The notes below the pieces were generated by a model that was given only the letters and a program-made list of their open reading frames with translations, made no database searches and had not been told where the DNA came from. From the NCBI RefSeq assembly GCF_020991005.1, contig NZ_JAJLLW010000001.1, forward strand, positions 310,001-374,000: a stretch of 64,000 bases of DNA. The letters are read 5' to 3'. This stretch comes from Halomonas sp. CUBES01 (GTDB lineage Bacteria > Pseudomonadota > Gammaproteobacteria > Pseudomonadales > Halomonadaceae). Position 1 is the first letter of the stretch. Each line of letters starts with the position of its first letter. A program made the position numbers and the translations under genes. Positions 1-64,000 of the stretch are shown here, in pieces.

Positions 1-22
1 GTTAAAACGCATAAAAGCGACG

Positions 23-1123
23 TTATTGCTTATGGCCGGTGTTCAGCTTGCGCTCGAGGTACTGGCTGTAGCGCGACATGCTGAAACAGAAGATCCAGAA
101 GACGAACGCGGCAAACACATAGCCTTCTAGCGAGAAACCCAGCCAACGCGAGTCGGAAAGCGCCGCTTGCACGATGCCCAACAGATCAAACAGCCCGATG
201 ATCATCACCAGGGTGGTGTCCTTGAACAGGGAAATGAACGTATTGACGATGCCGGGGATCATCATCTTCAGCGCCTGGGGCATGATGATCAGCCCCATGC
301 GCTTCCAATACGTCATGCCCAGGGCCGCGGCGGCTTCATCCTGGCCTTTGGGGATGGCCTGCAAGCCGCCGCGAATGACCTCCGCCATGTAGGCACTCTG
401 GAACAGCGTCAGGCCGATCAGGGCGCGTATCAGACGGTCAATGCTGATTTCCGAGGGTAGAAACAGCGGCAGCATCACCGAGGCCATGAACAGGATGGTG
501 ATGAGCGGCACGCCGCGCCAGAACTCGATAAAAATCACGCAGAAGGTTCTGACGATGGGCATGGTGGAGCGTCGCCCAAGCGCCAGAACGATGCCGATGG
601 GCAGCGCGCCGATCATCCCGACGCTGGCCAGCAGCAGCGTCAGCATCAAGCCACCCCAGCGGTGGGTGGGTACGCGCGGCAGCTCGAAGTAGCCGCCGTG
701 CAACAGCACATAGGCGATGACCGGGAACGCCAACAGGGCAAACACCGCCATCCAGCGCTTGAACGGCAGACGCGGGATTACCATCCAGGCAATGATGCCG
801 GCGAACATGGCGAACACGATGTTGGCCCGCCAATACTCTTCGCTTGGGTAGAGGCCATAAATGAACTGGGAAAAGCGGGCGTTGACGAATACCCAGCAAG
901 CGCCCACCCGAGAGCAGTCCTCACGGCTATTGCCTATCCAGTCGGCGTTGATGAAGGCCCATTGAATGGTCGGCACCAGGAGCAGATAGAGCACGTACAG
1001 CCCCAGTAGCGTGAACAGGCTGTTGATCGGGCCGTTGAACAGGTTGCCGCGTAGCCAGGCGATGGGGCCGATGGTGCCTTTAGGCGCCGGTTGCTCGGGA
1101 ATCATGTCTTTGTTGTGAATCAT
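23..1123 (-). CDS. aapM: General L-amino-acid ABC transporter permease (AapM/YhdY type)
   Basis: This is an inner-membrane permease of the polar amino-acid uptake family. It would pair with the AapQ-like protein upstream to form the channel of a broad-specificity L-amino-acid importer. The protein has 366 residues with several hydrophobic segments. The cytoplasmic EAA loop that docks the ATPase is visible near residues 262-290 (IPKGQDEAAAALGM). The long N-terminal half before the permease core is typical of AapM/YhdY, which is longer than HisM-type permeases. The ATG start follows a GGAG about 8 nt upstream. It lies 15 nt downstream of aapQ in the order aapJ-aapQ-aapM. The ATPase gene aapP would come next but lies beyond the left edge. 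AapM versus a paralogue such as BztC rests on the family pattern only. Confidence 0.9.
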   Translation of the reverse strand: MIHNKDMIPEQPAPKGTIGPIAWLRGNLFNGPINSLFTLLGLYVLYLLLVPTIQWAFINADWIGNSREDCSRVGACWVFVNARFSQFIYGLYPSEEYWRANIVFAMFAGIIAWMVIPRLPFKRWMAVFALLAFPVIAYVLLHGGYFELPRVPTHRWGGLMLTLLLASVGMIGALPIGIVLALGRRSTMPIVRTFCVIFIEFWRGVPLITILFMASVMLPLFLPSEISIDRLIRALIGLTLFQSAYMAEVIRGGLQAIPKGQDEAAAALGMTYWKRMGLIIMPQALKMMIPGIVNTFISLFKDTTLVMIIGLFDLLGIVQAALSDSRWLGFSLEGYVFAAFVFWIFCFSMSRYSQYLERKLNTGHKQ

Positions 1124-1138
1124 AAGGTCGGCTCCGGC

Positions 1139-2329
1139 CTAGCGTTCGACCAGCGCAACGCGAGCGTTGAACCAGTTCATGAACATGGACACCAGCAAGC
1201 TGATGATCAGATAAACCGCCATGGTCATGGCAATCACCTCGATGGCCTGACCGGTCTGATTGAGCGTGGTACCGGCAAACACCGAGACCAGGTCGGGGTA
1301 GCCAATGGCGGTGGCCAGGGAAGAGTTCTTGATCAGGTTGAGATACTGGCTGGTAAGCGGCGGAATGATTACGCGCATGGCCTGGGGAATCACGACCAGA
1401 CGCAGCACCAGCTTGCGCGGCAGGCTCAGCGCCTGGGCGGCTTCCGTTTGCCCATGAGGAATGGCCTGAATGCCCGAGCGGACGATTTCGGCAATGAACG
1501 ACGCGGTGTAGATGGACAGCGCCAGCCACAGGGCTAGAAACTCGGGGATGATGGTGATGCCACCGCCAAAGTTGAAGCCGCGCAGTACCGGCATTTCCCA
1601 GGTCACCGGTACACCCGTGACGACGAGCACCAGTAGTGGAAGACCCAAAATAATCACCAGGGACATCCAGAAAACCGGCAGGCGTTTGCCGGTGGCTTCA
1701 TGGCGACGTTTATTCCAGACAATCAGCGCGATACTGGCAACGATCGCCACCACAAAAGTGGCAGGAATCAGTCCGAAGCCTGACTCGAACAGCGGCTGGG
1801 GCAGGTAGAGCCCGCGCACATTGAGAAAGATGGCCTCGCCGAACGCCATGCTTTCCCGGGCGCTGGGCAGTGCCCGCAGTACCGCGAAGTACCAGAAGAA
1901 AATCTGCAACAGCAGCGGAATATTACGGAAGGTTTCGATGTAGGCATTGGCTAGCCTGGCAATCAGCCAGTTGGGCGATAGCCGCGCGATGCCAACAATA
2001 AAACCGATAATCGAGGCGGCCAATACCCCCAAACCACCGACCAACAGCGTGTTGAGCAAGCCAATCACGAAGGTGCGGCCGTAAGTGCTTTGCGAGGAGT
2101 ACTCGATCAAGGTCTGGCCAATACCGAAGCCGGCTGTGTTGTTCAGAAAGCCAAAGCCAGTGGTGATACCACGAGCCTCCAGGTTGGCTTGGGTATTGCC
2201 GATGATATAGATCAGGAACGCCGCGACAACGGCGACGAGAATGATCTGGAAAATAAGCGCGCGCTTAGCGCGATCTCGCCAGAACGGCGGCTTTTGGCCG
2301 GCGGGGCGAGTGACGGGGCGTACGGACAT
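1139..2329 (-). CDS. aapQ: General L-amino-acid ABC transporter permease (AapQ/YhdX type)
   Basis: This is the second membrane permease of the amino-acid importer, 396 residues with the ATG at 2329. That start has GGAG 9 nt upstream. An in-frame TTG at 2359 would add 10 residues but has no comparable ribosome site. Hydrophobic segments begin near residue 25. The EAA docking loop is near residue 296 (PHGQTEAAQALSLPRK). A central hydrophilic and hydrophobic insertion between the first and last permease segments is characteristic of AapQ/YhdX. It is co-transcribed with aapJ (88-nt gap) and aapM (15-nt gap). Confidence 0.9.
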   Translation of the reverse strand: MSVRPVTRPAGQKPPFWRDRAKRALIFQIILVAVVAAFLIYIIGNTQANLEARGITTGFGFLNNTAGFGIGQTLIEYSSQSTYGRTFVIGLLNTLLVGGLGVLAASIIGFIVGIARLSPNWLIARLANAYIETFRNIPLLLQIFFWYFAVLRALPSARESMAFGEAIFLNVRGLYLPQPLFESGFGLIPATFVVAIVASIALIVWNKRRHEATGKRLPVFWMSLVIILGLPLLVLVVTGVPVTWEMPVLRGFNFGGGITIIPEFLALWLALSIYTASFIAEIVRSGIQAIPHGQTEAAQALSLPRKLVLRLVVIPQAMRVIIPPLTSQYLNLIKNSSLATAIGYPDLVSVFAGTTLNQTGQAIEVIAMTMAVYLIISLLVSMFMNWFNARVALVER

Positions 2330-2417
2330 GGGTGGCGTCTCCGCTGTACGGAAGGTCAATCAAGTGGCCCGCCGGTGCCCAGGAAAAGGGGCGGCGGGCC
2401 GGGGTCAAGCGAGACGC

Positions 2418-3443
2418 TTAGCGAATCGGGGGGGCGTACTGGAAGCCACCTTCGTTCCACAGGGCGTTGACACCGCGCTCGATTTCCAGCGGGGAATCCA
2501 TGCCCACGTTACGGTCAAAGCTTTGGCCGTAGTTACCAACCTGGCTGATGATGTTGTAAGCCCAGTCGGCTTCCAGGCCCATTCCTTCGCCGTAGTTGCC
2601 GTCCTCACCCAGCAAACGTGCGATGTTGGGATCTTCGGATGCCAGCATATCGTCAACGTTATCACTGGTGACGCCGTATTCTTCCGCGTTGATCATCGCG
2701 AACAGCGACCACTTCACGATGTTGAACCAGGTGTCATCGCCCTGGCGAACAACGGGGCCGAGCGGCTCCTTGGAGATAACGTCGGAAAGGATCATCGACG
2801 CCTCAGGATCGTCCAACTGGATGCGCAGGGCGGCCAGTTGAGAGGTGTCAGACGTCAGCACGTCACAGCGGCCGGCCTGGTAGCCACCCACGGTCTGCTC
2901 GGAGGTATCAAATACGATAGGGTTGAATTCCATGTCGTTAGCACGGAAGTAGTCGGCCAGGTTCAGCTCGGTGGTGGTGCCGGACTGGATACAGATAGAG
3001 GCACCGTTCAGCTCGTCAGCACCGGTAATGCCCAGGTCACGGGACACCATGAAGCCCTGGCCGTCGTAGAAGGTCACGCCGGTGAAGTTCAGGCCCAGGG
3101 TGGTATCGCGGGTGGTAGTCCAGGTGGTGTTACGCGACAGCACGTCGACTTCGCCTGACTGAAGCGCCGTGAAACGCTCGACGGCGTTCAGTGAGATGTA
3201 GTTAACGGCGTCTGCGTCGCCGAGCACCGCAGCGGCCACCGCGCGGCAGACATCAACGTCAATCCCCTGCCAGTTGCCATCGTCGTCCGGCGCGGAGAAG
3301 CCCGGTAGACCGTCACTCACGCCGCACTGGACGGCGCCGCGCTCCATGGTGTCTTCCAGGGTATCGGCCTGGGCGGTGGACATGCCTACAAGCGTCAGGG
3401 AGCCGGCCGAAGCCAGCAGCGCCAGGTGTTTTTTATTGAACAT
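2418..3443 (-). CDS. aapJ: General L-amino-acid ABC transporter periplasmic binding protein
   Basis: This is the periplasmic solute-binding protein of the aap importer, 341 residues, family 3 (polar amino acid). A signal peptide covers about residues 1-26, ending TAQA. The family-3 signature WQGIDVDVCRAVAAAV follows near residues 58-73, and Arg/Asp residues typical of the amino-acid carboxylate and amino clamp occur later (LSRNTTWTTTRD). Its length fits AapJ/BztA, which is longer than HisJ. The ATG has GAGGGG upstream. It is the first gene of the operon and probably the most abundant product. The intergenic region to its right carries a sigma-54 promoter, an NtrC-like site and a TAGACG palindrome, described separately. 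Confidence 0.92.
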   Translation of the reverse strand: MFNKKHLALLASAGSLTLVGMSTAQADTLEDTMERGAVQCGVSDGLPGFSAPDDDGNWQGIDVDVCRAVAAAVLGDADAVNYISLNAVERFTALQSGEVDVLSRNTTWTTTRDTTLGLNFTGVTFYDGQGFMVSRDLGITGADELNGASICIQSGTTTELNLADYFRANDMEFNPIVFDTSEQTVGGYQAGRCDVLTSDTSQLAALRIQLDDPEASMILSDVISKEPLGPVVRQGDDTWFNIVKWSLFAMINAEEYGVTSDNVDDMLASEDPNIARLLGEDGNYGEGMGLEADWAYNIISQVGNYGQSFDRNVGMDSPLEIERGVNALWNEGGFQYAPPIR

Positions 3444-3501
3444 TTATGTCCCCTCGAATCAATTGGAATCGTTATACATGCCGAAGCATGCCATCTAACC
3501 T

Positions 3502-3517
3502 AGCAAGGAAGATGCCA
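3502..3517 (-). promoter_or_regulatory. Sigma-54 (-24/-12) promoter of aapJQM
   Basis: Read on the minus strand the sequence is TGGCAT-CTTCC-TTGCT, with the invariant GG and GC exactly 10 nt apart. This matches the RpoN consensus TGGCAC-N5-TTGCW at nearly every position. The start of transcription would fall near 3490, giving a leader of about 45 nt before the aapJ ATG at 3443. Confidence 0.75.
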
Positions 3518-3569
3518 ACAGGGGTACTGGCGGGAATTCAGCGCTTTTCAACGCTAGTCAACGACATTG

Positions 3570-3583
3570 AGACGAACGTCTAG
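3570..3583. promoter_or_regulatory. Palindrome GAGACGAACGTCTA, candidate operator (copy 1)
   Basis: AGACG-AA-CGTCT is an inverted repeat with a 2-nt centre, lying between the NtrC-like site and the sigma-54 promoter of aapJ. The 13-mer AGACGAACGTCTA recurs at 24510-24522 upstream of the BCCT gene. The geometry resembles TetR-family operators. No such regulator gene is in the window. Confidence 0.4.
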
Positions 3584-3605
3584 GTGCAAAAAACACGGCT
3601 CTCGA

Positions 3606-3636
3606 CTTTGCCTGCACCGTTGTGGCGCAGGCAAAG
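3606..3636. promoter_or_regulatory. Inverted repeat containing an NtrC-like site upstream of aapJ
   Basis: The 10-bp arms CTTTGCCTGC and GCAGGCAAAG enclose an 11-nt loop. Within this structure TGCAC-N7-GCGCA (3613-3629) matches the NtrC dyad TGCAC-N7-GTGCA at nine of ten half-site bases. The site is about 110 bp upstream of the sigma-54 promoter, a normal enhancer distance. The hairpin is also 34 nt past the speE stop and could act as a weak terminator, but no T tract follows it directly. Confidence 0.55.
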
Positions 3637-3669
3637 CGGGCGGCCATCTAAAACGGACGTTTTGCGGGG

Positions 3670-4536
3670 TTACTCGGCCGCGAACGCCTTACGCATGAAA
3701 GGGGGAAGCACTAGTGCGCCGCGGTGAGCGTCAACGCTGTAGTACTCGAGCGGCATGGCGTGATTGGCGGCTGCCTGCTCGCGAAACGCGTTAACATCGG
3801 TAGCCTTGCCGGCCAGGGTGACGCTCCACCAGCCAGACGGATACACCGGCTGGGGGAAAGGCAGCGTGGCGACGCTGTCAAAGCCCGCTTTCTGCATGTC
3901 ACGGCGTAGCTCGCGAATGATCGTGCCGCTGTGATAAAGCGGTGATTCGCTTTGCTGGACCATGACGCCGCCGGGTTTCAGGACGCGGTGGCAGCGCTTC
4001 AAGAAGTCGGTCTTGAACAGCCCTTTGGCGGGGCCCACCGGGTCGGTGGAATCGATGATCAGCACGTCGATGCTCTCATCACCGGCATCGTCGACCCATT
4101 TGACGCCGTCGGCGAACAGCAACTCGGCGCGCGGGTCGTCATTCGAGGCGACTAACGACGGGAAAAAGCGTTCCGAGGCCTTGGTGACTTCTTCGTCGAT
4201 GTCGATCTGGGTGACGTGCTCAACCCCAGGGTGGCGCAGCACTTCCTTGAGGGTGCCGCAGTCGCCGCCGCCGATAATGACAACGCGTTTGGGATCCTGA
4301 TGGGTGAACAGCGCCGGGTGGGCAATCATCTCGTGATACAGAAAATTGTCCCGGTCGGTCAGCATCACGCAGCCGTCCAGCACCATCAGGTTGCCGTAGG
4401 TCTCGGTGGCGTAGACTTCCAGGTGCTGGTAAGGGCTTTGCACATCGTGCAGCTTTTCCGAAACTTTCAGCGCGAAAGCGCTGCCGTGGCTGTCGAATAC
4501 CTCGGTAAACCACTGGTCGGCGTGATATTCGCTCAT
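3670..4536 (-). CDS. speE: Spermidine synthase
   Basis: This enzyme transfers an aminopropyl group from decarboxylated S-adenosylmethionine to putrescine in the cytoplasm. The protein has 288 residues counted from the ATG at 4536. That start has AGGAG 7 nt upstream and overlaps the hemE stop as ATGA. A longer reading from 4554 is less likely. Visible motifs are [10 protein letters not shown], the SAM-binding [15 protein letters not shown], and the catalytic [11 protein letters not shown] with the conserved Asp. The length equals that of E. coli SpeE. No speD accompanies it here. The overlap implies translational coupling with hemE. Confidence 0.95.
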
Positions 4537-5648
4537 GACGATGCTCCTGGACACGCAGCGTTCGATTGAGTGGCAATGCCCTGGTGATACTGCGGGCTCA
4601 GGTCGTGCAGCGCCTCCATGAAGGCGGTAACGTGATCGGGGTCGGTAAACTGGCTGATGCCGTGGCCCAGGTTAAACACGTGGCCGGGCCCGTGGCCGTA
4701 GCTTTCCAGCACGCGGGCCACTTCGGCGCGAATGGCGGAGGGGCGGGCAAACAGCACGTTGGGGTCCAGGTTGCCCTGCAGCGCGACCTTGTGGCCGACC
4801 CGGGCGCGGGCGTCGGAAAGCTCGGTGGACCAGTCGATCCCCAGGGCATCGGCACCGGCGCAGGCGCTGTGTTCGAGCCACTGGCCGCCGTTCTTGGTGA
4901 ACAGGATGACCGGCACGCGGCGCCCGTCGTGCTCGCGGATCAGCCCGGCAACAATCTGCTCCATGTAGCGCAGCGAGAATTCCAGGTACGCCGGGGTGGT
5001 CAGTGCGCCGCCCCAGGTATCAAAAATCTGCACCGCCTGGGCGCCCGCGCGAATCTGCGCGTTGAGGTAGTCGGTCACCGCGTGCGCCAGGGTGTCCAGC
5101 AGCTGGTGCATGGCGTCCGGCGTATCGTAGAGCATGGTCTTCAGGTGACGGAAATCCTTGCTGGAACTGCCCTCGACCATGTAAGTGGCCAGCGTCCAGG
5201 GGCTCCCCGAGAAGCCGATCAGCGGCATGCGGCCGTTCAGCTCGCGCCGAATGGTGGACACCGCGCGCATCACGTAATCCAGGTCGCGCTCGGCGTCGGG
5301 GACGCTCAGCGCGGCGACTTCTTCCGGCGTGCGCACGGTCTTTCTGAATTTGGGGCCTTCGCCGGTTTCGAAATAAAGCCCCAGCCCCATAGCGTCGGGG
5401 ATGGTCAAAATATCCGAAAACAGAATGGCGGCATCCAGCGGATAGCGCTCAAGCGGCTGAAGCGTCACCTCACAGGCCAGGTCATGGTTGCGGCACAGAT
5501 CCATGAAACTGCCGGCGTCGGCCCGGCAGGCACGGTATTCCGGCAGGTAGCGGCCGGCCTGGCGCATCATCCACACCGGAGTGCGGTCAACGGGCTTTCG
5601 AGCCAGCGCGCGAAGAAAACGATCGTTTTGCAAAGGTGTGGGAGTCAT
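4533..5648 (-). CDS. hemE: Uroporphyrinogen decarboxylase
   Basis: HemE decarboxylates the four acetate side chains of uroporphyrinogen III to give coproporphyrinogen III in haem synthesis. The protein has 371 residues from ATG 5648 ([18 protein letters not shown]), slightly longer than E. coli HemE at its C terminus. The two family signatures are present: [16 protein letters not shown] near residues 23-38 and [17 protein letters not shown] near residue 140. An in-frame extension to 5756 is possible but lacks family similarity. The stop overlaps the speE start by 4 nt. Confidence 0.95.
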
Positions 5649-5876
5649 AGACACTTGCTCTTGAGAAATTTGCCCGCATTGTAGAGGAGCTATTGTACTT
5701 GAAGATAGGCCGCCGGGCGGGCGCAAACGTTGGCAAAAATCGTCGCACCCTGACAAGTTTCTCGACGTTTCCCCGTTAACCTAATCGTGAGCTGGTCTTC
5801 GCTTCCTGCTAAACTAGCTGCCCACTTTGCCAACACTGGTGTGATTAACTGGTTTGGTTAATCAGCGAGGTAACCT

Positions 5877-6512
5877 GTGACCATACGCTTCATTGCCGCT
5901 TCCCGGCTGCCCACGCCCTGGGCCACGTTCACCATGCATGGTTTCGAAGACGAAGCCACGGGCAAGGATCATATCGCCTTGACGTTGGGCGATGTGACCG
6001 GCGATGAACCGGTACTCGGGCGCGTGCACTCGGAGTGCCTGACGGGCGATTCGCTGTTTTCGATGCGCTGCGATTGCGGCTATCAGCTCCAGGAAGCGCT
6101 GAAACGAATCGCTGAAGAAGGCCGCGGTGTGCTGCTATACTTAAGGCAGGAAGGTCGCGGGATTGGTCTTTTGAATAAAATCCGTGCCTACCATCTGCAG
6201 GACCAGGGCGCCGATACGGTCGAGGCGAACGAGCAGTTGGGTTTTGGTGCTGACATGCGCCGCTATGACCTATGCGTGCCGATGCTCGATCATCTGGGCG
6301 TCAGCGCGCTCAAGCTGATGACCAACAACCCGCGCAAAGTCGATGCCCTGACCCGCGACGGCGTCAACGTGGTTGAGCGCCTATCGATTACCACCGGCCT
6401 GAACCCCCACAACGAGCAGTATCTTTCCACCAAGGCGGGCAAGCTGGGGCACATGATGGCCCTGGACGACTTTACCCAGGCCAGCGACGTGGATATTGAG
6501 CGCAAGGGGTAA
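5877..6512 (+). CDS. ribA: GTP cyclohydrolase II
   Basis: RibA catalyses the first committed step of riboflavin synthesis, opening GTP to a diaminopyrimidine with release of formate and pyrophosphate. The 211-residue stand-alone enzyme carries the zinc cysteines in [20 protein letters not shown] and the catalytic [20 protein letters not shown]. No RibB domain is fused. The start is GTG, preceded by GAGG at a good spacing. The 120-nt gap from hemE contains no recognisable FMN riboswitch, which would be longer. Confidence 0.94.
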
Positions 6513-6542
6513 TGGCAAGCGGGCCACACAGGAGTGCCCAGT

Positions 6543-7244
6543 ATGCAAACCCTAGGTGATGCGCCGCATCAACCGACTCGACCAGAGCCACCGGGCGAAT
6601 TCAGCGTTGTCGAAGAGTATCTGCACAGTATTACCCATGGGGTCGGCGCCGTACTCAGTCTGGTCGGTATGGTGGTCATGCTGGTGGTGGCGAGCTTGGC
6701 CGCTCACGTCGACCCCTGGAAAATCGTCAGTCTGAGCCTCTACGGCACCACGCTTGTCCTGCTTTACACGGCCTCGACCCTTTATCATAGCGTCCCGCAC
6801 CATCCCTGGAAGCAGCGCTTTCAGCTGCTCGACCACTGTGCGATTTACCTGCTGATTGCCGGTACTTACACGCCTTTCCTGCTGGTCAATATGCGCGGAG
6901 CCACCGGTTGGATACTGTTTGCCGTGGTGTGGTCGCTGGCGTTGGGCGGCATTGCCTGCAAACTGCTGTGGCCGCAGCGCCTGGCGGTGCTGCGCGTGGT
7001 GATCTACCTGCTGATGGGCTGGATGATCGTGCTGGCCTCGGATGAAATGGCGGCCAATCTCTCTACCACAGGGATCGTGCTGCTGGCCGTGGGCGGCGTC
7101 GTCTATACGCTGGGGGTGATTTTCTATGCCGTGAGCGCCATTCCCTTCAATCACGCGATCTGGCACCTGTTCGTGATTGGCGGCAGCGCCTGCCACTACG
7201 CGGCGGTCTACCAGGCCGTGCTGCCGCATTCGACGGCTACCTAG
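6543..7244 (+). CDS. HlyIII/YqfA (PAQR-like) membrane protein
   Basis: This is a seven-helix inner-membrane protein of the haemolysin III / PAQR superfamily, 233 residues. Family hallmarks are the N-terminal HSITHGVGAVLS, a second YHSVPHHPWKQRFQLLDHCAIYLLIAGTY-type segment (His and Asp conserved), and the C-terminal HAIWHLFVIGGSACHY. These supply the His cluster thought to bind zinc. The ATG at 6543 has AGGAG 8 nt upstream, whereas the upstream in-frame GTG at 6534 lies inside that ribosome site. It is 30 nt after ribA and likely co-transcribed. Its role is unclear; a membrane-energy or stress role is reported for some relatives. Confidence 0.85.
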   Translation: MQTLGDAPHQPTRPEPPGEFSVVEEYLHSITHGVGAVLSLVGMVVMLVVASLAAHVDPWKIVSLSLYGTTLVLLYTASTLYHSVPHHPWKQRFQLLDHCAIYLLIAGTYTPFLLVNMRGATGWILFAVVWSLALGGIACKLLWPQRLAVLRVVIYLLMGWMIVLASDEMAANLSTTGIVLLAVGGVVYTLGVIFYAVSAIPFNHAIWHLFVIGGSACHYAAVYQAVLPHSTAT

Positions 7245-7248
7245 CGCC

Positions 7249-7743
7249 TTATAGCGGCAGATGAATAATCGCACCGCGCACGCTATCCGGCTCGATCCAT
7301 AACTTGCCGAGGGTGATCGGCAGCTTGAAACGCCGCTTGCCGGCGGCACCGGGGTTGAACAGCAGCCTGTCATCCAGACGCTCGTTGCGCGGCTGGTGGG
7401 AATGTCCGTGCAGCGTCACATCGCAAGGCGTCGCCGGATCAGCATCCTCCAGGCGATGCACCAGGTGCAGGCGCTGGTCGTTAACCAGAATAGTCTGGTG
7501 CATCGGTAGATGGGACGCCCAGGCGGCCGTGTCGATATTGCCGCGCACGCAGTGAACCGAGGCGAGGGTTTCCAGGCGCTCCAGAATGATGCTGTCTTCC
7601 TCTTTGCTGCCCACATCGCCCAGGTGCAAGATCAGTTCGCAGTCTTCAAGCAGTGCAAGCGCTTCGTCGCGCAGCAGCCCGTGAGTGTCGGCAATCACGC
7701 CGACCGGGGAAGCAAGGCGATAGTGCATTGTGGAAGGGGTCAT
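7249..7743 (-). CDS. YfcE/MJ0936-type metallophosphodiesterase
   Basis: This is a small calcineurin-like phosphoesterase of 164 residues. The dimetal motifs are all visible in order: DTH (VIADTHG), GDVG, GNID and HGHSH, with a C-terminal LFNPGAAGKRR. Such enzymes hydrolyse phosphodiesters or small phosphorylated compounds; the natural substrate is unknown. Its start overlaps the djlA stop as ATGA, so the two genes are translated together. It converges with the HlyIII gene with only a few nucleotides between stops. Confidence 0.87.
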   Translation of the reverse strand: MTPSTMHYRLASPVGVIADTHGLLRDEALALLEDCELILHLGDVGSKEEDSIILERLETLASVHCVRGNIDTAAWASHLPMHQTILVNDQRLHLVHRLEDADPATPCDVTLHGHSHQPRNERLDDRLLFNPGAAGKRRFKLPITLGKLWIEPDSVRGAIIHLPL

Positions 7744-8498
7744 TCCCGCGACTTTTGGATACGCTCGTAGGCGTTGCTGATCTCGCTGGTGCGCGCCTGG
7801 GCGACTTCGCGCATGCTCTCGGGCAGCCCCTTGCCGGCCAGCTTGTCCGGATGGTTCTGGCTCATCAGGCGGCGATAGGCCTTCTTGACGTCGGCGTCGC
7901 TGGCGTCTTCCGAAACGCCCAGCACCCGGTAGGCGTCTTTCAGGGCTTCTTCGCTGGCGCCCTGGGAGTTGGCGGCGGCACCGTGCAGCATGGCTTCGAT
8001 CTGCTGCACTTCGGCGTCGCTGCAGCCCACGCCGCGGGCCACGCGCAGGATCATCGCGTGCTCGGCGTCGTGAAGCACGCCGTCAGCGGCGATCGCCGAC
8101 AGCTGCACCTGGAGAAACACCTGGCGCATTACCGGCTGGTGCCGGGTCAGGCGGTTGACGCTGGCAAGCTCCGCGTCCAGATCAAAGTCGTCGGCGCGGC
8201 CGCGTTCAAACGCGGCCCGTGCCCGGGCGCGCTGTTCCCCCTGCAGGCGCATCTGGTCGAAGAGTTTTTCGGCCACGCCCAGTTCGCCGTCGGTAACTTG
8301 GCCGTCGGCCTGGCACAGGCAGCCCATCACCGAGAAAATCGAATCCAGAAAGCCTTCCTGGATGCGCATCCGCGCCACATTCAGACGCCGCTTGATGCGT
8401 CGTCCCAGCCACCAGCCCAGGCCGCCGCCTATCAGCAGGCCCAAGGGGCCGCCCACGGCCAGGCCGATCAGCGCAAATACAATAATCAGAAATAACAT
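7740..8498 (-). CDS. djlA: DjlA-like membrane co-chaperone
   Basis: This is a type III J-domain protein that would recruit DnaK to the inner membrane. It has 252 residues: an N-terminal hydrophobic Gly-rich anchor (about 1-32), a basic linker, a TerB-like helical domain (about 45-160), and a C-terminal J domain (about 185-250) with the catalytic HPD in SQNHPDKLAGKG. The architecture and length match DjlA. It lies between dxs and a phosphoesterase gene, overlapping the latter by 4 nt. Confidence 0.9.
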   Translation of the reverse strand: MLFLIIVFALIGLAVGGPLGLLIGGGLGWWLGRRIKRRLNVARMRIQEGFLDSIFSVMGCLCQADGQVTDGELGVAEKLFDQMRLQGEQRARARAAFERGRADDFDLDAELASVNRLTRHQPVMRQVFLQVQLSAIAADGVLHDAEHAMILRVARGVGCSDAEVQQIEAMLHGAAANSQGASEEALKDAYRVLGVSEDASDADVKKAYRRLMSQNHPDKLAGKGLPESMREVAQARTSEISNAYERIQKSRE

Positions 8499-8528
8499 GG
8501 CAGTCTCTAACGTTGATAAATAGAAGGA

Positions 8529-10445
8529 TTACGGCAGCCGGGCACGAATCGCGCGTTCGATGCCGTCGGCATCCAGGCCGCAGTCATGCAGCAGCTCGGC
8601 AGGCGTGCCGTGTTCCACAAAGGCGTCCGGCAGCCCGAGGTTGAGCACTTCGACCTGGACGCCTTCGACGTGCAGAAGTTCATTGACGGCGCTGCCCGCC
8701 CCGCCGGCGATGACGTTTTCCTCCAGCGTGACCAGCAGTTCGTGCTCGTCGGCGGCGTGAAGGATGGCGTCACGGTCCAACGGTTTGATGGAGCGCATAT
8801 TGATGTGCGTGGCGTCGAGCCTGTCGGCCACCTCGGCGGCGGCACTGTTCACGCTGCCAAAGGCGAGGAGCGCGATGCTGGCACCTTCGCCGGTCGCTTT
8901 GCGGCGCACCTCGGCCTGGCCAATGGGTAGCGCGTCCAGGTGCTCGGGAATCGCCACGCCAGGCCCGGTGCCGCGCGGATAGCGCACGGCGGCGGGGCCA
9001 GGGTGGTGATAGGCGGCGCTGAGCATGGCCCGGCATTCCGCTTCGTCGGCCGGGGCGAGAATCACCATGCCGGGCACGCAGCGCAGGAATGACAGGTCCA
9101 TGCTGCCGTGGTGGGTGGGGCCGTCTTCGCCCACCAGGCCGGCGCGGTCGATGGCAAAGGTCACGTCGAGGTGCTGTACCGCGACGTCATGAATCAGCTG
9201 GTCGTAGCCGCGCTGCAAAAAGGTGGAGTAAATCGCCACCACCGGCTTCATGCTTTCGCATGCCATGCCCGCCGCGAGCGTTACCGCGTGCTGCTCGGCA
9301 ATCGCCACGTCAAAGTAGCGCTCGGGGTATTCCCTGGAGAAGCGGATCAGGTCGGAGCCTTCGCGCATCGCCGGGGTAATGCCCATCAGCCGGTCATCTG
9401 CGGCAGCCATGTCGCACAGCCAATCGCCGAACACGTTGCAGTACTTTTTCTTCGGCGCGGTTTTGACGATGGGCTTCTTGCCTGCGTCGGTGCCGGCGCT
9501 GGGTTTTTCCAGCTTGGTAATCGCGTGGTAGCCGATCTGGTCGGCTTCGGCGGGGAGGAAGCCCTTACCCTTGACGGTCTTGATGTGCAGAAACTGCGGG
9601 CCGTCCAGGTCGCGCAGGTTCTCGAGCGTTTCGGTAAGCGTCTCGAGGTCGTGACCGTCGATGGGGCCGACGTAGTGAAAGCCCATCTCTTCAAACAGCG
9701 TGGCGGGGCTGACCATGCCTTTCATGTGCTCTTCGGTGCGCCGCGCCAGCTCAAGCGCCCCGGGCAGGTGGGACAGCACCTTCTTGCCCTCTTCGCGCAT
9801 CTTGAGATAGGGCTTGCTGGACAGTACCCGAGCCAGGTAGGTGGCCATGCCGCCGACGTTTTCGGAGATCGACATTTCGTTGTCGTTGAGGATCACCAGC
9901 ATGTTGGCGTCCACATGCCCAGCATGGGCAAGGGCTTCAAAGGCCATGCCCGCGCTGAGCGCACCGTCGCCGATGATCGCGCATACCCGGCGGTTTTCGC
10001 CCTGGGCGCGCGCGGCAAGCGCCATGCCCAGCGCCGCGGAAATCGAGGTGCTGGAATGGCCGACGCCAAAGGTATCGTAGCCGGACTCGGCGCGGCGCGG
10101 GAAGGCGGCAAGCCCGCCGTGCTGGCGAATGCTCAGCATGGCGTCACGGCGGCCGGTCAGGATCTTGTGCGGATAGGCTTGATGGCCCACGTCCCACACC
10201 AGGCGGTCGTCGGGGGTGTGGAACGCATGGTGCAGCGCCACGCTCAGCTCGACCACGCCGAGGCCCGCGCCAAAGTGACCGCCGGAGACCCCGACGCTGT
10301 AAAGCAGGTAGGCACGGAGTTCATCGGCCAGTTGGGCCAACTGCCTGGCGTTCATGGCCCGCAGAGCGGCGGGATGATCAAAGGAGTCGAGCAGCGGCGT
10401 CGCCGGACGCTCGCGGGGAATCTCGTCGAACAGCTTCATGGGCAT
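8529..10445 (-). CDS. dxs: 1-deoxy-D-xylulose-5-phosphate synthase
   Basis: Dxs condenses pyruvate and glyceraldehyde 3-phosphate with thiamine diphosphate, the entry to the MEP isoprenoid pathway. The protein has 638 residues. The ThDP motif starts [18 protein letters not shown] and continues to NDNEMSIS. The catalytic [13 protein letters not shown] and [15 protein letters not shown] segments follow, then a C-terminal transketolase domain. The start [19 protein letters not shown] agrees with pseudomonad Dxs; ATG 10439 is an alternative. It follows ispA by 3 nt in the conserved order xseB-ispA-dxs. Confidence 0.96.
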
Positions 10446-10448
10446 TGT

Positions 10449-11342
10449 CTAGTAGTCGCGCTCGATCATGTAGTGGGCAAGGTCGGCCAACGGCTGCGCG
10501 TTCGTGCCCAGCGGGGCAAGCGCGGCGATGGCCTCGTCAATTAGCGTCTGGGCTTTGTGTTGTGCGCCCTCAAGCCCCAGTAAACCGGGGTAGGTGGGCT
10601 TGGCGCGGGCGGCATCGGCGCCGGATGTTTTACCCAGCGTGGCGGTGTCACCCGTCACGTCGAGCACATCGTCGTGAATCTGGAAGGCTAGCCCAATGGC
10701 GCGCGCGTAGCGAATCAGCGCCTGCAAACGCGGATCGTGTTCGTCAACGGCGATCAGGCCGCCCAGCCGCACCGCGGCGACGATCAGCGCGCCGGTCTTG
10801 TGGGCGTGCATGTGCGCGAGAGCTTCCACATTGGGGTGGCCGCCCACGGCCGCCAGATCCAGCGCCTGGCCGGCGACCATGCCATCGCGGCCGGCGGCAC
10901 TGGCCAGGGTGGTAACCAGGCCGCCCAGCCGGGGGTGCCCGGTGCTTGCCAACACTTCGAAGGCCAGGGCCTGAAGAGCATCACCGGCGAGAATCGCGGT
11001 GGCTTCATCGAACGCCTTGTGGACGGTGGGCTGGCCGCGGCGCAGGTCGTCATCGTCCATGGCGGGCAGATCGTCGTGAATCAGCGAATAGGCGTGAATC
11101 AGTTCGATGGCGGCGGCGGGGGCGTCCAGTTCGTCGTCGCCGGCGCCCAGGGCGCGGCCGGACAGGTAGACCAGCAAGGGGCGCAGACGCTTGCCGCCGA
11201 CCAGCAGGCCGTGGCGCATGGCCGCCTCGAGACGCGGCTCAGTGGCTGGGCGCGCATCGAAGAGCGCGCCCAGGGTGGCGTCAACCCGGGTATTGCTTGT
11301 GTCACGTAACCTGGCCAGCCCAGCGGCGGGGGGCGCTACCAT
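10449..11342 (-). CDS. ispA: Farnesyl diphosphate synthase (short-chain prenyltransferase)
   Basis: IspA makes farnesyl (or geranyl) diphosphate from IPP and DMAPP. The protein has 297 residues with the first aspartate-rich motif [17 protein letters not shown] and the second DDVLD ([13 protein letters not shown]), plus [12 protein letters not shown] near the N terminus. Its start overlaps the xseB stop by 7 nt, and dxs follows, so the isoprenoid genes form one transcription unit. Chain length cannot be settled from sequence alone. Confidence 0.94.
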
Positions 11343-11638
11343 GGCGGCGTCTCCTTGTTGCTGTCATCCGCGTCGTCGGGGGTGTCGTCCGTGGACGCGT
11401 CGGGGCCTGCAAAGGGGGTAACGTTCAGCCGGCCGTCGTTATCTTCGCTCAGGGCGCGCACCTTGAGTTCGGCGCTGTCCAGGCGCTGCTGGGCGTCGCG
11501 GGTCAGGCGGACGCCTTGCTCGAAGGCCGTCAGCGCATCTTCCAATGAGAGTTCGCCGGACTCAAGGCGTTCCACGATGGTTTCGAGCTGTTCGACCGTG
11601 GCGGCAAAATCTTGGGGTGCGGGTGTGGTGTCACTCAT
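11336..11638 (-). CDS. xseB: Exodeoxyribonuclease VII small subunit
   Basis: This is the small helical subunit of exonuclease VII, which degrades single-stranded DNA with XseA (encoded elsewhere). It has 100 residues with the family core [20 protein letters not shown], then [14 protein letters not shown]. The C-terminal acidic Asp-rich tail (about 75-97) is longer than in E. coli and fits a halophile-biased composition. It is first in the xseB-ispA-dxs unit. Confidence 0.93.
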
Positions 11639-11878
11639 TGGGGAATGCCTGTCGTCAAAGCGTGTCGTCTAGGAGCAGGCCACAGTATACACCGAGGGCG
11701 GGGGGTGGCGTCTGCCCTCCTGGCGTTGGCAAGCCGCCGACTTGTGTCGCGTTCATCTTGACAACGCAGACTTTTCATCATGCGGGCGCGGCGATAGCGC
11801 GGGCGAATGTGCTACCATAGCGGCCTTTCTTGAACCGTTACACGGCGCCAGCCGCCGACCATAGAGGTTGATTCAGCC

Positions 11879-13123
11879 ATGGCCAAAACGTCCCTGGACA
11901 AGAGCAAGATCAAGATCCTGCTACTCGAGGGCGTCCACCAGAGCGCGGTGGACAATTTTCAGAACGCAGGGTACGAGAACATCGAGCACCTGCCGACATC
12001 GCTCGAGGAAGAAGCGCTGATCGAGAAGATCCGCGACGCGCACTTCATCGGCATTCGTTCCCGCACTCAGCTGACCGAGCGCGTGTTCGAGGCGGCGGAA
12101 AAGCTGGTGGGCGTTGGCTGTTTCTGTATCGGCACTAATCAGGTCGACCTCAATGCGGCCCTCAAGCGCGGCATTGCGGTATTCAATGCGCCTTACTCGA
12201 ATACCCGCTCGGTGGCGGAGCTGGTGCTGGCCGAAGCCATCATGCTGCTGCGCGGTATTCCCGAGAAAAATGCCCGCGCCCATCAGGGCGGCTGGCTGAA
12301 ATCAGCCAAGAATTCCCACGAGGCACGGGGCAAGACCCTGGGGATCGTCGGTTACGGCAGCATCGGCGCGCAGCTGTCGGTACTCGCCGAGTCGCTGGGC
12401 TTCAACGTCATTTACTACGATGTGATCACCAAGCTGGGCATGGGCAACGCCAACCAGGTGGCCAGCCTCGAAGAGCTGCTGGGTCGCTCTGACGTCGTCA
12501 GCCTCCACGTCCCCGACCTGGCGTCCACCCGCTGGATGGTCGGTGAAAAGGAAATCGCCGCCATGAAGCCGGGGGCGATCTTGATCAACGCCTCGCGGGG
12601 CAGCGTGGTGGAAATCGAGCCGCTGGCCAAGGCGATCAAGGCGGGCAAGCTCAATGGCGCGGCGATCGACGTCTTCCCCGTCGAGCCCAAGGGCAACGAG
12701 GAAACGTTCGAAAGCCCGCTGCGCGGCCTGGAAAACGTCATCCTGACGCCGCATATCGGGGGGTCGACCCTGGAGGCCCAGGAAAATATCGGCATCGAAG
12801 TGTCCGAAAAGCTGATCACCTATTCGGACAACGGCACCACGGTGACCTCGGTCAACTTCCCCGAAGTCGCGCTGCCGTCGCACCCGGACAAGCATCGCTT
12901 GCTGCACATTCACGACAACGTGCCCGGCGTGCTGTCGCAGATCAACCGCGTGCTGTCCGAGAACGAGATCAACATCTCGGGCCAGTACCTGCAGACCAAC
13001 GATAAAGTCGGCTATGTGGTGATCGACGTGGATAAGGCCTATGGACCCCAGGCGCTTGAGGCGTTGAAGCAGGTAGACCACACGCTGAAGATTCGCGTGC
13101 TGTATTCGGCGCAGAATAGTTAA
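11879..13123 (+). CDS. serA: D-3-phosphoglycerate dehydrogenase
   Basis: SerA oxidises 3-phosphoglycerate, the first step of serine synthesis. The protein has 414 residues. The NAD-binding fold carries GIVGYGSIGAQ. Substrate and catalytic residues lie in the family positions (NASRGSVVEIE; HIGGSTLEAQ). A C-terminal ACT domain (about 340-410, HDNVPGVLSQINRVLSEN) indicates serine feedback control as in E. coli. It is divergent from xseB across a 240-nt region, in which I see a TTGACA at 11758-11763 but no convincing -10 partner. A structured repeat follows the stop. Confidence 0.95.
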   Translation: MAKTSLDKSKIKILLLEGVHQSAVDNFQNAGYENIEHLPTSLEEEALIEKIRDAHFIGIRSRTQLTERVFEAAEKLVGVGCFCIGTNQVDLNAALKRGIAVFNAPYSNTRSVAELVLAEAIMLLRGIPEKNARAHQGGWLKSAKNSHEARGKTLGIVGYGSIGAQLSVLAESLGFNVIYYDVITKLGMGNANQVASLEELLGRSDVVSLHVPDLASTRWMVGEKEIAAMKPGAILINASRGSVVEIEPLAKAIKAGKLNGAAIDVFPVEPKGNEETFESPLRGLENVILTPHIGGSTLEAQENIGIEVSEKLITYSDNGTTVTSVNFPEVALPSHPDKHRLLHIHDNVPGVLSQINRVLSENEINISGQYLQTNDKVGYVVIDVDKAYGPQALEALKQVDHTLKIRVLYSAQNS

Positions 13124-13140
13124 TCGGCTGGTAATAAATA

Positions 13141-13239
13141 AGATCCGAACAACCCTTCGCGGGGGCGCTGTGAACCCATCCATGGGCACTACATTCGCCA
13201 TTCATGGCGAATAACCCCCGCTACGGGTTGTTCTGATCT
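13141..13239. repeat. Nested-hairpin extragenic repeat, copy 1 (serA-pirin)
   Basis: Two 25-nt outer arms (13141-13165 and 13215-13239) pair with a few mismatches. They enclose two small palindromes: CCCATCCATGGG (13175-13186) and TTCGCCA-TTCA-TGGCGAA (13194-13211). The core beginning CGCTGTGAA matches the reverse complement of the element at 44918-45008. The element exactly fills the gap to the stop of the convergent pirin gene, so it could act as a two-way transcription barrier. Confidence 0.75.
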
Positions 13240-13929
13240 TCAGGCCAAATCAAACAGCAGTACTTCCCCCGTCGCCTTGCCGGTGAGATTGATTGCCTCG
13301 TCCGGTGAGAACGCCGCCGCATCGCCGGCGCCCAGCGTCTCGCCATTAACCTCCATTTCGCCGTTCACCACGTGCAGCCAGGCATGACGGGTGGGCGGGG
13401 TGACGGCGTGGTCGCCCGGACCGAACAGTCCCGCGTAAAGGTTGACGTCCTGATTGACGCTGACCGAGTCGTCCCGGCCGTCCTGCGAGGCCACCAGGCG
13501 CCATTGGCCCTGGCGCTCGGCGGGTGGAAAATGCTTTTGCTCGTAGCCGGGGGCGATACCGCGCGTTGCAGGCTCGATCCAGATCTGAAGGAAGTGCAGG
13601 CCGTTTTCCTTGGAATGGTTGAACTCGCTGTGCAGCACCCCGGTGCCCGCCGACATGCGCTGCACATCGCCCGGGCGCATGACCTCACCGTTGCCCATGT
13701 TGTCCTGGTGGGCCATTTCGCCTTCCAGCACGTAGGAAATGATCTCCATATCCCGGTGGGGGTGAGCGCCAAAGCCATGGCCCGCCGTGACGCGGTCTTC
13801 GTTGATCACGCGCAGCGCGCGAAACCCCATGTGGTTGGGATCCATGTAGTTGGCAAAAGAAAACGTATGGTAGGAACGCAGCCAGCCGTGGTCGGCGTAG
13901 CCCCGCTCGTTGGCACGGCGAAGTTTCAT
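13240..13929 (-). CDS. Pirin-family bicupin protein
   Basis: The protein has 229 residues and a double cupin fold. The N-terminal metal site is visible as HPHRDME and LHSEFN (His, His, His, Glu). Relatives include YhhW, which has quercetinase activity, and redox-sensitive transcription cofactors; the role here is not determined. The ATG has AGGAG 7 nt upstream. It converges on serA and is divergent from trhO. Confidence 0.88.
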   Translation of the reverse strand: MKLRRANERGYADHGWLRSYHTFSFANYMDPNHMGFRALRVINEDRVTAGHGFGAHPHRDMEIISYVLEGEMAHQDNMGNGEVMRPGDVQRMSAGTGVLHSEFNHSKENGLHFLQIWIEPATRGIAPGYEQKHFPPAERQGQWRLVASQDGRDDSVSVNQDVNLYAGLFGPGDHAVTPPTRHAWLHVVNGEMEVNGETLGAGDAAAFSPDEAINLTGKATGEVLLFDLA

Positions 13930-14090
13930 CGAGTGCTCCTTGCGCGTTAAGCGTGTCAGTCAAAGATGGCATCCAATATACGCCGCCTGCGTCGCCCGTG
14001 GGGTGAAGGTTTCTCAATGATCGCGTCGAATAAATCGACGTATCCGCGCCGTGATTCCATGACCTGGGTCAAGCAGCCGGCACCGTGCGG

Positions 14091-14114
14091 GCCGCGCGCT
14101 GGGCGCGGCTTTTT
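14091..14114 (+). terminator. Rho-independent terminator upstream of trhO
   Basis: GCCGCGC-GCTGG-GCGCGGC is followed by TTTTT. It lies between divergent genes, 65 nt before trhO, so no annotated plus-strand gene precedes it. It could end a small RNA or a prematurely stopped trhO leader. Confidence 0.6.
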
Positions 14115-14178
14115 GCTATCATATGGCCGCTTATTCACCTGGTCCGCCTTTTACGGGGGCGACTACCTGGAGTCTGTC

Positions 14179-15132
14179 ATGTCAGTACCTACCTCATCGC
14201 CGCGCATTGTGGTCGCGGCGCTCTACAAATTTGTCACCCTGAACGACTTTGAAGCCCTGCGCGAGCCGCTGCGCCAGACCATGCTGGATAATGGCGTGAA
14301 AGGCACCCTGCTGCTGGCCAAAGAGGGCATCAACGGCACGGTAGCGGGCACCCGCGAGGGCATTGATGCCCTGCTCGCCTGGCTGACCGCCGACCCCCGC
14401 CTCGCCGATATCGACCATAAAGAGTCGTTCTGCGACGAGCCGCCGTTTTACCGCACCAAGGTGAAGCTGAAAAAAGAGATCGTTACTCTGGGCGTACCCG
14501 ATATCGACCCCAACGACACCGTGGGCACCTACGTCGAGCCCGAACAATGGAACGACATTATTGCCGACCCGGAAGTGCTGGTGATCGATACGCGCAACGA
14601 CTACGAAGTGGAGATCGGCAGTTTCGAAGGCGCGGTTGACCCTAAAACCACTACCTTCCGCGAATTTCCTGAGTACGTACGCGAGCACTACGACCCGCAA
14701 AAGCACAAGAAAGTGGCGATGTTCTGCACCGGCGGCATCCGCTGTGAAAAAGCCTCCAGCTTCATGCTCAAGGAAGGCTTTGACGAGGTCTATCACCTCA
14801 AGGGCGGCGTGCTGAACTACCTGGAGAAAGTCCCCGAGGAGCAGTCGCTGTGGCGCGGCGAGTGCTTCGTGTTCGATAACCGGGTCACGGTGCGCCACGA
14901 TCTGAGCGAAGGCGAATTCGAGCAGTGCCACGCCTGCCGGCGGCCAATTTCCGCCGAGGACATGCGGTCCGCCGCCTATGAGCCGGGTATCAGCTGCCCC
15001 CACTGCATCGACTCGCTGCCCGAGAAAACCCGCGCCGCCGCGCGCGAGCGCCAGCGCCAGATCGACCTGGCCAAGGCCCGCGGCGAGCCCCATCCGCTGG
15101 GCCGTGACATGCGTAAAGCGTCGTCGAGTTAA
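14179..15132 (+). CDS. trhO: tRNA uridine(34) hydroxylase (YceA/TrhO)
   Basis: TrhO introduces oxygen at U34 of certain tRNAs on the way to 5-methoxy- or carboxymethoxy-uridine. The protein has 317 residues from the ATG at 14179, which has CTGGAG upstream. An open frame back to 13966 runs through a terminator hairpin and is not credible. It has an N-terminal acylphosphatase-like domain and a rhodanese domain with the active cysteine in [16 protein letters not shown]-terminal Cys-rich zinc-like segment ([12 protein letters not shown]) follows. Length and order match the family. Confidence 0.93.
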
Positions 15133-15261
15133 GCGCCTGGCGGCAACTCTTGGGTGATGGAATTCGTTTCCGTAAACGCGACAGGTGGGGCTCAAGCACG
15201 TTATCCTGCGTTTTTTGCGCCTTCATAAGCGTCTTTGGGAGCGTGTTAAGGAGAATGTGCG

Positions 15262-16089
15262 GTGAGTGACGTAAAGCGCAGAACCGTGGGTCGCCCGGCC
15301 AGCACCGCGAAAGCGGGCGGCGGACACAGCCAGTCGTTGGTGCGGGGACTGAACCTGCTGGAATACCTGGCGAGCAGCCCCGAGGGCCTGGCGCTATCGT
15401 CGCTGGCGGAGATGGCCGACCTCGCGCCGTCCACCACTCACCGCCTGCTGCAGGCCCTGCAGAGCCAGGGCTTTGTCAGCCAGGAAAACGAGCAGGGGCT
15501 GTGGCGCATCGACGTCAAGACCTTCCGCATCGGCAATAGCTTCCTCGAAGCCCGCGATGTGGTCGCCACCAGCCGCCCGTTCCTGCGTCGCCTGACCGCC
15601 GAGACCGGCGAAACCGCCAATCTGGGTATCCGCGACGCCGATACGGCGGTATTTCTGGCCCAGCACGAGTCACCGCAGATGATGCGCATGATCACCCGAC
15701 TGGGCTCGCGGGCGCCGCTGCACGCCTCGGGCGTGGGCAAGGCCCTGCTCGCCTGGATGCCCGAGGACGATCGTGCCCAGCTGCTCGCCCGGGGTGAACT
15801 GGCCCGGGTGACCGACAATACCCTCTATCAGCCCGATACCCTGCTTGGCGAGATGCGGCATATTCGCGACCAGGGGTTTGCCTGCGACCGCGAAGAACAC
15901 GCCATTGGTCTGCATTGCGTGGCAGCCTGCGTCCACGATGAGCATGGTCTGCCGCTGGCCGCCATTTCGGTCTCCGGCCCGGTGGCGCGGATTCCTGAAT
16001 CGCGCCTGCTTGAACTGGGGGCGCTGGTCCGCCAGGTGGCGGACGAGATTACCCTGCAGTTGGGTGGGCAGCTCAACGCACCCGCATGA
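15262..16089 (+). CDS. IclR-family transcriptional regulator
   Basis: This is a DNA-binding regulator of 275 residues. An N-terminal winged helix (about 25-90, LVRGLNLLEYLASSPEGLAL) is followed by the IclR effector domain (about 100-270) with the family segment GSRAPLHASGVGKALLAW and the His/Cys-containing EEHAIGLHCVAACV. The GTG start has AAGGAG upstream. The effector is unknown; no catabolic gene is adjacent. Its stop overlaps the next gene as ATGA, an unusual pairing with a membrane protein. Confidence 0.9.
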   Translation: MSDVKRRTVGRPASTAKAGGGHSQSLVRGLNLLEYLASSPEGLALSSLAEMADLAPSTTHRLLQALQSQGFVSQENEQGLWRIDVKTFRIGNSFLEARDVVATSRPFLRRLTAETGETANLGIRDADTAVFLAQHESPQMMRMITRLGSRAPLHASGVGKALLAWMPEDDRAQLLARGELARVTDNTLYQPDTLLGEMRHIRDQGFACDREEHAIGLHCVAACVHDEHGLPLAAISVSGPVARIPESRLLELGALVRQVADEITLQLGGQLNAPA

Positions 16090-16514
16090 TCAGCCTTTTC
16101 TGGGTTGCGCTGCTCAGCGCCACGCTGCTGCCCGGCAGTTCGGAAGTATGGCTGGCGCGGCAATGGTGTCTGGATCAGCCGGCCCTGACGCTATGGGCGG
16201 TGGCGACGGCGGGCAACACCCTGGGGAGTCTGGTCAATGTGGCGCTGGGCCGCTATGCACGGCGCTTCCAGGATCGTCGCTGGTTTCCCGCTTCGGCCGC
16301 GCAGCTGGCCCGTGCCGAGCGCTGGTACCAACGCGTGGGTGAAGCCAGTCTGCTGCTTTCCTGGCTGCCGATCATCGGTGATCCTCTGACCGTCATGGCC
16401 GGCGTGCTGCGCCTTGCCTGGTGGCGTGCGCTGGCCTGGATCGTCGTTGCCAAAGGCGCGCGCTACGCGCTGATCCTCGTTTTGGCATCGTCATGGCTGG
16501 GGCCCTATTGTTAG
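16086..16514 (+). CDS. YqaA-like small membrane protein (DedA/SNARE-associated superfamily)
   Basis: This is a 142-residue inner-membrane protein resembling E. coli YqaA, a short relative of the DedA/VTT fold. Visible features are the N-terminal hydrophobic helix with LLPGSSEVWL, the Gly-rich WAVATAGNTLGSLVNVALGR, and SWLPIIGDPLTVMAGVLR. Relatives are implicated in lipid or polyamine handling, but no function is established. It is translationally coupled to the upstream IclR gene. Confidence 0.8.
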   Translation: MISLFWVALLSATLLPGSSEVWLARQWCLDQPALTLWAVATAGNTLGSLVNVALGRYARRFQDRRWFPASAAQLARAERWYQRVGEASLLLSWLPIIGDPLTVMAGVLRLAWWRALAWIVVAKGARYALILVLASSWLGPYC

Positions 16515-16748
16515 TCATCTCGGTACAGCCTTGTGCCCTGTGGGCTAAGCCAATCACGTTGTGCTAAGCAACGGCCTGTATAAACTTGTTAGTTTACAAC
16601 GCGGCCCTGTCCTCTTTTCCCCGCTCATCATGTTAGGCTGAACACCTTGTACAATGCTTACATGATCAGGCGTGTTGATTGTCGGGTGCATAAATAAGTG
16701 CAGTCGTTAGATTGACCAGACGACTCACCATCAAAGGGAGATTTCGGT

Positions 16749-19127
16749 GTGACGCCACTACGTTTACTATCCTGGCTCGGTGTTTGGCTGATAGCGCTGT
16801 TTGCGCTATTTGCCGCGCCGGCGTTCGCGCAAAGCAGCGCGGATAGCGGCAACGGGGACGAGGCGGCTGAGCCGCCGACCTACGAATCCCTGGCCAACCT
16901 GCTCGAAGACGATCAGGCCCGCCAGGAACTCATCGATCTGTTGAGGCGCCAGGCCTCGGCAGTATCCGAGCCAGGCGAGCTGTCCGCAGGGGGCGCCGAG
17001 GGCAGCGACATGGCGGCTGAGGACGTCTCGCTGCCCCGCCAGCTGGCCGAGCTGACCAGTAGCGTGGTCGACGACGTCGGCGGCCAGTTCGAACAGGTGG
17101 CGCTGCTGGTTCGCGACCTGTTCACCGGGCAAGGCGAAAGCAACTTCGACATGTCGGCGTTCGTCACCGCCGCAATCAACCTGGGCATCGTGATTGCTGC
17201 GACTTTCGCCATGTTCATGGTGTTCCGCCGCGTTGCCAAGCCGCTGTTTACCAAGATCAGCGGCTGGTCGCAGCACGGCGCGGGCATGACCCCGGTGCTG
17301 CGCCTGGTGGTGAGCGTTGCCCTGGCGGCAGTGATCGACGTGTTGCTGGTGGGGCTGGCCTACGTGGGCGGCAACCTCATCGCTACCTTCGCGGTGGGCG
17401 AGTCTGGGGATCTGTCGACCCGCGCATCGCTGTTCCTCAACGCCTTCCTGGTCATCGAACTGCTCAAAGCCGCCGTCAGGATGCTGTTCTCATCGCGCTA
17501 TGAGGGGCTGCGCCTGCTGCCGATTTCGGCCGTGGAGGCCTCGTACTGGAACCGCTGGCTCGCACGCCTGATCGGCATGGTCGGCTATGGCCTGATGGTG
17601 GTGGTGCCGCTGGTCAACTTTTACGTTTCGGCGGCCGTGGGTCAGGTGCTGGGGCTGTTGATCATGCTCCTCGCCTTCATCTACGCCGTTGCGGTGGTGC
17701 TGAAAAATCGCGTGCGGCTGCGCGACAATCTGAACGCGATCGGGGCCCGTTCGACGCTGGCGGCCAGCCGGGTATCGCTGCAGCTGTTTGCGCGCACCTG
17801 GCACCTGTTCGCGCTGTTTTACTTCCTGATGGTGTTTGTTCTGACCCTGGTGCGCCCCGGTGACGCGCTGCCGTTTGTGCTGTTTGCCACGCTGGAAACG
17901 CTGGCTGCGGTAGTGGTGGGGCTGCTGGTGTCCTCCTTCATCACCCAGACCATCGGCCGTCGCATTCAGCTGTCGCCCGATCTGCGCCACAAGCTGCCCA
18001 TGCTCGAGAAGCGCCTCAACCGCTACGTGCCCAACGCGCTGCGTATTCTGCGCACGGTGATCGTGGTGGCGGTGATCATGGTGGTGCTGGATGCCTGGGG
18101 CGCCTTTGACCTGGCCGCCTGGTATGCCTCCGAAGCCGGATCCGGCCTCATCAGCAAGCTGATCAGCGTTGCCATTATCCTGATCGTTGCTATCGGCGCA
18201 TGGCTGGGGCTGGCCAGCCTGATCGAGCACAAGCTCAACCCGGACACCGGTGTGGGCGAACCCACCGCGCGGGCAAAAACGTTGCTCAGCCTGTTCCGCA
18301 ATGCGCTGGCGATTGCCATGGTGACGATTACCGGCATGATCGTGCTGTCGGAAATCGGCATCAATATCGGCCCGCTGATTGCCGGTGCCGGTGTGCTGGG
18401 TCTGGCGATTGGTTTTGGTGCACAAAAACTGGTGCAGGATGTCATCACCGGCGTCTTCATCCAGGTAGAAAACGCCATGAATACCGGCGATGTAGTGACC
18501 GTGGGCGGTATTACCGGCACAGCGGAAAAGCTCAGCATTCGCTCGGTGGGTATCCGTGACCTCAGCGGCACCTTCCATATCGTGCCGTTCTCGAGCGTCG
18601 ACACGGTCTCGAACTACATGCGCGAGTTCGGTAACCACGTGGGCGAATACGGGATTGCCTACCGTGAGAGCATCGACGAAGCCATCGAACAGCTCAAGTT
18701 GGCCTTTGAAGACCTCAAAGCCAGCGAAGAGCATGGTCAGAAACTGCTGGAAGACATGACCGTTGCCGGTGTCATCGCGCTGGCAGACAACTCGGTCAAT
18801 ATCCGGGTGGTGATCAAGACCACGCCGGGTGATCAGTGGTCCGTCGGGCGGGCGTACAACCGCCTCGTCAAGCTACGCTTCGACGAAGCCGGTATCGAGA
18901 TTCCCTTCCCGCATACCACGCTCTACTTCGGCGAAAACAAGGACGGCACGGCGCCGCCGGCCAACGTGCGGGTTATCGACTCCACCGCCGAGGAAAGAGG
19001 CGGCAAGCCAACGCGGCAGGACGCTGGGGAACAGCAGCCAGCCTCTCATCAGGATGTGCAGCAAGCGTCGGACTCGGATCACATCAAGCCCGACCACGAC
19101 GACGTTGATACGCCTGACGGGCGCTAA
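16749..19127 (+). CDS. Large MscS-family mechanosensitive channel
   Basis: The protein has 792 residues. A signal peptide (about 1-26, ending FAQS) leads to a periplasmic acidic region, then roughly ten hydrophobic segments. The MscS pore and beta domain lies near residues 540-690: the Gly/Ala-rich pore helix runs AGAGVLGLAIGFGAQKLVQD, with VENAMNTGDVVTVGG after it. A long acidic hydrophilic tail ends the protein. It would release solutes on osmotic downshift. Its size lies between MscS and MscK, and the architecture resembles YbiO-type channels. The GTG start has GGGAG upstream. The 234-nt gap before it shows no clear element. Confidence 0.9.
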   Translation: MTPLRLLSWLGVWLIALFALFAAPAFAQSSADSGNGDEAAEPPTYESLANLLEDDQARQELIDLLRRQASAVSEPGELSAGGAEGSDMAAEDVSLPRQLAELTSSVVDDVGGQFEQVALLVRDLFTGQGESNFDMSAFVTAAINLGIVIAATFAMFMVFRRVAKPLFTKISGWSQHGAGMTPVLRLVVSVALAAVIDVLLVGLAYVGGNLIATFAVGESGDLSTRASLFLNAFLVIELLKAAVRMLFSSRYEGLRLLPISAVEASYWNRWLARLIGMVGYGLMVVVPLVNFYVSAAVGQVLGLLIMLLAFIYAVAVVLKNRVRLRDNLNAIGARSTLAASRVSLQLFARTWHLFALFYFLMVFVLTLVRPGDALPFVLFATLETLAAVVVGLLVSSFITQTIGRRIQLSPDLRHKLPMLEKRLNRYVPNALRILRTVIVVAVIMVVLDAWGAFDLAAWYASEAGSGLISKLISVAIILIVAIGAWLGLASLIEHKLNPDTGVGEPTARAKTLLSLFRNALAIAMVTITGMIVLSEIGINIGPLIAGAGVLGLAIGFGAQKLVQDVITGVFIQVENAMNTGDVVTVGGITGTAEKLSIRSVGIRDLSGTFHIVPFSSVDTVSNYMREFGNHVGEYGIAYRESIDEAIEQLKLAFEDLKASEEHGQKLLEDMTVAGVIALADNSVNIRVVIKTTPGDQWSVGRAYNRLVKLRFDEAGIEIPFPHTTLYFGENKDGTAPPANVRVIDSTAEERGGKPTRQDAGEQQPASHQDVQQASDSDHIKPDHDDVDTPDGR

Positions 19128-19146
19128 ACGCTGCATCGTAATACGT

Positions 19147-19178
19147 AAAGGGGCTGCCATCGGGCAGCCCCTTTGCTT
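19147..19178 (+). terminator. Terminator hairpin after the MscS channel gene
   Basis: AAAGGGGCTGCC-ATCG-GGCAGCCCCTTT lies 20 nt after the stop. The T tract is interrupted (TTTGCTTT). Confidence 0.7.
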
Positions 19179-19194
19179 TGTACAGGAAGTTGCT

Positions 19195-19284
19195 GTGTTG
19201 GAAAGCGCACTTGAGTGGCGACGCCAACAAGCGGCCCGGCAGCAACAGATGCTCGACGCACGGGAAGCCGAACGGCAGCAATGA
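19195..19284 (+). CDS. Possible 29-residue basic/Gln-rich small ORF
   Basis: The GTG at 19195 has AGGAAG 5 nt upstream and opens a 29-residue frame rich in Gln, Arg, Ala and Glu (ALEWRRQQAARQQQML), predicted helical. It lies between the channel terminator and the DUF2335 cassette. I recognise no family, and it may be a decayed end of a longer gene or not be translated. Confidence 0.22.
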   Translation: MLESALEWRRQQAARQQQMLDAREAERQQ

Positions 19285-19436
19285 CGCTGAACTTGCGCAA
19301 CTTTTTTAGCTCCATTAATCTGTACATTATCAATGCACACATCACAGCATCTTTTTTCAGTAAATTGGAAATGGCTACTGAGATGTATGAAGCACTTTCG
19401 TACATTCCGTATGTTAGTGAAATTAGGAGCAAAACC

Positions 19437-19640
19437 ATGAAATCTCACTACAAGATTCCGCGCACTGTGCTTGCGGCTGGTAGTGTCATGGATATCTGGC
19501 CAACAGGTGATTACTCGCAGCACATGCCGAAAGGTACCGCTCAGGATCGTATTGGCCAACACTGGGCCAATGCTGGCTCTCATCTGTATAAAGCGGTAAG
19601 CGATTATCAGAAGCGTGTACAGCATGCCGGATCAGCCTGA
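19437..19640 (+). CDS. Small hypothetical protein upstream of the DUF2335 gene
   Basis: The protein has 67 residues from the ATG at 19437, which has AGGAG 7 nt upstream. I recognise no family. Visible traits are a basic N terminus (MKSHYKIPRTV), then GSVMDIWPTGDYSQHMPKG and GTAQDRIGQHWANAGSHLYK. It has no signal peptide or transmembrane helix. It overlaps the following DUF2335 gene by about 17 nt, so the two are probably translated together. The surrounding sequence is AT-richer than its neighbours, suggesting transfer. Confidence 0.55.
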   Translation: MKSHYKIPRTVLAAGSVMDIWPTGDYSQHMPKGTAQDRIGQHWANAGSHLYKAVSDYQKRVQHAGSA

Positions 19641-20202
19641 TAAACACGAAGCAGTCGGTAGCCATTCCGACACTAATAAGCACGTTGAACTAGCAGATGG
19701 GGAGCTTGAATCCGACTCTGAGCTTGATCGCCTTGTTGCTAAACTTGAACGAGGCAACCTGACTCAAGAGCAACAGCAGGAGCTCTCTAGACATCTACAA
19801 ATCGAGCCAGCAAGAGAGCAGCACCTACATCAACGTGTCAGGCAAACAAGCTTCAGTGGCCCGTTGCCTCATCCAGACATCTTGAATCAGTTCGATGAAG
19901 AAACCCGCAAAGCCATCGTTCAGATGGCAGTTGATGATCAGAAACACGTTCACGAAATGAATAAAACTGGCCTTTCCGGTAGTATTTTAAAGGATCGCCG
20001 AGGCCAGTTGTGTGGTGTCACCATCGCGCTTGTTGGGTTGATTGCAGCAGTTCTGATCGCTCCCTACAGTGCTTTTGCAGCGGGAATCATTGGTACTCTC
20101 GATTTATTTGGCATGGTGGCGCTATTTGTAGCTCCTCGCGTGCTTGAGGGGCGACGTAACAAAAAAGCCGTTGAAGATGATGCGTCACAAGACGCTGAGT
20201 AG
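19624..20202 (+). CDS. DUF2335-type membrane protein
   Basis: The protein has 192 residues from ATG 19624; a GTG at 19615 would add three. It has a hydrophilic, Glu/Gln-rich N-terminal part (1-75), then the family-like block GPLPHPDILNQFDEETRKAI with a following helix containing QKHVHEMNK. Two hydrophobic helices (about 127-170: GVTIALVGLIAAVLIA and GTLDLFGMVALFVAPR) end the protein. DUF2335 proteins are found sporadically, often near mobile elements, and have no known function. It forms a two-gene cassette with the 67-residue protein and is followed by a strong terminator. Confidence 0.7.
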   Translation: MPDQPDKHEAVGSHSDTNKHVELADGELESDSELDRLVAKLERGNLTQEQQQELSRHLQIEPAREQHLHQRVRQTSFSGPLPHPDILNQFDEETRKAIVQMAVDDQKHVHEMNKTGLSGSILKDRRGQLCGVTIALVGLIAAVLIAPYSAFAAGIIGTLDLFGMVALFVAPRVLEGRRNKKAVEDDASQDAE

Positions 20203-20223
20203 ATAATTAAATTGTCCGTTTTT

Positions 20224-20249
20224 AAAGCCCTGTTTTGACGGGGCTTTTT
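20224..20249 (+). terminator. Terminator of the DUF2335 cassette
   Basis: AAAGCCC and GGGCTTT pair around a 10-nt loop and run into TTTTT, 22 nt after the stop. Confidence 0.75.
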
Positions 20250-20254
20250 GCTTT

Positions 20255-20420
20255 GTGCGCCAAGTATGGCGCGTAGCGCCTTGATCGACGCTGTTTCTGG
20301 GAGTGAAAGTCCCCTGCACGTCCGGCCAGGGGAAGTGCCGTATCAATGAATATACCGCCGCTTACGGGGCCTGATCTGGCGGCAAAGGGCGATGCCCCTG
20401 GCAGCCTGCCAGGGGCATCC
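20255..20420 (+). mobile_element. Probable group II intron relic (5' domain)
   Basis: The block starts GTGCGCC right after the T tract of the preceding terminator. It contains GGGAGTGAAAGTCCCC (20300-20314), a phrase typical of group II intron domain I. TCCCCTG/CAGGGGA arms lie at 20310-20333, and a perfect 13-bp palindrome with a 3-nt loop lies at 20391-20419. Class C group II introns characteristically insert just after terminators. No reverse-transcriptase frame remains. The rest of the 298-nt gap to folM shows nothing else. Confidence 0.4.
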
Positions 20421-20500
20421 GGGAGCAGCACACATGAACCGAGTCCTGCCTAGAAAATGACTCAATCACCAGGGACTGCTCTCGGTACTCGATAAGGGTA

Positions 20501-21247
20501 TTAACCGGGATAGTTTTCCGAGTGGCGGCCCACCAGGTTGATCGATTCGCCGCCATCGACGTACAGAATCTGTCCGGCCACAAAGTCGTTAGTGAGCAGG
20601 TAATGGAGTGCCTGCACCAGGTGATCCGGTGCGCCCTGATGGTCGACCGGGATGCCCTCGATCCGCCAGTCGATATAGTCGCTGGTGCGCTGAGAGGCGG
20701 GCAGTACCACGCCGGGGGCAATGCCGTTCACGCGGATACGTGGCGCAAACTCAAGCGCCGCCATGCGCGTCATTTCCGCGAGGCTCTTCTTGGACAGCAG
20801 GTAGGCCGCGTAGGGGTACTGGTGATAGGCCACCTTGTTGTCGATGATGTTGATCACCTGGCCCGATTCCACCGCGTTGGCGAAATGCCGGGTCAACAGC
20901 AGTGGCGTAAACAGATTGACCCTGAACTGGGTTTCCAGCATGGCCAGGTCAGTCTCGGCGAGCGGCGCGGGTGCGTACGCCGACGCGCTGTTGAGCAGCA
21001 CGCTCAGCTGCGGGAAGCGCTGGGTGACCTGCTCGATCAGCTGACCGACGTCGTCTTGCAGAAAATCGCAGGCAAACAGCTCACATGCTCGACCCTGAGC
21101 GCGAATGCCCTCGGCGACCACCTCGGCTTCCTCGCGGGAGCGGTTGACGTGTAGCGCGATATCGTAGCCTGCGGCGGCCAGCGATTCAGCGAAATGGCGT
21201 CCCAGGCGGGTCGCGCCGCCGGTGACCAGTGCTGCCGGTGTACTCAT
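20501..21247 (-). CDS. folM: Dihydromonapterin reductase (FolM-type SDR)
   Basis: This is a short-chain dehydrogenase of 248 residues from ATG 21247 (MSTPAALVTGGATRLGRHFA). The NADPH motif TGGATRLGR is at the N terminus. The catalytic Tyr/Lys lie in YPYAAYLLSKKSLAEM. The FolM pattern RVNGIAPGVVLPASQ follows. FolM reduces dihydromonapterin to tetrahydromonapterin, the cofactor of phenylalanine hydroxylase in pseudomonads. Its divergent pairing with a folK homologue supports a pterin role over a generic SDR. AGGATC serves as the ribosome site. Confidence 0.83.
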   Translation of the reverse strand: MSTPAALVTGGATRLGRHFAESLAAAGYDIALHVNRSREEAEVVAEGIRAQGRACELFACDFLQDDVGQLIEQVTQRFPQLSVLLNSASAYAPAPLAETDLAMLETQFRVNLFTPLLLTRHFANAVESGQVINIIDNKVAYHQYPYAAYLLSKKSLAEMTRMAALEFAPRIRVNGIAPGVVLPASQRTSDYIDWRIEGIPVDHQGAPDHLVQALHYLLTNDFVAGQILYVDGGESINLVGRHSENYPG

Positions 21248-21406
21248 TGAAACGATCCTCATCGTGATACGGTGGTCAAAGGTTTGGAATCATAACGACT
21301 GTCTGCGTGAGGGCAGCGTTTGTCAATAAATTGTACAGCACTTGCACAAGTAGCGCAGGGCGTTAGGCTAATGTCTCACCAGTGCCCCGCTCAAGGATAG
21401 CTCGCC

Positions 21407-21838
21407 ATGTCTCTGCACCCTTTATACGCCCAGCCCGACACCTCGCTCAATGAATGCGTGATTTCACTGGGCTCGAACATCGAGCCCGAGCGGCACGCCG
21501 CCGAGGCGCTCGACATACTGGACAACGAGTGCGAACTGGTGGGGCGCTCCCGGGAGATCGTCACGACGCCGGTCGGCTATCAGCAGCAGCCCAACTTTCT
21601 CAATGCTGCCCTTTTGGTGCGCACGCGTCTGACGATGAGCGACTTTCGCGCTTATCTGAAAGACGTCGAAGACCGGCTGGGTCGGGTGCGTGGGCCGATC
21701 AAGTCGGGACCGCGCACCATGGACCTTGATATCGTGGCCTGGAACGGCGAGCTGGTGGACGACGGCTATCTCCATCAGGATTACGTCCGAGTGCCGGTGG
21801 ACGAGCTGCTGGCGGCCACCGGACGCGCTTCTGCCTAA
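21407..21838 (+). CDS. folK: HPPK-like 2-amino-4-hydroxy-6-hydroxymethyldihydropteridine diphosphokinase
   Basis: The protein has 143 residues with the HPPK start CVISLGSNIEPERHAAEAL. The pterin segment is TPVGYQQQPNFLNAALLV, and the ATP/Mg signature is GPRTMDLDIVAWNG. It is about 15 residues shorter than E. coli FolK, with a truncated C-terminal lobe. Pathway: pyrophosphorylation of 6-hydroxymethyldihydropterin before DHPS. Standing alone beside folM rather than in a pcnB-folK-panB cluster, it may be a second, pterin-specialised copy. Confidence 0.82.
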   Translation: MSLHPLYAQPDTSLNECVISLGSNIEPERHAAEALDILDNECELVGRSREIVTTPVGYQQQPNFLNAALLVRTRLTMSDFRAYLKDVEDRLGRVRGPIKSGPRTMDLDIVAWNGELVDDGYLHQDYVRVPVDELLAATGRASA

Positions 21839-21893
21839 GCGTCGGTTGATGAAGCTGCTTTGCCGGATGACGATATATTTCCAGCGTAAGACT

Positions 21894-21919
21894 TGAGGTT
21901 TTCGGCGTTCAGCCGATAA
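21894..21919 (+). promoter_or_regulatory. Sigma-28 (FliA) promoter of the flagellin gene
   Basis: GCCGATAA at 21912-21919 is a perfect sigma-28 -10 element. The -35 is TGAGGTTT at 21894-21901, 10 nt before it, against the consensus TAAAGTTT-N11-GCCGATAA. The predicted start lies near 21926, about 60 nt before the flagellin GTG. Confidence 0.72.
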
Positions 21920-21986
21920 CAATATGACTGCCTGCTGGGCTGCGTTCAGCGACGCCGGCAAAAGGGCAGCTCTACGAGGAACCACC

Positions 21987-22808
21987 GTGATCAGTCTTGC
22001 GACCAACCTGACGTCGTTGCTGGTAATCAACAATCTGCGCGCGAGCCAGCAGTCGATGCAAACGGCCATGCAGCGCCTGTCCTCCGGCTTGCGCATCAAC
22101 AGCGCCAAGGATGACCCGGCGGGGCAGGCCATTGCCAATCGCATGGACGCGCAGGTGCGCGGTATGAATCAGGCGATTCGCAACACCAACGACGGCATTT
22201 CAATGGTGCAAACGGCTGAAGGTGCGCTCGATGTCATCAATGACAGCCTGCAGCGCATTCGCGAGCTCAGCGTCCAGGCCGCCAACGGCACTAAATCCCC
22301 AAGCGACCTTGAATCCATTCAGACCGAGATCGATCAGCGTTTGGAAGAAATCGACCGGGTGGCCGAGCAAAGCAATTTCAACGGCATCGGGCTGGTCGAC
22401 AGCGATAAATCGCTCAATATTCAGGTGGGCGCGAACGCAGGGGACAGCATTGCGGTGCGTCTTGAAGGCATGGGCGTTCAGGCACTAGGGCTTGAGAACT
22501 TCAGTGTGCTCGATGATGCCAGCGCTACCGACAGCCCGCTGGCCGCGATGGATGACGCCATCAAGCGCATTGATCGTCAGCGTAGCTACCTAGGCGCCGT
22601 GCAGAATCGCTTCGAGAGCGTCATTGATGGCCTCAATAACAGCATTATCAACACCTCTGCCGCCCAGTCGCGCATTCAGGATGCCGACTATGCAAGAGAA
22701 GTGTCCAATCTGCTGCGCGCGCAGCTGCTGCAGCAGGTGGGCATTCGTATGCTTGCCCAGGCCAACCAGCAGCCGCAGCTGGTGCTGCGGCTACTGGAAG
22801 GGCGCTAA
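21987..22808 (+). CDS. Short flagellin (D0-D1 only)
   Basis: This is a flagellar filament subunit of 273 residues. The GTG at 21987 is preceded by ACGAGGAA and gives the canonical N terminus VISLATNLTSLLVINNLR. The D0/D1 helices are visible at both ends: RLSSGLRINSAKDDPAGQAI near 30-50 and LLRAQLLQQVGIRMLAQAN at the C terminus. Almost no variable D2/D3 domain lies between them, so the filament would be smooth and thin. It is isolated from any flagellar assembly cluster and is preceded by a sigma-28 promoter. An upstream in-frame ATG at 21924 coincides with the predicted transcription start and is unlikely. Confidence 0.9.
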   Translation: MISLATNLTSLLVINNLRASQQSMQTAMQRLSSGLRINSAKDDPAGQAIANRMDAQVRGMNQAIRNTNDGISMVQTAEGALDVINDSLQRIRELSVQAANGTKSPSDLESIQTEIDQRLEEIDRVAEQSNFNGIGLVDSDKSLNIQVGANAGDSIAVRLEGMGVQALGLENFSVLDDASATDSPLAAMDDAIKRIDRQRSYLGAVQNRFESVIDGLNNSIINTSAAQSRIQDADYAREVSNLLRAQLLQQVGIRMLAQANQQPQLVLRLLEGR

Positions 22809-22812
22809 GCGG

Positions 22813-24372
22813 TTACTGGATGATGCCCTGCTCCCTGGCCATGGCGTACGCCGCCTGAGGGCCGTTCCACAGCGTGGGCAGCAATATCAACGACACCGGG
22901 ATCGCGGTGATCACGATAAACTGCTGAAGCGCGCTGATCTGCCCGGCGCCCATGTTCAGCAGTACCGCCGCCATCAGTGCCATGGCGATGCCCCAGAAAG
23001 CGCGCACATAGGGGCTTGGGTCGTCGTGACCGGCACCGACCACGGCAATGGCGTAGCTCATCGAGTCACCGGTAGTGGCCACGAAAATGGTGGTCAACAG
23101 CAGGATCGCCAGCGCCATCCAGGTGCCCCCGGGCAGCGCCTGGGCCACGGTCAAGGTTGCCACATCGAACTGGAAATTGTTCAGTGCCTCGGTCAGCTCG
23201 ATGGCGCCGGTTAACTGGTAGTAAATGCCCGAACCGCCCAGCAGGGTAAACCACACTGAGGTGGCGATCGGCGCAATGACGGCCACGGCGATAATCATCT
23301 GGCGAATGGTACGGCCTCGGGAAATGCGCGCTACGAAGATCGCCATCAGCGGGGCGTAGCCGATGAACCAGGCAAAGAAGAACACCGTCCACCACTGCAT
23401 CCACCAGTCCGGGGCGGTATCCGCGGTGGTGGTCGCCATGGTGAAGAACTCGCTCATGTAGGTGCCCAGCCCCGCCATATAGCTGTTGGCGAGAAACAGG
23501 GTGGGGCCGAATACAAAGATCACCGCGCCAATCGTCAGGGCGAGCATGACGTTGAATCGGCTGAGCAACTGAATGCCTTTGTGGATGCCGCTCATGGACG
23601 ACAGCACATAGAGACCGCCCAGCGCCGCCAGAATGATCAACTGGCCGGTATAGCCCTCCGGCAGGCCGAACAGTTCGTGCAACCCAAAGCTGACCTGGGT
23701 GGCGAGAAAGCCGATTGGTCCCACCGTGCCAGCCACCAGGGCAATCACGCAGCACGCGTCAATCACGCCGCCGAGCGGCCCACGCAGCAGGCGTTCGCCA
23801 AGTACCGGGTAGAGCAGCGTACGCGGCTGAAGCGGCTGGCCTTTCACATAATGCGCGTGGGCCAGCACGATCGCCGACAGCGACCCCAATACCGCCCAGG
23901 CCAGAAAGCCCCAGTGGTTGAACGACTGCGCCAAGGCGTTGGCGACGGCCTCCGGGGTACCCGCTTCGCTGTCGAACGCGGGCGGCGTGACCACAAAGTG
24001 ATACACCGGCTCGCCGGCGGCAAAAAACACCCCGCCGCCCGCCAGCAGGGTGCACAGAATGATCGACAGCCACTTGAAGGTGCTCATTTCCGGCGCCTCC
24101 AGGTTGCCGATCCTGGCATTGGCGGCGGGGGTGAAGGCCAGGCCGATGGCAATGAAGAAGGTGGTGATCAACAGCAGTTGAAAGTAGGTGCCAAATACGC
24201 GGGCCGTCCAGGCAAAGCCGGTGCTGATGCTGCTGGCGACCAGGTCGACGTCGTAAAGCGAAAGGCCGATGAAGGCCACGATAAAGCCGACGCTGAGCAG
24301 TAGCACTAGAGGGTCGCCGAGGGCACGCAGGCCGCCGGGGCGCGATGGCACGTTTTGAGATGAGGACGTCAT
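22813..24372 (-). CDS. BCCT-family transporter with an altered aromatic box
   Basis: This is a sodium- or proton-coupled carrier of the betaine/choline/carnitine family, 519 residues from ATG 24372, with about 12 hydrophobic segments. The family signature appears as WWTVFFFAWFIGYAPLMAI, followed by ARISRGRTIRQM. In BetP the equivalent TM8 reads WTSFYWAWWISWSP; here three of the four box tryptophans are Phe, Phe and Tyr and only one Trp is kept. A substrate other than glycine betaine is therefore possible. The protein lacks long cytoplasmic osmosensory tails. It converges with the flagellin gene with 4 nt between stops. Confidence 0.9.
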   Translation of the reverse strand: MTSSSQNVPSRPGGLRALGDPLVLLLSVGFIVAFIGLSLYDVDLVASSISTGFAWTARVFGTYFQLLLITTFFIAIGLAFTPAANARIGNLEAPEMSTFKWLSIILCTLLAGGGVFFAAGEPVYHFVVTPPAFDSEAGTPEAVANALAQSFNHWGFLAWAVLGSLSAIVLAHAHYVKGQPLQPRTLLYPVLGERLLRGPLGGVIDACCVIALVAGTVGPIGFLATQVSFGLHELFGLPEGYTGQLIILAALGGLYVLSSMSGIHKGIQLLSRFNVMLALTIGAVIFVFGPTLFLANSYMAGLGTYMSEFFTMATTTADTAPDWWMQWWTVFFFAWFIGYAPLMAIFVARISRGRTIRQMIIAVAVIAPIATSVWFTLLGGSGIYYQLTGAIELTEALNNFQFDVATLTVAQALPGGTWMALAILLLTTIFVATTGDSMSYAIAVVGAGHDDPSPYVRAFWGIAMALMAAVLLNMGAGQISALQQFIVITAIPVSLILLPTLWNGPQAAYAMAREQGIIQ

Positions 24373-24444
24373 GAGGATCCGTTTTGAGGGTTGTGAAAGT
24401 ATCGAGGCCAAACTAGCAGCTTGGCGCGTTGATAAAGTGAACGC

Positions 24445-24474
24445 AAAAAAAAGCGCCATTCAGGGAATGGCGCT
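24445..24474 (-). terminator. Terminator between the DUF481 and BCCT genes
   Basis: On the minus strand AGCGCCATT-CCCTG-AATGGCGCT runs into eight Ts. A second hairpin, GGACAG-TTTC-CTGTCC (24476-24491), directly precedes it. It would end the DUF481 transcript, but it also lies downstream of the candidate BCCT promoter. Confidence 0.8.
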
Positions 24475-24493
24475 AGGACAGGAAACTGTCCTT

Positions 24494-24522
24494 AGTATAC
24501 GGCTTTCATAGACGAACGTCTA
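24494..24522 (-). promoter_or_regulatory. Candidate promoter overlapping TAGACG palindrome (copy 2)
   Basis: On the minus strand TAGACG (24517-24522) and TATACT (24494-24499) are separated by 17 nt and could serve as -35 and -10. The -35 is one arm of the palindrome TAGACG-TT-CGTCTA (24509-24522), which shares 13 nt with the aapJ upstream region. Repression by a TetR-type protein is a reasonable inference. Confidence 0.45.
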
Positions 24523-24611
24523 ATGTCTGTGGTGCATGTTGGTGCAGTGATAGCGATACTGTTCACTATTAGAGCACGCAGGACGTTCTGGCCTAGCGTG
24601 GCCAGCCCCGG

Positions 24612-25364
24612 CTACCAGTGGTAGAGCAACGAGGCGCTGGTGGTGGTGTCGCTGCGTGTTTCGGCGTCCTCGGGGGGCTCGGAGTTGTGTTTGATCTCGT
24701 AGGAGAGGCGCAGCGACAGCTTTGAGTTAAGCCGCGCGGTCAGCGCCGTCAGTGAGCGTGAGGTCACGTTTTGCTGGGTATACTCCAGGGAGGCTTCCTG
24801 GCGGATATCGGCGTAGTCGGCAAACGACCAGCGGTAATCGAAGGCCGAGTAGGCGACCCCAAGCCGCTGGGTGCCATGCTCGCGTAGTCGGTCGTGGCGA
24901 TAACCCGGCCCGGCTTCCAGGGACAGCGCGTGGTTGTCGTTATCCAATAGTTGGCGGCCGTAGCCGCCGATGGCCGTCAACTGCTGGTCGTAACCGGCAA
25001 AACGGTCCTTCTCCCAGCGGGCAAAGCCAAACAGGTAGTGGGGGCCGTTGAAGTCGAAGCGCTCGCGGGCGGCGGCGACGTACTGCTCGGCGCTGGTATC
25101 GCCTTCCTTGCTGACATGACGAACCTCGCCGCGCAGCGAGTGGGTCAAGTCGCCGGTCAGCCACTGCAGGCGGGCTTTGCCGATCAGAGTTTCGCTGTTG
25201 GTGTTGCCGGTCAGCTGGTTATAGCCCAGTTCGGCATCGCCGCTGAAAACCGGAGCATCTTCGGGCGGGGGCGCAGGTGCCAGGAAAGGGCTGGCCAAGC
25301 CAGGCGCGCACCAGAGCCCGCCCAGCACGATGACAATCCCTCTTGCCCAGCCGCTGGTCAACAT
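24612..25364 (-). CDS. DUF481 (YdiY-like) outer-membrane protein
   Basis: The protein has 250 residues with a signal peptide (about 1-24, ending GLAS) and a predicted beta-barrel made of alternating strands ending in the C-terminal ASLLYHW, an outer-membrane insertion signal. The DUF481 start FSGDAELGYNQLTGNTNSET is clear. Homologues are described as salt-induced outer-membrane proteins; the role is unknown. It ends at a terminator about 140 nt downstream. Confidence 0.87.
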   Translation of the reverse strand: MLTSGWARGIVIVLGGLWCAPGLASPFLAPAPPPEDAPVFSGDAELGYNQLTGNTNSETLIGKARLQWLTGDLTHSLRGEVRHVSKEGDTSAEQYVAAARERFDFNGPHYLFGFARWEKDRFAGYDQQLTAIGGYGRQLLDNDNHALSLEAGPGYRHDRLREHGTQRLGVAYSAFDYRWSFADYADIRQEASLEYTQQNVTSRSLTALTARLNSKLSLRLSYEIKHNSEPPEDAETRSDTTTSASLLYHW

Positions 25365-25452
25365 ACCGCTCTCCTGATGTAATAGCCCAAGGCTCGCCGA
25401 TGGCCCGGTGTCAGGCGGCGAAGTTTAACGCCCTCCGTGCGGGCATGCCATA

Positions 25453-27177
25453 ATGACGCCGTTACCGCTTGTGAGTGCCGTCATGCCTGCCCCTCGTCCC
25501 AAGACCCTCGCCGAGCTTCAGCGTTGGCGCCGTCTGCGTACACGCCGCCGCTGGTACAAACGCAGCTTCCGCCTCCAGGTCATGGTGCTGGTGGGGCTGC
25601 TGCTGGCGGGTATGCTGTTGGCCCAGGGCACCTACCTGAATCACCGCAAGGCCGAGATCATCAGTACGCAAATGGGCGAGCGGGCCCTGGCGGTGGCCAA
25701 GACGGTCGCGTCAATGCCCGAACTGATCGATGCCTTTGACGACGAAAATCCCGCCAGTGTCATCCAGCCGATTGCCGAGCGTGTGCGACGTGAAACCGGC
25801 GCGCGGTACGTGGTGGTCGGCAATAACCAAAGCGTGCGCTATTCGCATCCGGTGCCCGAGCGTATCGGCCTGACCATGGTGGGCGGCGATAACGCTCGGG
25901 CCCTCGAGGAAGGGAAGTCGTATGTCTCCGAGGCGACCGGTACCCTGGGCACGGCCATGCGCGGCAAGACCCCGGTGCTCGACGAGGCGGGCAATATCAT
26001 CGGTATTGTCTCGGTCGGCTTTATGCTCGACCGCGTGGAAATGGATATCGCGCGTTACAACAGCCTGGGCTGGGGGCTGGTCGCGTTGATGATCGTACTG
26101 GGATTTGCCGGTGCCTACTGGCTTTCCCAGCATCTCAAGCGCGTCATTCTGGGGCTGGAACCCTACGAAATTGCCCGCCTGGCAATGGAGAAAGAGGCCA
26201 TCTTGCAGTCGATTCACGAAGGCATCCTGGCGGTCAATCGCGAAGGCCAGATTACCCTGGTCAACCAGCAGGCGCGGCGCTTTCTTGGCCTGGCCGATGC
26301 GCACATTCTGCTTGGTCAGCCGATTCGCGAGGTGGTGCCCAACTCGCGGCTGCTGGAAGTGCTCAAGAATGGGCAGCAGGAATTCGATGAGCAAATGTGG
26401 CTGGGCGACCACCCGGTGGTGGTCAACCGGGTGCCGATCATGCACGAAGGCGACATTGAGGGCGCGGTCGCGACCTTCCGCAGCCGCCGGGAGATTGTCG
26501 ACCTTTCCCATGCGCTGACTCAGGCCAGCCGGGATGTGGATATGCTGCGTGCCCAGGCGCACGAGTTTTCCAACAAGCTGTATACCATTTCCGGCCTGCT
26601 CCAGCTCAAGCGCGTCGATGAAGCGCTCAAGCTGATCCATCAGGAAACCGAGCGGGCTCAGGCGCAGATGAGCTTCTTGATGCGCAGCGTGGCCGATACA
26701 GTGCTCAGCGGCACGCTGATGGGCAAGCTGACCCGCGCCCGTGAGCTCGGCGTCACCCTGGAGATCGACGAGCAAAGCTCGCTTGACTGCCCGTTAACGC
26801 CGACCGGCCAGGAGGTCATGATGAGCGTGGTCGGCAACCTGCTGGATAACGCCTGCCACGCCGCCCTTAACGGGCTGAATGACCCGCCCCGCGTGCGCCT
26901 GTTTTTTACTGACCTGGGTGAGCAGCTGTTGATCGAGGTCGAAGACAACGGCACCGGCGTGCCGCCTGAAAACGTCGACTCGATTTTCAGCGAAGGCTTC
27001 TCGACCAAGACAGGCCAGCATCAGGGCATTGGCCTGGCGTTGGTGGCGCGGCTGTGTCGTCAGCATGGCGGCACGGTTACGCTGGAAGACGGCGAGCTGG
27101 GCGGTGCCTGCTTTATCGCCGTACTGGATCGTTCGCTGTGTGCCCGCGGAGACCCGCCATCGCCAGTGGTAAGCTAA
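25453..27177 (+). CDS. CitA/DcuS-type sensor histidine kinase
   Basis: This is a membrane sensor of 574 residues. TM1 lies at about 32-52, a periplasmic sCache-like ligand domain at about 55-200, and TM2 at about 205-227. A PAS domain follows at about 245-345. The SpoOB-type H box AQAHEFSNKLYTISGLLQ carries the phosphorylated His, and the ATPase domain ends with GNLLDNACHAA and GIGLALVARLCRQHGG. Family members sense citrate or C4-dicarboxylates. ATG 25483 is an alternative start. It precedes its response regulator and the tctCBA carrier, which it probably controls. Confidence 0.9.
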   Translation: MTPLPLVSAVMPAPRPKTLAELQRWRRLRTRRRWYKRSFRLQVMVLVGLLLAGMLLAQGTYLNHRKAEIISTQMGERALAVAKTVASMPELIDAFDDENPASVIQPIAERVRRETGARYVVVGNNQSVRYSHPVPERIGLTMVGGDNARALEEGKSYVSEATGTLGTAMRGKTPVLDEAGNIIGIVSVGFMLDRVEMDIARYNSLGWGLVALMIVLGFAGAYWLSQHLKRVILGLEPYEIARLAMEKEAILQSIHEGILAVNREGQITLVNQQARRFLGLADAHILLGQPIREVVPNSRLLEVLKNGQQEFDEQMWLGDHPVVVNRVPIMHEGDIEGAVATFRSRREIVDLSHALTQASRDVDMLRAQAHEFSNKLYTISGLLQLKRVDEALKLIHQETERAQAQMSFLMRSVADTVLSGTLMGKLTRARELGVTLEIDEQSSLDCPLTPTGQEVMMSVVGNLLDNACHAALNGLNDPPRVRLFFTDLGEQLLIEVEDNGTGVPPENVDSIFSEGFSTKTGQHQGIGLALVARLCRQHGGTVTLEDGELGGACFIAVLDRSLCARGDPPSPVVS

Positions 27178-27234
27178 GCAGCCTGTGATTAACGAATAGT
27201 AATAATGACATTATCGCAGCAAAAAGGGAGCGTC

Positions 27235-27966
27235 ATGTCGGCAAACGACTACGGTATTCTGGTGGTGGAGGACGACTTTCGCATTGCCGATATCCACCGC
27301 GCGTTTATCGAGCAGAGCGAAGGGTTCGAGGTGGTCGCCGTGGCCCGCAACGGGGCCGAAGCATGTGAGAAAATGGCCCGCCACGCCGCCGCCATTCAAC
27401 TGGTGCTGCTGGATGCGTATCTGCCCGACGTGGAAGGCCTAGAGTTGCTCTGGGCGCTGCGTCGCGATTACGTTCAGGTGGATATCGTCATGGTAACCGC
27501 CGCGCGTGAAGTGGACACCATCAGCGAGGCACTGCGTGGCGGGGTATTTGACTACCTGATCAAACCCATCGAGGCCAGCCGCATGCAGCAGATGCTGGCG
27601 CGTTTCCGCCGCGAGCGGGCAGCCCTTGCCTGCCGCAACGAAATGAGCCAGGCCGAACTCGATCAGGTGCTGTCCCGCGCGCAGCCGGTGGACACGGGCC
27701 TGGCCAGCGGGCGAAGCTTGCCTAAAGGCATCGACCGTCTGACCTTACGCTCGGTGGTCGAAGCGCTCAAGGACGCCCGCCAGCCCCTGGCCGCCACCCA
27801 GGTAGCGCATGCCATGGGGGCCAGTCGCTCCACCGCGCGGCGCTATCTGGAATTTCTGGTATCGGTGCAAGTGGTCGACGCGGAATTGGGCTACGGTGAT
27901 GTAGGTAGGCCCGAACGACGTTACCGTTTGCAGACGGATCCCAACGGGTGGCTGGAAGGCCTGTGA
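27235..27966 (+). CDS. CitB/DpiA-type response regulator
   Basis: This is the partner regulator, 243 residues from ATG 27235, which has GGGAG upstream; an ATG at 27205 lacks one. The receiver domain shows the acidic pair VVEDDF, the phospho-acceptor in LVLLDAYLPDVEGLELLW, and Lys in DYLIKPIEASRM. The C-terminal HTH is the CitB type (LAATQVAHAMGASRSTARRY). The 164-nt gap to tctC carries GTGAACA repeats that are candidate binding sites. Confidence 0.9.
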   Translation: MSANDYGILVVEDDFRIADIHRAFIEQSEGFEVVAVARNGAEACEKMARHAAAIQLVLLDAYLPDVEGLELLWALRRDYVQVDIVMVTAAREVDTISEALRGGVFDYLIKPIEASRMQQMLARFRRERAALACRNEMSQAELDQVLSRAQPVDTGLASGRSLPKGIDRLTLRSVVEALKDARQPLAATQVAHAMGASRSTARRYLEFLVSVQVVDAELGYGDVGRPERRYRLQTDPNGWLEGL

Positions 27967-28039
27967 ACAGGCGCTGTAAAGCGTTCGTGAACACAATGAG
28001 CAAAATGCTCACAATGCGCTTTTTGTGTTTTATGTTCAC
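27963..28039 (+). promoter_or_regulatory. GTGAACA repeats upstream of tctC
   Basis: GTGAACA occurs at 27963-27969 and 27987-27993 (24 bp apart), and inverted as TGTTCAC at 28033-28039. A separate palindrome TGAGCA-AAA-TGCTCA lies at 27997-28011. These are plausible sites for the CitB-type regulator encoded just upstream. Confidence 0.4.
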
Positions 28040-28130
28040 AAGCTTGTCGCCCGGGGCTGCATTCTTCTAACGTTCGCAGCGTGAAGCACCACGCATCACC
28101 ACAATAATAGATCGACACGTGGAGAACGCT

Positions 28131-29135
28131 ATGACTCGCAAGACTTCCCTTACATACGTCACTCTGATGGCCCTTCCTTTGGCGGCGATCAGCACCTTTT
28201 CCAGCACGGCCAGCGCTTTCGAACCCGAAGGCAAGGTCGAGTGCATCGCCCCGTCCGACCCTGGTGGCGGCTGGGATTTTACCTGCCGTAGCGTGGGTAA
28301 CGTGATGCAGGAGCTGGATATCGTCCCGGCCAATGTGCAGACCGTCAATATGGCGGGTGCCGGCGGTGGTGTGGCCTTTGCTCATACCGTCAGCAAGCGC
28401 GCCGGCGATGATCATCTGCTGGTAGCGGCGTCAACGGCCACCACCACGCGTCTGGCCCAAGGGCAGTTTCCGGATTTGAACGCCGACCAGGTCAACTGGG
28501 TTGGCGCGCTTGGGGCCGACTACGGGATCATCGCCGTGGCCGATGACTCCGAGTTCGACGACCTCAACGACCTGATGGACTCGCTCAAGGAAGACCCGCG
28601 CAGCGTCAAGTTCGCCGGCGGTAGCGCCAAGGGCGGCTGGGACCATCTGAAAGTGCTGATTGCCGCTCAGGCGGCGGATGTCGAAGCACTGCCGCGCATC
28701 CCTTATCTGTCGTACAACAACGGCGGCGAAGCCTTGACCCAGGTGATCGGTGGGCACGTTGACGCCTTTACCGGCGATATCACCGAAGCCCAGGGGTTCA
28801 TGGAGTCCGGCGACCTGCGTGTCCTCGCGGTGCTCTCCGAAGAGCGCCTGCCCGGCGATCTGTCTGATATCCCCACCGCTCGTGAGCAGGGCATCGATGC
28901 GTTGGGTCCCAACTGGCGCGGCTTCTATATGCCGAAGGATATCTCCGAAGAGGCTGAGACCTACTGGACCGACGCCATGGACACCATCTACGAGAGCGAT
29001 GAGTGGAAAAACGTCATGACGCAGAACGGCTTGATGCCATTCCACATGACCGCCGGTGAGTTCGAAGACTTCGTGCTCAATCAAATCGACGAAATTGAGC
29101 AACTGTCCAAAGACATCGGGTTGATTCAGGAATGA
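28131..29135 (+). CDS. tctC: Tripartite tricarboxylate transporter binding protein TctC
   Basis: This is a periplasmic solute-binding protein of the Bug/TctC family, 334 residues from ATG 28131 with GTGGAG just upstream. The signal peptide ends STASAF. Family landmarks are PSDPGGGWDFTCRSVG, where other members have PGGGxD for carboxylate binding, and GSAKGGWDHLKVL. The ligand is probably citrate or a related acid but cannot be read from sequence. It overlaps tctB as ATGA. Confidence 0.92.
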   Translation: MTRKTSLTYVTLMALPLAAISTFSSTASAFEPEGKVECIAPSDPGGGWDFTCRSVGNVMQELDIVPANVQTVNMAGAGGGVAFAHTVSKRAGDDHLLVAASTATTTRLAQGQFPDLNADQVNWVGALGADYGIIAVADDSEFDDLNDLMDSLKEDPRSVKFAGGSAKGGWDHLKVLIAAQAADVEALPRIPYLSYNNGGEALTQVIGGHVDAFTGDITEAQGFMESGDLRVLAVLSEERLPGDLSDIPTAREQGIDALGPNWRGFYMPKDISEEAETYWTDAMDTIYESDEWKNVMTQNGLMPFHMTAGEFEDFVLNQIDEIEQLSKDIGLIQE

Positions 29136-29584
29136 CCTTCAACGACCGCATCTTTGGGGTTCTGATGATCGTCCTGGCCGTGGCATACGGCTGGGGCGCG
29201 ACTCAGTTCCCGGAGCCGTTTGGTGGGGCCGAGTCCGTCGGCCCCGATACGTTTCCCCTATTGCTGGCGGTGGTGCTGGTGCTTTCCAGCCTTTACATGA
29301 TCGTGCGTCCGGACCCTGACCACGCGTGGCCCTGGAGCCGTACCGGTATCGAGCTGATCGTCGCCGTGGTGGTGTTGATCCTCTATGCTTTGCTGCTGCA
29401 GCCGTTAGGCTTCGTGATCAGTACGACGCTGGCCGTGGGCACGCTCTGCTGGCGCATGGGCGCGCGACCCCTCAACGCTTACCTCACCGGCGCCGTGTCC
29501 GGCGTGGTGGTGTACTTTCTATTCAGTTTTGCGCTGGATCTCGCCTTGCCGCTGGGCGTGCTGTCCTTCCTGGAGGTGAACTGA
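29132..29584 (+). CDS. tctB: Tripartite tricarboxylate transporter small subunit TctB
   Basis: This is a 150-residue membrane subunit with four hydrophobic segments (about 5-25, 38-55, 75-115 and 122-145), the usual TctB layout. The N-terminal FPEPFGGAESVGPDTFPLLL is typical. It overlaps both tctC and tctA by a few nucleotides. Confidence 0.9.
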   Translation: MTFNDRIFGVLMIVLAVAYGWGATQFPEPFGGAESVGPDTFPLLLAVVLVLSSLYMIVRPDPDHAWPWSRTGIELIVAVVVLILYALLLQPLGFVISTTLAVGTLCWRMGARPLNAYLTGAVSGVVVYFLFSFALDLALPLGVLSFLEVN

Positions 29585-31110
29585 TGGAAACGCTCGGTTT
29601 TCTGATGGACGGTTTTGGCGTGGCGCTTCAGCCCCATAACCTGATGTTCGCGCTCCTGGGGGCGTTTCTGGGCACCTTGATTGGCGCCTTGCCTGGGCTG
29701 GGCCCGGCCAACGGCGTGGCCATTCTTATTCCACTGGCGTTCAGCCTGGGGCTCGCCCCCGAAACCGCCCTGATCATGCTGACGTCAGTATACGCGGGTG
29801 CCATGTACGGCGGGCGTATCTCGTCGATTCTGCTCAATATTCCCGGCGATGAGCCGGCCATGATGACCTGCCTTGACGGCTATCCCATGGCCCAGAAGGG
29901 CAAGGCGGCCGAGGCGCTGGCCATTTCCGCGATTGCGTCCTTCATCGGTAGCCTGGTGGCCACCGTGGGTTTGATCCTGCTCGCGCCGCTGCTGGCCAAT
30001 TTCGCCCTGACGTTTGGCCCGGCGGAATATTTCGCGCTCTTCCTGCTGGCGTTTGCCACCCTGGGCGGCATTACCGGCAAGAACCCGATCAAGACGGTGG
30101 TGGCCGCGTGTATCGGCCTGATGATCGCCACCGTGGGGATCGACAACACCGGTGTGCAGCGCTACACCTTCGGCGTGCTCGAGCTATACGAAGGCGTGGA
30201 CTTCATCATCGCCATCGTCGGCCTGTTCGCCATTTCCGAGCTGATGTTCTTCATCGAAGACCGCGCCGGGGGGGGTAAGGAAAAGATGAAGGTCAACAAG
30301 CTCACCCTCACCTGGCGGGAAATTCGCGAGATTCTGCCTTCGAGTCTGCGGGGCGGCGTACTGGGCTTCATCGCAGGTGTTCTGCCGGGCGCCGGCGCGT
30401 CGCTGGGTAGCTTTATCGGCTATACCCTGGAAAAGAAGGTCGTCGGCAAGAAGGGCTATTTTGGCAAGGGTGACCCGCGCGGCGTGGCGGGTCCCGAGGC
30501 GGGCAACAACGGTGCCTCCAGCGGTGCCTTGGTGCCCATGCTGACCCTGGGCGTGCCGGGTAGCGGTACTACGGCGGTCCTTCTGGCGCTGTTGATCTCG
30601 CTCAACATTACCCCGGGGCCGTTGATGTTCACCCAGAACGCCGACATCGTCTGGGGCGTCATCGCGGCGCTGTTGATCGGTAACTTCCTGCTGCTGGTGC
30701 TCAACATCCCGCTGGTGGGGATCTTCGTCAAGCTGCTGTCGGTGCCCCCGATGTACCTGTTGCCGATTGTCACCATGATTGCCTTCGTGGGTATCTACTC
30801 GATCAGCAACACCACCTTCGATCTGTACTTCATGGTGGCCTTCGGGGTGGGCGGCTATATCCTGCGCAAGCTGGAGATACCGCTGGTGCCGGTCATTCTT
30901 GGCCTGCTGCTGGGGCCGGAGATGGAGAAGAACCTGCGCCATGCCATGGATATCTCCGACGGTGACTGGATGATTCTGTGGGACAGCGGCCTGGCCATCG
31001 GCCTGTGGGTCTTTGCCGGACTGGGCCTGATCCTGCCCTATATCATTGGCCCGCTGCTGCGCCGCCGGATGCAGAACCCCATTGAAGAAGGTACGCCTGG
31101 CAGCGATTGA
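29584..31110 (+). CDS. tctA: Tripartite tricarboxylate transporter large subunit TctA
   Basis: This is a 508-residue permease with about 11-12 hydrophobic segments. Family signatures include GALPGLGPANGVAILIPLAF near residue 34 and the second GVLPGAGASLGSFIGYTLEK near residue 264. The ATG at 29584 shares its A with the tctB stop; the frame stays open upstream but without similarity. It is the last gene of the operon, followed by a strong terminator. Confidence 0.93.
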   Translation: METLGFLMDGFGVALQPHNLMFALLGAFLGTLIGALPGLGPANGVAILIPLAFSLGLAPETALIMLTSVYAGAMYGGRISSILLNIPGDEPAMMTCLDGYPMAQKGKAAEALAISAIASFIGSLVATVGLILLAPLLANFALTFGPAEYFALFLLAFATLGGITGKNPIKTVVAACIGLMIATVGIDNTGVQRYTFGVLELYEGVDFIIAIVGLFAISELMFFIEDRAGGGKEKMKVNKLTLTWREIREILPSSLRGGVLGFIAGVLPGAGASLGSFIGYTLEKKVVGKKGYFGKGDPRGVAGPEAGNNGASSGALVPMLTLGVPGSGTTAVLLALLISLNITPGPLMFTQNADIVWGVIAALLIGNFLLLVLNIPLVGIFVKLLSVPPMYLLPIVTMIAFVGIYSISNTTFDLYFMVAFGVGGYILRKLEIPLVPVILGLLLGPEMEKNLRHAMDISDGDWMILWDSGLAIGLWVFAGLGLILPYIIGPLLRRRMQNPIEEGTPGSD

Positions 31111-31135
31111 TCGCGACCGTAAGCAAGCCTGAAAG

Positions 31136-31169
31136 CGGGGCGCCGACGGCAGTCGGTGCCCCGTTTTTT
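31136..31169 (+). terminator. Terminator of the tctCBA operon
   Basis: CGGGGCGCCGAC-GGCA-GTCGGTGCCCCG (one G-U pair) is followed by six Ts. Confidence 0.88.
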
Positions 31170-31194
31170 ATGGTCATGAATCAGAAAACAATGC

Positions 31195-31274
31195 TGCGCA
31201 CTCGTGGTGCACTGAAGGGTATGGGTGCATTGTGAGCGCGCACGAATCGATGTCGTGTGCGTCATGGTAGTGCG
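31195..31274 (+). promoter_or_regulatory. Three tandem NtrC-like enhancer sites upstream of urtA
   Basis: Three dyads of the form TGC-N11-GCA lie in a row: TGCGC-N7-GTGCA (31195-31211), TGCAT-N7-GCGCA (31226-31242) and TGCGT-N7-GTGCG (31258-31274). Their centres are 31 and 32 bp apart, three helical turns, as in the tandem NtrC enhancer of glnA. They lie about 100-175 bp upstream of the predicted start of transcription. The third site is one base off in its outer half. Confidence 0.6.
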
Positions 31275-31349
31275 TATGGGACGACGCAGGTTTTTTAGAA
31301 TCAACTTAAGTAACTGATTATGCTTTTATAAGCCGTTTATGTGCCAATT

Positions 31350-31365
31350 TGGCGCAACCCTTGCA
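31350..31365 (+). promoter_or_regulatory. Sigma-54 promoter of urtABCDE
   Basis: TGGCGC-AACCC-TTGCA matches the -24/-12 consensus except for one A-to-G change, with exact spacing. Transcription would start near 31377, giving a leader of about 84 nt. The whole 344-nt gap between tctA and urtA is accounted for by the terminator, the NtrC-like sites, this promoter and the leader. Confidence 0.78.
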
Positions 31366-31460
31366 AAACACTTGTTGCTAGTGGACGTGTCCCGGCGCTT
31401 GGCGTTGGCACACGAGGCCAATAAACAAGCCCCCAGCATAAGGGGTGCAAGGAGATGCAA

Positions 31461-32804
31461 GTGACCACTTTCCTACGCAAGACACACCCGACAACCTCTC
31501 GACTGTTCACCACTGCTCTGCTCGGCGCCGCCGTGATGGGGGCCAGCGCTCAGACCTTCGCCCAGGAAGACGACCCGATCAAGGTCGGTATCCTGCACTC
31601 GCTGTCCGGCACCATGGCGATCAGCGAGACGGTGCTCAAGGACACCGTCGAGATGCTGATCGAGCAGCAGAACGAAGCCGGTGGCCTGCTGGGTCGCGAG
31701 ATCGAGCCGGTGGTCGTCGACCCTGCCTCCGACTGGCCGCTGTTTGCCGAGCGCGCCCGTGAGCTGCTCGAACAGGAAGAGGTCGATGTCATCTTCGGCA
31801 ACTGGACCTCGGTATCGCGCAAGTCGGTATTGCCGGTGGTTGAAGAACTCAATGGTTTGTTGTTCTACCCGGTGCAGTACGAAGGCGAAGAGTCCTCGGA
31901 AAACGTCTTCTACACCGGCGCCGCCCCCAACCAGCAGGCGATCCCGGCGGTCAACTACCTGCATGACCTGGTCGGCGTCGAGCGCTGGGTCCTGGCGGGT
32001 ACCGACTACGTCTATCCGCGCACCACTAACCGTATCCTGGAAGCCTACCTGAAAGAAGAATTTGGCGTGGCCGACGAAGACATCATGGTCAACTACACGC
32101 CCTTTGGTCACTCGGACTGGCAGAACATCGTCTCGGAAATCGGCCGTTTCGGCAGCGAAGGCAAGAAAACCGCGGTGGTCTCCACCGTTAACGGCGATGC
32201 CAACGTGCCGTTCTACCGCGAGCTGGGGAACCAGGGTATCGATGCGGCCGATATTCCCGTCGTCGCCTTCTCGGTGGGCGAGCAGGAACTCACCGGGATT
32301 GATACCGGACCGTTGGTTGGCCACCTGGCCGCCTGGAACTATTTCATGAGCGTGGATACCGACGCCAACTACGACTTCATCGACGCCTGGCTTGAGCATA
32401 CCGGCGAAGACGACGCCGTGACCAACGACCCGATGGAAGCCCACTACATCGGCTTCAACATGTGGGTAGAAGCGGTTCAGAAAGCCGGTACCACCGATGT
32501 GGACGCGGTCAAAGATGCCATCATCGGCGTGACCGTGCCAAACCTGTCGGGCGGTTCGGCCGCGATGATGCCCAACCACCACATCACCAAACCGGTCATG
32601 ATCGGGGAAATTCAGGACAACGGCCAGTTCGCCGTGGTTTGGCAAACGCCGTCTACCGTGGCGGGCGATGCCTGGTCGGACTACCTGCCCGGTTCGCGTG
32701 ATTTGATCAGCGACTGGCGCAAGCCTATGGAATGCGGCAACTACAACGTGGCGGAAAACCGCTGCATGGGTAGCGATGCCGAAGAAGCGCTTGCCGAGGA
32801 CTGA
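31461..32804 (+). CDS. urtA: Urea ABC transporter binding protein UrtA
   Basis: This is the periplasmic urea-binding protein, 447 residues from GTG 31461. AAGGAG (31449-31454) lies 6 nt before this GTG but directly abuts the ATG at 31455, so the GTG is the better start. The signal peptide ends TFAQ. The UrtA pattern is strong: IKVGILHSLSGTMAISETVL, the urea-site region FYPVQYEGEESSENVFYTG, and GTDYVYPRTTNRIL. It is first in urtABCDE, with a stem-loop just after the stop. Confidence 0.95.
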   Translation: MTTFLRKTHPTTSRLFTTALLGAAVMGASAQTFAQEDDPIKVGILHSLSGTMAISETVLKDTVEMLIEQQNEAGGLLGREIEPVVVDPASDWPLFAERARELLEQEEVDVIFGNWTSVSRKSVLPVVEELNGLLFYPVQYEGEESSENVFYTGAAPNQQAIPAVNYLHDLVGVERWVLAGTDYVYPRTTNRILEAYLKEEFGVADEDIMVNYTPFGHSDWQNIVSEIGRFGSEGKKTAVVSTVNGDANVPFYRELGNQGIDAADIPVVAFSVGEQELTGIDTGPLVGHLAAWNYFMSVDTDANYDFIDAWLEHTGEDDAVTNDPMEAHYIGFNMWVEAVQKAGTTDVDAVKDAIIGVTVPNLSGGSAAMMPNHHITKPVMIGEIQDNGQFAVVWQTPSTVAGDAWSDYLPGSRDLISDWRKPMECGNYNVAENRCMGSDAEEALAED

Positions 32805-32811
32805 TAGACCC

Positions 32812-32831
32812 GGGGCGGCGCAAGCCGCCCC
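32812..32831 (+). other. Intercistronic stem-loop between urtA and urtB
   Basis: GGGGCGGC-GCAA-GCCGCCCC is a perfect 8-bp stem with a GCAA tetraloop and no T tract. It probably stabilises the upstream urtA mRNA and allows partial read-through, giving more binding protein than permease. Confidence 0.6.
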
Positions 32832-32919
32832 ATCGTTTCACCTCAACACCTTATTCATTCACCTGTGCGCTGGCCGATGAATGGCAGCGTGCAGGGCACG
32901 CCACTCAAAGGACTCACCC

Positions 32920-34533
32920 ATGTGGATTCCTTGCTACGCCGTTACGACAAGGATCGTCACCTGCCTGCTGATGGGCCTGCTGAGCTGGCTGCCGATGACG
33001 GCGGCGGCCCAGCAACAGGACGGCCAGGCGTTACTCGAAGCGTTGGATACGCGCTCGTTCGACGATAAAGCCGCCGCCATCGACGCCATTATCGAAAGCG
33101 AGCAGTCGCGCGCAGATGTGTGGCTGCAGGCGTTGTTGGACAGTGACCTGCAGCGGCTGAAGGATGACGGGCGCTTTGTGATCGCGCTGGAAACGGCGGG
33201 TCTGGACGTCACTATTGAAGATGCGCTGACCGGCGAGGCGATGGGCGAGGTGAGTCGTCGCGACCTCGATCGTCTGACGATCAATAACGCACTTCGCAGC
33301 CAGTTGCGCTCGGCGATTTCGCTGGTCGAGCTTTATAACGGCGACGAGGACGCACGTCTTGACGCCGCCGAAGGGTTGATTGGCGACGTTGAGGAAGCCC
33401 AGGTCGAGCCGCTGACCAACCGACTCGACGAAGAGCCTTCGGCGGCCGTCCGCAATCGTTTGAACCAGGCGCTGGCGGTCTACCGCCTCAATCAGGGCGA
33501 CGTGGACGCCGTCGAGGTGCTCGCAGGAAGCTTGAACAGCAACATTCGGGTGGCGTTGAGCCGCGCTGCCCAATCGGATGACCCGCTAGTGGTCGACGCT
33601 GCCACCGCCGCCCTGGCCGATATCGAGCAAAACCTTAAAATCAACCGCGCCGCCGAGACGCTCTACTTTGGCCTCTCGATGGGCTCGGTGCTGGTGCTGG
33701 CGGCCATTGGCCTGGCGATCACCTTTGGCGTGATGGGCGTGATCAACATGGCCCACGGCGAGCTGATCATGCTGGGGGCCTATACCACCTGGGCGATGCA
33801 GCAGCTGCTGCCCGGTCAGCCGGGGCTGGCGCTGATACTGGCGATTCCGGCCGGGTTCATGGTGTCCGCCCTGGCGGGGGTGGCGATCGAGCGCGGCGTG
33901 ATTCAGTTTCTGAAAGGCCGCCCGCTGGAGACGTTGCTGGCCACGTTCGGTGTCAGCCTGATTCTTCAGCAGCTGGTACGCACGGTGATCTCGCCGCAAA
34001 ACCGCACGGTGATTACCCCGGAGTGGATGAGCGGTTCGCTGGTGGTCAACGACGCGCTTTCGTTAACGCTCAACCGGATGTATGTGCTCGGCTTTGCGCT
34101 GGTGGTGTTTGCGGCGCTGATCCTGGTGATGCGCCGCACGCGGCTGGGGCTTGAAGTCCGCGCCGTGACCCAGAACCGCGCCATGGCGCGTTCCATGGGC
34201 ATTCGCGCGACGCGGGTCGATATCATGACCTTCGCGCTGGGGTCCGGCGTGGCCGGGCTTGCCGGTGTGGCACTCTCCCAGCTCACCAACGTTGGCCCCA
34301 ACCTCGGCCAGAACTACATCATCGACTCCTTCATGGTGGTGGTGTTCGGCGGCGTAGGGAATCTCTGGGGCACGCTGGTGGCCGGCATGTCGCTGGGTAT
34401 CATCAACCAGGTGCTGGAACCCTGGGCCGGGGCGGTCCTCGCCAAGATCATCGTGCTGGTATTTATCATTCTGTTCATTCAAAAGCGCCCCCGCGGACTC
34501 TTTCCGCAGAAAGGCCGGGCGGCGGAGGGGTAA
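32920..34533 (+). CDS. urtB: Urea ABC transporter permease UrtB
   Basis: The protein has 537 residues from ATG 32920, which has AAAGGA upstream; an ATG at 32881 has none. A signal-like segment and a roughly 230-residue hydrophilic N-terminal region (residues about 25-235, HEAT-like helices) precede a LivH-type permease core with about eight helices: AITFGVMGVINMAHGELIML and FGGVGNLWGTLVAGMSLG. The long extracytoplasmic region is a known trait of proteobacterial UrtB. Confidence 0.94.
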   Translation: MWIPCYAVTTRIVTCLLMGLLSWLPMTAAAQQQDGQALLEALDTRSFDDKAAAIDAIIESEQSRADVWLQALLDSDLQRLKDDGRFVIALETAGLDVTIEDALTGEAMGEVSRRDLDRLTINNALRSQLRSAISLVELYNGDEDARLDAAEGLIGDVEEAQVEPLTNRLDEEPSAAVRNRLNQALAVYRLNQGDVDAVEVLAGSLNSNIRVALSRAAQSDDPLVVDAATAALADIEQNLKINRAAETLYFGLSMGSVLVLAAIGLAITFGVMGVINMAHGELIMLGAYTTWAMQQLLPGQPGLALILAIPAGFMVSALAGVAIERGVIQFLKGRPLETLLATFGVSLILQQLVRTVISPQNRTVITPEWMSGSLVVNDALSLTLNRMYVLGFALVVFAALILVMRRTRLGLEVRAVTQNRAMARSMGIRATRVDIMTFALGSGVAGLAGVALSQLTNVGPNLGQNYIIDSFMVVVFGGVGNLWGTLVAGMSLGIINQVLEPWAGAVLAKIIVLVFIILFIQKRPRGLFPQKGRAAEG

Positions 34534-34539
34534 TCGACT

Positions 34540-35664
34540 ATGTGGCTGACACGACCCTTCAACGAACGCTCGACGCAGATTTTCCTGCTCATCCTGATTG
34601 TGGCGGTCACTGCCGTGACGATACTGCACCTGGCCGTGCCTGAGGGGCATCCGCTTTACGTATCGGGCTACACGGTGGGGCTGCTGGGCAAGTATTTGAC
34701 CTATGCGCTGCTGGCCGTCGCGGTGGACCTGGTGTGGGGCTATCTGGGCATTCTGAGCCTTGGGCACGGTGCGTTTTTTGCCATCGGCGGTTATGCCATG
34801 GGCATGTACCTGATGCGCCAGATCGGCGACCGCGGCACCTACGGCGACCCGATACTGCCCGACTTCATGGTATTTCTGAACTGGGACAGTCTGCCCTGGT
34901 ACTGGCTCGGTTTCGATATGGCCTGGTTTGCCTTTGCCATGGTGTTGATAGCACCGGGGCTGCTGGCGCTGGTGTTCGGCTGGCTGGCTTTCCGCTCGCG
35001 GGTCACCGGGGTGTATCTGTCGATCATTACCCAGGCCATGACCTTTGCGCTGATGCTGGCGTTCTTCCGCAACGAGATGGGCTTTGGCGGCAATAACGGC
35101 CTCACCGATTTCCGCGAGCTGCTGGGCTTCGACCTGCGCAGCGAGGCCACCCGGCTAGGGCTGTTCATCGCCTCGGCGGTGGCCCTGGCGTTGGGCTACT
35201 GGCTGTGCCGCGCCATCGTGGGCAGCAAGCTTGGCCGGGTCTGCGTTGCCACCCGCGACGCCGAGGCGCGCACGCGCTTTCTTGGCTATCGGGTCGAGCG
35301 CTTCCAGCTGTTCGTGTTTGTTGTCTCCGCCATGCTGGCGGGGGTCGCCGGGGCGCTCTACGTGCCCCAGGTAGGGATTATCAATCCCAGCGAGTTCGAC
35401 CCGATTTTCTCCATCGAGGTGGTCCTGTGGGTGGCGCTGGGTGGCCGCGCCTCGCTGTATGGCGCGGTCATCGGCGCGGTGCTGGTCAACTACGCCAAGA
35501 CCGTGTTCACCGGCGTCATGCCCGATGCCTGGCTGTTCGCGCTGGGGGGGCTGTTTGTATTTGTCACGGTGTTCCTGCCCAAGGGGGTCGCCGGGCTGCT
35601 GGAGCGTCGTGCACGACGTCGAGACGATGCTGACGTAATGTCCGAAAAGGAGGCCACGGCATGA
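34540..35664 (+). CDS. urtC: Urea ABC transporter permease UrtC
   Basis: This is a LivM-type permease of 374 residues with about ten hydrophobic segments. Characteristic stretches are LVWGYLGILSLGHGAFFAIG near 65 and LWVALGGRASLYGAVIGA near 305. It follows urtB by 6 nt and overlaps urtD as ATGA. Confidence 0.94.
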   Translation: MWLTRPFNERSTQIFLLILIVAVTAVTILHLAVPEGHPLYVSGYTVGLLGKYLTYALLAVAVDLVWGYLGILSLGHGAFFAIGGYAMGMYLMRQIGDRGTYGDPILPDFMVFLNWDSLPWYWLGFDMAWFAFAMVLIAPGLLALVFGWLAFRSRVTGVYLSIITQAMTFALMLAFFRNEMGFGGNNGLTDFRELLGFDLRSEATRLGLFIASAVALALGYWLCRAIVGSKLGRVCVATRDAEARTRFLGYRVERFQLFVFVVSAMLAGVAGALYVPQVGIINPSEFDPIFSIEVVLWVALGGRASLYGAVIGAVLVNYAKTVFTGVMPDAWLFALGGLFVFVTVFLPKGVAGLLERRARRRDDADVMSEKEATA

Positions 35665-36494
35665 GTTTTTTCCAATCGCTGACCGAACGCGACCGGGTGT
35701 TCGACTTCATGACGCCCCAGTTATCGAAGGTGGACGTACGTCACGGGCCGATTCTCTACATGGAGGATGTCACCGTCAGCTTTGATGGCTTCAAGGCCAT
35801 CAACAACCTTAACCTGACCATCGACGACGGCGAGCTGCGCTGCATTATCGGCCCCAACGGGGCCGGTAAAACCACCATGATGGATATCATCACCGGCAAG
35901 ACGCGGCCTAACCAGGGCAGCGTATGGTTCGGCAGTCGGCACAACCTGTTACACATGAACGAGCCCGATATTGCCAGCCTGGGTATTGGCCGCAAGTTCC
36001 AGAAGCCCACGGTGTTCGAGGCGTTGACGGTATTTGAAAACCTGGAACTGGCGATGGCGGCGGACAAGCGTATTCTGCCCACGCTGACCGCGCGCATGAC
36101 CGGCGAGATCAAGGACCGCATTGACGAAGTGCTGGAAACCATTGGCCTGACGGCGCTGCGTCATCAGCCCGCGGGGATTCTTTCCCATGGCCAGAAGCAG
36201 TGGCTGGAAATCGGCATGCTGCTGATGCAGCGCCCACGCTTATTGCTGGTAGACGAGCCCGTCGCCGGGATGACCGAGCAGGAAATGGAACGCACCGCCG
36301 AGTTGCTCACCGGCCTGGCGGGTAAGCAGTCGGTAGTGGTGGTCGAGCACGACATGGGCTTTGTGCGCTCGATTGCCCGTCAGGTGACTGTCCTGCATCA
36401 GGGCAGCGTGCTGGCGGAAGGCACCATGGATGAGGTGTCCATGGATCCCAACGTGGTCGAGGTTTACCTGGGCGCAGACGAGGAGGCCGCCTGA
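35661..36494 (+). CDS. urtD: Urea ABC transporter ATPase UrtD
   Basis: This is a LivG-type ATPase of 277 residues. Walker A is GPNGAGKTTMMD, the signature is LSHGQKQWLEIGMLL, and Walker B is LLLVDEPVAGMTEQE. A roughly 35-residue N-terminal extension precedes the ABC core, as usual in UrtD. It shares one base with the urtE start. Confidence 0.95.
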   Translation: MSFFQSLTERDRVFDFMTPQLSKVDVRHGPILYMEDVTVSFDGFKAINNLNLTIDDGELRCIIGPNGAGKTTMMDIITGKTRPNQGSVWFGSRHNLLHMNEPDIASLGIGRKFQKPTVFEALTVFENLELAMAADKRILPTLTARMTGEIKDRIDEVLETIGLTALRHQPAGILSHGQKQWLEIGMLLMQRPRLLLVDEPVAGMTEQEMERTAELLTGLAGKQSVVVVEHDMGFVRSIARQVTVLHQGSVLAEGTMDEVSMDPNVVEVYLGADEEAA

Positions 36495-37201
36495 TGCTGG
36501 CGATCGAGAAGCTCAATCAGTTTTACGGCGAAAGCCACACCCTCTGGGATCTCGATCTTGAGGTGCCCGCAGGCCAGTGCACCTGCGTGATGGGTCGCAA
36601 CGGCGTGGGCAAAACCACGCTGCTGAAAGCCGTGATGGGCGAAGTGGCCGTCAAAGGTGGTGAGCTACGCTACACCGCCGACACCGGCGTGATTGAGCTG
36701 ACTAAAAAAGCCGTTGAGGCGCGCTCGCGGTTGGGGATTGGCTACGTGCCCCAGGGGCGGCAGATCTTTCCGCTGCTGACCGTGGAGGAGAATCTGCGCA
36801 CCGGCCTTGCCGCTCGCAGCGACGGGCTGAAGACAATCCCCGAGCGGGTCTATGAACTGTTCCCCGTGCTCAAGGAGATGAAACACCGCCGGGGCGGCGA
36901 CCTTTCCGGCGGGCAACAGCAGCAGCTGGCCATTGGCCGTGCATTGGTGATTGAGCCCAAAATGCTGATTCTGGACGAGCCAGGGGAGGGCATTCAGCCC
37001 AATATCGTCGCTCAAATCGGCCAGGTGATCCGTCAGTTGATCAACGAGGATGGCCTAACGGTGCTGCTGGTGGAGCAGAAGCTGCCCTTTGCCCGTAAGT
37101 ACGCCGACCGCTTTGTGATCATGGATCGCGGTCGCCCGGTGGCCAAAGGGGAAATCAGCGAGCTCTCCAATGAGCTGATCAAGCAGCATCTGACGGTTTA
37201 A
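36494..37201 (+). CDS. urtE: Urea ABC transporter ATPase UrtE
   Basis: This is a LivF-type ATPase of 235 residues. Walker A is GRNGVGKTTLLKAVMG, the signature is LSGGQQQQLAIGRAL, and Walker B is LILDEPGEGIQPNI. The PGEGIQPN phrase is typical of UrtE. It is last in the operon and is followed by a terminator. Two pieces of its coding sequence reappear, degraded, at 41253-41350. Confidence 0.95.
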   Translation: MLAIEKLNQFYGESHTLWDLDLEVPAGQCTCVMGRNGVGKTTLLKAVMGEVAVKGGELRYTADTGVIELTKKAVEARSRLGIGYVPQGRQIFPLLTVEENLRTGLAARSDGLKTIPERVYELFPVLKEMKHRRGGDLSGGQQQQLAIGRALVIEPKMLILDEPGEGIQPNIVAQIGQVIRQLINEDGLTVLLVEQKLPFARKYADRFVIMDRGRPVAKGEISELSNELIKQHLTV

Positions 37202-37233
37202 GTTATCCACACCCGGTTACCGCCTGCCCGGCC

Positions 37234-37263
37234 AAGCGGCTGTCGAAAGGCGGTCGCTTTTTT
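37234..37263 (+). terminator. Terminator of the urt operon
   Basis: An 11-bp stem (AAGCGGCTGTC with GGCGGTCGCTT, three G-U pairs) closes on a GAAA tetraloop and runs into six Ts. Confidence 0.75.
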
Positions 37264-37298
37264 GTGCGCGGATGAGCGGTGTTTCCAAAAGCTGGGCT

Positions 37299-38210
37299 TC
37301 AAATGCTGGGCGGCGGCGCCTGGCGTGCCCGTTGGCGTTTGACCCGTTGGGTAATCACGCCGTAGCGTGGCCCGGCCAGAAAGGCAAGCATCAGGAATAC
37401 GCCGGTCATGACGGCCATCATGCCGCCAATGGAGACGTTGAGATACACGGCGAGGTAGTAGCCAGAAATACTCGAGGCGATAGAAATGAGCGCACCGATG
37501 ATAAACATCATCCACAGCCGGTCGGTCAGCAAATAGGCGGCGGAGGCGGGCACAATGGCAAAGGCGATAAACAGCACCGCACCTACCGCATCAAAGGCCG
37601 CCACGGCAGTGGAACTAGTTAGCATCAGCAGCACATAGAAAAGAATCGAGGGCATAAAACCAAACGTTTTGGCCAGCGCCGGATCGAAGGTGGCCAGTTT
37701 TAGTTCCTTATAAAAGAGCCCGATAAACGCGTAGTTGAGCACCGTCATCACGCTCATCGATACCAGCGCCTGGGGGATGGGCAGGCCGAAGATGTCGAGG
37801 GTATCCAGCCAGACAAAACCGATCTCACCGAGCAGCACAGTATGCGTGTCGATATGCACATCATTGGCATAAATATTCAACAGCAGCACGCCGATAGAAA
37901 ACAGCGCCGGGAAGACCAGGCCGATAGCGGTATCCTGCTTGACCCGTTTGGTGCTCGCCAAGGCTTCGGTGAGCAGCACGGTCAACAGGCCGGTGAGGGC
38001 GGCCCCGATCAGTTGTACCGGCCCGCTCTGTTGCTTGGTCAGCAGCCAGACGATGACGATGCCAAATACAATCGAATGGCTGATGGCGTCGGATAACATG
38101 CTGTTGCCGCGCAGCACTAAAAAGGTGCCCACCGCCGAGGAGGCGATGCCTACCATCGCGCCCACAAGCATAATGGGCAGGGCAGTGGTGGTCAGTAGCT
38201 CGGCTATCAT
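37299..38210 (-). CDS. Mn/Zn/Fe-type ABC transporter permease (second)
   Basis: This is a family-9 metal permease of 303 residues with about nine hydrophobic segments. It carries the family phrase RGNSMLSDAISHSIVFG near 35 and FDAVGAVLFIAFAIVPASAAYLL near 205. Its start overlaps the stop of the upstream permease as ATGA, implying a heterodimeric channel. It is last in a four-gene operon and converges with urtE. Confidence 0.9.
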   Translation of the reverse strand: MIAELLTTTALPIMLVGAMVGIASSAVGTFLVLRGNSMLSDAISHSIVFGIVIVWLLTKQQSGPVQLIGAALTGLLTVLLTEALASTKRVKQDTAIGLVFPALFSIGVLLLNIYANDVHIDTHTVLLGEIGFVWLDTLDIFGLPIPQALVSMSVMTVLNYAFIGLFYKELKLATFDPALAKTFGFMPSILFYVLLMLTSSTAVAAFDAVGAVLFIAFAIVPASAAYLLTDRLWMMFIIGALISIASSISGYYLAVYLNVSIGGMMAVMTGVFLMLAFLAGPRYGVITQRVKRQRARQAPPPSI

Positions 38211-39313
38211 GATGCTAATTCCTCAAAGGCCGCGACCACTCTTCTCGCCTCCGCCTGGCCCTGTGCCGTTAGCCCCCAGCCGCCGTCGCCTGGGGTGGCA
38301 CCGCGCGGAGAGCGGGTTAGGTAGCCTTGCTGTTTAAGCTTGTTGAGCATCCTGCGTGAACCGAGTGTTGAAGGGGCGCATGAGGGATCGGCCGAGTGTT
38401 TATATAGCGCATACAGTAGCTGCTGTTTCTGCAGCGCTGACTTCTGGCGATAGTGCTTTATCACACCCCACAGCAGGCCACGGCCGGGCGCCAATGCCAA
38501 CGATATAAGCACAATGACGGTGGCGGTAAGGACAATCAGCGGGCCGGTTGCCAGGCCCCGCGATAGGGTGCTGATGGTCGCCCCTGACACGCCACTGACA
38601 ATGCCGACGCCTGCGGCGATGGTGAGCATGCCGCCCAGGTGGCGGCTCCACTGTCGCGCGGCGGCCGCGGGTGCCACGATCATGGCGGCCATCAAAATCA
38701 CACCGACCATCTGCAGGCCGACGACGACCGCTAGCGCCACCATAGCGGTGAGCGATGCCTCGATCACGGTGATAGGCATGCCGAGCGTACGGGCGTACTC
38801 CGCATCAAAGGTGACCAGCTTGGCCTGTTTCCAGAACACGGCAAGCAACAGCAGCGTGACCAGCGTAATGCTGCCCATCACCCATAAATCGGAGCGCAGC
38901 GTCGCGGCGGCCTGGCCGAAAAGAAAGGCCTCAAGACCGCCCTGGGAGGCGTTGTTGGTGCTCTGGATATAGGTGAGCAGAACGATACCCACGGCAAAAA
39001 AGATACTCAGGCAGGCGCCCAGGGCTGCGTCCGTTTTCAGGCGGCTTAAGCGCGTCAGCATGAGCATGATCAGCGCGGCGGCGGAGCCGGTGATCAGTGA
39101 ACCCATAATAATCCCGCCAATATCCCGGCTGCCGGTGATGATAAAGCTTAAACAGATGCCGGGAAGGGCGGCGTGGGAAATCGCGTCTCCCAGCAGGCTT
39201 TGGCGACGCAGCACCGCAAAACAGCCCAGCGGACCGCTGATCAGCCCCAGCAGCGAGGCGCCAATGACGACATTCTGAAAGGTGTAGTCAGATAAAAGCT
39301 CAAGCCACACCAT
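38207..39313 (-). CDS. Metal ABC permease with a C-terminal winged-helix-like tail
   Basis: The protein has 368 residues. The permease core (about 1-290) has RQSLLGDAISHAALPGICL and VGVILMAAMIVAPAAAARQW. After the last helix a cytoplasmic tail of about 75 residues (QQLLYALYKHS, SRRMLNKLKQQGYLTRS, GWGLTAQGQAEARRVV) has the helix and wing pattern of a DtxR/MntR-like DNA-binding or regulatory domain. It overlaps the following permease and is 3 nt after the ATPase gene. Confidence 0.88.
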   Translation of the reverse strand: MVWLELLSDYTFQNVVIGASLLGLISGPLGCFAVLRRQSLLGDAISHAALPGICLSFIITGSRDIGGIIMGSLITGSAAALIMLMLTRLSRLKTDAALGACLSIFFAVGIVLLTYIQSTNNASQGGLEAFLFGQAAATLRSDLWVMGSITLVTLLLLAVFWKQAKLVTFDAEYARTLGMPITVIEASLTAMVALAVVVGLQMVGVILMAAMIVAPAAAARQWSRHLGGMLTIAAGVGIVSGVSGATISTLSRGLATGPLIVLTATVIVLISLALAPGRGLLWGVIKHYRQKSALQKQQLLYALYKHSADPSCAPSTLGSRRMLNKLKQQGYLTRSPRGATPGDGGWGLTAQGQAEARRVVAAFEELAS

Positions 39314-39316
39314 AGG

Positions 39317-40099
39317 TTACTTCACCTTTGAAGTGGCAAACATTAATGATTCATTCTCATTAAGTAGCGCGATTTGGCCGCCGTAAGCCTGGCGCAGGTG
39401 ATCGATCTTGAACACCTCCTCGGCCTTGCCGCTGGCGATGACGCGCACGTTGAGTAGCAGTAGCCAGTCAAAGTAGGTGCGCACCGTTTGCAGATCGTGG
39501 TGTACCACGATCAGCGTCTTACCCGCGTCGCGCAGGCGGCGCAGGATATCGATAATGGCCCGCTCGGTGGTGGCATCGACGCCCGCCATGGGTTCATCAA
39601 GAAAATACACATCGGCTTGCTGCACCAGCGCACGGGCCAAAAATACGCGCTGCTGCTGGCCACCTGAGAGCTGGCTAATCTGGCGCTCAGCCATTGCGCT
39701 CATACCGACCATCTCAAGGGCTTCCTGCGCCTCGTGGCGCTCTTTTCGCCCCGGTCTTCTGAGCCAACCCAAGCGCCCGTAAAGCCCCATGGTGACCACA
39801 TCCAGTGCCGTGGTGGGAAAATCCCAGTCAACGCTTGAGCGCTGTGGCACATAGCCCACTCGTTTACGCTGCGTGGCGTAGGGCCGCCCATGCACCATCA
39901 CCTCGCCTGACAACGACGGCACCAGCCCAAGCAGGCTTTTGATCAACGTGCTCTTGCCCGCCCCGTTAGGGCCGACAATGCCGGCCATGACACCGGCGGG
40001 GATATCCAGATCGATATCCCAAAGCACGGGCTGGTTATGGTAGCTCACCGTCAGGTTTTTAATGCTCAGTGCGGTGTCTGTAAGGTCGGATGTCGCCAT
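39317..40099 (-). CDS. Mn/Zn/Fe-type ABC transporter ATPase
   Basis: The protein has 260 residues with Walker A GPNGAGKSTLIKSLLGL, signature LSGGQQQRVFLARALVQ and Walker B VYFLDEPMAGVDATTE. The PQRSSVDWDFPTTALDVV segment is typical of metal-uptake ATPases (MntB/SitB/ZnuC type). It lies 23 nt after the binding-protein gene. Confidence 0.92.
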   Translation of the reverse strand: MATSDLTDTALSIKNLTVSYHNQPVLWDIDLDIPAGVMAGIVGPNGAGKSTLIKSLLGLVPSLSGEVMVHGRPYATQRKRVGYVPQRSSVDWDFPTTALDVVTMGLYGRLGWLRRPGRKERHEAQEALEMVGMSAMAERQISQLSGGQQQRVFLARALVQQADVYFLDEPMAGVDATTERAIIDILRRLRDAGKTLIVVHHDLQTVRTYFDWLLLLNVRVIASGKAEEVFKIDHLRQAYGGQIALLNENESLMFATSKVK

Positions 40100-40122
40100 G
40101 GATGCACTACCTTATCGAATGC

Positions 40123-41091
40123 TTATTGAGCGAGTTGCCACTCGCTGGCCCAGTCATTCAGTGCCTTTGGCAGCGGGGCCAAGGAACCGCCTAGCGCCTC
40201 GACAATGTGCTGGGTGTTACGGTAGATCATGCCCATATAGGTACCATCTACCGTGCCTTCATCGCCCATGGCGTCGGAGTAAAGCTGGCCGCCGATGGTC
40301 ACATCATGGCCGCGCTGCCTTGCCGCATCGATCACTGCCTGAATGGTGCGCGGGTTGATCGTGCTTTCGATAAATACCGCAGGCACGTTATGGGCAACGA
40401 CGCTATCTGCCATGCTACGAATATCGGCGATCCCGGTTTCGGTTTCGGTACTGATGCCCTGAATCCCTTCCACCTCAATGTCATAGGCACGGCCAAAGTA
40501 GCTGAACGCGTCGTGGGCGGTGACAAGAATACGCTGCGCTTCGGGGATGCGGGCAATGCTCTCTTTAACCCACTCATGCAGGGCTAGCAACTGAGCCTGA
40601 TAACGCTCGGTATTGGTTTCAATCGTCGTGGCGCACTCAGGGTGTGCCTCGCTAAAGGCATCGCTCAGGGTGGGCAATGTCTGGGCCCATAAAGAGACAT
40701 CCATCCACAGGTGCGGGTCGACCCCGTAGACATCCTGAGCGGTGATCAACGACGCCGGATCAATGGAAGCGGGCGCCACGGCAAGCGTAGGTGTTCGTGC
40801 CGAGAAATTCTCCAGCACACTCCCCAGCTGTCCTTCCAATGAGTAGCCTGAATAGAGAATGTGGTCGGCGCCTCGCAGCAAGGCCACGTCGCTAGCGCTT
40901 GCCTGATACAGATGGGGGTCTACGCCGGGGCCCATCATGGCTTCCACGTTAACGCATTCGCCGCCTACTTCCTGCGCTACATCGGCAATCATTCCAATCG
41001 TTGCCACCACGTTTAAGGGTGTTTCATCGGCCGTTGCCAACGCACTAAAAGGCAGCGTTGCCAATAGCACCACAGCATGTTTTGTGACCAT
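40123..41091 (-). CDS. Metal-binding periplasmic protein (TroA/MntA family)
   Basis: This is a cluster 9 binding protein of 322 residues from ATG 41091, which has CTGGAG upstream; a longer frame to 41214 lacks similarity. The signal peptide ends SALAT. Likely metal ligands are the His in GVDPHLYQAS, the His in VDPHLWMDVS and LVTAHDAFSYFG, and the Glu/Asp in FIESTINPRT and the DAMGDEG region. There is no His-rich loop of the ZnuA type, which favours manganese (or ferrous iron) over zinc. The rest of the operon runs leftward from here. Confidence 0.9.
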   Translation of the reverse strand: MVTKHAVVLLATLPFSALATADETPLNVVATIGMIADVAQEVGGECVNVEAMMGPGVDPHLYQASASDVALLRGADHILYSGYSLEGQLGSVLENFSARTPTLAVAPASIDPASLITAQDVYGVDPHLWMDVSLWAQTLPTLSDAFSEAHPECATTIETNTERYQAQLLALHEWVKESIARIPEAQRILVTAHDAFSYFGRAYDIEVEGIQGISTETETGIADIRSMADSVVAHNVPAVFIESTINPRTIQAVIDAARQRGHDVTIGGQLYSDAMGDEGTVDGTYMGMIYRNTQHIVEALGGSLAPLPKALNDWASEWQLAQ

Positions 41092-41185
41092 GACTAGACT
41101 CCAGGCTCGGCATGAGGTGGATGGTAGATAAAGCCGTGTATCTTTCGATGGTTTTTCAGTCAAGAAACAAGTATAGCCTTGGCTA

Positions 41186-41214
41186 ATCCTGTGTCGCAAT
41201 GACCTCAATGTCAA
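41186..41214 (-). promoter_or_regulatory. Candidate promoter of the metal-transporter operon
   Basis: On the minus strand a perfect TTGACA (41209-41214) is followed after 17 nt by CAGGAT (41186-41191). A better -10, TATACT, lies 16 nt further downstream (41170-41175). I see no Fur, Zur or MntR box that I would defend. Confidence 0.35.
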
Positions 41215-41252
41215 GCGGATAAAAGGCGCATAAAGGGACTGAGGAGGTCTAG

Positions 41253-41350
41253 GTGGCCGTCAATAGTGGTGAGCTGCGATACATCGCCTAAGCTGACAAG
41301 GTGCGAGGGCTGTCCAAGGCACTGATCAAGCAGCATCTGGCGATGTCATT
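41253..41350 (+). pseudogene. urtE remnant with a large internal deletion
   Basis: 41253-41287 matches urtE 36644-36678 at most positions, with shared words GTGGCCGTCAA, GTGGTGAGCT and CGCC. 41317-41340 matches the urtE 3' end at 37167-37190 (shared CTGATCAAGCAGCATCTG). About 450 bp of urtE is missing between the two pieces, and the frame is broken. It lies on the ureD side of the metal-transporter operon. The rest of the 533-nt gap to ureD holds the metal-operon promoter region, no other gene that I can see, and the ure promoter. Confidence 0.75.
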
Positions 41351-41566
41351 TATCCTCGCCGGCCCAGTGCTTTGAGTTGGGCGGGCATGACGGCGCCTCG
41401 GTCGTTGCGACGGTTCAGCACGGCAGAAGGGAAATCCGCATGGCGTGCCATTGTGGTGCTTTAAAAGCTTTGGATGTTCCTTATTGGTGCAATAAACCTT
41501 TGATGACCACCTCGGCTTTCCACTGAGATCTCCGCCAGGTCGGGGTGCCACCGCTTTTCACCATTT

Positions 41567-41582
41567 TGGCGCATAAATTGCA
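41567..41582 (+). promoter_or_regulatory. Sigma-54 promoter of the ure operon
   Basis: TGGCGC-ATAAA-TTGCA matches the -24/-12 consensus with exact spacing, and its TGGCGC is identical to the urt promoter. Transcription would start near 41594, about 31 nt before ureD. One weak NtrC-like dyad, TGTTC-N7-GTGCA, lies near 41473-41489. Confidence 0.75.
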
Positions 41583-41624
41583 GTGGTTAGTAAAAGGCTG
41601 ACTGTAAGGACGCGATAGCACCCC

Positions 41625-42509
41625 ATGATTCTATGCGATATCGCCAACCCCCCGGTTGCCTCTGGCCACCGTTTTGATCAGGGCCGCCACTGGGCGGCGT
41701 CGCTTGCGTTGCGGTTTGCGCCACGCAGCGGCGCAACGCGCTTGGTTCACGCCCGCCATCAGGGGCCGCTGCGCGTGCAGCGGCCTTTCTATCCAGAAGG
41801 TCGCGGTCAGGCATGCCATGTGTATGTGTTGCACCCGCCCGGTGGGCTGGTTAGCGGCGATGCGCTGGTCATCAGCGCCCATGTGGAGAGCGGTGCCCAC
41901 GCGCTGCTCACCACGCCCGCAGCCAACAAGCTGTATAAAGCCGACAGCCAGGGCGTCGCCTGGACCCAGCGCACGCAACTCGATGTGGAGGACGGCGCCA
42001 CCCTTGAGTGGCTACCCCAGGAAACCATCGCCTTTGATGGTTCCAGAGGTGAGCAGCATACCCAGATTGACCTTCACGGCAGTGCCCGCTGCCTGGGCTG
42101 GGAGGTCATGGCGCTGGGGCGCCCCGCGAGCGACCTGCCGTATCTTACCGGGCGCATCGAGCAGCAGTTTCGTTTGACGCTGGACGGCAGGCCGTTATGG
42201 CTCGAGCGTCAGCCGCTCGATCCTGCTCATCCACGTTTTACCGGGCGGTGGGGCCAGGGCGGTGCCACCGTTCAGGCGACGCTGTGGGCGGTGGGGCTCG
42301 CCGATACCGGCGAGGCGATAGAGGCGTTGCGCGAGGCGCTGCCCGACCACCCGCGCTGGGCGGTCACCGCTCGCCATGGCGTATTGCTGCTGCGCTACCT
42401 GGGCAACGCCCGCAATGAAGCCTGGGCGCTATGCGAACAGGCCTGGGAGGTACTGCGCCCCCGTTGGATCGGGTGCGAGGCCCACACACCGCGAATCTGG
42501 CTGACCTGA
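41625..42509 (+). CDS. ureD: Urease accessory protein UreD
   Basis: This is a urease maturation scaffold of 294 residues, which binds apo-urease and recruits UreF/UreG for nickel delivery. Family blocks are [13 protein letters not shown] near 48 and [20 protein letters not shown], followed by [17 protein letters not shown]. It is the first gene of ureDABC, directly behind the sigma-54 promoter. Confidence 0.94.
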
Positions 42510-42525
42510 TTTTCAAGGAGGCACC

Positions 42526-42828
42526 ATGGAACTCACCCCGAGAGACAAAGACAAGCTGCTGCTGTTTTCTGCGGCGCAGCTGGCCGAGCGGCGTAAAGCA
42601 CGCGGCCTGAAGCTCAACTACCCCGAAGCCGTGGCGCTGATCAGCTTCGAGATCATGGAGGGCGCTCGCGATGGCCGTAGCGTGGCCGATTTGATGAGCT
42701 TTGGTCGCGAGATTCTCAGCCGCGATGACGTGATGGAGGGGGTGGCCGAGATGGTCGACGAGGTGCAGGTGGAAGCCACTTTCCCCGACGGCACCAAACT
42801 CGTGACCGTCCACACCCCGATCAACTAG
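42526..42828 (+). CDS. ureA: Urease gamma subunit
   Basis: The protein has 100 residues, the standard gamma-subunit length, beginning [20 protein letters not shown] and carrying [20 protein letters not shown]. It has a strong AAGGAGG ribosome site. It assembles with UreB and UreC into the urease trimer. Confidence 0.96.
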
Positions 42829-42851
42829 TTATCAGCACGCAGGAGGCTGCC

Positions 42852-43187
42852 ATGATTCCCGGCCCAATGATTCCAGGACAGTATCAGTTACAAGAAGGTG
42901 ATATCGAGCTTTGCGCGGGGCGTGAGCGGATCAGCATCGACGTCGCCAATACCGGCGACCGACCCATTCAGATCGGCTCCCACTACCATTTTGCCGAGGC
43001 CAACCCGGCCTTGGTGTTTGATCGTGACAAGGCGCGGGGCTATCGGCTGGACGTCGCAGCTGGCACGGCGATTCGTTTTGAGCCCGGCCAGACCCGCGAA
43101 GTCACGCTGATTCCCTTTGTGGGCAAGCGCGAAATTTACGGTTTCCGTGGCGATGTCATGGGCGCGCTGGAAGGAGAGGCAAAATGA
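42852..43187 (+). CDS. ureB: Urease beta subunit
   Basis: The protein has 111 residues beginning [20 protein letters not shown]. It contains [20 protein letters not shown] and the conserved [17 protein letters not shown]. It overlaps the ureC start as ATGA. Confidence 0.96.
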
Positions 43188-44887
43188 AAATCTCACGGCA
43201 AGCCTACGCCGATATGTACGGCCCCACGGTTGGCGACCGCGTGCGCCTGGGCGATACCGAGCTGTGGATCGAAGTCGAAAAAGACGCCACCCACTATGGT
43301 GATGAAGTGAAATTTGGCGGCGGCAAGGTCATCCGCGACGGCATGGGCCAAAGCCAGCGCGCCGACGACACCGTGATGGATACGGTCATCACCAATGCGC
43401 TGATCTTGGACTGGTGGGGCATCGTCAAGGCCGACGTGGGCATTCAAAACGGCCGCATTGCCGCGATTGGCAAAGCCGGTAACCCGGATACCCAGCCGGA
43501 TGTCGAGATCGTGATTGGCCCCGGCACCGAAATCATCTCCGGGGAAGGCAAGATTCTGACCGCTGGGGCGCTGGATGCCCATATTCATTTCATTTGCCCG
43601 CAGCTGGTGGAAGAAGCGCTGATGAGCGGTATTACCACCATGCTCGGCGGCGGAACGGGGCCGGCCACCGGCACCAACGCCACCACCTGTACCCCTGGCG
43701 CCTGGCATATCGGCAAAATGCTCCAGGCGGTGGACGATATGCCCATGAACATTGGCTTGCTGGGCAAGGGTAACGCCAGCCTGCCCGAGTCGCTGGAAGC
43801 CCAGCTGAATGCAGGTGCCATGGGCCTCAAACTGCACGAGGACTGGGGCACGACACCCGCCTCGATCAACAACTGCCTTAACGTGGCGGATGTTTACGAT
43901 GTTCAGGTGGCCATTCACACCGATACCCTGAACGAGTCGGGCTTTGTGGAAGACACCCTGGGGGCCTTTAAAGAACGCTGCATTCACACCTATCACACCG
44001 AGGGGGCAGGCGGCGGCCACGCGCCGGACATCCTTACCGCCTGCTCGAAAGCCTACGTGCTGCCGTCCTCCACCAACCCGACGCGGCCCTACACGGTCAA
44101 CACCATCGACGAACACCTCGATATGCTGATGGTGTGCCACCATCTGGACCCCAATATTCCCGAAGACGTGGCCTTCGCCGACTCGCGTATTCGCCGTGAA
44201 ACCATCGCCGCCGAGGATATCCTCCACGATCTGGGCGTGATCTCGATGATCGCCTCGGACTCCCAGGCCATGGGGCGGGTCGGTGAAGTGGTCTGCCGCA
44301 CTTGGCAAACCGCGCACAAGATGAAGGTGCAGCGCGGCCTGCTGCCGGAAGACGAGGGCCTGGGCGCCGATAATTTCCGCGCCAAGCGCTATATCGCCAA
44401 ATACACCATTAACCCGGCGATCACCCACGGTATCGCCCACGAAGTCGGCTCCATCGAAGTCGGAAAAATGGCGGATCTGGTGCTTTGGAAACCGGCGTTT
44501 TTCGGTACCAAACCGGCGATGATCATTAAGGGCGGCATGATTGCGGCCGCCCCCATGGGCGACCCCAATGCGTCGATTCCCACGCCACAGCCGGTGCATT
44601 ACCGTTACATGTTTGGTGCACTGGGCCGCACGGCCAGCCAGACCCGGCTCAGCTTTGTCAGCCAGGCAGCATTGGATGCGGGGATTAAAGAGACGCTGGG
44701 GCTGAATAGCGAGCTAGCGGCGTGCAAAAACGTACGCCAGGTGCGCAAGCAGGACATGAAGCTCAACGATGCCTGCCCGGATCTGACCGTCGACCCGCAA
44801 ACCTACGAAGTGCGCTGCGATGGCGAAATTTTGACCTGCGAGCCTGCCACCGAGCTACCGCTGGCCCAGCGGTATCACTTGTTTTGA
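43184..44887 (+). CDS. ureC: Urease alpha (catalytic) subunit
   Basis: This is the nickel metalloenzyme that hydrolyses urea to ammonia and carbamate, 567 residues. Ni ligands and active-site motifs are complete: [10 protein letters not shown], the carbamylated Lys in [12 protein letters not shown], His in [16 protein letters not shown] and [15 protein letters not shown], and the flap Cys/His in [16 protein letters not shown] with the catalytic His. It is intact, so the operon should be functional. A 155-nt structured gap separates it from ureE. Confidence 0.97.
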
Positions 44888-44917
44888 TTGAGGCTATTCC
44901 ATTTAGGTAGAGGTGAC

Positions 44918-45008
44918 GGGGGTAGGTCGTAGAGAGGGTCTTTTGCCATGGATGGCAAAAGTAGCGTACAGGGAGGTATTCACAGCGCCCTCTCGTAGAC
45001 CTACCCCC
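44918..45008. repeat. Nested-hairpin extragenic repeat, copy 2 (ureC-ureE)
   Basis: Outer arms GGGGGTAGGTC (44918-44928) and GACCTACCCCC (44998-45008) continue as GAGAGGG/CCCTCTC after a 3-nt mismatch. They enclose CTTTTGCCA-TGGA-TGGCAAAAG (44940-44961). The core is the reverse complement of the core in copy 1 at 13141-13239. It divides ureDABC from ureEFG and could reduce read-through. Confidence 0.8.
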
Positions 45009-45042
45009 GGCACATCTGCATAGACAGCTAAGGACGCTAGTC

Positions 45043-45591
45043 ATGCTAAAACTGATAGAACGTTTAGGGCCGATAGACGAGAGCGCGGCGAGTGATACAC
45101 TCACGCTGCCTTTTGAACTACGCATTCGTGGGCGCTTGAAAGCCCAAAGCGATAGTGGCCGCGAACTGGGGCTGTTTCTGGATCGCGGCCCGGTATTGCG
45201 TAGCGGCGAAGGCTTAAAATCTGAGAGCGGCGAAGTCGTACGCGTCTGCGCTGCCGTAGAACCGGTGGTGACCGCGCGAGTAAGTGCTGGCTTACCACTG
45301 GCGCGCCTTGCTTACCACCTGGGCAATCGCCACGTACAGCTGGCGCTGGGAGAAGATGAAAAAGGCGGCTGGGTGCGCTTCCCGCCGGATCATGTACTGG
45401 AAGAGCTCGCCGCGTTGTTAGGTGCAGAATTAGAGCACCACAACGCCACCTTCGACCCTGAGCCGGGCGCTTATAATCAGATTGGCGGCGGTGGTCACTC
45501 ACATGGTCATTCCCACGGGCACAGCCATTCTCATGACCACGACCACCCTCATGACCATTCGCGCGACCATGAGCATCACCATGCCCACTGA
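45043..45591 (+). CDS. ureE: Urease nickel metallochaperone UreE
   Basis: This is a nickel-binding chaperone of 182 residues. It has an N-terminal peptide-binding domain and a C-terminal metal domain with LGNRHVQL. A His-rich tail (residues about 152-182, repeated HGHSH and HDH units, some 18 histidines) can store nickel. The tail is encoded where ureF begins, with an 11-nt overlap. Confidence 0.95.
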   Translation: MLKLIERLGPIDESAASDTLTLPFELRIRGRLKAQSDSGRELGLFLDRGPVLRSGEGLKSESGEVVRVCAAVEPVVTARVSAGLPLARLAYHLGNRHVQLALGEDEKGGWVRFPPDHVLEELAALLGAELEHHNATFDPEPGAYNQIGGGGHSHGHSHGHSHSHDHDHPHDHSRDHEHHHAH

Positions 45592-46285
45592 TGTCACCCC
45601 GCAAAGCGATGAGCTGGCACTTCTGGGGCTGATGCAGCTGGTCAGCCCGTCGCTGCCCATCGGCGCCTTTGCCTTCTCGCAAGGCCTGGAAAGTGCCTTT
45701 GAACTTGGCTGGGTAAGTGACGAAGCAAGCCTGGCCGAGTGGCTAAGCGGCGTATTGGAAGACGGCTTAACCCGTTGCGAGTTACCCGTGCTGGCGCGGC
45801 TGCATCAGGCCATTGGCCAAGGCGATAGCAATACGATTGCCCAATGGGATACGTGGCTGGCGGCAACGCGCGAAACTGCCGAGCTGGCCGCTGAAGACAG
45901 CCGTCTGGGTGCCTCACTCAAGCGTTTGCTGGGTAGCCTGAACTTGATGCCAAGTGAAGGCTCACTACCGCCCTTGTTACCGATCCAATCAGGTTATGTA
46001 ACCCTGTTTGCGTACACTGCTTATACCCGTGGCGTATCCGTTCGACAAACGCTGCTCGGCTTTGCCTGGGCGTGGCTGGAAAACCAGTTGGCTGTTGCCT
46101 GCAAAGCCCTGCCCTTGGGGCATACGGCTGCCCAGCGGGTGATTGAGCAGTTGCGCCCGGCACTGGTCGGTGCCGTTGATCAGGCGCTTTCGCTTGATGA
46201 CGAAGAGCTCGGCCCCGTGCTACCTGGTTTGGCGCTGGCCAGCGCCTTGCATGAAACCCAATATTCACGACTGTTTAGAAGTTAG
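45581..46285 (+). CDS. ureF: Urease accessory protein UreF
   Basis: The protein has 234 residues from ATG 45581, overlapping the ureE stop by 11 nt. The frame is open further upstream through the His-tail region, but UreF similarity starts at LALLGLMQLVSPSLPIGAFA, followed by SQGLESAFELGWV. UreF modulates UreG GTPase activity within the UreDFG maturation complex. It is followed by ureG after 12 nt. Confidence 0.93.
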   Translation: MPTDVTPQSDELALLGLMQLVSPSLPIGAFAFSQGLESAFELGWVSDEASLAEWLSGVLEDGLTRCELPVLARLHQAIGQGDSNTIAQWDTWLAATRETAELAAEDSRLGASLKRLLGSLNLMPSEGSLPPLLPIQSGYVTLFAYTAYTRGVSVRQTLLGFAWAWLENQLAVACKALPLGHTAAQRVIEQLRPALVGAVDQALSLDDEELGPVLPGLALASALHETQYSRLFRS

Positions 46286-46297
46286 GAGATATTCATC

Positions 46298-46927
46298 ATG
46301 ACGCACTGTTTACGCGTTGGCGTGGGTGGCCCGGTTGGCTCGGGCAAAACCGCGCTGCTCAAGCAGCTCTGCCTGGCGCTGCGCGACCACTACGATATCG
46401 CCGTGGTGACCAACGACATCTATACCCGTGAAGACGCCGACTTTCTGCTCAAGCATGATGCGCTGCCGGCCGACCGCATTCTGGGGGTGGAAACCGGTGG
46501 CTGCCCCCACACGGCGATTCGAGAAGATGCCTCGATGAACCTGGCGGCCATCGACGAGCTGCAGGAGCGCCACCCCAAACTGGAGCTGGTGATGGTGGAA
46601 TCCGGTGGCGATAACCTATCGGCAACTTTTAGCCCCGAGCTTTCGGATCTCACGCTCTACGTGATCGACGTCTCTGCCGGCGACAAGATTCCGCGCAAGG
46701 GCGGGCCGGGGATTACCAAATCCGATCTGCTGATTATCAACAAGATCGACATCGCCGAGCAGGTGCATGCCTCGCTGGAGGTGATGGAGCGCGACTCGAA
46801 AAAGATGCGCGGTGAGCGGCCCTTTGTGTTCACCAATCTGTACGATGGTGTGGGGCTCGAAGAAATCATCCGCTTCATTCTCGATAAAGGGATGCTGGAT
46901 GAGCGGCGCACGGCCATCGCGGGCTAA
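46298..46927 (+). CDS. ureG: Urease accessory GTPase UreG
   Basis: This is a SIMIBI GTPase of 209 residues. The P loop is [17 protein letters not shown]. The Ni/Zn-binding CPH motif lies in [13 protein letters not shown], and NKID ([13 protein letters not shown]) gives guanine specificity. GTP hydrolysis drives nickel insertion into urease. It is the last gene of the cluster. Confidence 0.96.
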
Positions 46928-46944
46928 CCTGGGGCGGGCATAAT

Positions 46945-46987
46945 AAAAAAGTCGCCCCGACCAGGCGGTTGAAGGGTCGAGGCGACT
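46945..46987 (-). terminator. Minus-strand terminator downstream of ureG
   Basis: Read on the minus strand, a 13-bp stem (46950-46962 with 46975-46987, one mismatch) is followed by TTTTTT. On the plus strand no T tract follows, so it does not suit ureG. No minus-strand gene precedes it. Confidence 0.65.
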
Positions 46988-47075
46988 GAACAAGTCGGGT
47001 GGCGTCTAGCCTTAAAACGGGCCGTCCCTGGCCACCACGTCTCTACAGTGGACTCACGAGCCTCTCGTCGCCTTA
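46948..47075 (-). ncRNA. Candidate small RNA between ureG and the chemoreceptor gene
   Basis: The minus-strand terminator needs a transcript. A weak promoter, TTCAGA-N18-TAACAT, lies near 47082-47112 on that strand. It would give an RNA of roughly 125 nt with several GGA and GC-rich stem segments and no open frame. It does not match an RNA family I know. Confidence 0.3.
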
Positions 47076-47133
47076 ACTTATGTTATGAACGTCCTGAAAT
47101 CGCTCTGAATAATCAAAAAATCCTTAAAATAAT

Positions 47134-47160
47134 TAAAGTTGAAATAACGTTTGTCGATAG
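47134..47160 (+). promoter_or_regulatory. Sigma-28 (FliA) promoter of the chemoreceptor gene
   Basis: TAAAGTTG-N11-GTCGATAG matches the sigma-28 consensus TAAAGTTT-N11-GCCGATAA with the exact 11-nt spacing and three mismatches. Transcription would start near 47167, which rules out the ATG at 47165 as the translation start. Confidence 0.75.
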
Positions 47161-47212
47161 ATGAGTGACAATATTAATCCTAATTTACCAAAAACGTTGG
47201 AATGTGTTCACA

Positions 47213-48973
47213 ATGATAACGACTGACTCTCCCGCTCGCGGGGGCTTTAGCTTGCAGACCAAGATCTTGATGCTCGTCCTGATTCCCTTGTTCCTGGTCA
47301 CGGTCGTGCTGGTGGGATTTCAATCCTACAGCTCAACCCAGGACGCTCAAGACGTGCTGGCAGAACAGCGCGAACAATTAGTCGAAGAGCGCCGTCGGGC
47401 GGTGCGCGACGTTGTGCAGATGGCCAAGACCGCCATCGAGCCGATTTACGACGACGCCGGTGTCAACGACGAAGAGGCCAAGCAGCAGGTTGCCGAGCTT
47501 GTGCGCTCCATGCGCTTTGAAGATAACAACTACATCTTTATCTACGACTATGAGGGTAACAATATCGTGACGGCGCCCGCGCCGGAGCGCGAAGGCACCA
47601 ACATGATCGATGCGCAGACCCCCGACGGCACCTATCTGATTCGCGAGATCATCGATGTCGCGAAAAGTGGCGGTGGGTTCTACAGCTACGTGTGGGAATA
47701 TCCAGGTACCGACGACTTTCAACCCAAGCACTCTTATGTTGACCGCCTGGAAAAATGGGACTGGTTGATCGGTGCGGGTGTGTACGTGACCGATGTTGAC
47801 GAGGCCATGGCCGAACTGGAAGCCACCACGGCGGCCGATGTGCGCCAAGGCATCATCTTCACGGCCCTGCTGGGGCTGGTGTTGTTTAGCGTGGTCGCCC
47901 TGGTGGCGTATGTGTTCGTGCGTCGTACCGTTGGGCCCATCAAGCGAACGGCCGCCGCCATGAACGATATCGCCCAGGGCCGAGGTGATTTGACCCGGCG
48001 TCTTTCGGTGGAAAGCCGCGATGAAATTGGCGACCTGGCGGTGCAGTTCAACGCCTTTGTCGAACGTATGCAGGATACCCTGAGAGACGTTCGCCACAGT
48101 ACCACCAGCGTCTACGACTCTGCTGGCGAAATCTCCCGCAGCAGCGAAGAGTTGTCTACGCGAACCGAACAGGCCGCCGCCAACCTCCAGGAAACCTCGG
48201 CCTCCATGGAGGAGATCACCTCAACGGTCAATCACAGCGCCGATAACGCCCAGCAGGCCAACAAGCTGGTGCAGTCCACCGCTGAGGTCGCCCACCAGGG
48301 TGAAGAATCCATGGCGCAGGTCGAGCGCACCATGCAGGATATCAACGAGTCGGCCAGCCGAATCAGCGATATCATCACCATGATCGATTCCATTGCTTTC
48401 CAGACCAACATCCTGGCGCTCAACGCCTCGGTTGAGGCGGCCCGCGCGGGCGAACATGGTCGCGGCTTCGCCGTGGTGGCTCAGGAAGTGCGTATCCTGG
48501 CCAGCCGCTCCAGCGATGCGTCCAAGGAGATCCGTGCGCTGATCGACGCTTCGGTACAGCACACCCATTCGGGGTCGGAACTGGTGCGCGATGCCGGTGC
48601 CACCATGCGCGAAATCGTCGAAAGCGTCGCCAAAGTGACCGACGTGATCGGCGAGATCACAGCCGGCGCCAAAGAGCAGAGCAGCGGGATTGGCCAGATC
48701 AATACTGCCGTGGCCGAGATGGACACCATGACGCAGCAAAACGCCGCCATGGTGCAGGAGTCGACTACCGCCGCCGCCGATATGCGCCGCCATGCGGAGC
48801 ACCTGAGCGAGCTGATCAATTCCTTTGTGCTGGGAGAGGGTGGTGAGCCTGCGCAACGTCACCAGGCGTTGCCTGACAAAGCGTCAGCACCCGCCAATGC
48901 GTCACTGAAACGTCCGGCGCCCTCATCCAAGCCGACGTCCACCTCAGGCGGTGACGATTGGGAAGAGTTCTAA
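47213..48973 (+). CDS. Methyl-accepting chemotaxis protein with sCache_2 sensor
   Basis: The protein has 586 residues from ATG 47213. TM1 lies at about 15-35. A periplasmic single-Cache domain (about 40-190) carries [18 protein letters not shown] and [20 protein letters not shown]2 lies at about 200-222, then a HAMP domain and the signalling hairpin tip [20 protein letters not shown]. The chain ends in DWEEF, a CheR/CheB docking pentapeptide of the NWETF type, so it can be methylated efficiently. sCache_2 receptors often sense small organic acids; the ligand is unknown. Confidence 0.93.
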
Positions 48974-49001
48974 ACATCTGTCGCTGCTGTTGATGTAGAT
49001 T

Positions 49002-49034
49002 AAAGGGGCTTGCCAATTGGCAAGCCCCTTTTTT
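49002..49034. terminator. Bidirectional terminator between the chemoreceptor and TRAP genes
   Basis: This is a near-perfect 15-bp palindrome AAAGGGGCTTGCCAA/TTGGCAAGCCCCTTT with T6 on the plus side and an A-rich left flank. It serves the convergent TRAP operon less strongly. Confidence 0.85.
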
Positions 49035-49065
49035 ACCAGCCTTGCTATTTTTGCTTCACGCGTGT

Positions 49066-50328
49066 TTAACCCCCCGACCAGCCAAGCCACATCGGCACGT
49101 AAACGACCAATAGCAGCACGCCGATCAACCCCAGCAAATAGGGCACGATAGCCTGGGTGATGCGCTCCAGCGGCAGTTGCGTCACCGAGGAAGCCACGTA
49201 GAGGTTGATGGCCACCGGCGGGGTGATCATGCCGATGGACAGCCCCACTACGATAATCAGGCCAAAGTGGATTGGGTCGATGCCCAACTGCAGCGCGAGC
49301 GGCAGCAGCACCGGGGTCAGAATGATCAACGCGCTGGCGGTTTCGATAAACACCCCGGTGAGCAGAATGACCGCGACAATCAGCAGCATGATCACGTAAG
49401 GGTCGGTGGACAGCGACAGTACCGACTGGGCAATCGCGCCGGGCACCTGCCAGCTGGAGAGTGTCCAACTGAGCACCGCCGACATGGCAATGACCAGCAT
49501 GATCACCGACGTGGTCATTGCCGAGCGAATCAGCAGTTGGTACACACTCCCCAAGGTTAAATCGCGATACACAAACAACGACACCATAATGGCGTAGTTG
49601 ACCGCCACCACCGCCGCCTCAGACGGCGTGAAAATGCCCGAGAAGATGCCGCCAAGGATAATCACCGGCGTCATCAGGCCCCAACTGGCGTCTTTGAAAG
49701 TACGCAGAATCACAGGCAAAGACAGCGGTGTGCCCTTGGGGTACTGCCGCCGATAAGCCTGGGTAATGGCAATTGCCATCAGCCCCAGGCCCATCGCCAG
49801 GCCCGGCAAAAAGCCGTTCAAGAACAGCTGGGAGACCGACTGCTGGGCGATGACCGCGTAGATGATCATCGGCACCGATGGCGGAATCACCACGCCGATG
49901 GTACCGCTGGCGGCGATCAAGCTGGCGGCGGAGGCGGGGTCGTAACCCTTGCGCTTGAGTTCCGGCACCAGGCTCGAACCCACGGCGGCCGTGGTGGCGG
50001 CGCCCGAGCCGGAAATGGCGGCAAAGAACATCCCCGCCATGATCGAGACGAGCGACAGCCCGCCGCGCATGAAGCCCACCAATGAATCGGCAAAGCTCAC
50101 CAGCTTTTCGCTGACCTTGCCCTGGGCCATTAAATCCCCGGCCAGAATAAACATCGGAATCGCCACCAGGGCGAAGGAATTGATGCCCTGAAACATCTGC
50201 TGGGGCACCACCATCAGCGGCACGCCCGCCTGATAAAGCGCAAACAGCGTGCTGGCGCCAATCGCAAAGGCGATGGGCACGTTGAGCAGCATCAAGGCAA
50301 AAAACAGCCCAAACAGGAGCATCGTCAT
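49066..50328 (-). CDS. TRAP transporter large permease (DctM type)
   Basis: This is the large membrane subunit of a TRAP transporter, 420 residues with about 12 hydrophobic segments. Family blocks are MFFAAISGSGAATTAAVGS, then IAASGTIGVVIPPSVPMI near 140. It drives sodium-coupled uptake of a carboxylate-like solute. Its start overlaps the small permease stop as ATGA. Confidence 0.93.
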   Translation of the reverse strand: MTMLLFGLFFALMLLNVPIAFAIGASTLFALYQAGVPLMVVPQQMFQGINSFALVAIPMFILAGDLMAQGKVSEKLVSFADSLVGFMRGGLSLVSIMAGMFFAAISGSGAATTAAVGSSLVPELKRKGYDPASAASLIAASGTIGVVIPPSVPMIIYAVIAQQSVSQLFLNGFLPGLAMGLGLMAIAITQAYRRQYPKGTPLSLPVILRTFKDASWGLMTPVIILGGIFSGIFTPSEAAVVAVNYAIMVSLFVYRDLTLGSVYQLLIRSAMTTSVIMLVIAMSAVLSWTLSSWQVPGAIAQSVLSLSTDPYVIMLLIVAVILLTGVFIETASALIILTPVLLPLALQLGIDPIHFGLIIVVGLSIGMITPPVAINLYVASSVTQLPLERITQAIVPYLLGLIGVLLLVVYVPMWLGWSGG

Positions 50329-50849
50329 GACGGTGTCTCCCGGGGCTCGTGGGTATCACCGGTGACGACCAGTTCAACGGCATCGACCAGGGCGTACCAG
50401 GCCATCACGGCGGCGCAGAACGGTACCACGGCGTAGACATAAGACATCGACACGCGCAGCGCCGCCGACTTCTGGAAGCTCTGTACCTGCATGTATTCCA
50501 GGCTAATCACCGCCAGGGCAATCAAGAAGGCCACCACCACCAATGAGGCCAGCAGCCGCGCCAACTGCCGCAGCCGAGCGGGCAGGGCATCGACGGCAAA
50601 GGTGACCGCGATATGTCGGCCGCGCTGGAAGGCCAGGGTGCCAGCAAGAAACGTCAGCCACACCAGCAGAAAGCGGGCGACTTCTTCGGTCCACTCCACG
50701 GCGGTGAACAGTACGCGGGAAATGATTTGTAGTGTGATAACGCCAATCAGGGCCGCCATGGCCATAAACACCACGGGCTGGATGATAGCATCCAGCCCGT
50801 GCTCAACACGGCGCAGCCCCGCGATCAGCGCGCGGGCGCGTTGGGTCAC
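50325..50849 (-). CDS. TRAP transporter small permease (DctQ type)
   Basis: The protein has 174 residues with four hydrophobic segments and the family stretch WTEEVARFLLVWLTFLAGTL followed by RGRHIAV. It starts 1 nt after the binding-protein stop and overlaps the large permease gene. Confidence 0.92.
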   Translation of the reverse strand: MTQRARALIAGLRRVEHGLDAIIQPVVFMAMAALIGVITLQIISRVLFTAVEWTEEVARFLLVWLTFLAGTLAFQRGRHIAVTFAVDALPARLRQLARLLASLVVVAFLIALAVISLEYMQVQSFQKSAALRVSMSYVYAVVPFCAAVMAWYALVDAVELVVTGDTHEPRETPS

Positions 50850-51842
50850 TTATTTCAATGCCTCCCGAATGCGCGGTAGATAGTCACCAAACTGCTCGGC
50901 GTATTCGTCATAAACCGGCTGCACGGCGTTCTGGAAGGCCTCAATATCCGGCGAATCATTGATTTCCATGCCCGCCTCGCGCAGCTCGGCCAGCTGTTCG
51001 GCTTCCATCTCGGCGTTGACCTGGCGTTCATGCTCGGCCGCTTCCTGAGCAGCTTCCTCCAGAATTACCTGCGCGTCTTCGGGGAGCTGGTTCCACACGG
51101 AAGACCCCATGACAAAAATCGCCGGCGCGTAGGTGTGGCGCGAGAGCGTCATGTAGGTCTGGGTTTCGTCCAGGTTAAACGAGTGGATCACGTTGACCGG
51201 GTTTTCCTGACCGTCGATGGTGCCCTGCTGCATGGCCGTCAGTGCTTCAGTCCAGGCCATGGGAATGGCGTTGGCCCCCAGGGCACGGAAGGTATCGGTG
51301 TACACCGGGTTTTCCATCACGCGAATGCGCAGGCCATCGATATCTTCCGGCGCATTGACCGCACGTTCGCTGTTGGTCAGGTTGCGGAAACCACGCTCGG
51401 CGTAGGCCAGGCCTTTCAGGTTGACCTCGGAGAGCTTGTCCAGCAATTCCTGCCCGATGGGGCCATCGAGCACTTCGTAGGCGGCTTCCGGCGAGGGAAA
51501 CAGGAACGGCAGCTCAAACACCGCCATTTCCTCGACAAAGTTGGCCACCGGCCCGTTGGTGATCACGCCCATATCGACGGTACCGATCTGCATGCCTTCC
51601 AGCAGCGTACGCTCATCGCCCAGCGAGGCGTTGGGGTAGATCTCGATATCCACCTTGCCGTCGGTGCGCTCTTCAACAAGCTCTTCAAACTTGGTGGCGG
51701 CGATGTGGAAACCATCCTGCTCGTTCACCACATGCGCCAAGCGCAGGGTAACGGGATCCATATCGTCAACGGAGGCATTAGCGGCACCCACCAGCGCCAG
51801 TGAGATGCCCAGTGCCAGCGTGCTACGTACAAATGTTTTCAT
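50850..51842 (-). CDS. TRAP transporter binding protein (DctP family)
   Basis: This is a periplasmic binding protein of 330 residues from ATG 51842 (MKTFVRSTLALGISLALVG, signal peptide ending ANAS). The carboxylate-clamping Arg lies in DIDGLRIRVMENPVYTDTFR, with GIDGQENPVNVI-type residues (QQGTIDGQENPVNVI) after it. This is the DctP pattern for C4-dicarboxylates or sugar acids. An in-frame extension to 51983 reaches almost to the tRNA and is not credible. Confidence 0.92.
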   Translation of the reverse strand: MKTFVRSTLALGISLALVGAANASVDDMDPVTLRLAHVVNEQDGFHIAATKFEELVEERTDGKVDIEIYPNASLGDERTLLEGMQIGTVDMGVITNGPVANFVEEMAVFELPFLFPSPEAAYEVLDGPIGQELLDKLSEVNLKGLAYAERGFRNLTNSERAVNAPEDIDGLRIRVMENPVYTDTFRALGANAIPMAWTEALTAMQQGTIDGQENPVNVIHSFNLDETQTYMTLSRHTYAPAIFVMGSSVWNQLPEDAQVILEEAAQEAAEHERQVNAEMEAEQLAELREAGMEINDSPDIEAFQNAVQPVYDEYAEQFGDYLPRIREALK

Positions 51843-51944
51843 TTTATTGTGTTCCCAGTGTCTGTCGTGCAAAAGTGCCCACAGAGCATGCATCAAGGCG
51901 TGTAAAAGGGTCAATCGGAGCACGGCGTAAAACCCCTGGACGGC

Positions 51945-51973
51945 TGGACACAGCGCCCGTGCACCGGTAGGAT
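51945..51973 (+). promoter_or_regulatory. Sigma-70 promoter of tRNA-Arg
   Basis: TGGACA (51945-51950), 17 nt, TAGGAT (51968-51973). The predicted start is about 5 nt before the mature tRNA. Confidence 0.6.
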
Positions 51974-51984
51974 ACGCCACCAAT

Positions 51985-52061
51985 GCGCCCGTAGCTCAGT
52001 TGGATAGAGTATCGGCCTCCGAAGCCGAGGGTCGCAGGTTCGAATCCTGCCGGGCGCGCCA
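51985..52061 (+). tRNA. tRNA-Arg (anticodon CCG)
   Basis: This is a 77-nt cloverleaf. The acceptor GCGCCCG pairs with CGGGCGC, and G73 and an encoded CCA (52059-52061) follow. The D arm contains AGCTCAGTTGGATAGAGT. The anticodon stem TCGGC/GCCGA carries the loop CTCCGAA, giving CCG, which reads CGG. The T arm contains GGTTCGAATCC. Confidence 0.97.
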
Positions 52062-52068
52062 AGATATC

Positions 52069-52097
52069 AGGGCCTACGTTAACGCGTAGGCCCTTTT
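52069..52097 (+). terminator. Terminator of tRNA-Arg
   Basis: GGGCCTACG-TTAACG-CGTAGGCCC is followed by TTTTCTTTT. Confidence 0.85.
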
Positions 52098-52171
52098 CTT
52101 TTGCGGTTTTGGTGTTTGTGCCCAACATTGGTACCCACGGACAACAATTCCAAACGGCTTTAAGCCTGAAT

Positions 52172-52597
52172 TCAACCAGTAAGTGCAGCACCAGCGGTTT
52201 CTAGTCCTCCCAAGTATTTACCTAAGAACACCTGGGCTGGGGTTCGGCATCCCAGTCGTTTTCTTGGTCTATCGTTCAGCTTATTGACCACCCTTGGTAG
52301 CTCTGTGTCAGACACGCTTCGAAAGTCAGTCGCTTTCTGGAAGTATTGGCGCATCAGGCTTGGCGGTCGCTTTGTCACTTTCCAGGTGTTGCGTCGGCGC
52401 TGATCACTTGCCGCTTGGGCCTGTTCGGGCGCATAACCACTGGCCATCCCGTTGCGCTTTATCTCGCGGCTAAGGGTGCTGCTATGAACGCCAATACTCT
52501 TAGCGATCTGTCGCTGACTAATGCCGGCCTCAAGACTTAATTCTATGAAGCCAGGGTCCATTGTTGGCGCGAAGCTGGATGTATGTGGCGGTTGCAC
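52172..52597 (-). pseudogene. Internally deleted IS30-family transposase
   Basis: The frame gives 141 residues against roughly 320-340 for an intact IS30 transposase. The N-terminal HTH (SLEAGISQRQIAKSIGVHSS, then TLSREIKRNG) joins directly to the C-terminal end (LMRQYFQKATDFRSVSD, then LNDRPRKRLGCRTPAQVF). The central DDE catalytic domain is missing, so it cannot transpose. It lies just after tRNA-Arg, at the entry to the catabolic operon. The 214 nt between it and the binding-protein gene show no gene or clear promoter. Confidence 0.8.
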
Positions 52598-52811
52598 AAT
52601 ATTAGTAAGAATAAAAACGTTCTGACTTGCTGTAGAGTTGGCAAGCGTTGTGTTTTTAGGAGATGTAAAACGAAGCGCATTAAAAAAACCAAATTGGTCA
52701 TTTCTTTTGCGCGGTCACGTTGTGCCTCAACAAAGCCGAGCAGTAAGCTCCTGACAAGCCTTACGAGTCTGTAAGCCAAAAACAATTAATAAAAACGCTA
52801 GGAGAAACAAA

Positions 52812-53750
52812 ATGTTCAATAAAACCGCCATTGCTGCATCGGTCACATTGATGTCGATTGCGACAGCGCACGCCGAAGGCCCTTATCGTATAGGTATTAC
52901 TCAAAACAACGTGGGTGTCGATAGTTATCAGACAACCTATGAAAGCGCGTTTGAAGCAGCGGCAGAGCGTGAAGGAAATGTGGATGTCGTGGTGCTGGAC
53001 GCCGGTGGCGATGTGGCTCGCCAGATCGGCCAAATGCAGGACCTTATCCAGCAGCGTGTCGACGCCATCATTATTTGGCCTACTAACGGTCAAGCGGTCA
53101 TCCCCGCGATTCGCCAAGCTCACAGTGCTGGCATTCCTGTTGTAGTGACCAACTCTAAAATCGCTGAGGCGGGCATGGAGTTTATCTCCGCCTTTTCTGG
53201 CCCGGATAACGTTCAGCAGGGTGTGTCCTCTGCTGAAATGATGTGCGATGCCCTCGGTGGCGAAGGCCAGATCGTTCAAATTGCTGGCCAGCCTGGGTAT
53301 ACCACGGCGATAGAGCGGGCGGCCGGTTTTGAAGATCGTCTGGCGGAGGTTTGCCCTGGAGTGGAGCTGTTGGAAACGCAGCCAGGCAACTGGAACCGCG
53401 AGCGTGCCCAGCGCGTCATGGAAGACTTCCTGACGAAATATGACCGTATCGATGGGGTCTATTCGGGGGATGACAACATGGGCGTTGGCGCACTCAACGC
53501 CGCGAAAGGCGCTGACCGTGCAGACGATGTTATTTTCATTGGCGCCACTAACTTCGCCGTTGGCTACGATGCCATTGAGCGTGGCGAGTACTACGGCTCT
53601 ATTTATCAGTCCCCTGTTGACGATGCAGAAGCCGCCCTGCAAACGGCCCTGGATGTATTGGCCGGTGAAGAGGTTCCTAAAATGAATTTCTTCGAAACCC
53701 CCAAAATCACGGCTGAAAACCTCAGCGAGTTCGACCGCCCCGTTTTTTAG
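52812..53750 (+). CDS. Ribose-type (Peripla_BP_4) ABC transporter binding protein
   Basis: This is a periplasmic binding protein of 312 residues with a signal peptide (about 1-22, ending AHAEG) and the sugar-binding fold of RbsB-like proteins: GITQNNVGVDSYQTTYESAF, VDAIIIWPTNGQAVIPAIRQ and DGVYSGDDNMGVGAL. The ligand need not be a sugar; operon content points to a compound degraded through hydroxyquinol. The ATG has TAGGAG upstream. A hairpin separates it from the permeases. Confidence 0.88.
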   Translation: MFNKTAIAASVTLMSIATAHAEGPYRIGITQNNVGVDSYQTTYESAFEAAAEREGNVDVVVLDAGGDVARQIGQMQDLIQQRVDAIIIWPTNGQAVIPAIRQAHSAGIPVVVTNSKIAEAGMEFISAFSGPDNVQQGVSSAEMMCDALGGEGQIVQIAGQPGYTTAIERAAGFEDRLAEVCPGVELLETQPGNWNRERAQRVMEDFLTKYDRIDGVYSGDDNMGVGALNAAKGADRADDVIFIGATNFAVGYDAIERGEYYGSIYQSPVDDAEAALQTALDVLAGEEVPKMNFFETPKITAENLSEFDRPVF

Positions 53751-53849
53751 GTGAAGCGTGCTGTCTGGCGTATGGCGCGTAAAGCGCCTGCGCCGAATGA
53801 CAGTATCAACCTGACGACAGGTTTCCTGCGCTGGGCGGCGCTGTAAGAG

Positions 53850-53876
53850 GCAATGGATAACCCGGTTATCCATTGC
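53850..53876 (+). other. Intercistronic hairpin after the binding-protein gene
   Basis: Thirteen-bp arms GCAATGGATAACC/GGTTATCCATTGC with a single central base lie in the 167-nt gap before the first permease. There is no T tract. It probably protects the upstream mRNA. Confidence 0.6.
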
Positions 53877-53917
53877 ACTCGGCAGTGCTTTCCAAAGTGA
53901 TTTTACAGGTGAATAGC

Positions 53918-54928
53918 ATGGCTTCTGCACAACAATCCAAATCAAGGATATCGACAGAAAGGCTCAGCAAGGCAAGCGTCATGAGCTTCCTCTCGGCTCA
54001 GGGAATTCTGATATTTTTTCTGATCGGCATGTTTGTTTTTTCGCTGTTCTCTGAGCAGTTTCTTTCTCAGTCGAACATTATGACGGTGGTTCGACAGGTC
54101 TCCATTATTGGCATCATTGCGGTTGGCGTAACGGTCGTCATTATCGGCGGGAATTTGGATCTTTCGGTGGGTTCGATGCTGTCATTCTCGACGGTGTTGG
54201 TGGTGGATCTGCACGATAAGATCGGCCCTACGAATGCCATTCTCATCATGTTCGCATTAACGCTAATGATTGGTGCGGTTAACGGCTTATTAATTGGCTT
54301 TTTGCGCCTTAATTCGCTCATTGTGACGCTCGCCATGCTGTCGGCCATACAAGGTTTTGTGCTGATTTACAGCGGTGGTCAAAACGTTGACATCGCCAAT
54401 CAAGAAGGTACCTGGTTTGCGTTCTTTGGACGAGGCTACCTAGGCGGCATTGCCGTTCCCATATTGCTCTTCGCGATGTTGGCCATTTTGGTTCAAGTCG
54501 TGATGTCTTTCACAGGGTATGGCCGCCGTATTTTTGCCGTCGGTGGTAACCCGATGGCGGCCGTTTATTCTGGCATTCGTAAAAACTGGTGCGTCTTTAG
54601 CACCTACCTGATTTCAGCCTTTTGTGTGGCCTGTGCAGCCCTTGTCCTTGGCTCGCGAGTGATGGGCTCGCAAAACAACGTAGGGCAGGGGTACGAGCTA
54701 CTGGTGTTGGCCGGCATCATTCTTGGCGGCACGAGCTTGTTAGGTGGCGCGGGCAGTATTTGGAAAACGGTGGTTGGGGTCTTGATCTTAGGGTTTATCC
54801 AAAATGGACTGCTCTTGATGGGCTACCCCTATTACATCCAGTGGATAGTGACCTGGGTAATCATCATCTTGGCGGTATGGCTGGATCTTGCCAATAAGCG
54901 TAAGCGCTTGCTGACAACCCACTCATAA
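53918..54928 (+). CDS. Ribose-type ABC transporter permease 1
   Basis: This is an RbsC-like permease of 336 residues from ATG 53918 with AGGTG upstream; an ATG at 53873 lies inside the preceding hairpin. It has about ten hydrophobic segments. The family blocks are VTVVIIGGNLDLSVGSMLSF near 70-90 and LAGIILGGTSLLGGAGSIW near 265. It pairs with a second, different permease, so the channel is probably heterodimeric. Confidence 0.9.
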   Translation: MASAQQSKSRISTERLSKASVMSFLSAQGILIFFLIGMFVFSLFSEQFLSQSNIMTVVRQVSIIGIIAVGVTVVIIGGNLDLSVGSMLSFSTVLVVDLHDKIGPTNAILIMFALTLMIGAVNGLLIGFLRLNSLIVTLAMLSAIQGFVLIYSGGQNVDIANQEGTWFAFFGRGYLGGIAVPILLFAMLAILVQVVMSFTGYGRRIFAVGGNPMAAVYSGIRKNWCVFSTYLISAFCVACAALVLGSRVMGSQNNVGQGYELLVLAGIILGGTSLLGGAGSIWKTVVGVLILGFIQNGLLLMGYPYYIQWIVTWVIIILAVWLDLANKRKRLLTTHS

Positions 54929-54943
54929 CGCGGAGGAGTACAC

Positions 54944-55903
54944 GTGATGTCTATTAAAGGTTTCTTCCGAGGTAAAGCGGTTATCCAGCCTATTTGGGTG
55001 TTCGTGATCGCCATCTTTATCTTCTTCAGCTTCATGTCAGAGTATTTTCTGTCGTGGGGGAATATCACCAATATTTTGGTTCAAACATCGACGATTGGCC
55101 TGATTGCACTTGGTATGACGCTGGTCATGATCAACGGCAACATTGATCTATCGGTGGGCGCAACGCTTGGGCTTGCCGCTTCTCTGGCGGTAGGTCTTCA
55201 AGAGTTCAGTATGACGTTGGCCATATTGGCCGCGCTTGGCTCTGGCATGTTGTTAGGGGCACTGAATGGCTTAATCGTTTGGAAAACAGGCGTGAACGCT
55301 TTCATTGTAACGCTTGGGGCGATGCTAGGGGTTCGCGGTTTAATCTTCCTCTACACCGGTGAGCAGTCGTTTTATGCCATGAACTTTGCGTTCTCTGATT
55401 TCGGCATGAGCACGGTAGGCCCCATGCCGACACTGGCGGTCATCTTCTTGGTTTGCACACTCATTATGCACTTGGTGCTGACGCGTACGGGGCACGGTCG
55501 CAATACCTTTGCGGTGGGGGGTAATCCGGAAGCCTCCATTGACGCAGGCATCCGTCTAGGCCGACACATGATGATCAACTTCATCATCGTAGGGTTTTTC
55601 GCGGCACTCGCGGGTGTTCTGCTCGCCAGCCAAATGGGTGCTGCTACACCTAATCTAGGCCGGGACTATGAGCTCTGGGTGATTACGGCAGTAGTGCTGG
55701 GCGGCACGAAATTAACCGGTGGTTACGGCAGCATTGTTGGCACATTAGGCGGCGTACTTGCCATCGGTATCCTGCGCAACGGCATGAACTTGATGCAGGT
55801 GCCCGCTTTTTACGTACTCGTTATTCTCGGCGCGATTCTCATCTCTGTTCTGATCATTGATAAGAAGCTTAATGCACCCTCGGCTAAGGAGGTGCGGATA
55901 TGA
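54944..55903 (+). CDS. Ribose-type ABC transporter permease 2
   Basis: This is the second RbsC-like permease, 319 residues, starting at GTG 54944 or the adjacent ATG 54947; GGAGGAG precedes both. It has the same family blocks (GMTLVMINGNIDLSVGATLG; VVLGGTKLTGGYGSIVG). Its stop overlaps the ATPase start as ATGA. Two separate permease genes occur in LsrCD- or YtfT-YjfF-like systems rather than in RbsABC. Confidence 0.9.
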   Translation: MMSIKGFFRGKAVIQPIWVFVIAIFIFFSFMSEYFLSWGNITNILVQTSTIGLIALGMTLVMINGNIDLSVGATLGLAASLAVGLQEFSMTLAILAALGSGMLLGALNGLIVWKTGVNAFIVTLGAMLGVRGLIFLYTGEQSFYAMNFAFSDFGMSTVGPMPTLAVIFLVCTLIMHLVLTRTGHGRNTFAVGGNPEASIDAGIRLGRHMMINFIIVGFFAALAGVLLASQMGAATPNLGRDYELWVITAVVLGGTKLTGGYGSIVGTLGGVLAIGILRNGMNLMQVPAFYVLVILGAILISVLIIDKKLNAPSAKEVRI

Positions 55904-57444
55904 ACGCCTCATCAACGCAATCACGTCAGCCAATCGATGCAGCACCCATCCTGGAACTTAAAGGCATCACGAAGCGATTCCCTGGTGTGGTAGCGCTCAA
56001 CAACGTTGATTTTGACGTTCGTCCCGGTGAGGTACATGCCTTGCTGGGTGAGAACGGGGCTGGCAAGTCGACACTGATGAAAGTATTGGCCGGTAAACAC
56101 CAGGCCAACGAAGGCAAGATTATTTTAGGCGGCCAGGAAATGGCCTTCGAGAATCCCAAGCATGCCAAGCGCGCTGGGGTCGTACTCATCCATCAGGAGC
56201 AGTCGCTGGTCTCTGAAATGACAGTCGCCGAAAACATCTTTCTCGGCAGCCTGCCCAGAAAGTCGTGCAATCGCGTGGATTGGCGAAAGCTGCGTGAGGA
56301 TACCAATAAGATTCTTGAGCGGCTCAAGTGCGGTTTTCAGCATGACGATGTAGTGGGCTCGCTGTCGATTGCCAAAAAACAGATGGTAGAAATTGGCAGA
56401 GCGCTTGCCTTTACGCCGCAGGTCGTCGTGTTTGACGAGCCCACGGCATCGCTCACCGACCACGAAAAGCCGGTGCTCTATGACGTGATCAATTCGTTAT
56501 GTGAGCAGGGGGTGGGCATTGTTTACATCTCCCATCGCATGGATGAGATTTTCCATTTGTCGCACCGCATTTCAGTGCTGCGAGACGGCGAGTACACCGG
56601 CACGGTCAACACTGCTGATACCCACGAAGACGAAATCACGCGGATGATGATCGGCCGCAGTCTAGCGCTTGATCATGCCAGCAAACCCATTGATTTCGGC
56701 GACAACATGCTGGAAGTGCGCAACCTGTCAGTGAAGCGTGTTTTTGAGGATGTCAGCTTTAACGTTCGCAAGGGCGAGATTGTCGGCATGTACGGGCTGG
56801 TAGGCGCGGGGCGTTCAGAAGTAGCAGAAACCATCTTTGGCTTACGCACGCCATCGAAGGGTGACGTATTGCTGGATGGCGAGGTGGTGAGCTTTCGTAA
56901 CTCCCACGATGCGGTGGTGAGCGGTGTTGCGTTAGTACCAGAAGACCGCAAGGACCAGGGCCTCATTCTGGGAATGAACTGTCGTGACAACATGACATTG
57001 GCAAGCCTTTCTAGCGTGTCGTCCTTAGGTTTTATGACCAGTGCGAAAGAGCGCGAAGTCTACGACAAGTATCACCAAGCCATGAAAATCAAAACCCCCA
57101 GCTGGCGCCAAAAGGTCGGCAATTTAAGCGGCGGTAATCAGCAGAAAATCGTCATCGGCAAGTGGCTGCATACCCAGCCTAAATTGCTCATCCTCGATGA
57201 GCCAACGCGGGGTATTGATGTCGGTTCAAAATCTGAAATCCATACCCTCGTCAAAGACTTAGCCAAATCCGGCTACGCCGTGTTGGTGATCTCCTCAGAG
57301 ATGCCCGAAGTGCTGGGCCTGAGTAACCGCATTATCGCGATGTACGACGGCCGCGTCACTGCGGAGTTTGATGGTGACAACGTCAGTGAGGACGCGCTGG
57401 TGCAAGCCATTACCGGTATGGGAAAGCAGGCGCAGGCGAGCTAG
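55900..57444 (+). CDS. Ribose-type ABC transporter ATPase (tandem domains)
   Basis: This is a double ABC ATPase of 514 residues. The first domain has GENGAGKSTLMKVLAGKH and SIAKKQMVEIGRAL. The second has a degenerate P loop, GLVGAGRSEVAETIFGL, as usual in RbsA/MglA, and an intact LSGGNQQKIVIGKWL with LLILDEPTRGIDVGSK. It energises the two permeases upstream. Confidence 0.92.
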   Translation: MNASSTQSRQPIDAAPILELKGITKRFPGVVALNNVDFDVRPGEVHALLGENGAGKSTLMKVLAGKHQANEGKIILGGQEMAFENPKHAKRAGVVLIHQEQSLVSEMTVAENIFLGSLPRKSCNRVDWRKLREDTNKILERLKCGFQHDDVVGSLSIAKKQMVEIGRALAFTPQVVVFDEPTASLTDHEKPVLYDVINSLCEQGVGIVYISHRMDEIFHLSHRISVLRDGEYTGTVNTADTHEDEITRMMIGRSLALDHASKPIDFGDNMLEVRNLSVKRVFEDVSFNVRKGEIVGMYGLVGAGRSEVAETIFGLRTPSKGDVLLDGEVVSFRNSHDAVVSGVALVPEDRKDQGLILGMNCRDNMTLASLSSVSSLGFMTSAKEREVYDKYHQAMKIKTPSWRQKVGNLSGGNQQKIVIGKWLHTQPKLLILDEPTRGIDVGSKSEIHTLVKDLAKSGYAVLVISSEMPEVLGLSNRIIAMYDGRVTAEFDGDNVSEDALVQAITGMGKQAQAS

Positions 57445-57527
57445 CTCACCTGTTGCGACTGGTGTGCTCGCTAGAAGATAGAGGGTAGCGAGCACTCAGC
57501 CCACTTCAAACGTATAAGGAATGTTTC

Positions 57528-58607
57528 ATGCAACCTTTTGTTTATGATGGCCTGCCATCCCGCGTGGTATTTGGCCAAGGTACCCTGGCGCAGCTGAGAC
57601 AAGAGCTTGAACATCTCGGTTGTTCACGCGCCCTGGTGTTAGCCACACCTCAGCAACAAGAGCAGGCAAGCCGCGTATTAGAACTGCTGGGCGATAAGGG
57701 CGTGGGCGTTTACGCGGATGCCGTCATGCATACGCCGGTCGAGGTGACCAAGCGTGCCTTACAGGTGGTCAAAGAGCTAAATGTAGACTGTACGGTGGCC
57801 ATCGGTGGCGGATCAACGATTGGCTTGGGTAAAGCCATTGCCTTACGTACTGGCTTACCTCAGATCGCGATACCCACCACCTACGCGGGCTCGGAAATGA
57901 CGCCGATCCTGGGTGAAACGAGCGACGGTATCAAGACCACCCAGCGCACCCTGGATGTGCTGCCGGAAACGGTTATTTATGACGTTGACCTGACCCTAAC
58001 GCTGCCTGCGGTGATGTCAGGTACCAGCGGGATTAACGCGATTGCCCATGCGGTAGAGGCGCTTTATGCCCGCGACTGCAATCCGGTGATTGCGCTGATG
58101 GCAGAGGAGGGTATTGCGGCGCTGGCGCGAAGCCTGCCGGTGATTGCCAATAATCCTACCAACGTTGAAGCACGCTCTGATGCGCTCTACGGCGCTTGGC
58201 TGTGCGGCACTTGTCTGGGGTCGGTGGGCATGTCGCTGCATCACAAGCTGTGCCACACCCTGGGCGGCTCTTTTAACCTTCCCCATGCGGAAACGCACAC
58301 CATTGTGTTGCCTTATGCGCTGGCGTATAACGCGCCCGCAGTGACGGAGGCGATGGCGCGTATTGGGCGTGCGCTGGGCTGTGACGATGCGGCGGCAGGT
58401 CTTTACGACTTGGGGCGTGCCGTCGGCGCCCCAAGCGCACTCTCCGAGCTAGGCTTTAGCGTAGACGATGTAGAGCGTGCCACTGAGATTGCTACCCGCA
58501 ACCCTTACTGGAACCCACGCGATGTGGAAGCCAAGGGGATCCACCGCTTGCTAAGCGACGCGCAGTCGGGGAAACGACCGCAGGCGGACAGTGGAGGTGA
58601 CCAATGA
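57528..58607 (+). CDS. Maleylacetate reductase
   Basis: This enzyme reduces maleylacetate to 3-oxoadipate with NAD(P)H, linking ring cleavage products to the TCA cycle. The protein has 359 residues of the iron-alcohol-dehydrogenase superfamily. The start FVYDGLPSRVVFGQGTL, the nucleotide motif VAIGGGSTIGLGKAIALRTG, PTTYAGSEMTPILGE and HHKLCHTLGGSFNLPHA identify the MacA/TcbF/GraC subgroup. Overlap with the next gene is ATGA. Its natural partner, hydroxyquinol dioxygenase, is three genes downstream. Confidence 0.9.
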   Translation: MQPFVYDGLPSRVVFGQGTLAQLRQELEHLGCSRALVLATPQQQEQASRVLELLGDKGVGVYADAVMHTPVEVTKRALQVVKELNVDCTVAIGGGSTIGLGKAIALRTGLPQIAIPTTYAGSEMTPILGETSDGIKTTQRTLDVLPETVIYDVDLTLTLPAVMSGTSGINAIAHAVEALYARDCNPVIALMAEEGIAALARSLPVIANNPTNVEARSDALYGAWLCGTCLGSVGMSLHHKLCHTLGGSFNLPHAETHTIVLPYALAYNAPAVTEAMARIGRALGCDDAAAGLYDLGRAVGAPSALSELGFSVDDVERATEIATRNPYWNPRDVEAKGIHRLLSDAQSGKRPQADSGGDQ

Positions 58608-59989
58608 GCACGCTGTTTGTTAATGCCACGGTTGTCACCATGGACTCGCAGTTGGGCGAACTGAGCGATGGCCAGGTACTGGTCGAGGGTGATCGAATCG
58701 TCGCCGTGGGGCATGACCTCACCGATCATCCCAAGGCACACGCAGCCGAGGTGATGGACTGCGGCGGCGGTATCCTAATTCCCGGGTTGGTGAACGCCCA
58801 TATGCATACCTGGCAGACCGGCCTACGCGGCGTTGCCGCCAACTGGACGCTGCTGGAGTATTTCCGCCATGTCCACCGTGGCCTTGCGGCGCTGTTTACG
58901 CCGCAGGATATCTACATTGCCACCCGGATGGGCGCGATTAACCAGCTGAATTGCGGTACCACAACGTTAGGTGATTGGTGCCATAACAACCCGACTCCCG
59001 AGCACACCGACGCTGCGGTGAAAGGGCTTAAGGAATCAGGTGTTCGGGCGCTGTTTCTGCATGGCTCGCCTAAGCCTGACCCTAAACCCGGCCAGCCGCA
59101 CTTTAGTAAAATTCCCCATCCCCGCCATGAAATAGAGCGCTTGTTGAACGGCGAGCTGGCAAATCCAGAAGGGCTCGTCACCTTAGGCATGGCCATTCTT
59201 GGCCCTCACTACTCAACCCTGGATGTGACGCTGCAGGACTTTGCGCTAGCCAAGGAGTTTGGCTTAGTTGCGTCAATGCACCAAGGCGGCGGTGAGGCCG
59301 TGGCCCCCGGTGCCTGGGACGAGGTGGAAGCGCGTGGCCTGCTGGGCCCCGATATCAATATTGTGCATGGTCAAAGTTTGGACGATGGCCAAATGTCCCG
59401 GTTCTGCGCCAGCGGCGTGACGTTCTCCATTGCACCTGAAAACGAAATGACCCAGGGACACGGTTTCCCTGTCACCGGGCTCGTTCGTCAACACGGCGGC
59501 GTGGTGTCTTTAGGCGTGGATCTTGAATCGGTGCTCTCTGGAGACATGTTCAGCGTCGCCCGGGCGGCGCTGGGTATGCAGCGCTCCCTGGATAACGACG
59601 CCTCGCGCCGTGAGCAGGGAAAGATCCCCGATACCTCCACCATTACCACTCGTGAGGCGCTAGGGTGGATCACTCTCGATGGGGCAAAAGCACTGGGTAT
59701 TGATGATCGTATTGGTAGCCTCACGCCGGGTAAGCAGGCTGACCTGGTGCTGCTCGATAGCAACCAGCTCAATATGCAGCCGGTGAACGACCCTGTCTCT
59801 ACAGTGGTCATGCAAACCAGCCTTGCCAACGTCGACAGTGTAATGGTGGCCGGGCAGTTCAAAAAACGTGGCGGCCGTCTGTTAATGAAGACTCAGCAGG
59901 GCATCGCCGAGCTGGCCAAGTCTGGCCACCGCATTCACGCCGAACTGCTGGCGCGTGAAGCGCAATCAACACAGGAGGTGACCCCATGA
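58604..59989 (+). CDS. ATZ/TRZ-type amidohydrolase (aminohydrolase)
   Basis: This is a metal-dependent hydrolase of 461 residues. Metal ligands are visible as HMH in LVNAHMHTWQTGLRG near 65, His in ASMHQGGGEAVAP and NIVHGQSLDDG, and Asp in VSLGVDLESVLSGDMFS. The fold resembles hydroxydechloroatrazine aminohydrolase (AtzB), SsnA and TrzN, which remove amino or chloro groups from rings or purine-like compounds. Here it probably deaminates the imported substrate or an intermediate. The exact substrate cannot be read. It is coupled by 4-nt overlaps on both sides. Confidence 0.85.
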   Translation: MSTLFVNATVVTMDSQLGELSDGQVLVEGDRIVAVGHDLTDHPKAHAAEVMDCGGGILIPGLVNAHMHTWQTGLRGVAANWTLLEYFRHVHRGLAALFTPQDIYIATRMGAINQLNCGTTTLGDWCHNNPTPEHTDAAVKGLKESGVRALFLHGSPKPDPKPGQPHFSKIPHPRHEIERLLNGELANPEGLVTLGMAILGPHYSTLDVTLQDFALAKEFGLVASMHQGGGEAVAPGAWDEVEARGLLGPDINIVHGQSLDDGQMSRFCASGVTFSIAPENEMTQGHGFPVTGLVRQHGGVVSLGVDLESVLSGDMFSVARAALGMQRSLDNDASRREQGKIPDTSTITTREALGWITLDGAKALGIDDRIGSLTPGKQADLVLLDSNQLNMQPVNDPVSTVVMQTSLANVDSVMVAGQFKKRGGRLLMKTQQGIAELAKSGHRIHAELLAREAQSTQEVTP

Positions 59990-60933
59990 AAACCGCTTCT
60001 ACAACGTCTTCAACAACCCCCCAAGTGGCGTGGGTAGGCTTGGGTAAATTGGGGTTGCCGATGGCTGCTCGTATTATCCAATCTGGAACCCCAGTTCAAG
60101 GCTTTGACCTGTCGGCAGAGCGCCTTGCTCTCGCTGCAGAGGTCGGAGTGACGCCTCATCAAACACTGGCAGATGCCGTGGCCGATTGCGACTTGGTGTT
60201 TGTCTCCATCCCTGATGACCGCGCATTGATCAGTCTGTGCCTTGAGACTGGCGAGCTGATTCGTCACATGATGAACGGCAGTATCTTAATTGAGACAAGC
60301 ACGGTGAGTGTGGAAGCCTCTGAGCGAGTGGCCGAGGCGGCAAAGGCTCACGGTGTGGTCTATCTGCGTAGCCCGGTATCCGGTAACCCCGTCGCGGCAG
60401 AAGCGGGCACGCTGTCCGCGATGGTTTCCGGCCCACGCGATGCGCTGGAAAAAGCCAAGCCCGTGTTTGCAGCGTTTACCAAAGCGCAGTACTGGCTGGG
60501 CGATGAAGATCAGGCTCGCGTAGCCAAACTGGCCATTAACCTGATGATTGCCGTCAGTGCCGGGATGATGAGTGAAGCGCTGACGCTGGCGCGTAAAGGC
60601 AACATTGAATGGGACGCTATGCTGGAGCTGATCGCTGACAGCGCGGTGGGTTCCCCCATGGTGAAGTACAAGGTGCCCCCCCTGTTAGCGCGCGATTTTA
60701 CCTCGACGTTTTCCGCCTCGCAGATGGCCAAAGATCTTGACTTGATCCTCGACTGCGCCCACGGCTCTGGGGTATCGACCCCGTTAGCAGCTCAAATGCG
60801 CGAAGCCTATACCGCCCTTATCGCGACCGGGCATGGCAACGATGACTATATCGCCACCGTACATCATACCGAGCGCCTGTCAGGGTTAAGCGAGCCATCG
60901 CCAATCACGCAGGGAGGGCACACACATGCGTAA
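59986..60933 (+). CDS. 3-hydroxyisobutyrate-dehydrogenase-family oxidoreductase
   Basis: This is a beta-hydroxyacid dehydrogenase of 315 residues. The Rossmann motif is VAWVGLGKLGLPMAARI near 14-30, the substrate loop is SPVSGNPVAAEAGTLSAMVSG, and the catalytic Lys lies in RVAKLAINLMIAVSAGMMSEA. Members act on 3-hydroxyisobutyrate, tartronate semialdehyde and related acids; some reduce imines. Its place inside an aromatic-type operon is unexplained. It overlaps its neighbours by 4 and 8 nt. Confidence 0.85.
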   Translation: MKTASTTSSTTPQVAWVGLGKLGLPMAARIIQSGTPVQGFDLSAERLALAAEVGVTPHQTLADAVADCDLVFVSIPDDRALISLCLETGELIRHMMNGSILIETSTVSVEASERVAEAAKAHGVVYLRSPVSGNPVAAEAGTLSAMVSGPRDALEKAKPVFAAFTKAQYWLGDEDQARVAKLAINLMIAVSAGMMSEALTLARKGNIEWDAMLELIADSAVGSPMVKYKVPPLLARDFTSTFSASQMAKDLDLILDCAHGSGVSTPLAAQMREAYTALIATGHGNDDYIATVHHTERLSGLSEPSPITQGGHTHA

Positions 60934-61789
60934 TCTCACCACCGACAATATAACCGCCGCCGTGATGGATGAGTTTTCACGCTGTGAGGATGAGCGGCTG
61001 AAAACGCTACTGAATGGCCTGGTAAAACACCTGCACGCTTACCTGCGCGAGGTGAAGCCCACCGAGAAAGAGTGGACTCAGGCGATTGAGTTCCTCACCC
61101 GAGCCGGGCAAATGTGCGACGACGAACGCCAGGAGTTTATCCTGCTGTCAGATACCCTGGGCGTCACCATGCTGGTGGATGCAATTAATCACTCAAGCAG
61201 TAATCCTGAGGTTACCGACAGCACGGTGTTGGGGCCTTTTTACGTCGCGGACCCTCCCCAAGCGAATCAAGGTGATGCCATTAACTGGGGTGTGGATGGT
61301 GAGCCGTTATTTATCGAGGGCAACGTGCATGATGCTAAGGGCAAGCCCTTGGCAAATGTCACGATCGACGTATGGCAATCGGACAGCGAAGGCTTTTACG
61401 ACGTACAGAAGCCCGAGCTTGAAAGCGCGACGCTGCGCGCACGCTTTCATACCGACAATCAGGGGCGATACGCTTTCTGGACGGTGGTTCCTTCTCCTTA
61501 TCCCATTCCGACGGATGGGCCAGTCGGCAAAATGCTCGAAATCACCGGACGTCATCCTTATCGCCCCGCCCATGTGCATTTCATGCTGATGGCGCCGGGG
61601 TACGAAACCCTGGTCACTCAAATCTTCGCGGAAGACGACCCCTACCTCGACTCTGATGCGGTATTTGGCGTTAAAGATTCCCTGGTGAAGGAATTTGTTC
61701 AGCAACCCGCAGGAAAAGCGCCCGACGGCCGGCAGATGGACGCCCCTTACCGCTATTTTCAATACGACTTCGGCTTAAAGACGGCCTGA
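60926..61789 (+). CDS. Hydroxyquinol 1,2-dioxygenase (intradiol)
   Basis: This is a non-haem Fe(III) dioxygenase of 287 residues that would cleave hydroxyquinol to maleylacetate. The N-terminal helical dimerisation domain (about 1-100) is followed by TDSTVLGPFYVADPP. The iron ligands sit in GFYDVQ (Tyr), RHPYRPAHVHFMLMAPG (Tyr, His, His). The hydroxyquinol subgroup is favoured over catechol dioxygenase by its pattern and by maleylacetate reductase in the same operon, but chlorocatechol is not excluded. Confidence 0.9.
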   Translation: MRNLTTDNITAAVMDEFSRCEDERLKTLLNGLVKHLHAYLREVKPTEKEWTQAIEFLTRAGQMCDDERQEFILLSDTLGVTMLVDAINHSSSNPEVTDSTVLGPFYVADPPQANQGDAINWGVDGEPLFIEGNVHDAKGKPLANVTIDVWQSDSEGFYDVQKPELESATLRARFHTDNQGRYAFWTVVPSPYPIPTDGPVGKMLEITGRHPYRPAHVHFMLMAPGYETLVTQIFAEDDPYLDSDAVFGVKDSLVKEFVQQPAGKAPDGRQMDAPYRYFQYDFGLKTA

Positions 61790-61848
61790 ACGATTCACCC
61801 TGAACGTCTGGCTCCTACTGAGCTGGTTAAACCGAAAGAGGAAACGAC

Positions 61849-62439
61849 ATGAGCAAGATTGACCAAGCCGCAATTGCAGCGCTGTTCACTGAAGCACGTA
61901 CCCATAACGTTTGGCAGGACCGTGAGGTGAGTGAAGAAACCCTGCGTGAACTCTACGAGGTAATGCATTTCGGACCCACCTCCATGAACTGCCAGCCAGC
62001 GCGGATTATTTTTCTGACCACCGATGAGGCAAAAGCGCGCTTGAAGCCTGCTCTGTTGCCAGGCAATCAGGAAAAAACCATGAAGGCGCCGGTGGTCGCG
62101 GTGCTTGGCTTTGATACGGAGTTTTACGAGCATCTGCCGCGCATGTTTGCTCATAACAAAGATGCCAAATCGCTGTTCGAGGGCAAGCCGGATTTTATTC
62201 ACTCCACGGCGTTCCGCAATAGCTCCATTCAAGGTGGCTATCTGATTTTAGCGGCCCGCGCGCTTGGCTTGGATGCTGGCCCCATGTCGGGCTTCAACAA
62301 TGCCGCGGTGGATGAAGAGTTCTTCCCGGATGGTAAAGTGAAGAGCAACTTCCTGTGTAACTTGGGCTATGGCGATGCCAGCGCCTTGTTCCCACGTGGC
62401 GACCGTTTCTCCTTCGAGGAAGTGTGCAAAGTGCTGTAA
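61849..62439 (+). CDS. RutE-like nitroreductase-family oxidoreductase
   Basis: This is an FMN-dependent enzyme of 196 residues. The pattern FGPTSMNCQPARIIFLTT, KAPVVAVLGFDTEFYEHLPR and NSSIQGGYLILAARALGLDA matches the RutE/HadB subgroup, which reduces malonic semialdehyde in pyrimidine breakdown. With no other rut gene here, it may reduce a quinone, nitro or semialdehyde intermediate of this operon. The ATG has GAGGAAAC upstream. It is the last gene before a strong terminator. Confidence 0.85.
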   Translation: MSKIDQAAIAALFTEARTHNVWQDREVSEETLRELYEVMHFGPTSMNCQPARIIFLTTDEAKARLKPALLPGNQEKTMKAPVVAVLGFDTEFYEHLPRMFAHNKDAKSLFEGKPDFIHSTAFRNSSIQGGYLILAARALGLDAGPMSGFNNAAVDEEFFPDGKVKSNFLCNLGYGDASALFPRGDRFSFEEVCKVL

Positions 62440-62474
62440 GCACGCCTTAAGCAGGCATGCTGGTTGACCTACCG

Positions 62475-62506
62475 AAAAAGGGCCGTGTCTGTCATGGCCC
62501 TTTTTT
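62475..62506 (+). terminator. Terminator of the catabolic operon
   Basis: AAAAAGGGCC and GGCCCTTTTTT pair around an 11-nt loop, 35 nt after the stop. Confidence 0.85.
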
Positions 62507-62554
62507 CTGCGTGGGTGGCCAGGCGTTAAGGCTCTATCTGAAAGGGGTGTTCTG

Positions 62555-63292
62555 ATGGCGTTTGATTGGGTGTTTGTGGCACTGATGATAGTGGCCGTTT
62601 TACTGACGGGGATTTCCAAATCGGGGTTTGCGGGCGGGGTGGGGGTGGTTGCTGTACCGCTGATCTCGCTAAAGGCAAGCCCGACCTTTGCAGTGGCGGT
62701 GATGCTCCCGCTGCTAATTGTGATGGACGTGTTCAGCCTAAAAGCGTGGTGGCGACAGCGGGTGGATCGTTTGTTGTGGCTAATGTTTCCGCCTGCGATA
62801 TTAGGCGTTGCGGTGGGCTACTTCACTTATGGCTGGTTTAATGAAGCGCTGTTGACACTATTGCTGGGGATTTTTTCCGTACTGTTTGGCCTTTGGGGTC
62901 TGTTTAAGCCGCTGCGCGGCCGACTGCTGCCCACTTGGGTGGGGCGTCTGTGTGGAGGAATCGCCGGGTTTACCAGCTTTATTGCCCATGCAGGCGGCCC
63001 ACCGTTGAACTTTTACCTGCTGCAGTGCCAACTCACCAAGCAGCAATTTTTAGGTACGGCGGTGGTGTTTCTCGCGATTACCAACTTGGTAAAGCTGGTG
63101 CCCTATACGCTGCTTGGCCTGGTGACGTTCGATAATCTCACCATCGCGCTGCTGCTGATGCCGGTGGCATGGCTGGGCATCCAGTTAGGGTTGATCATTC
63201 AGCGGCGGGTGGATGGCGAGCTGTTTTTCCGGGTCATTCTTTGCCTACTCATTTTGTTAGGTATTCGGCTGATTATCGATGGAGTAAGTTAA
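62555..63292 (+). CDS. TauE/SafE-family (TSUP) membrane exporter
   Basis: This is a 245-residue membrane protein with about eight hydrophobic segments and the two internal half motifs of the family: TGISKSGFAGGVGVVAVPLI near 18-37 and GFTSFIAHAGGPPLNFYLLQ near 144-163. Relatives move sulfite, sulfoacetate or other organic anions. It is beyond the operon terminator with its own ribosome site (AAGGGGTG), so it may be separately expressed, perhaps to export an acidic intermediate. Confidence 0.88.
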   Translation: MAFDWVFVALMIVAVLLTGISKSGFAGGVGVVAVPLISLKASPTFAVAVMLPLLIVMDVFSLKAWWRQRVDRLLWLMFPPAILGVAVGYFTYGWFNEALLTLLLGIFSVLFGLWGLFKPLRGRLLPTWVGRLCGGIAGFTSFIAHAGGPPLNFYLLQCQLTKQQFLGTAVVFLAITNLVKLVPYTLLGLVTFDNLTIALLLMPVAWLGIQLGLIIQRRVDGELFFRVILCLLILLGIRLIIDGVS

Positions 63293-63315
63293 CGCCTAGA
63301 GTGCTGGGGCAGCGT

Positions 63316-63367
63316 GACCTTGATCGCCAGCACGACCTTGATAGCCAGTGTGATCTTGATAGTCACC
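63316..63367 (+). repeat. Three tandem copies of an 18-bp unit
   Basis: GACCTTGATCGCCAGCAC, GACCTTGATAGCCAGTGT and the shortened GATCTTGATAGTCACC are directly adjacent, immediately before the regulator gene. The spacing is not a whole number of helical turns. They may be regulator sites or a slippage product. Confidence 0.6.
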
Positions 63368-63385
63368 TACGGCGTGGGAGCCATC

Positions 63386-64000
63386 ATGAAAAAAGAGGCC
63401 AGTGGACTGACCCTGTTTGACGATACGCATCCAGAAGGGCCTTACGACAAGCTATCGCAAACGCCCGTTTCCAAGATATCGAACACCGAGTTAGCGCGCT
63501 TCATTGAGTTCATTGAGAAGTTTGAAAACGAGACCGAATCAACACTCTCGATGTCGCTGGGGTATCGTGAGATGCGGATGTTGCTGCACGTGATGCGCAA
63601 CCATCTGGCGGGCCGGTTAACTACGCCTACCTCGCTGGCGGATGCCTCAGGGCTGACGTATGGCACCGCTAAGCGCGGGATTGAAAGCATTATGCAGCGA
63701 GGCCTTCTCATTTCGCGCCCACGCACAAAGACTGGAAAAACCGTCTCGCTGCACCCTTCCCCACAGATGATAGAAGAGTGGGAAAGCTACGCGGAGCGCA
63801 TTAAGGGCCTGCTGGGCCCGCTGTTTGGGATCGACCCCGCCTCGGAATCTGGCAGCAAGATATTTTTAGGTATGTCAGCGTCTCAGCGGGTGATCTCGAC
63901 ACCCGCTGTGCTTTCCGCGCGGCTGGAGCTGAAAGGGGGCTTACGTGTGCTGGCGCATGCGGACCCTACGTTTATGGCCATGCATAATTTAAAACGGCAG
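63386..64000 (+). CDS. Regulator with N-terminal winged helix and a binding-protein-like domain (partial)
   Basis: The reading frame runs from ATG 63386 (GGGAG 5 nt upstream) off the right edge, 205 codons so far with no stop. The N-terminal part (about 35-140) has a MarR/GntR-like winged helix: RFIEFIEKFENETESTLS, TTPTSLADASGLTYGTAKRG, IMQRGLLISRPRT. From about 165 a periplasmic-binding-protein-like domain starts (KIFLGMSASQRVISTPAVLS). It lacks a signal peptide, so it is cytoplasmic. It is a likely ligand-responsive regulator of the operon to its left. Confidence 0.75.
   Translation, partial: MKKEASGLTLFDDTHPEGPYDKLSQTPVSKISNTELARFIEFIEKFENETESTLSMSLGYREMRMLLHVMRNHLAGRLTTPTSLADASGLTYGTAKRGIESIMQRGLLISRPRTKTGKTVSLHPSPQMIEEWESYAERIKGLLGPLFGIDPASESGSKIFLGMSASQRVISTPAVLSARLELKGGLRVLAHADPTFMAMHNLKRQ

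Follow-up and report, generated by a model that had tools for sequence, protein, structure and literature searches.

The usual entry into catabolic pathways for aromatic compounds is through oxygenases acting on substrates that are aromatic from the start. The resorcinol and nitrophenol clusters that lead through hydroxyquinol (gra, rol, pnp and tft) have the hydroxyquinol 1,2-dioxygenase and the maleylacetate reductase in common with the operon described here, but this operon, instead of a flavin hydroxylase, contains genes for a CUT2 importer, an enzyme of amidohydrolase fold and one of the HIBADH family. It resembles the iol system of myo-inositol catabolism in having a polyol importer, a dehydrogenase and then, in the logic proposed below, a dehydration, although no iolE lies within the cluster. 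The C. glutamicum iolT2-rhcM2D2 operon, next to oxiC-cg3390-oxiD-oxiE, likewise joins a reductase and a dioxygenase to an importer (for inositol) and is adjoined by inositol dehydrogenases; the portions available of the two reports name no hydroxylase, as is the case here, and state that IhtR answers to trihydroxybenzene and not to inositol (PMC7764795, PMC9603128). In contrast to our locus, the transporter in those portions is a secondary one and not of the CUT2 type, no amidohydrolase is named and no route from a cyclitol to hydroxyquinol is proposed (PMC7764795, PMC9603128). In the open-access literature, searched partly by title, we found no account of a cluster uniting hydroxyquinol genes, amidohydrolase and importer, and no title linking cyclitols with hydroxyquinol.

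The window analysed was a stretch of 64,000 nt of Halomonas sp. CUBES01 (GCF_020991005.1, contig NZ_JAJLLW010000001.1, forward strand, 310,001-374,000). The catabolic operon found in it is real (Table 1): the gene set, its coordinates and its location on a single strand agreed with the original prediction, which had counted ten genes where there are nine. It had also held that most genes overlap by 4-8 nt, when only four of the eight junctions do so (by 4, 4, 4 and 8 nt) and gaps of 15, 59, 83 and 122-176 nt separate the genes at the remaining ones. The candidate transcription unit runs beyond position 62439 into a TauE/SafE gene and then a regulator candidate, and further downstream lie an SDR gene (minus strand) and a BKACE gene (plus strand). 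A promoter scan gave three promoter-like sites, all on the minus strand, against 7.4 expected, and a terminator scan gave 15 terminator-like sites against 13.3 expected.

Table 1. Genes of the operon and its downstream flank, in window positions.
Feature	Position	Strand	Remarks
CUT2-type periplasmic binding protein	52812..53750	+	Peripla_BP_4 domain
CUT2 permease 1	53927..54928	+	BPD_transp_2; alternative start TTG at 53873
CUT2 permease 2	54944..55903	+	BPD_transp_2
CUT2 two-domain ATPase	55900..57444	+	AraG/RbsA-like; placed in tree
Maleylacetate reductase	57528..58607	+	Fe-ADH family; matches to solved structures
Amidohydrolase-fold enzyme, ATZ/TRZ-type, PRK08204-type	58604..59989	+	Domain/model matches, alignment, structural matches
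HIBADH / beta-hydroxyacid dehydrogenase-family enzyme	59986..60933	+	NAD_binding_2 and NAD_binding_11
Intradiol dioxygenase, hydroxyquinol 1,2-dioxygenase-type	60926..61789	+	Solved relatives, alignment, tree
RutE-like nitroreductase-family protein	61849..62439	+	NF003768; best solved relative IstO
TauE/SafE-family exporter	62555..63292	+	Domain; stays with cluster in 29 of 80 loci
Regulator candidate, 596 aa, SBP_bac_1 domain	63386..64000, continues past window end	+	

A search of other genomes, suggested along with the original prediction, found the gene set conserved. All nine genes were present in 30 of 30 Halomonadaceae/Marinobacterium loci, and maleylacetate reductase, dioxygenase and HIBADH-like genes stood beside the amidohydrolase gene in 44 of 80 loci, which were collected by the amidohydrolase alone and scored for presence by tblastn (gene calls in high-GC loci came from a home-made codon model). 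Of the 30 Halomonadaceae/Marinobacterium loci, 29 also retained the TauE/SafE, regulator candidate and SDR genes next to the cluster, and the remaining one (L023) stops at a contig end. The regulator candidate, whose N-terminus was helical and HTH-like in a low-confidence model of a relative (mean pLDDT 54.6), had relatives in Skermanella (58%) and Rhizobium WL3 (32%), and LacI-type regulators occurred in six Tardiphaga/Bradyrhizobium loci (one scanned, the rest assigned by clustering).

The closest solved relatives of the dioxygenase were 1tmx (289 bits) and PnpC (282 bits), with catechol 1,2-dioxygenase at 132 bits. Its residues Y158, Y192, H216 and H218 align with the four iron ligands of 1tmx, and we take these two Tyr and two His to be Fe(III) ligands. 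The maleylacetate reductase gave full-length matches to 3jzd (449 bits), 3w5s (421 bits) and 3hl0 (418 bits). This close homology to solved enzymes supports the predicted step from hydroxyquinol through maleylacetate to 3-oxoadipate, and the lower pathway very probably follows it: the dioxygenase would open the ring of hydroxyquinol to 3-hydroxymuconate/maleylacetate, the reductase would yield 3-oxoadipate, and this would pass to BKACE or to a CoA transferase plus thiolase. The RutE-like protein passed the NF003768 model (296 bits, cut-off 152) and is possibly a hydroxybenzoquinone reductase, which would hold hydroxyquinol in its reduced form. BKACE acts on 3-oxoadipate; its gene was near the operon in only 9 of the 80 loci, as well as in Skermanella, CoA-transferase pairs occurred in seven (six of them outside Halomonadaceae), some with a thiolase, and pcaF and CoA transferase genes lie elsewhere in the Halomonas sp. 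CUBES01 genome. As assigned by homology, the 3-oxoadipate module is different from lineage to lineage, being either BKACE or CoA transferase plus thiolase.

For the upper part, we tentatively favour the reading that this conserved operon serves the catabolism of an alicyclic compound of polyol type, with a cyclitol or deoxy-cyclitol the likeliest candidate, as its gene context would suggest. A cyclitol-like compound was among the earlier guesses and is now backed by comparative evidence, since CUT2 importers were found beside the same enzymes. The CUT2 ABC transporter would bring in the polyol, the HIBADH-family enzyme (in other lineages with an SDR, a GMC or a GlcD-like oxidase) would turn a ring hydroxyl into a ketone, and the amidohydrolase-fold metalloenzyme would carry out an elimination or hydrolysis through which the ring aromatises to hydroxyquinol. 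The formulae balance, as deoxyinosose (C6H10O5) minus two H2O gives C6H6O3, that is, hydroxyquinol, and according to the accessible part of a chemical report a protected inosose forms the 1,2,3,5-tetrahydroxybenzene skeleton on loss of two alcohols. The aromatisation of a cyclitol and the order of these upper steps are possible and somewhat less secure. Judged from sequence comparison, the gene set, conserved and uncharacterised, appears to make hydroxyquinol from a ring that is probably sugar-alcohol-like, without the oxygen-adding enzyme normally involved; this would be an uncommon way for a sugar-like ring to enter the breakdown of aromatics. An ordinary iolE gene is present in the same genome (C10:503668, about 130 kb past the window end, the only match over the cut-off), so that a second route is not required for plain myo-inositol.

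The amidohydrolase has the TIM-barrel fold and the HxH, H and D metal ligands of ATZ/TRZ hydrolases, keeping H66, H68, H226, H255 and D306. The glutamate site of the HxxE motif is occupied by G229, and in a 90-row alignment, which includes the window's own sequence twice, it was Gly in 89 rows and Asp in one; Glu is retained in all three solved relatives for which the printed alignment reaches this position. D124, H127, E279, E281 and H286 were invariant in the subfamily, and E308 was present in 89 of the 90 rows. Fold and metal ligands are thus shared with the cytosine-deaminase/atrazine chlorohydrolase branch (7ww2, AtzA, TrzN, adenosine-type deaminases), whereas the Gly and the set of invariant residues are its own. 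The ring-deaminating hydrolase of the original prediction was therefore not supported, and because of the Gly a ring with an amino or other nitrogen substituent has ceased to be the foremost substrate candidate. Such a ring (an aminocyclitol, a vinylogous amide or an amino-aromatic), from which the amidohydrolase would remove the amine hydrolytically, seems an unlikely substrate, as the replaced Glu argues against it and the annotation of the Skermanella and Bosea clusters shows no transaminase, ammonia lyase or amidase. On the cyclitol reading, the enzyme probably performs the elimination or hydrolysis step toward hydroxyquinol. As there were no matches to four reference TIM-barrel isomerases in the 80 loci, it would have to take on a role that is as yet hypothetical. 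Its structural matches include 6sj0 and 6sj1 (22-24% identity), which we take to be NatAM structures. NatAM, a benzoxazole-forming enzyme, is reported in the available part of its description to dehydrate an intermediate (PMC7204872); both enzymes belong to the amidohydrolase family, but NatAM is biosynthetic and acts on a different substrate. NCBI's library names the PRK08204 subfamily a hypothetical protein. The HIBADH-like enzyme carries an SGN motif at 132-134, K181 and N185, and scored below the HIBADH equivalog cut-off (158.6 versus 291.6 bits). The motif of this family usually binds a carboxylate.

A type-I binding protein, two BPD_transp_2 permeases and one two-domain ATPase place the importer in CUT2, so the transporter class of the predicted ribose-type uptake stood. 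Its ribose specificity did not: the binding protein scored below the RbsB equivalog cut-off (115.9 versus 337 bits) and, in an alignment to 2ioy, five of seven ribose-contact positions differed. With contact residues and numbering of the ribose-binding protein (RBP) presumed as follows, D89, R90, R141, N190 and D215 correspond to S115, K116, I167, D220 and T246, F164 and Q235 having the like residues W194 and Q266. As most ribose contacts are lost, the ligand may not be very sugar-like. Two separate CUT2 clades adjoin the same enzymes in the tree of ATPases, and Alphaproteobacteria keep these enzymes with a different CUT2 importer; from this comparative context, a polyol-like solute is rather likely to be what the transporter imports.

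The predicted absence of a flavin hydroxylase was borne out, as none was found among the operon proteins or in any of the 43 amidohydrolase loci linked to CUT2, against 5 of 37 CUT2-less loci (Burkholderiales and one gammaproteobacterial locus) when detected by reference sequences. The point that an importer takes the place of the hydroxylase therefore holds, the Fisher values of this survey (0.039 and 0.018) ignoring relatedness and lending weak support. These five loci would also suit a substrate that is an aromatic compound or conjugate already bearing most hydroxyls, the amidohydrolase splitting a conjugate such as a lactone or ester and an unlinked enzyme adding any hydroxyl still missing. 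The occurrence of the same amidohydrolase beside acid-type transporters (TctC, LIV) in some loci and the pocket of the binding protein, with W194 and fewer charged ribose contacts, are in keeping with it. We consider it improbable to about the same degree as the nitrogen-substituted ring, because it leaves unexplained why CUT2-type importers, LacI regulators and polyol-type dehydrogenases recur alongside, and the ten window proteins scanned contained no esterase or glycosidase domain.

Comparable sets were found in other lineages. A CUT2-like importer with dioxygenase and reductase genes, and without an annotated flavin hydroxylase, was present in Rhodococcus opacus, Rhizobium WL3 and Paraburkholderia PGU16; locus L201 of the survey also has such an importer with both enzymes, and xylose-isomerase-like TIM-barrel or dehydrogenase genes accompany all four sets. 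In the 60-locus survey, the stretches of L159 and L218 on the same contig overlap, which means that the importer match of L218 is shared; because contig ends truncate several loci, absence there is weak evidence. The 13 plasmid contexts of the dioxygenase that were examined showed a CUT2-kind importer in three by annotation and in one by tblastn (RHA1), the TIM-barrel/enolase kind in two and a flavin hydroxylase in five, with neither the importer/isomerase kind nor a flavin hydroxylase seen in two; the flavin-hydroxylase context of B. glumae also holds a TIM-barrel protein. Flavin-hydroxylase hydroxyquinol clusters are carried by Streptomyces, Citricoccus and Shinella plasmids. Eleven of 13 plasmid amidohydrolase records were examined (all but H3 and H11), and an annotated intradiol dioxygenase was near in four (H1, H2, H5 and H10) and not in the other seven. 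In the 87-row HQDO tree, whose context labels come from our own tblastn reference sequences, 36 rows were labelled 'neither' and four 'both'.

Modules do recombine between lineages, as seen in the different position of the maleylacetate reductase gene in Skermanella and in the differing transporters, which would suit a mere patchwork, with a hydroxyquinol module and a CUT2 sugar importer lying side by side and being inherited together but serving no common pathway. The overlapping reading frames, the intact sets in 30 of 30 loci and the repeated pairing of importer, dioxygenase and reductase in separate lineages make this quite improbable. In 4-sulfocatechol degradation, a lactone hydrolase of the amidohydrolase superfamily releases sulfite and maleylacetate, and the known 4-sulfomuconolactone hydrolase belongs to another amidohydrolase branch. 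A sulfonated ring, with intradiol cleavage, a lactone hydrolase freeing sulfite and maleylacetate, and sulfite export by TauE, would account for the TauE/SafE gene that accompanies the cluster in 29 of 80 loci and also occurs in S. americanum and the Burkholderiales locus L051, but it is very improbable given that hydrolase's branch, a dioxygenase of the hydroxyquinol and not the protocatechuate type, no muconate cycloisomerase domain in the scanned window proteins and, for the alphaproteobacterial loci, the lack of any match to TauE at 45% identity.

Several observations count against the cyclitol reading itself: the iolE gene elsewhere, the lost ribose contacts, the carboxylate-type HIBADH motif and the missing isomerase match; the five flavin-hydroxylase loci, the acid-type transporters and the response of IhtR to trihydroxybenzene; and the plasmid counts, with the dioxygenase near the amidohydrolase in 4 of 11 records and the flavin-hydroxylase kind in 5 of 13 dioxygenase contexts. 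In Mesorhizobium and Kaistia, clusters have an FAA hydrolase with malonate genes, which fits a putative cleavage of the tetrahydroxybenzene ring to malonate and pyruvate. More speculatively, bacteria may have repeatedly assembled a so far undescribed route in which cyclitols, as carbocyclic polyols derived from sugars, are imported, oxidised, dehydrated to polyhydroxybenzenes and degraded as aromatics, an amidohydrolase without the deaminase Glu doing the aromatisation, and the Mesorhizobium and Kaistia clusters being sisters one hydroxyl higher that convert 1,2,3,5-tetrahydroxybenzene to malonate and pyruvate.

If the cyclitol reading is true, an oxygenase-free route from a polyol to hydroxyquinol would join the catabolism of sugar alcohols with that of aromatic compounds and would give a function to amidohydrolase subfamily PRK08204. 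It would also explain why an inositol importer of C. glutamicum shares an operon with hydroxyquinol genes, and would provide enzymes for the production of polyhydroxybenzenes from sugars.

The nine genes of the operon encode a CUT2-class importer (binding protein, two permeases and a two-domain ATPase), a maleylacetate reductase (MAR), an amidohydrolase-fold enzyme of the ATZ/TRZ and PRK08204 type (AMH), a HIBADH-family dehydrogenase (HIB), a hydroxyquinol 1,2-dioxygenase-type intradiol dioxygenase (HQDO) and a RutE-like protein. The original prediction had named all nine but counted ten, and the 4-8 nt overlaps that it described had the right size but were found at four of the eight junctions, not at most of them.

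Features of the operon, its surroundings and related loci
Feature	Position	Strand	Remarks
IS30-like (presumably) transposase remnants	52172-52785	-	HTH_38 domain; directly upstream of binding-protein gene
Operon	52812-62439	+	binding protein, permease, permease, ATPase, MAR, AMH, HIB, HQDO, RutE-like
TauE/SafE-family exporter	62555-63292		downstream of RutE-like gene
Regulator candidate, 596 aa	63386 to beyond 64000 (L002:15387-17177)		SBP_bac_1 domain; after TauE/SafE
SDR	beyond regulator candidate	-	opposite to operon
BKACE (beta-keto acid cleavage enzyme)	beyond regulator candidate, near operon		
Amidohydro_1 match, 263 bits (strong)	43553-44545		in 601-codon open frame; possibly urease alpha
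pcaF with CoA-transferase genes	C10:203262-206063		same contig as the window, which spans C10:310001-374000 in an assembly of 3.6 Mb
Mesorhizobium/Kaistia clusters	L041, L042, L044, L053, L085 in part		L041 scanned, others by clustering

When an AMH alignment was scanned against 84,980 species genomes and the best 80 of 464 loci were kept, the closest named loci belonged to Vreelandella lutescens and a Halomonas MAG (97% AMH identity), which places the window in a Halomonas/Vreelandella-like genome. Among 58 genomes of the same genus and order, AMH was present in 8 (own genome counted), all within the genus. Within about 10 kb of AMH, tblastn detected HQDO in 58 of the 80 best loci, HIB in 53, MAR in 51 and the CUT2 ATPase in 43, with MAR, HQDO and HIB jointly present in 44. 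The search in other genomes proposed with the original prediction found the nine genes intact in all 30 Halomonadaceae and Marinobacterium loci and in none of the remaining 50 of these 80. Linked-gene labels on the AMH tree required 13 changes versus 36.8 for shuffles, a difference to which near-copies contribute. Within the same 80 loci, the TauE/SafE gene was kept with the cluster in 29 and homologues of the regulator candidate were found in 30; the latter combines a helical HTH-like N-terminus with an extracellular-type solute-binding domain (low-confidence model of a relative), and has relatives in Skermanella (58%) and Rhizobium WL3 (32%). A TauE/SafE gene also lies close to HQDO and MAR in Sinorhizobium americanum.

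The alphaproteobacterial type (Bradyrhizobium, Tardiphaga, Xanthobacter, Azorhizobium, Aquabacter) joins MAR-AMH-HIB-HQDO to a GlcD-like FAD oxidase and a CUT2 transporter, often with a YciI protein; 12 loci had importer and HQDO, and 10 of these had MAR and HIB too. A Skermanella plasmid carries the importer, SDR, ThuA protein, AMH, HIB, HQDO, RutE, MAR and BKACE. In related clusters on Cupriavidus necator N-1 pBB2 (L100) and at L045, an AMP-binding CoA ligase occurs together with a citryl-CoA-lyase-like protein, so that the pathway may end differently there.

The best solved matches of HQDO were hydroxyquinol 1,2-dioxygenase 1tmx (289 bits) and PnpC (282 bits), the best catechol 1,2-dioxygenase reaching only 132 bits, and its Y158, Y192, H216 and H218, which we take to bind iron, aligned with the four iron-ligand positions. 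MAR matched 3jzd (449 bits), maleylacetate reductase 3w5s (421 bits) and 3hl0 (418 bits). Since these scores and the ligand alignment agree with it, the predicted conversion of hydroxyquinol to maleylacetate and 3-oxoadipate, as originally proposed, is well supported by homology. The genome's pcaF (674 bits, over cut-off) and CoA transferases are predicted to be able to consume 3-oxoadipate; BKACE is perhaps an alternative, given the activity that we assume for its family. A CoA-transferase pair was near AMH in 7 of the 80 best loci, some also with a thiolase. Quinone reductases keep hydroxyquinol reduced in other pathways through this compound, and by analogy the RutE-like protein may do so here.

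The flavin hydroxylase, the usual hydroxyquinol-forming enzyme of known clusters, was found in none of the 43 AMH loci with the CUT2 ATPase versus 5 of the 37 without it (best 80 of 464), in agreement with the earlier claim that an importer takes its place. In 60 HQDO loci from Pseudomonadota, 14 had flavin-hydroxylase-type genes, 11 had AMH, a TIM-barrel isomerase (TIM) or the CUT2 ATPase, 35 had neither and none combined both. To account for this AMH/TIM/CUT2 context, the well-supported branches of the HQDO tree need a minimum of 11 gains or losses; the hydroxylase has been replaced more than once. The CUT2 ATPases of the Halomonas type and those of the alphaproteobacterial type fell into distinct clades; the alphaproteobacterial ones clustered with another, neighbouring CUT2 set (100/99), with long branches as a reason for caution.

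Thirteen plasmid dioxygenase contexts were also compared. A CUT2-like importer accompanied HQDO and MAR, and no flavin hydroxylase was annotated, in Rhodococcus opacus (alongside SDRs and a TIM of the xylose-isomerase-like kind), Paraburkholderia PGU16 and Rhizobium WL3 (with HIB, Gfo/Idh, YciI, Dabb and the regulator-candidate relative; its permease-fused ATPase has a very long branch). The unannotated R. jostii RHA1 record gave tblastn matches to ATPase, MAR and TIM. Two Sinorhizobium plasmids combined HQDO and MAR with genes for TIM-barrel and enolase-superfamily proteins and GMC/FAD oxidoreductases; in one of them, the conjugative plasmid pRM41A of S. meliloti Rm41 (L125), the dioxygenase/MAR cluster includes a TIM-barrel isomerase and an enolase-superfamily protein and, in addition, a type II 3-dehydroquinate dehydratase. 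A hydroxylase was with or near HQDO in five contexts (two Streptomyces, Citricoccus, Shinella, Burkholderia glumae); in Microvirga and Rhizobium RCAM05350 neither hydroxylase nor the importer/TIM kind was seen.

In the alignment to 2ioy, which we take to be a ribose-binding protein, D89, R90, R141, N190 and D215 (presumed ribose contacts, E. coli numbering) correspond to S115, K116, I167, D220 and T246, and F164 and Q235 to W194 and Q266. The replaced positions were fixed or nearly so in 29 Halomonas-type proteins (116 was Arg once; 167 was M, I or L). The alphaproteobacterial protein keeps Asp-Arg and lacks R141 and, by pairwise alignment, D215. As judged from these residues, the window's binding protein is not expected to bind ribose, and since the contacts are mostly replaced, its ligand is probably polyol-like, with hydroxyls that are fewer than those of ribose or arranged in another way.

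Ring deamination, as first suggested, is probably wrong; the cyclitol-like substrate also suggested was right as a possibility. After import, a ring hydroxyl would be oxidised, AMH would carry out an elimination or hydrolysis, and aromatisation would give hydroxyquinol for ring opening and MAR. Formally, deoxyinosose (C6H10O5) minus 2 H2O equals hydroxyquinol (C6H6O3), and inosose (C6H10O6) minus 2 H2O equals tetrahydroxybenzene (C6H6O4); according to a chemical review, treating a benzylated inosose with base eliminates two alcohols and leaves the 1,2,3,5-tetrahydroxybenzene skeleton (PMC11467972). Like the window operon, the Corynebacterium glutamicum operon joins an importer gene, that for inositol (iolT2), to MAR and dioxygenase genes (rhcM2D2) (PMC7764795); the oxiC-cg3390-oxiD-oxiE cluster, its neighbour by locus numbers, carries genes for inositol dehydrogenases and for a putative isomerase (PMC9603128). 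Against a cyclitol route, the iolT2-rhcM2D2 repressor responded to trihydroxybenzene and not to inositol (PMC7764795), and an ordinary iolE lies elsewhere in the Halomonas genome.

In the Mesorhizobium/Kaistia clusters, AMH is joined by a more distantly related HQDO, by Gfo/Idh and YciI, and by an FAA hydrolase that matches 2,4-didehydro-3-deoxy-L-rhamnonate hydrolase best, though without reaching that family's cut-off. They also encode malonyl-CoA synthase (over cut-off) and a protein with a malonyl-CoA decarboxylase domain; MAR was not found in them. On chemical grounds, intradiol cleavage of 1,2,3,5-tetrahydroxybenzene would give 2,4-dioxoadipate, and an FAA hydrolase of this kind would cleave that compound to pyruvate and malonate, making a tetrahydroxybenzene pathway to these products possible.

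Searches of an open-access library, from which most subscription journals are missing, brought up no paper that describes this gene set. The operon is real, conserved and uncharacterised, with a known lower pathway and an upper pathway that is probably of the polyol type.
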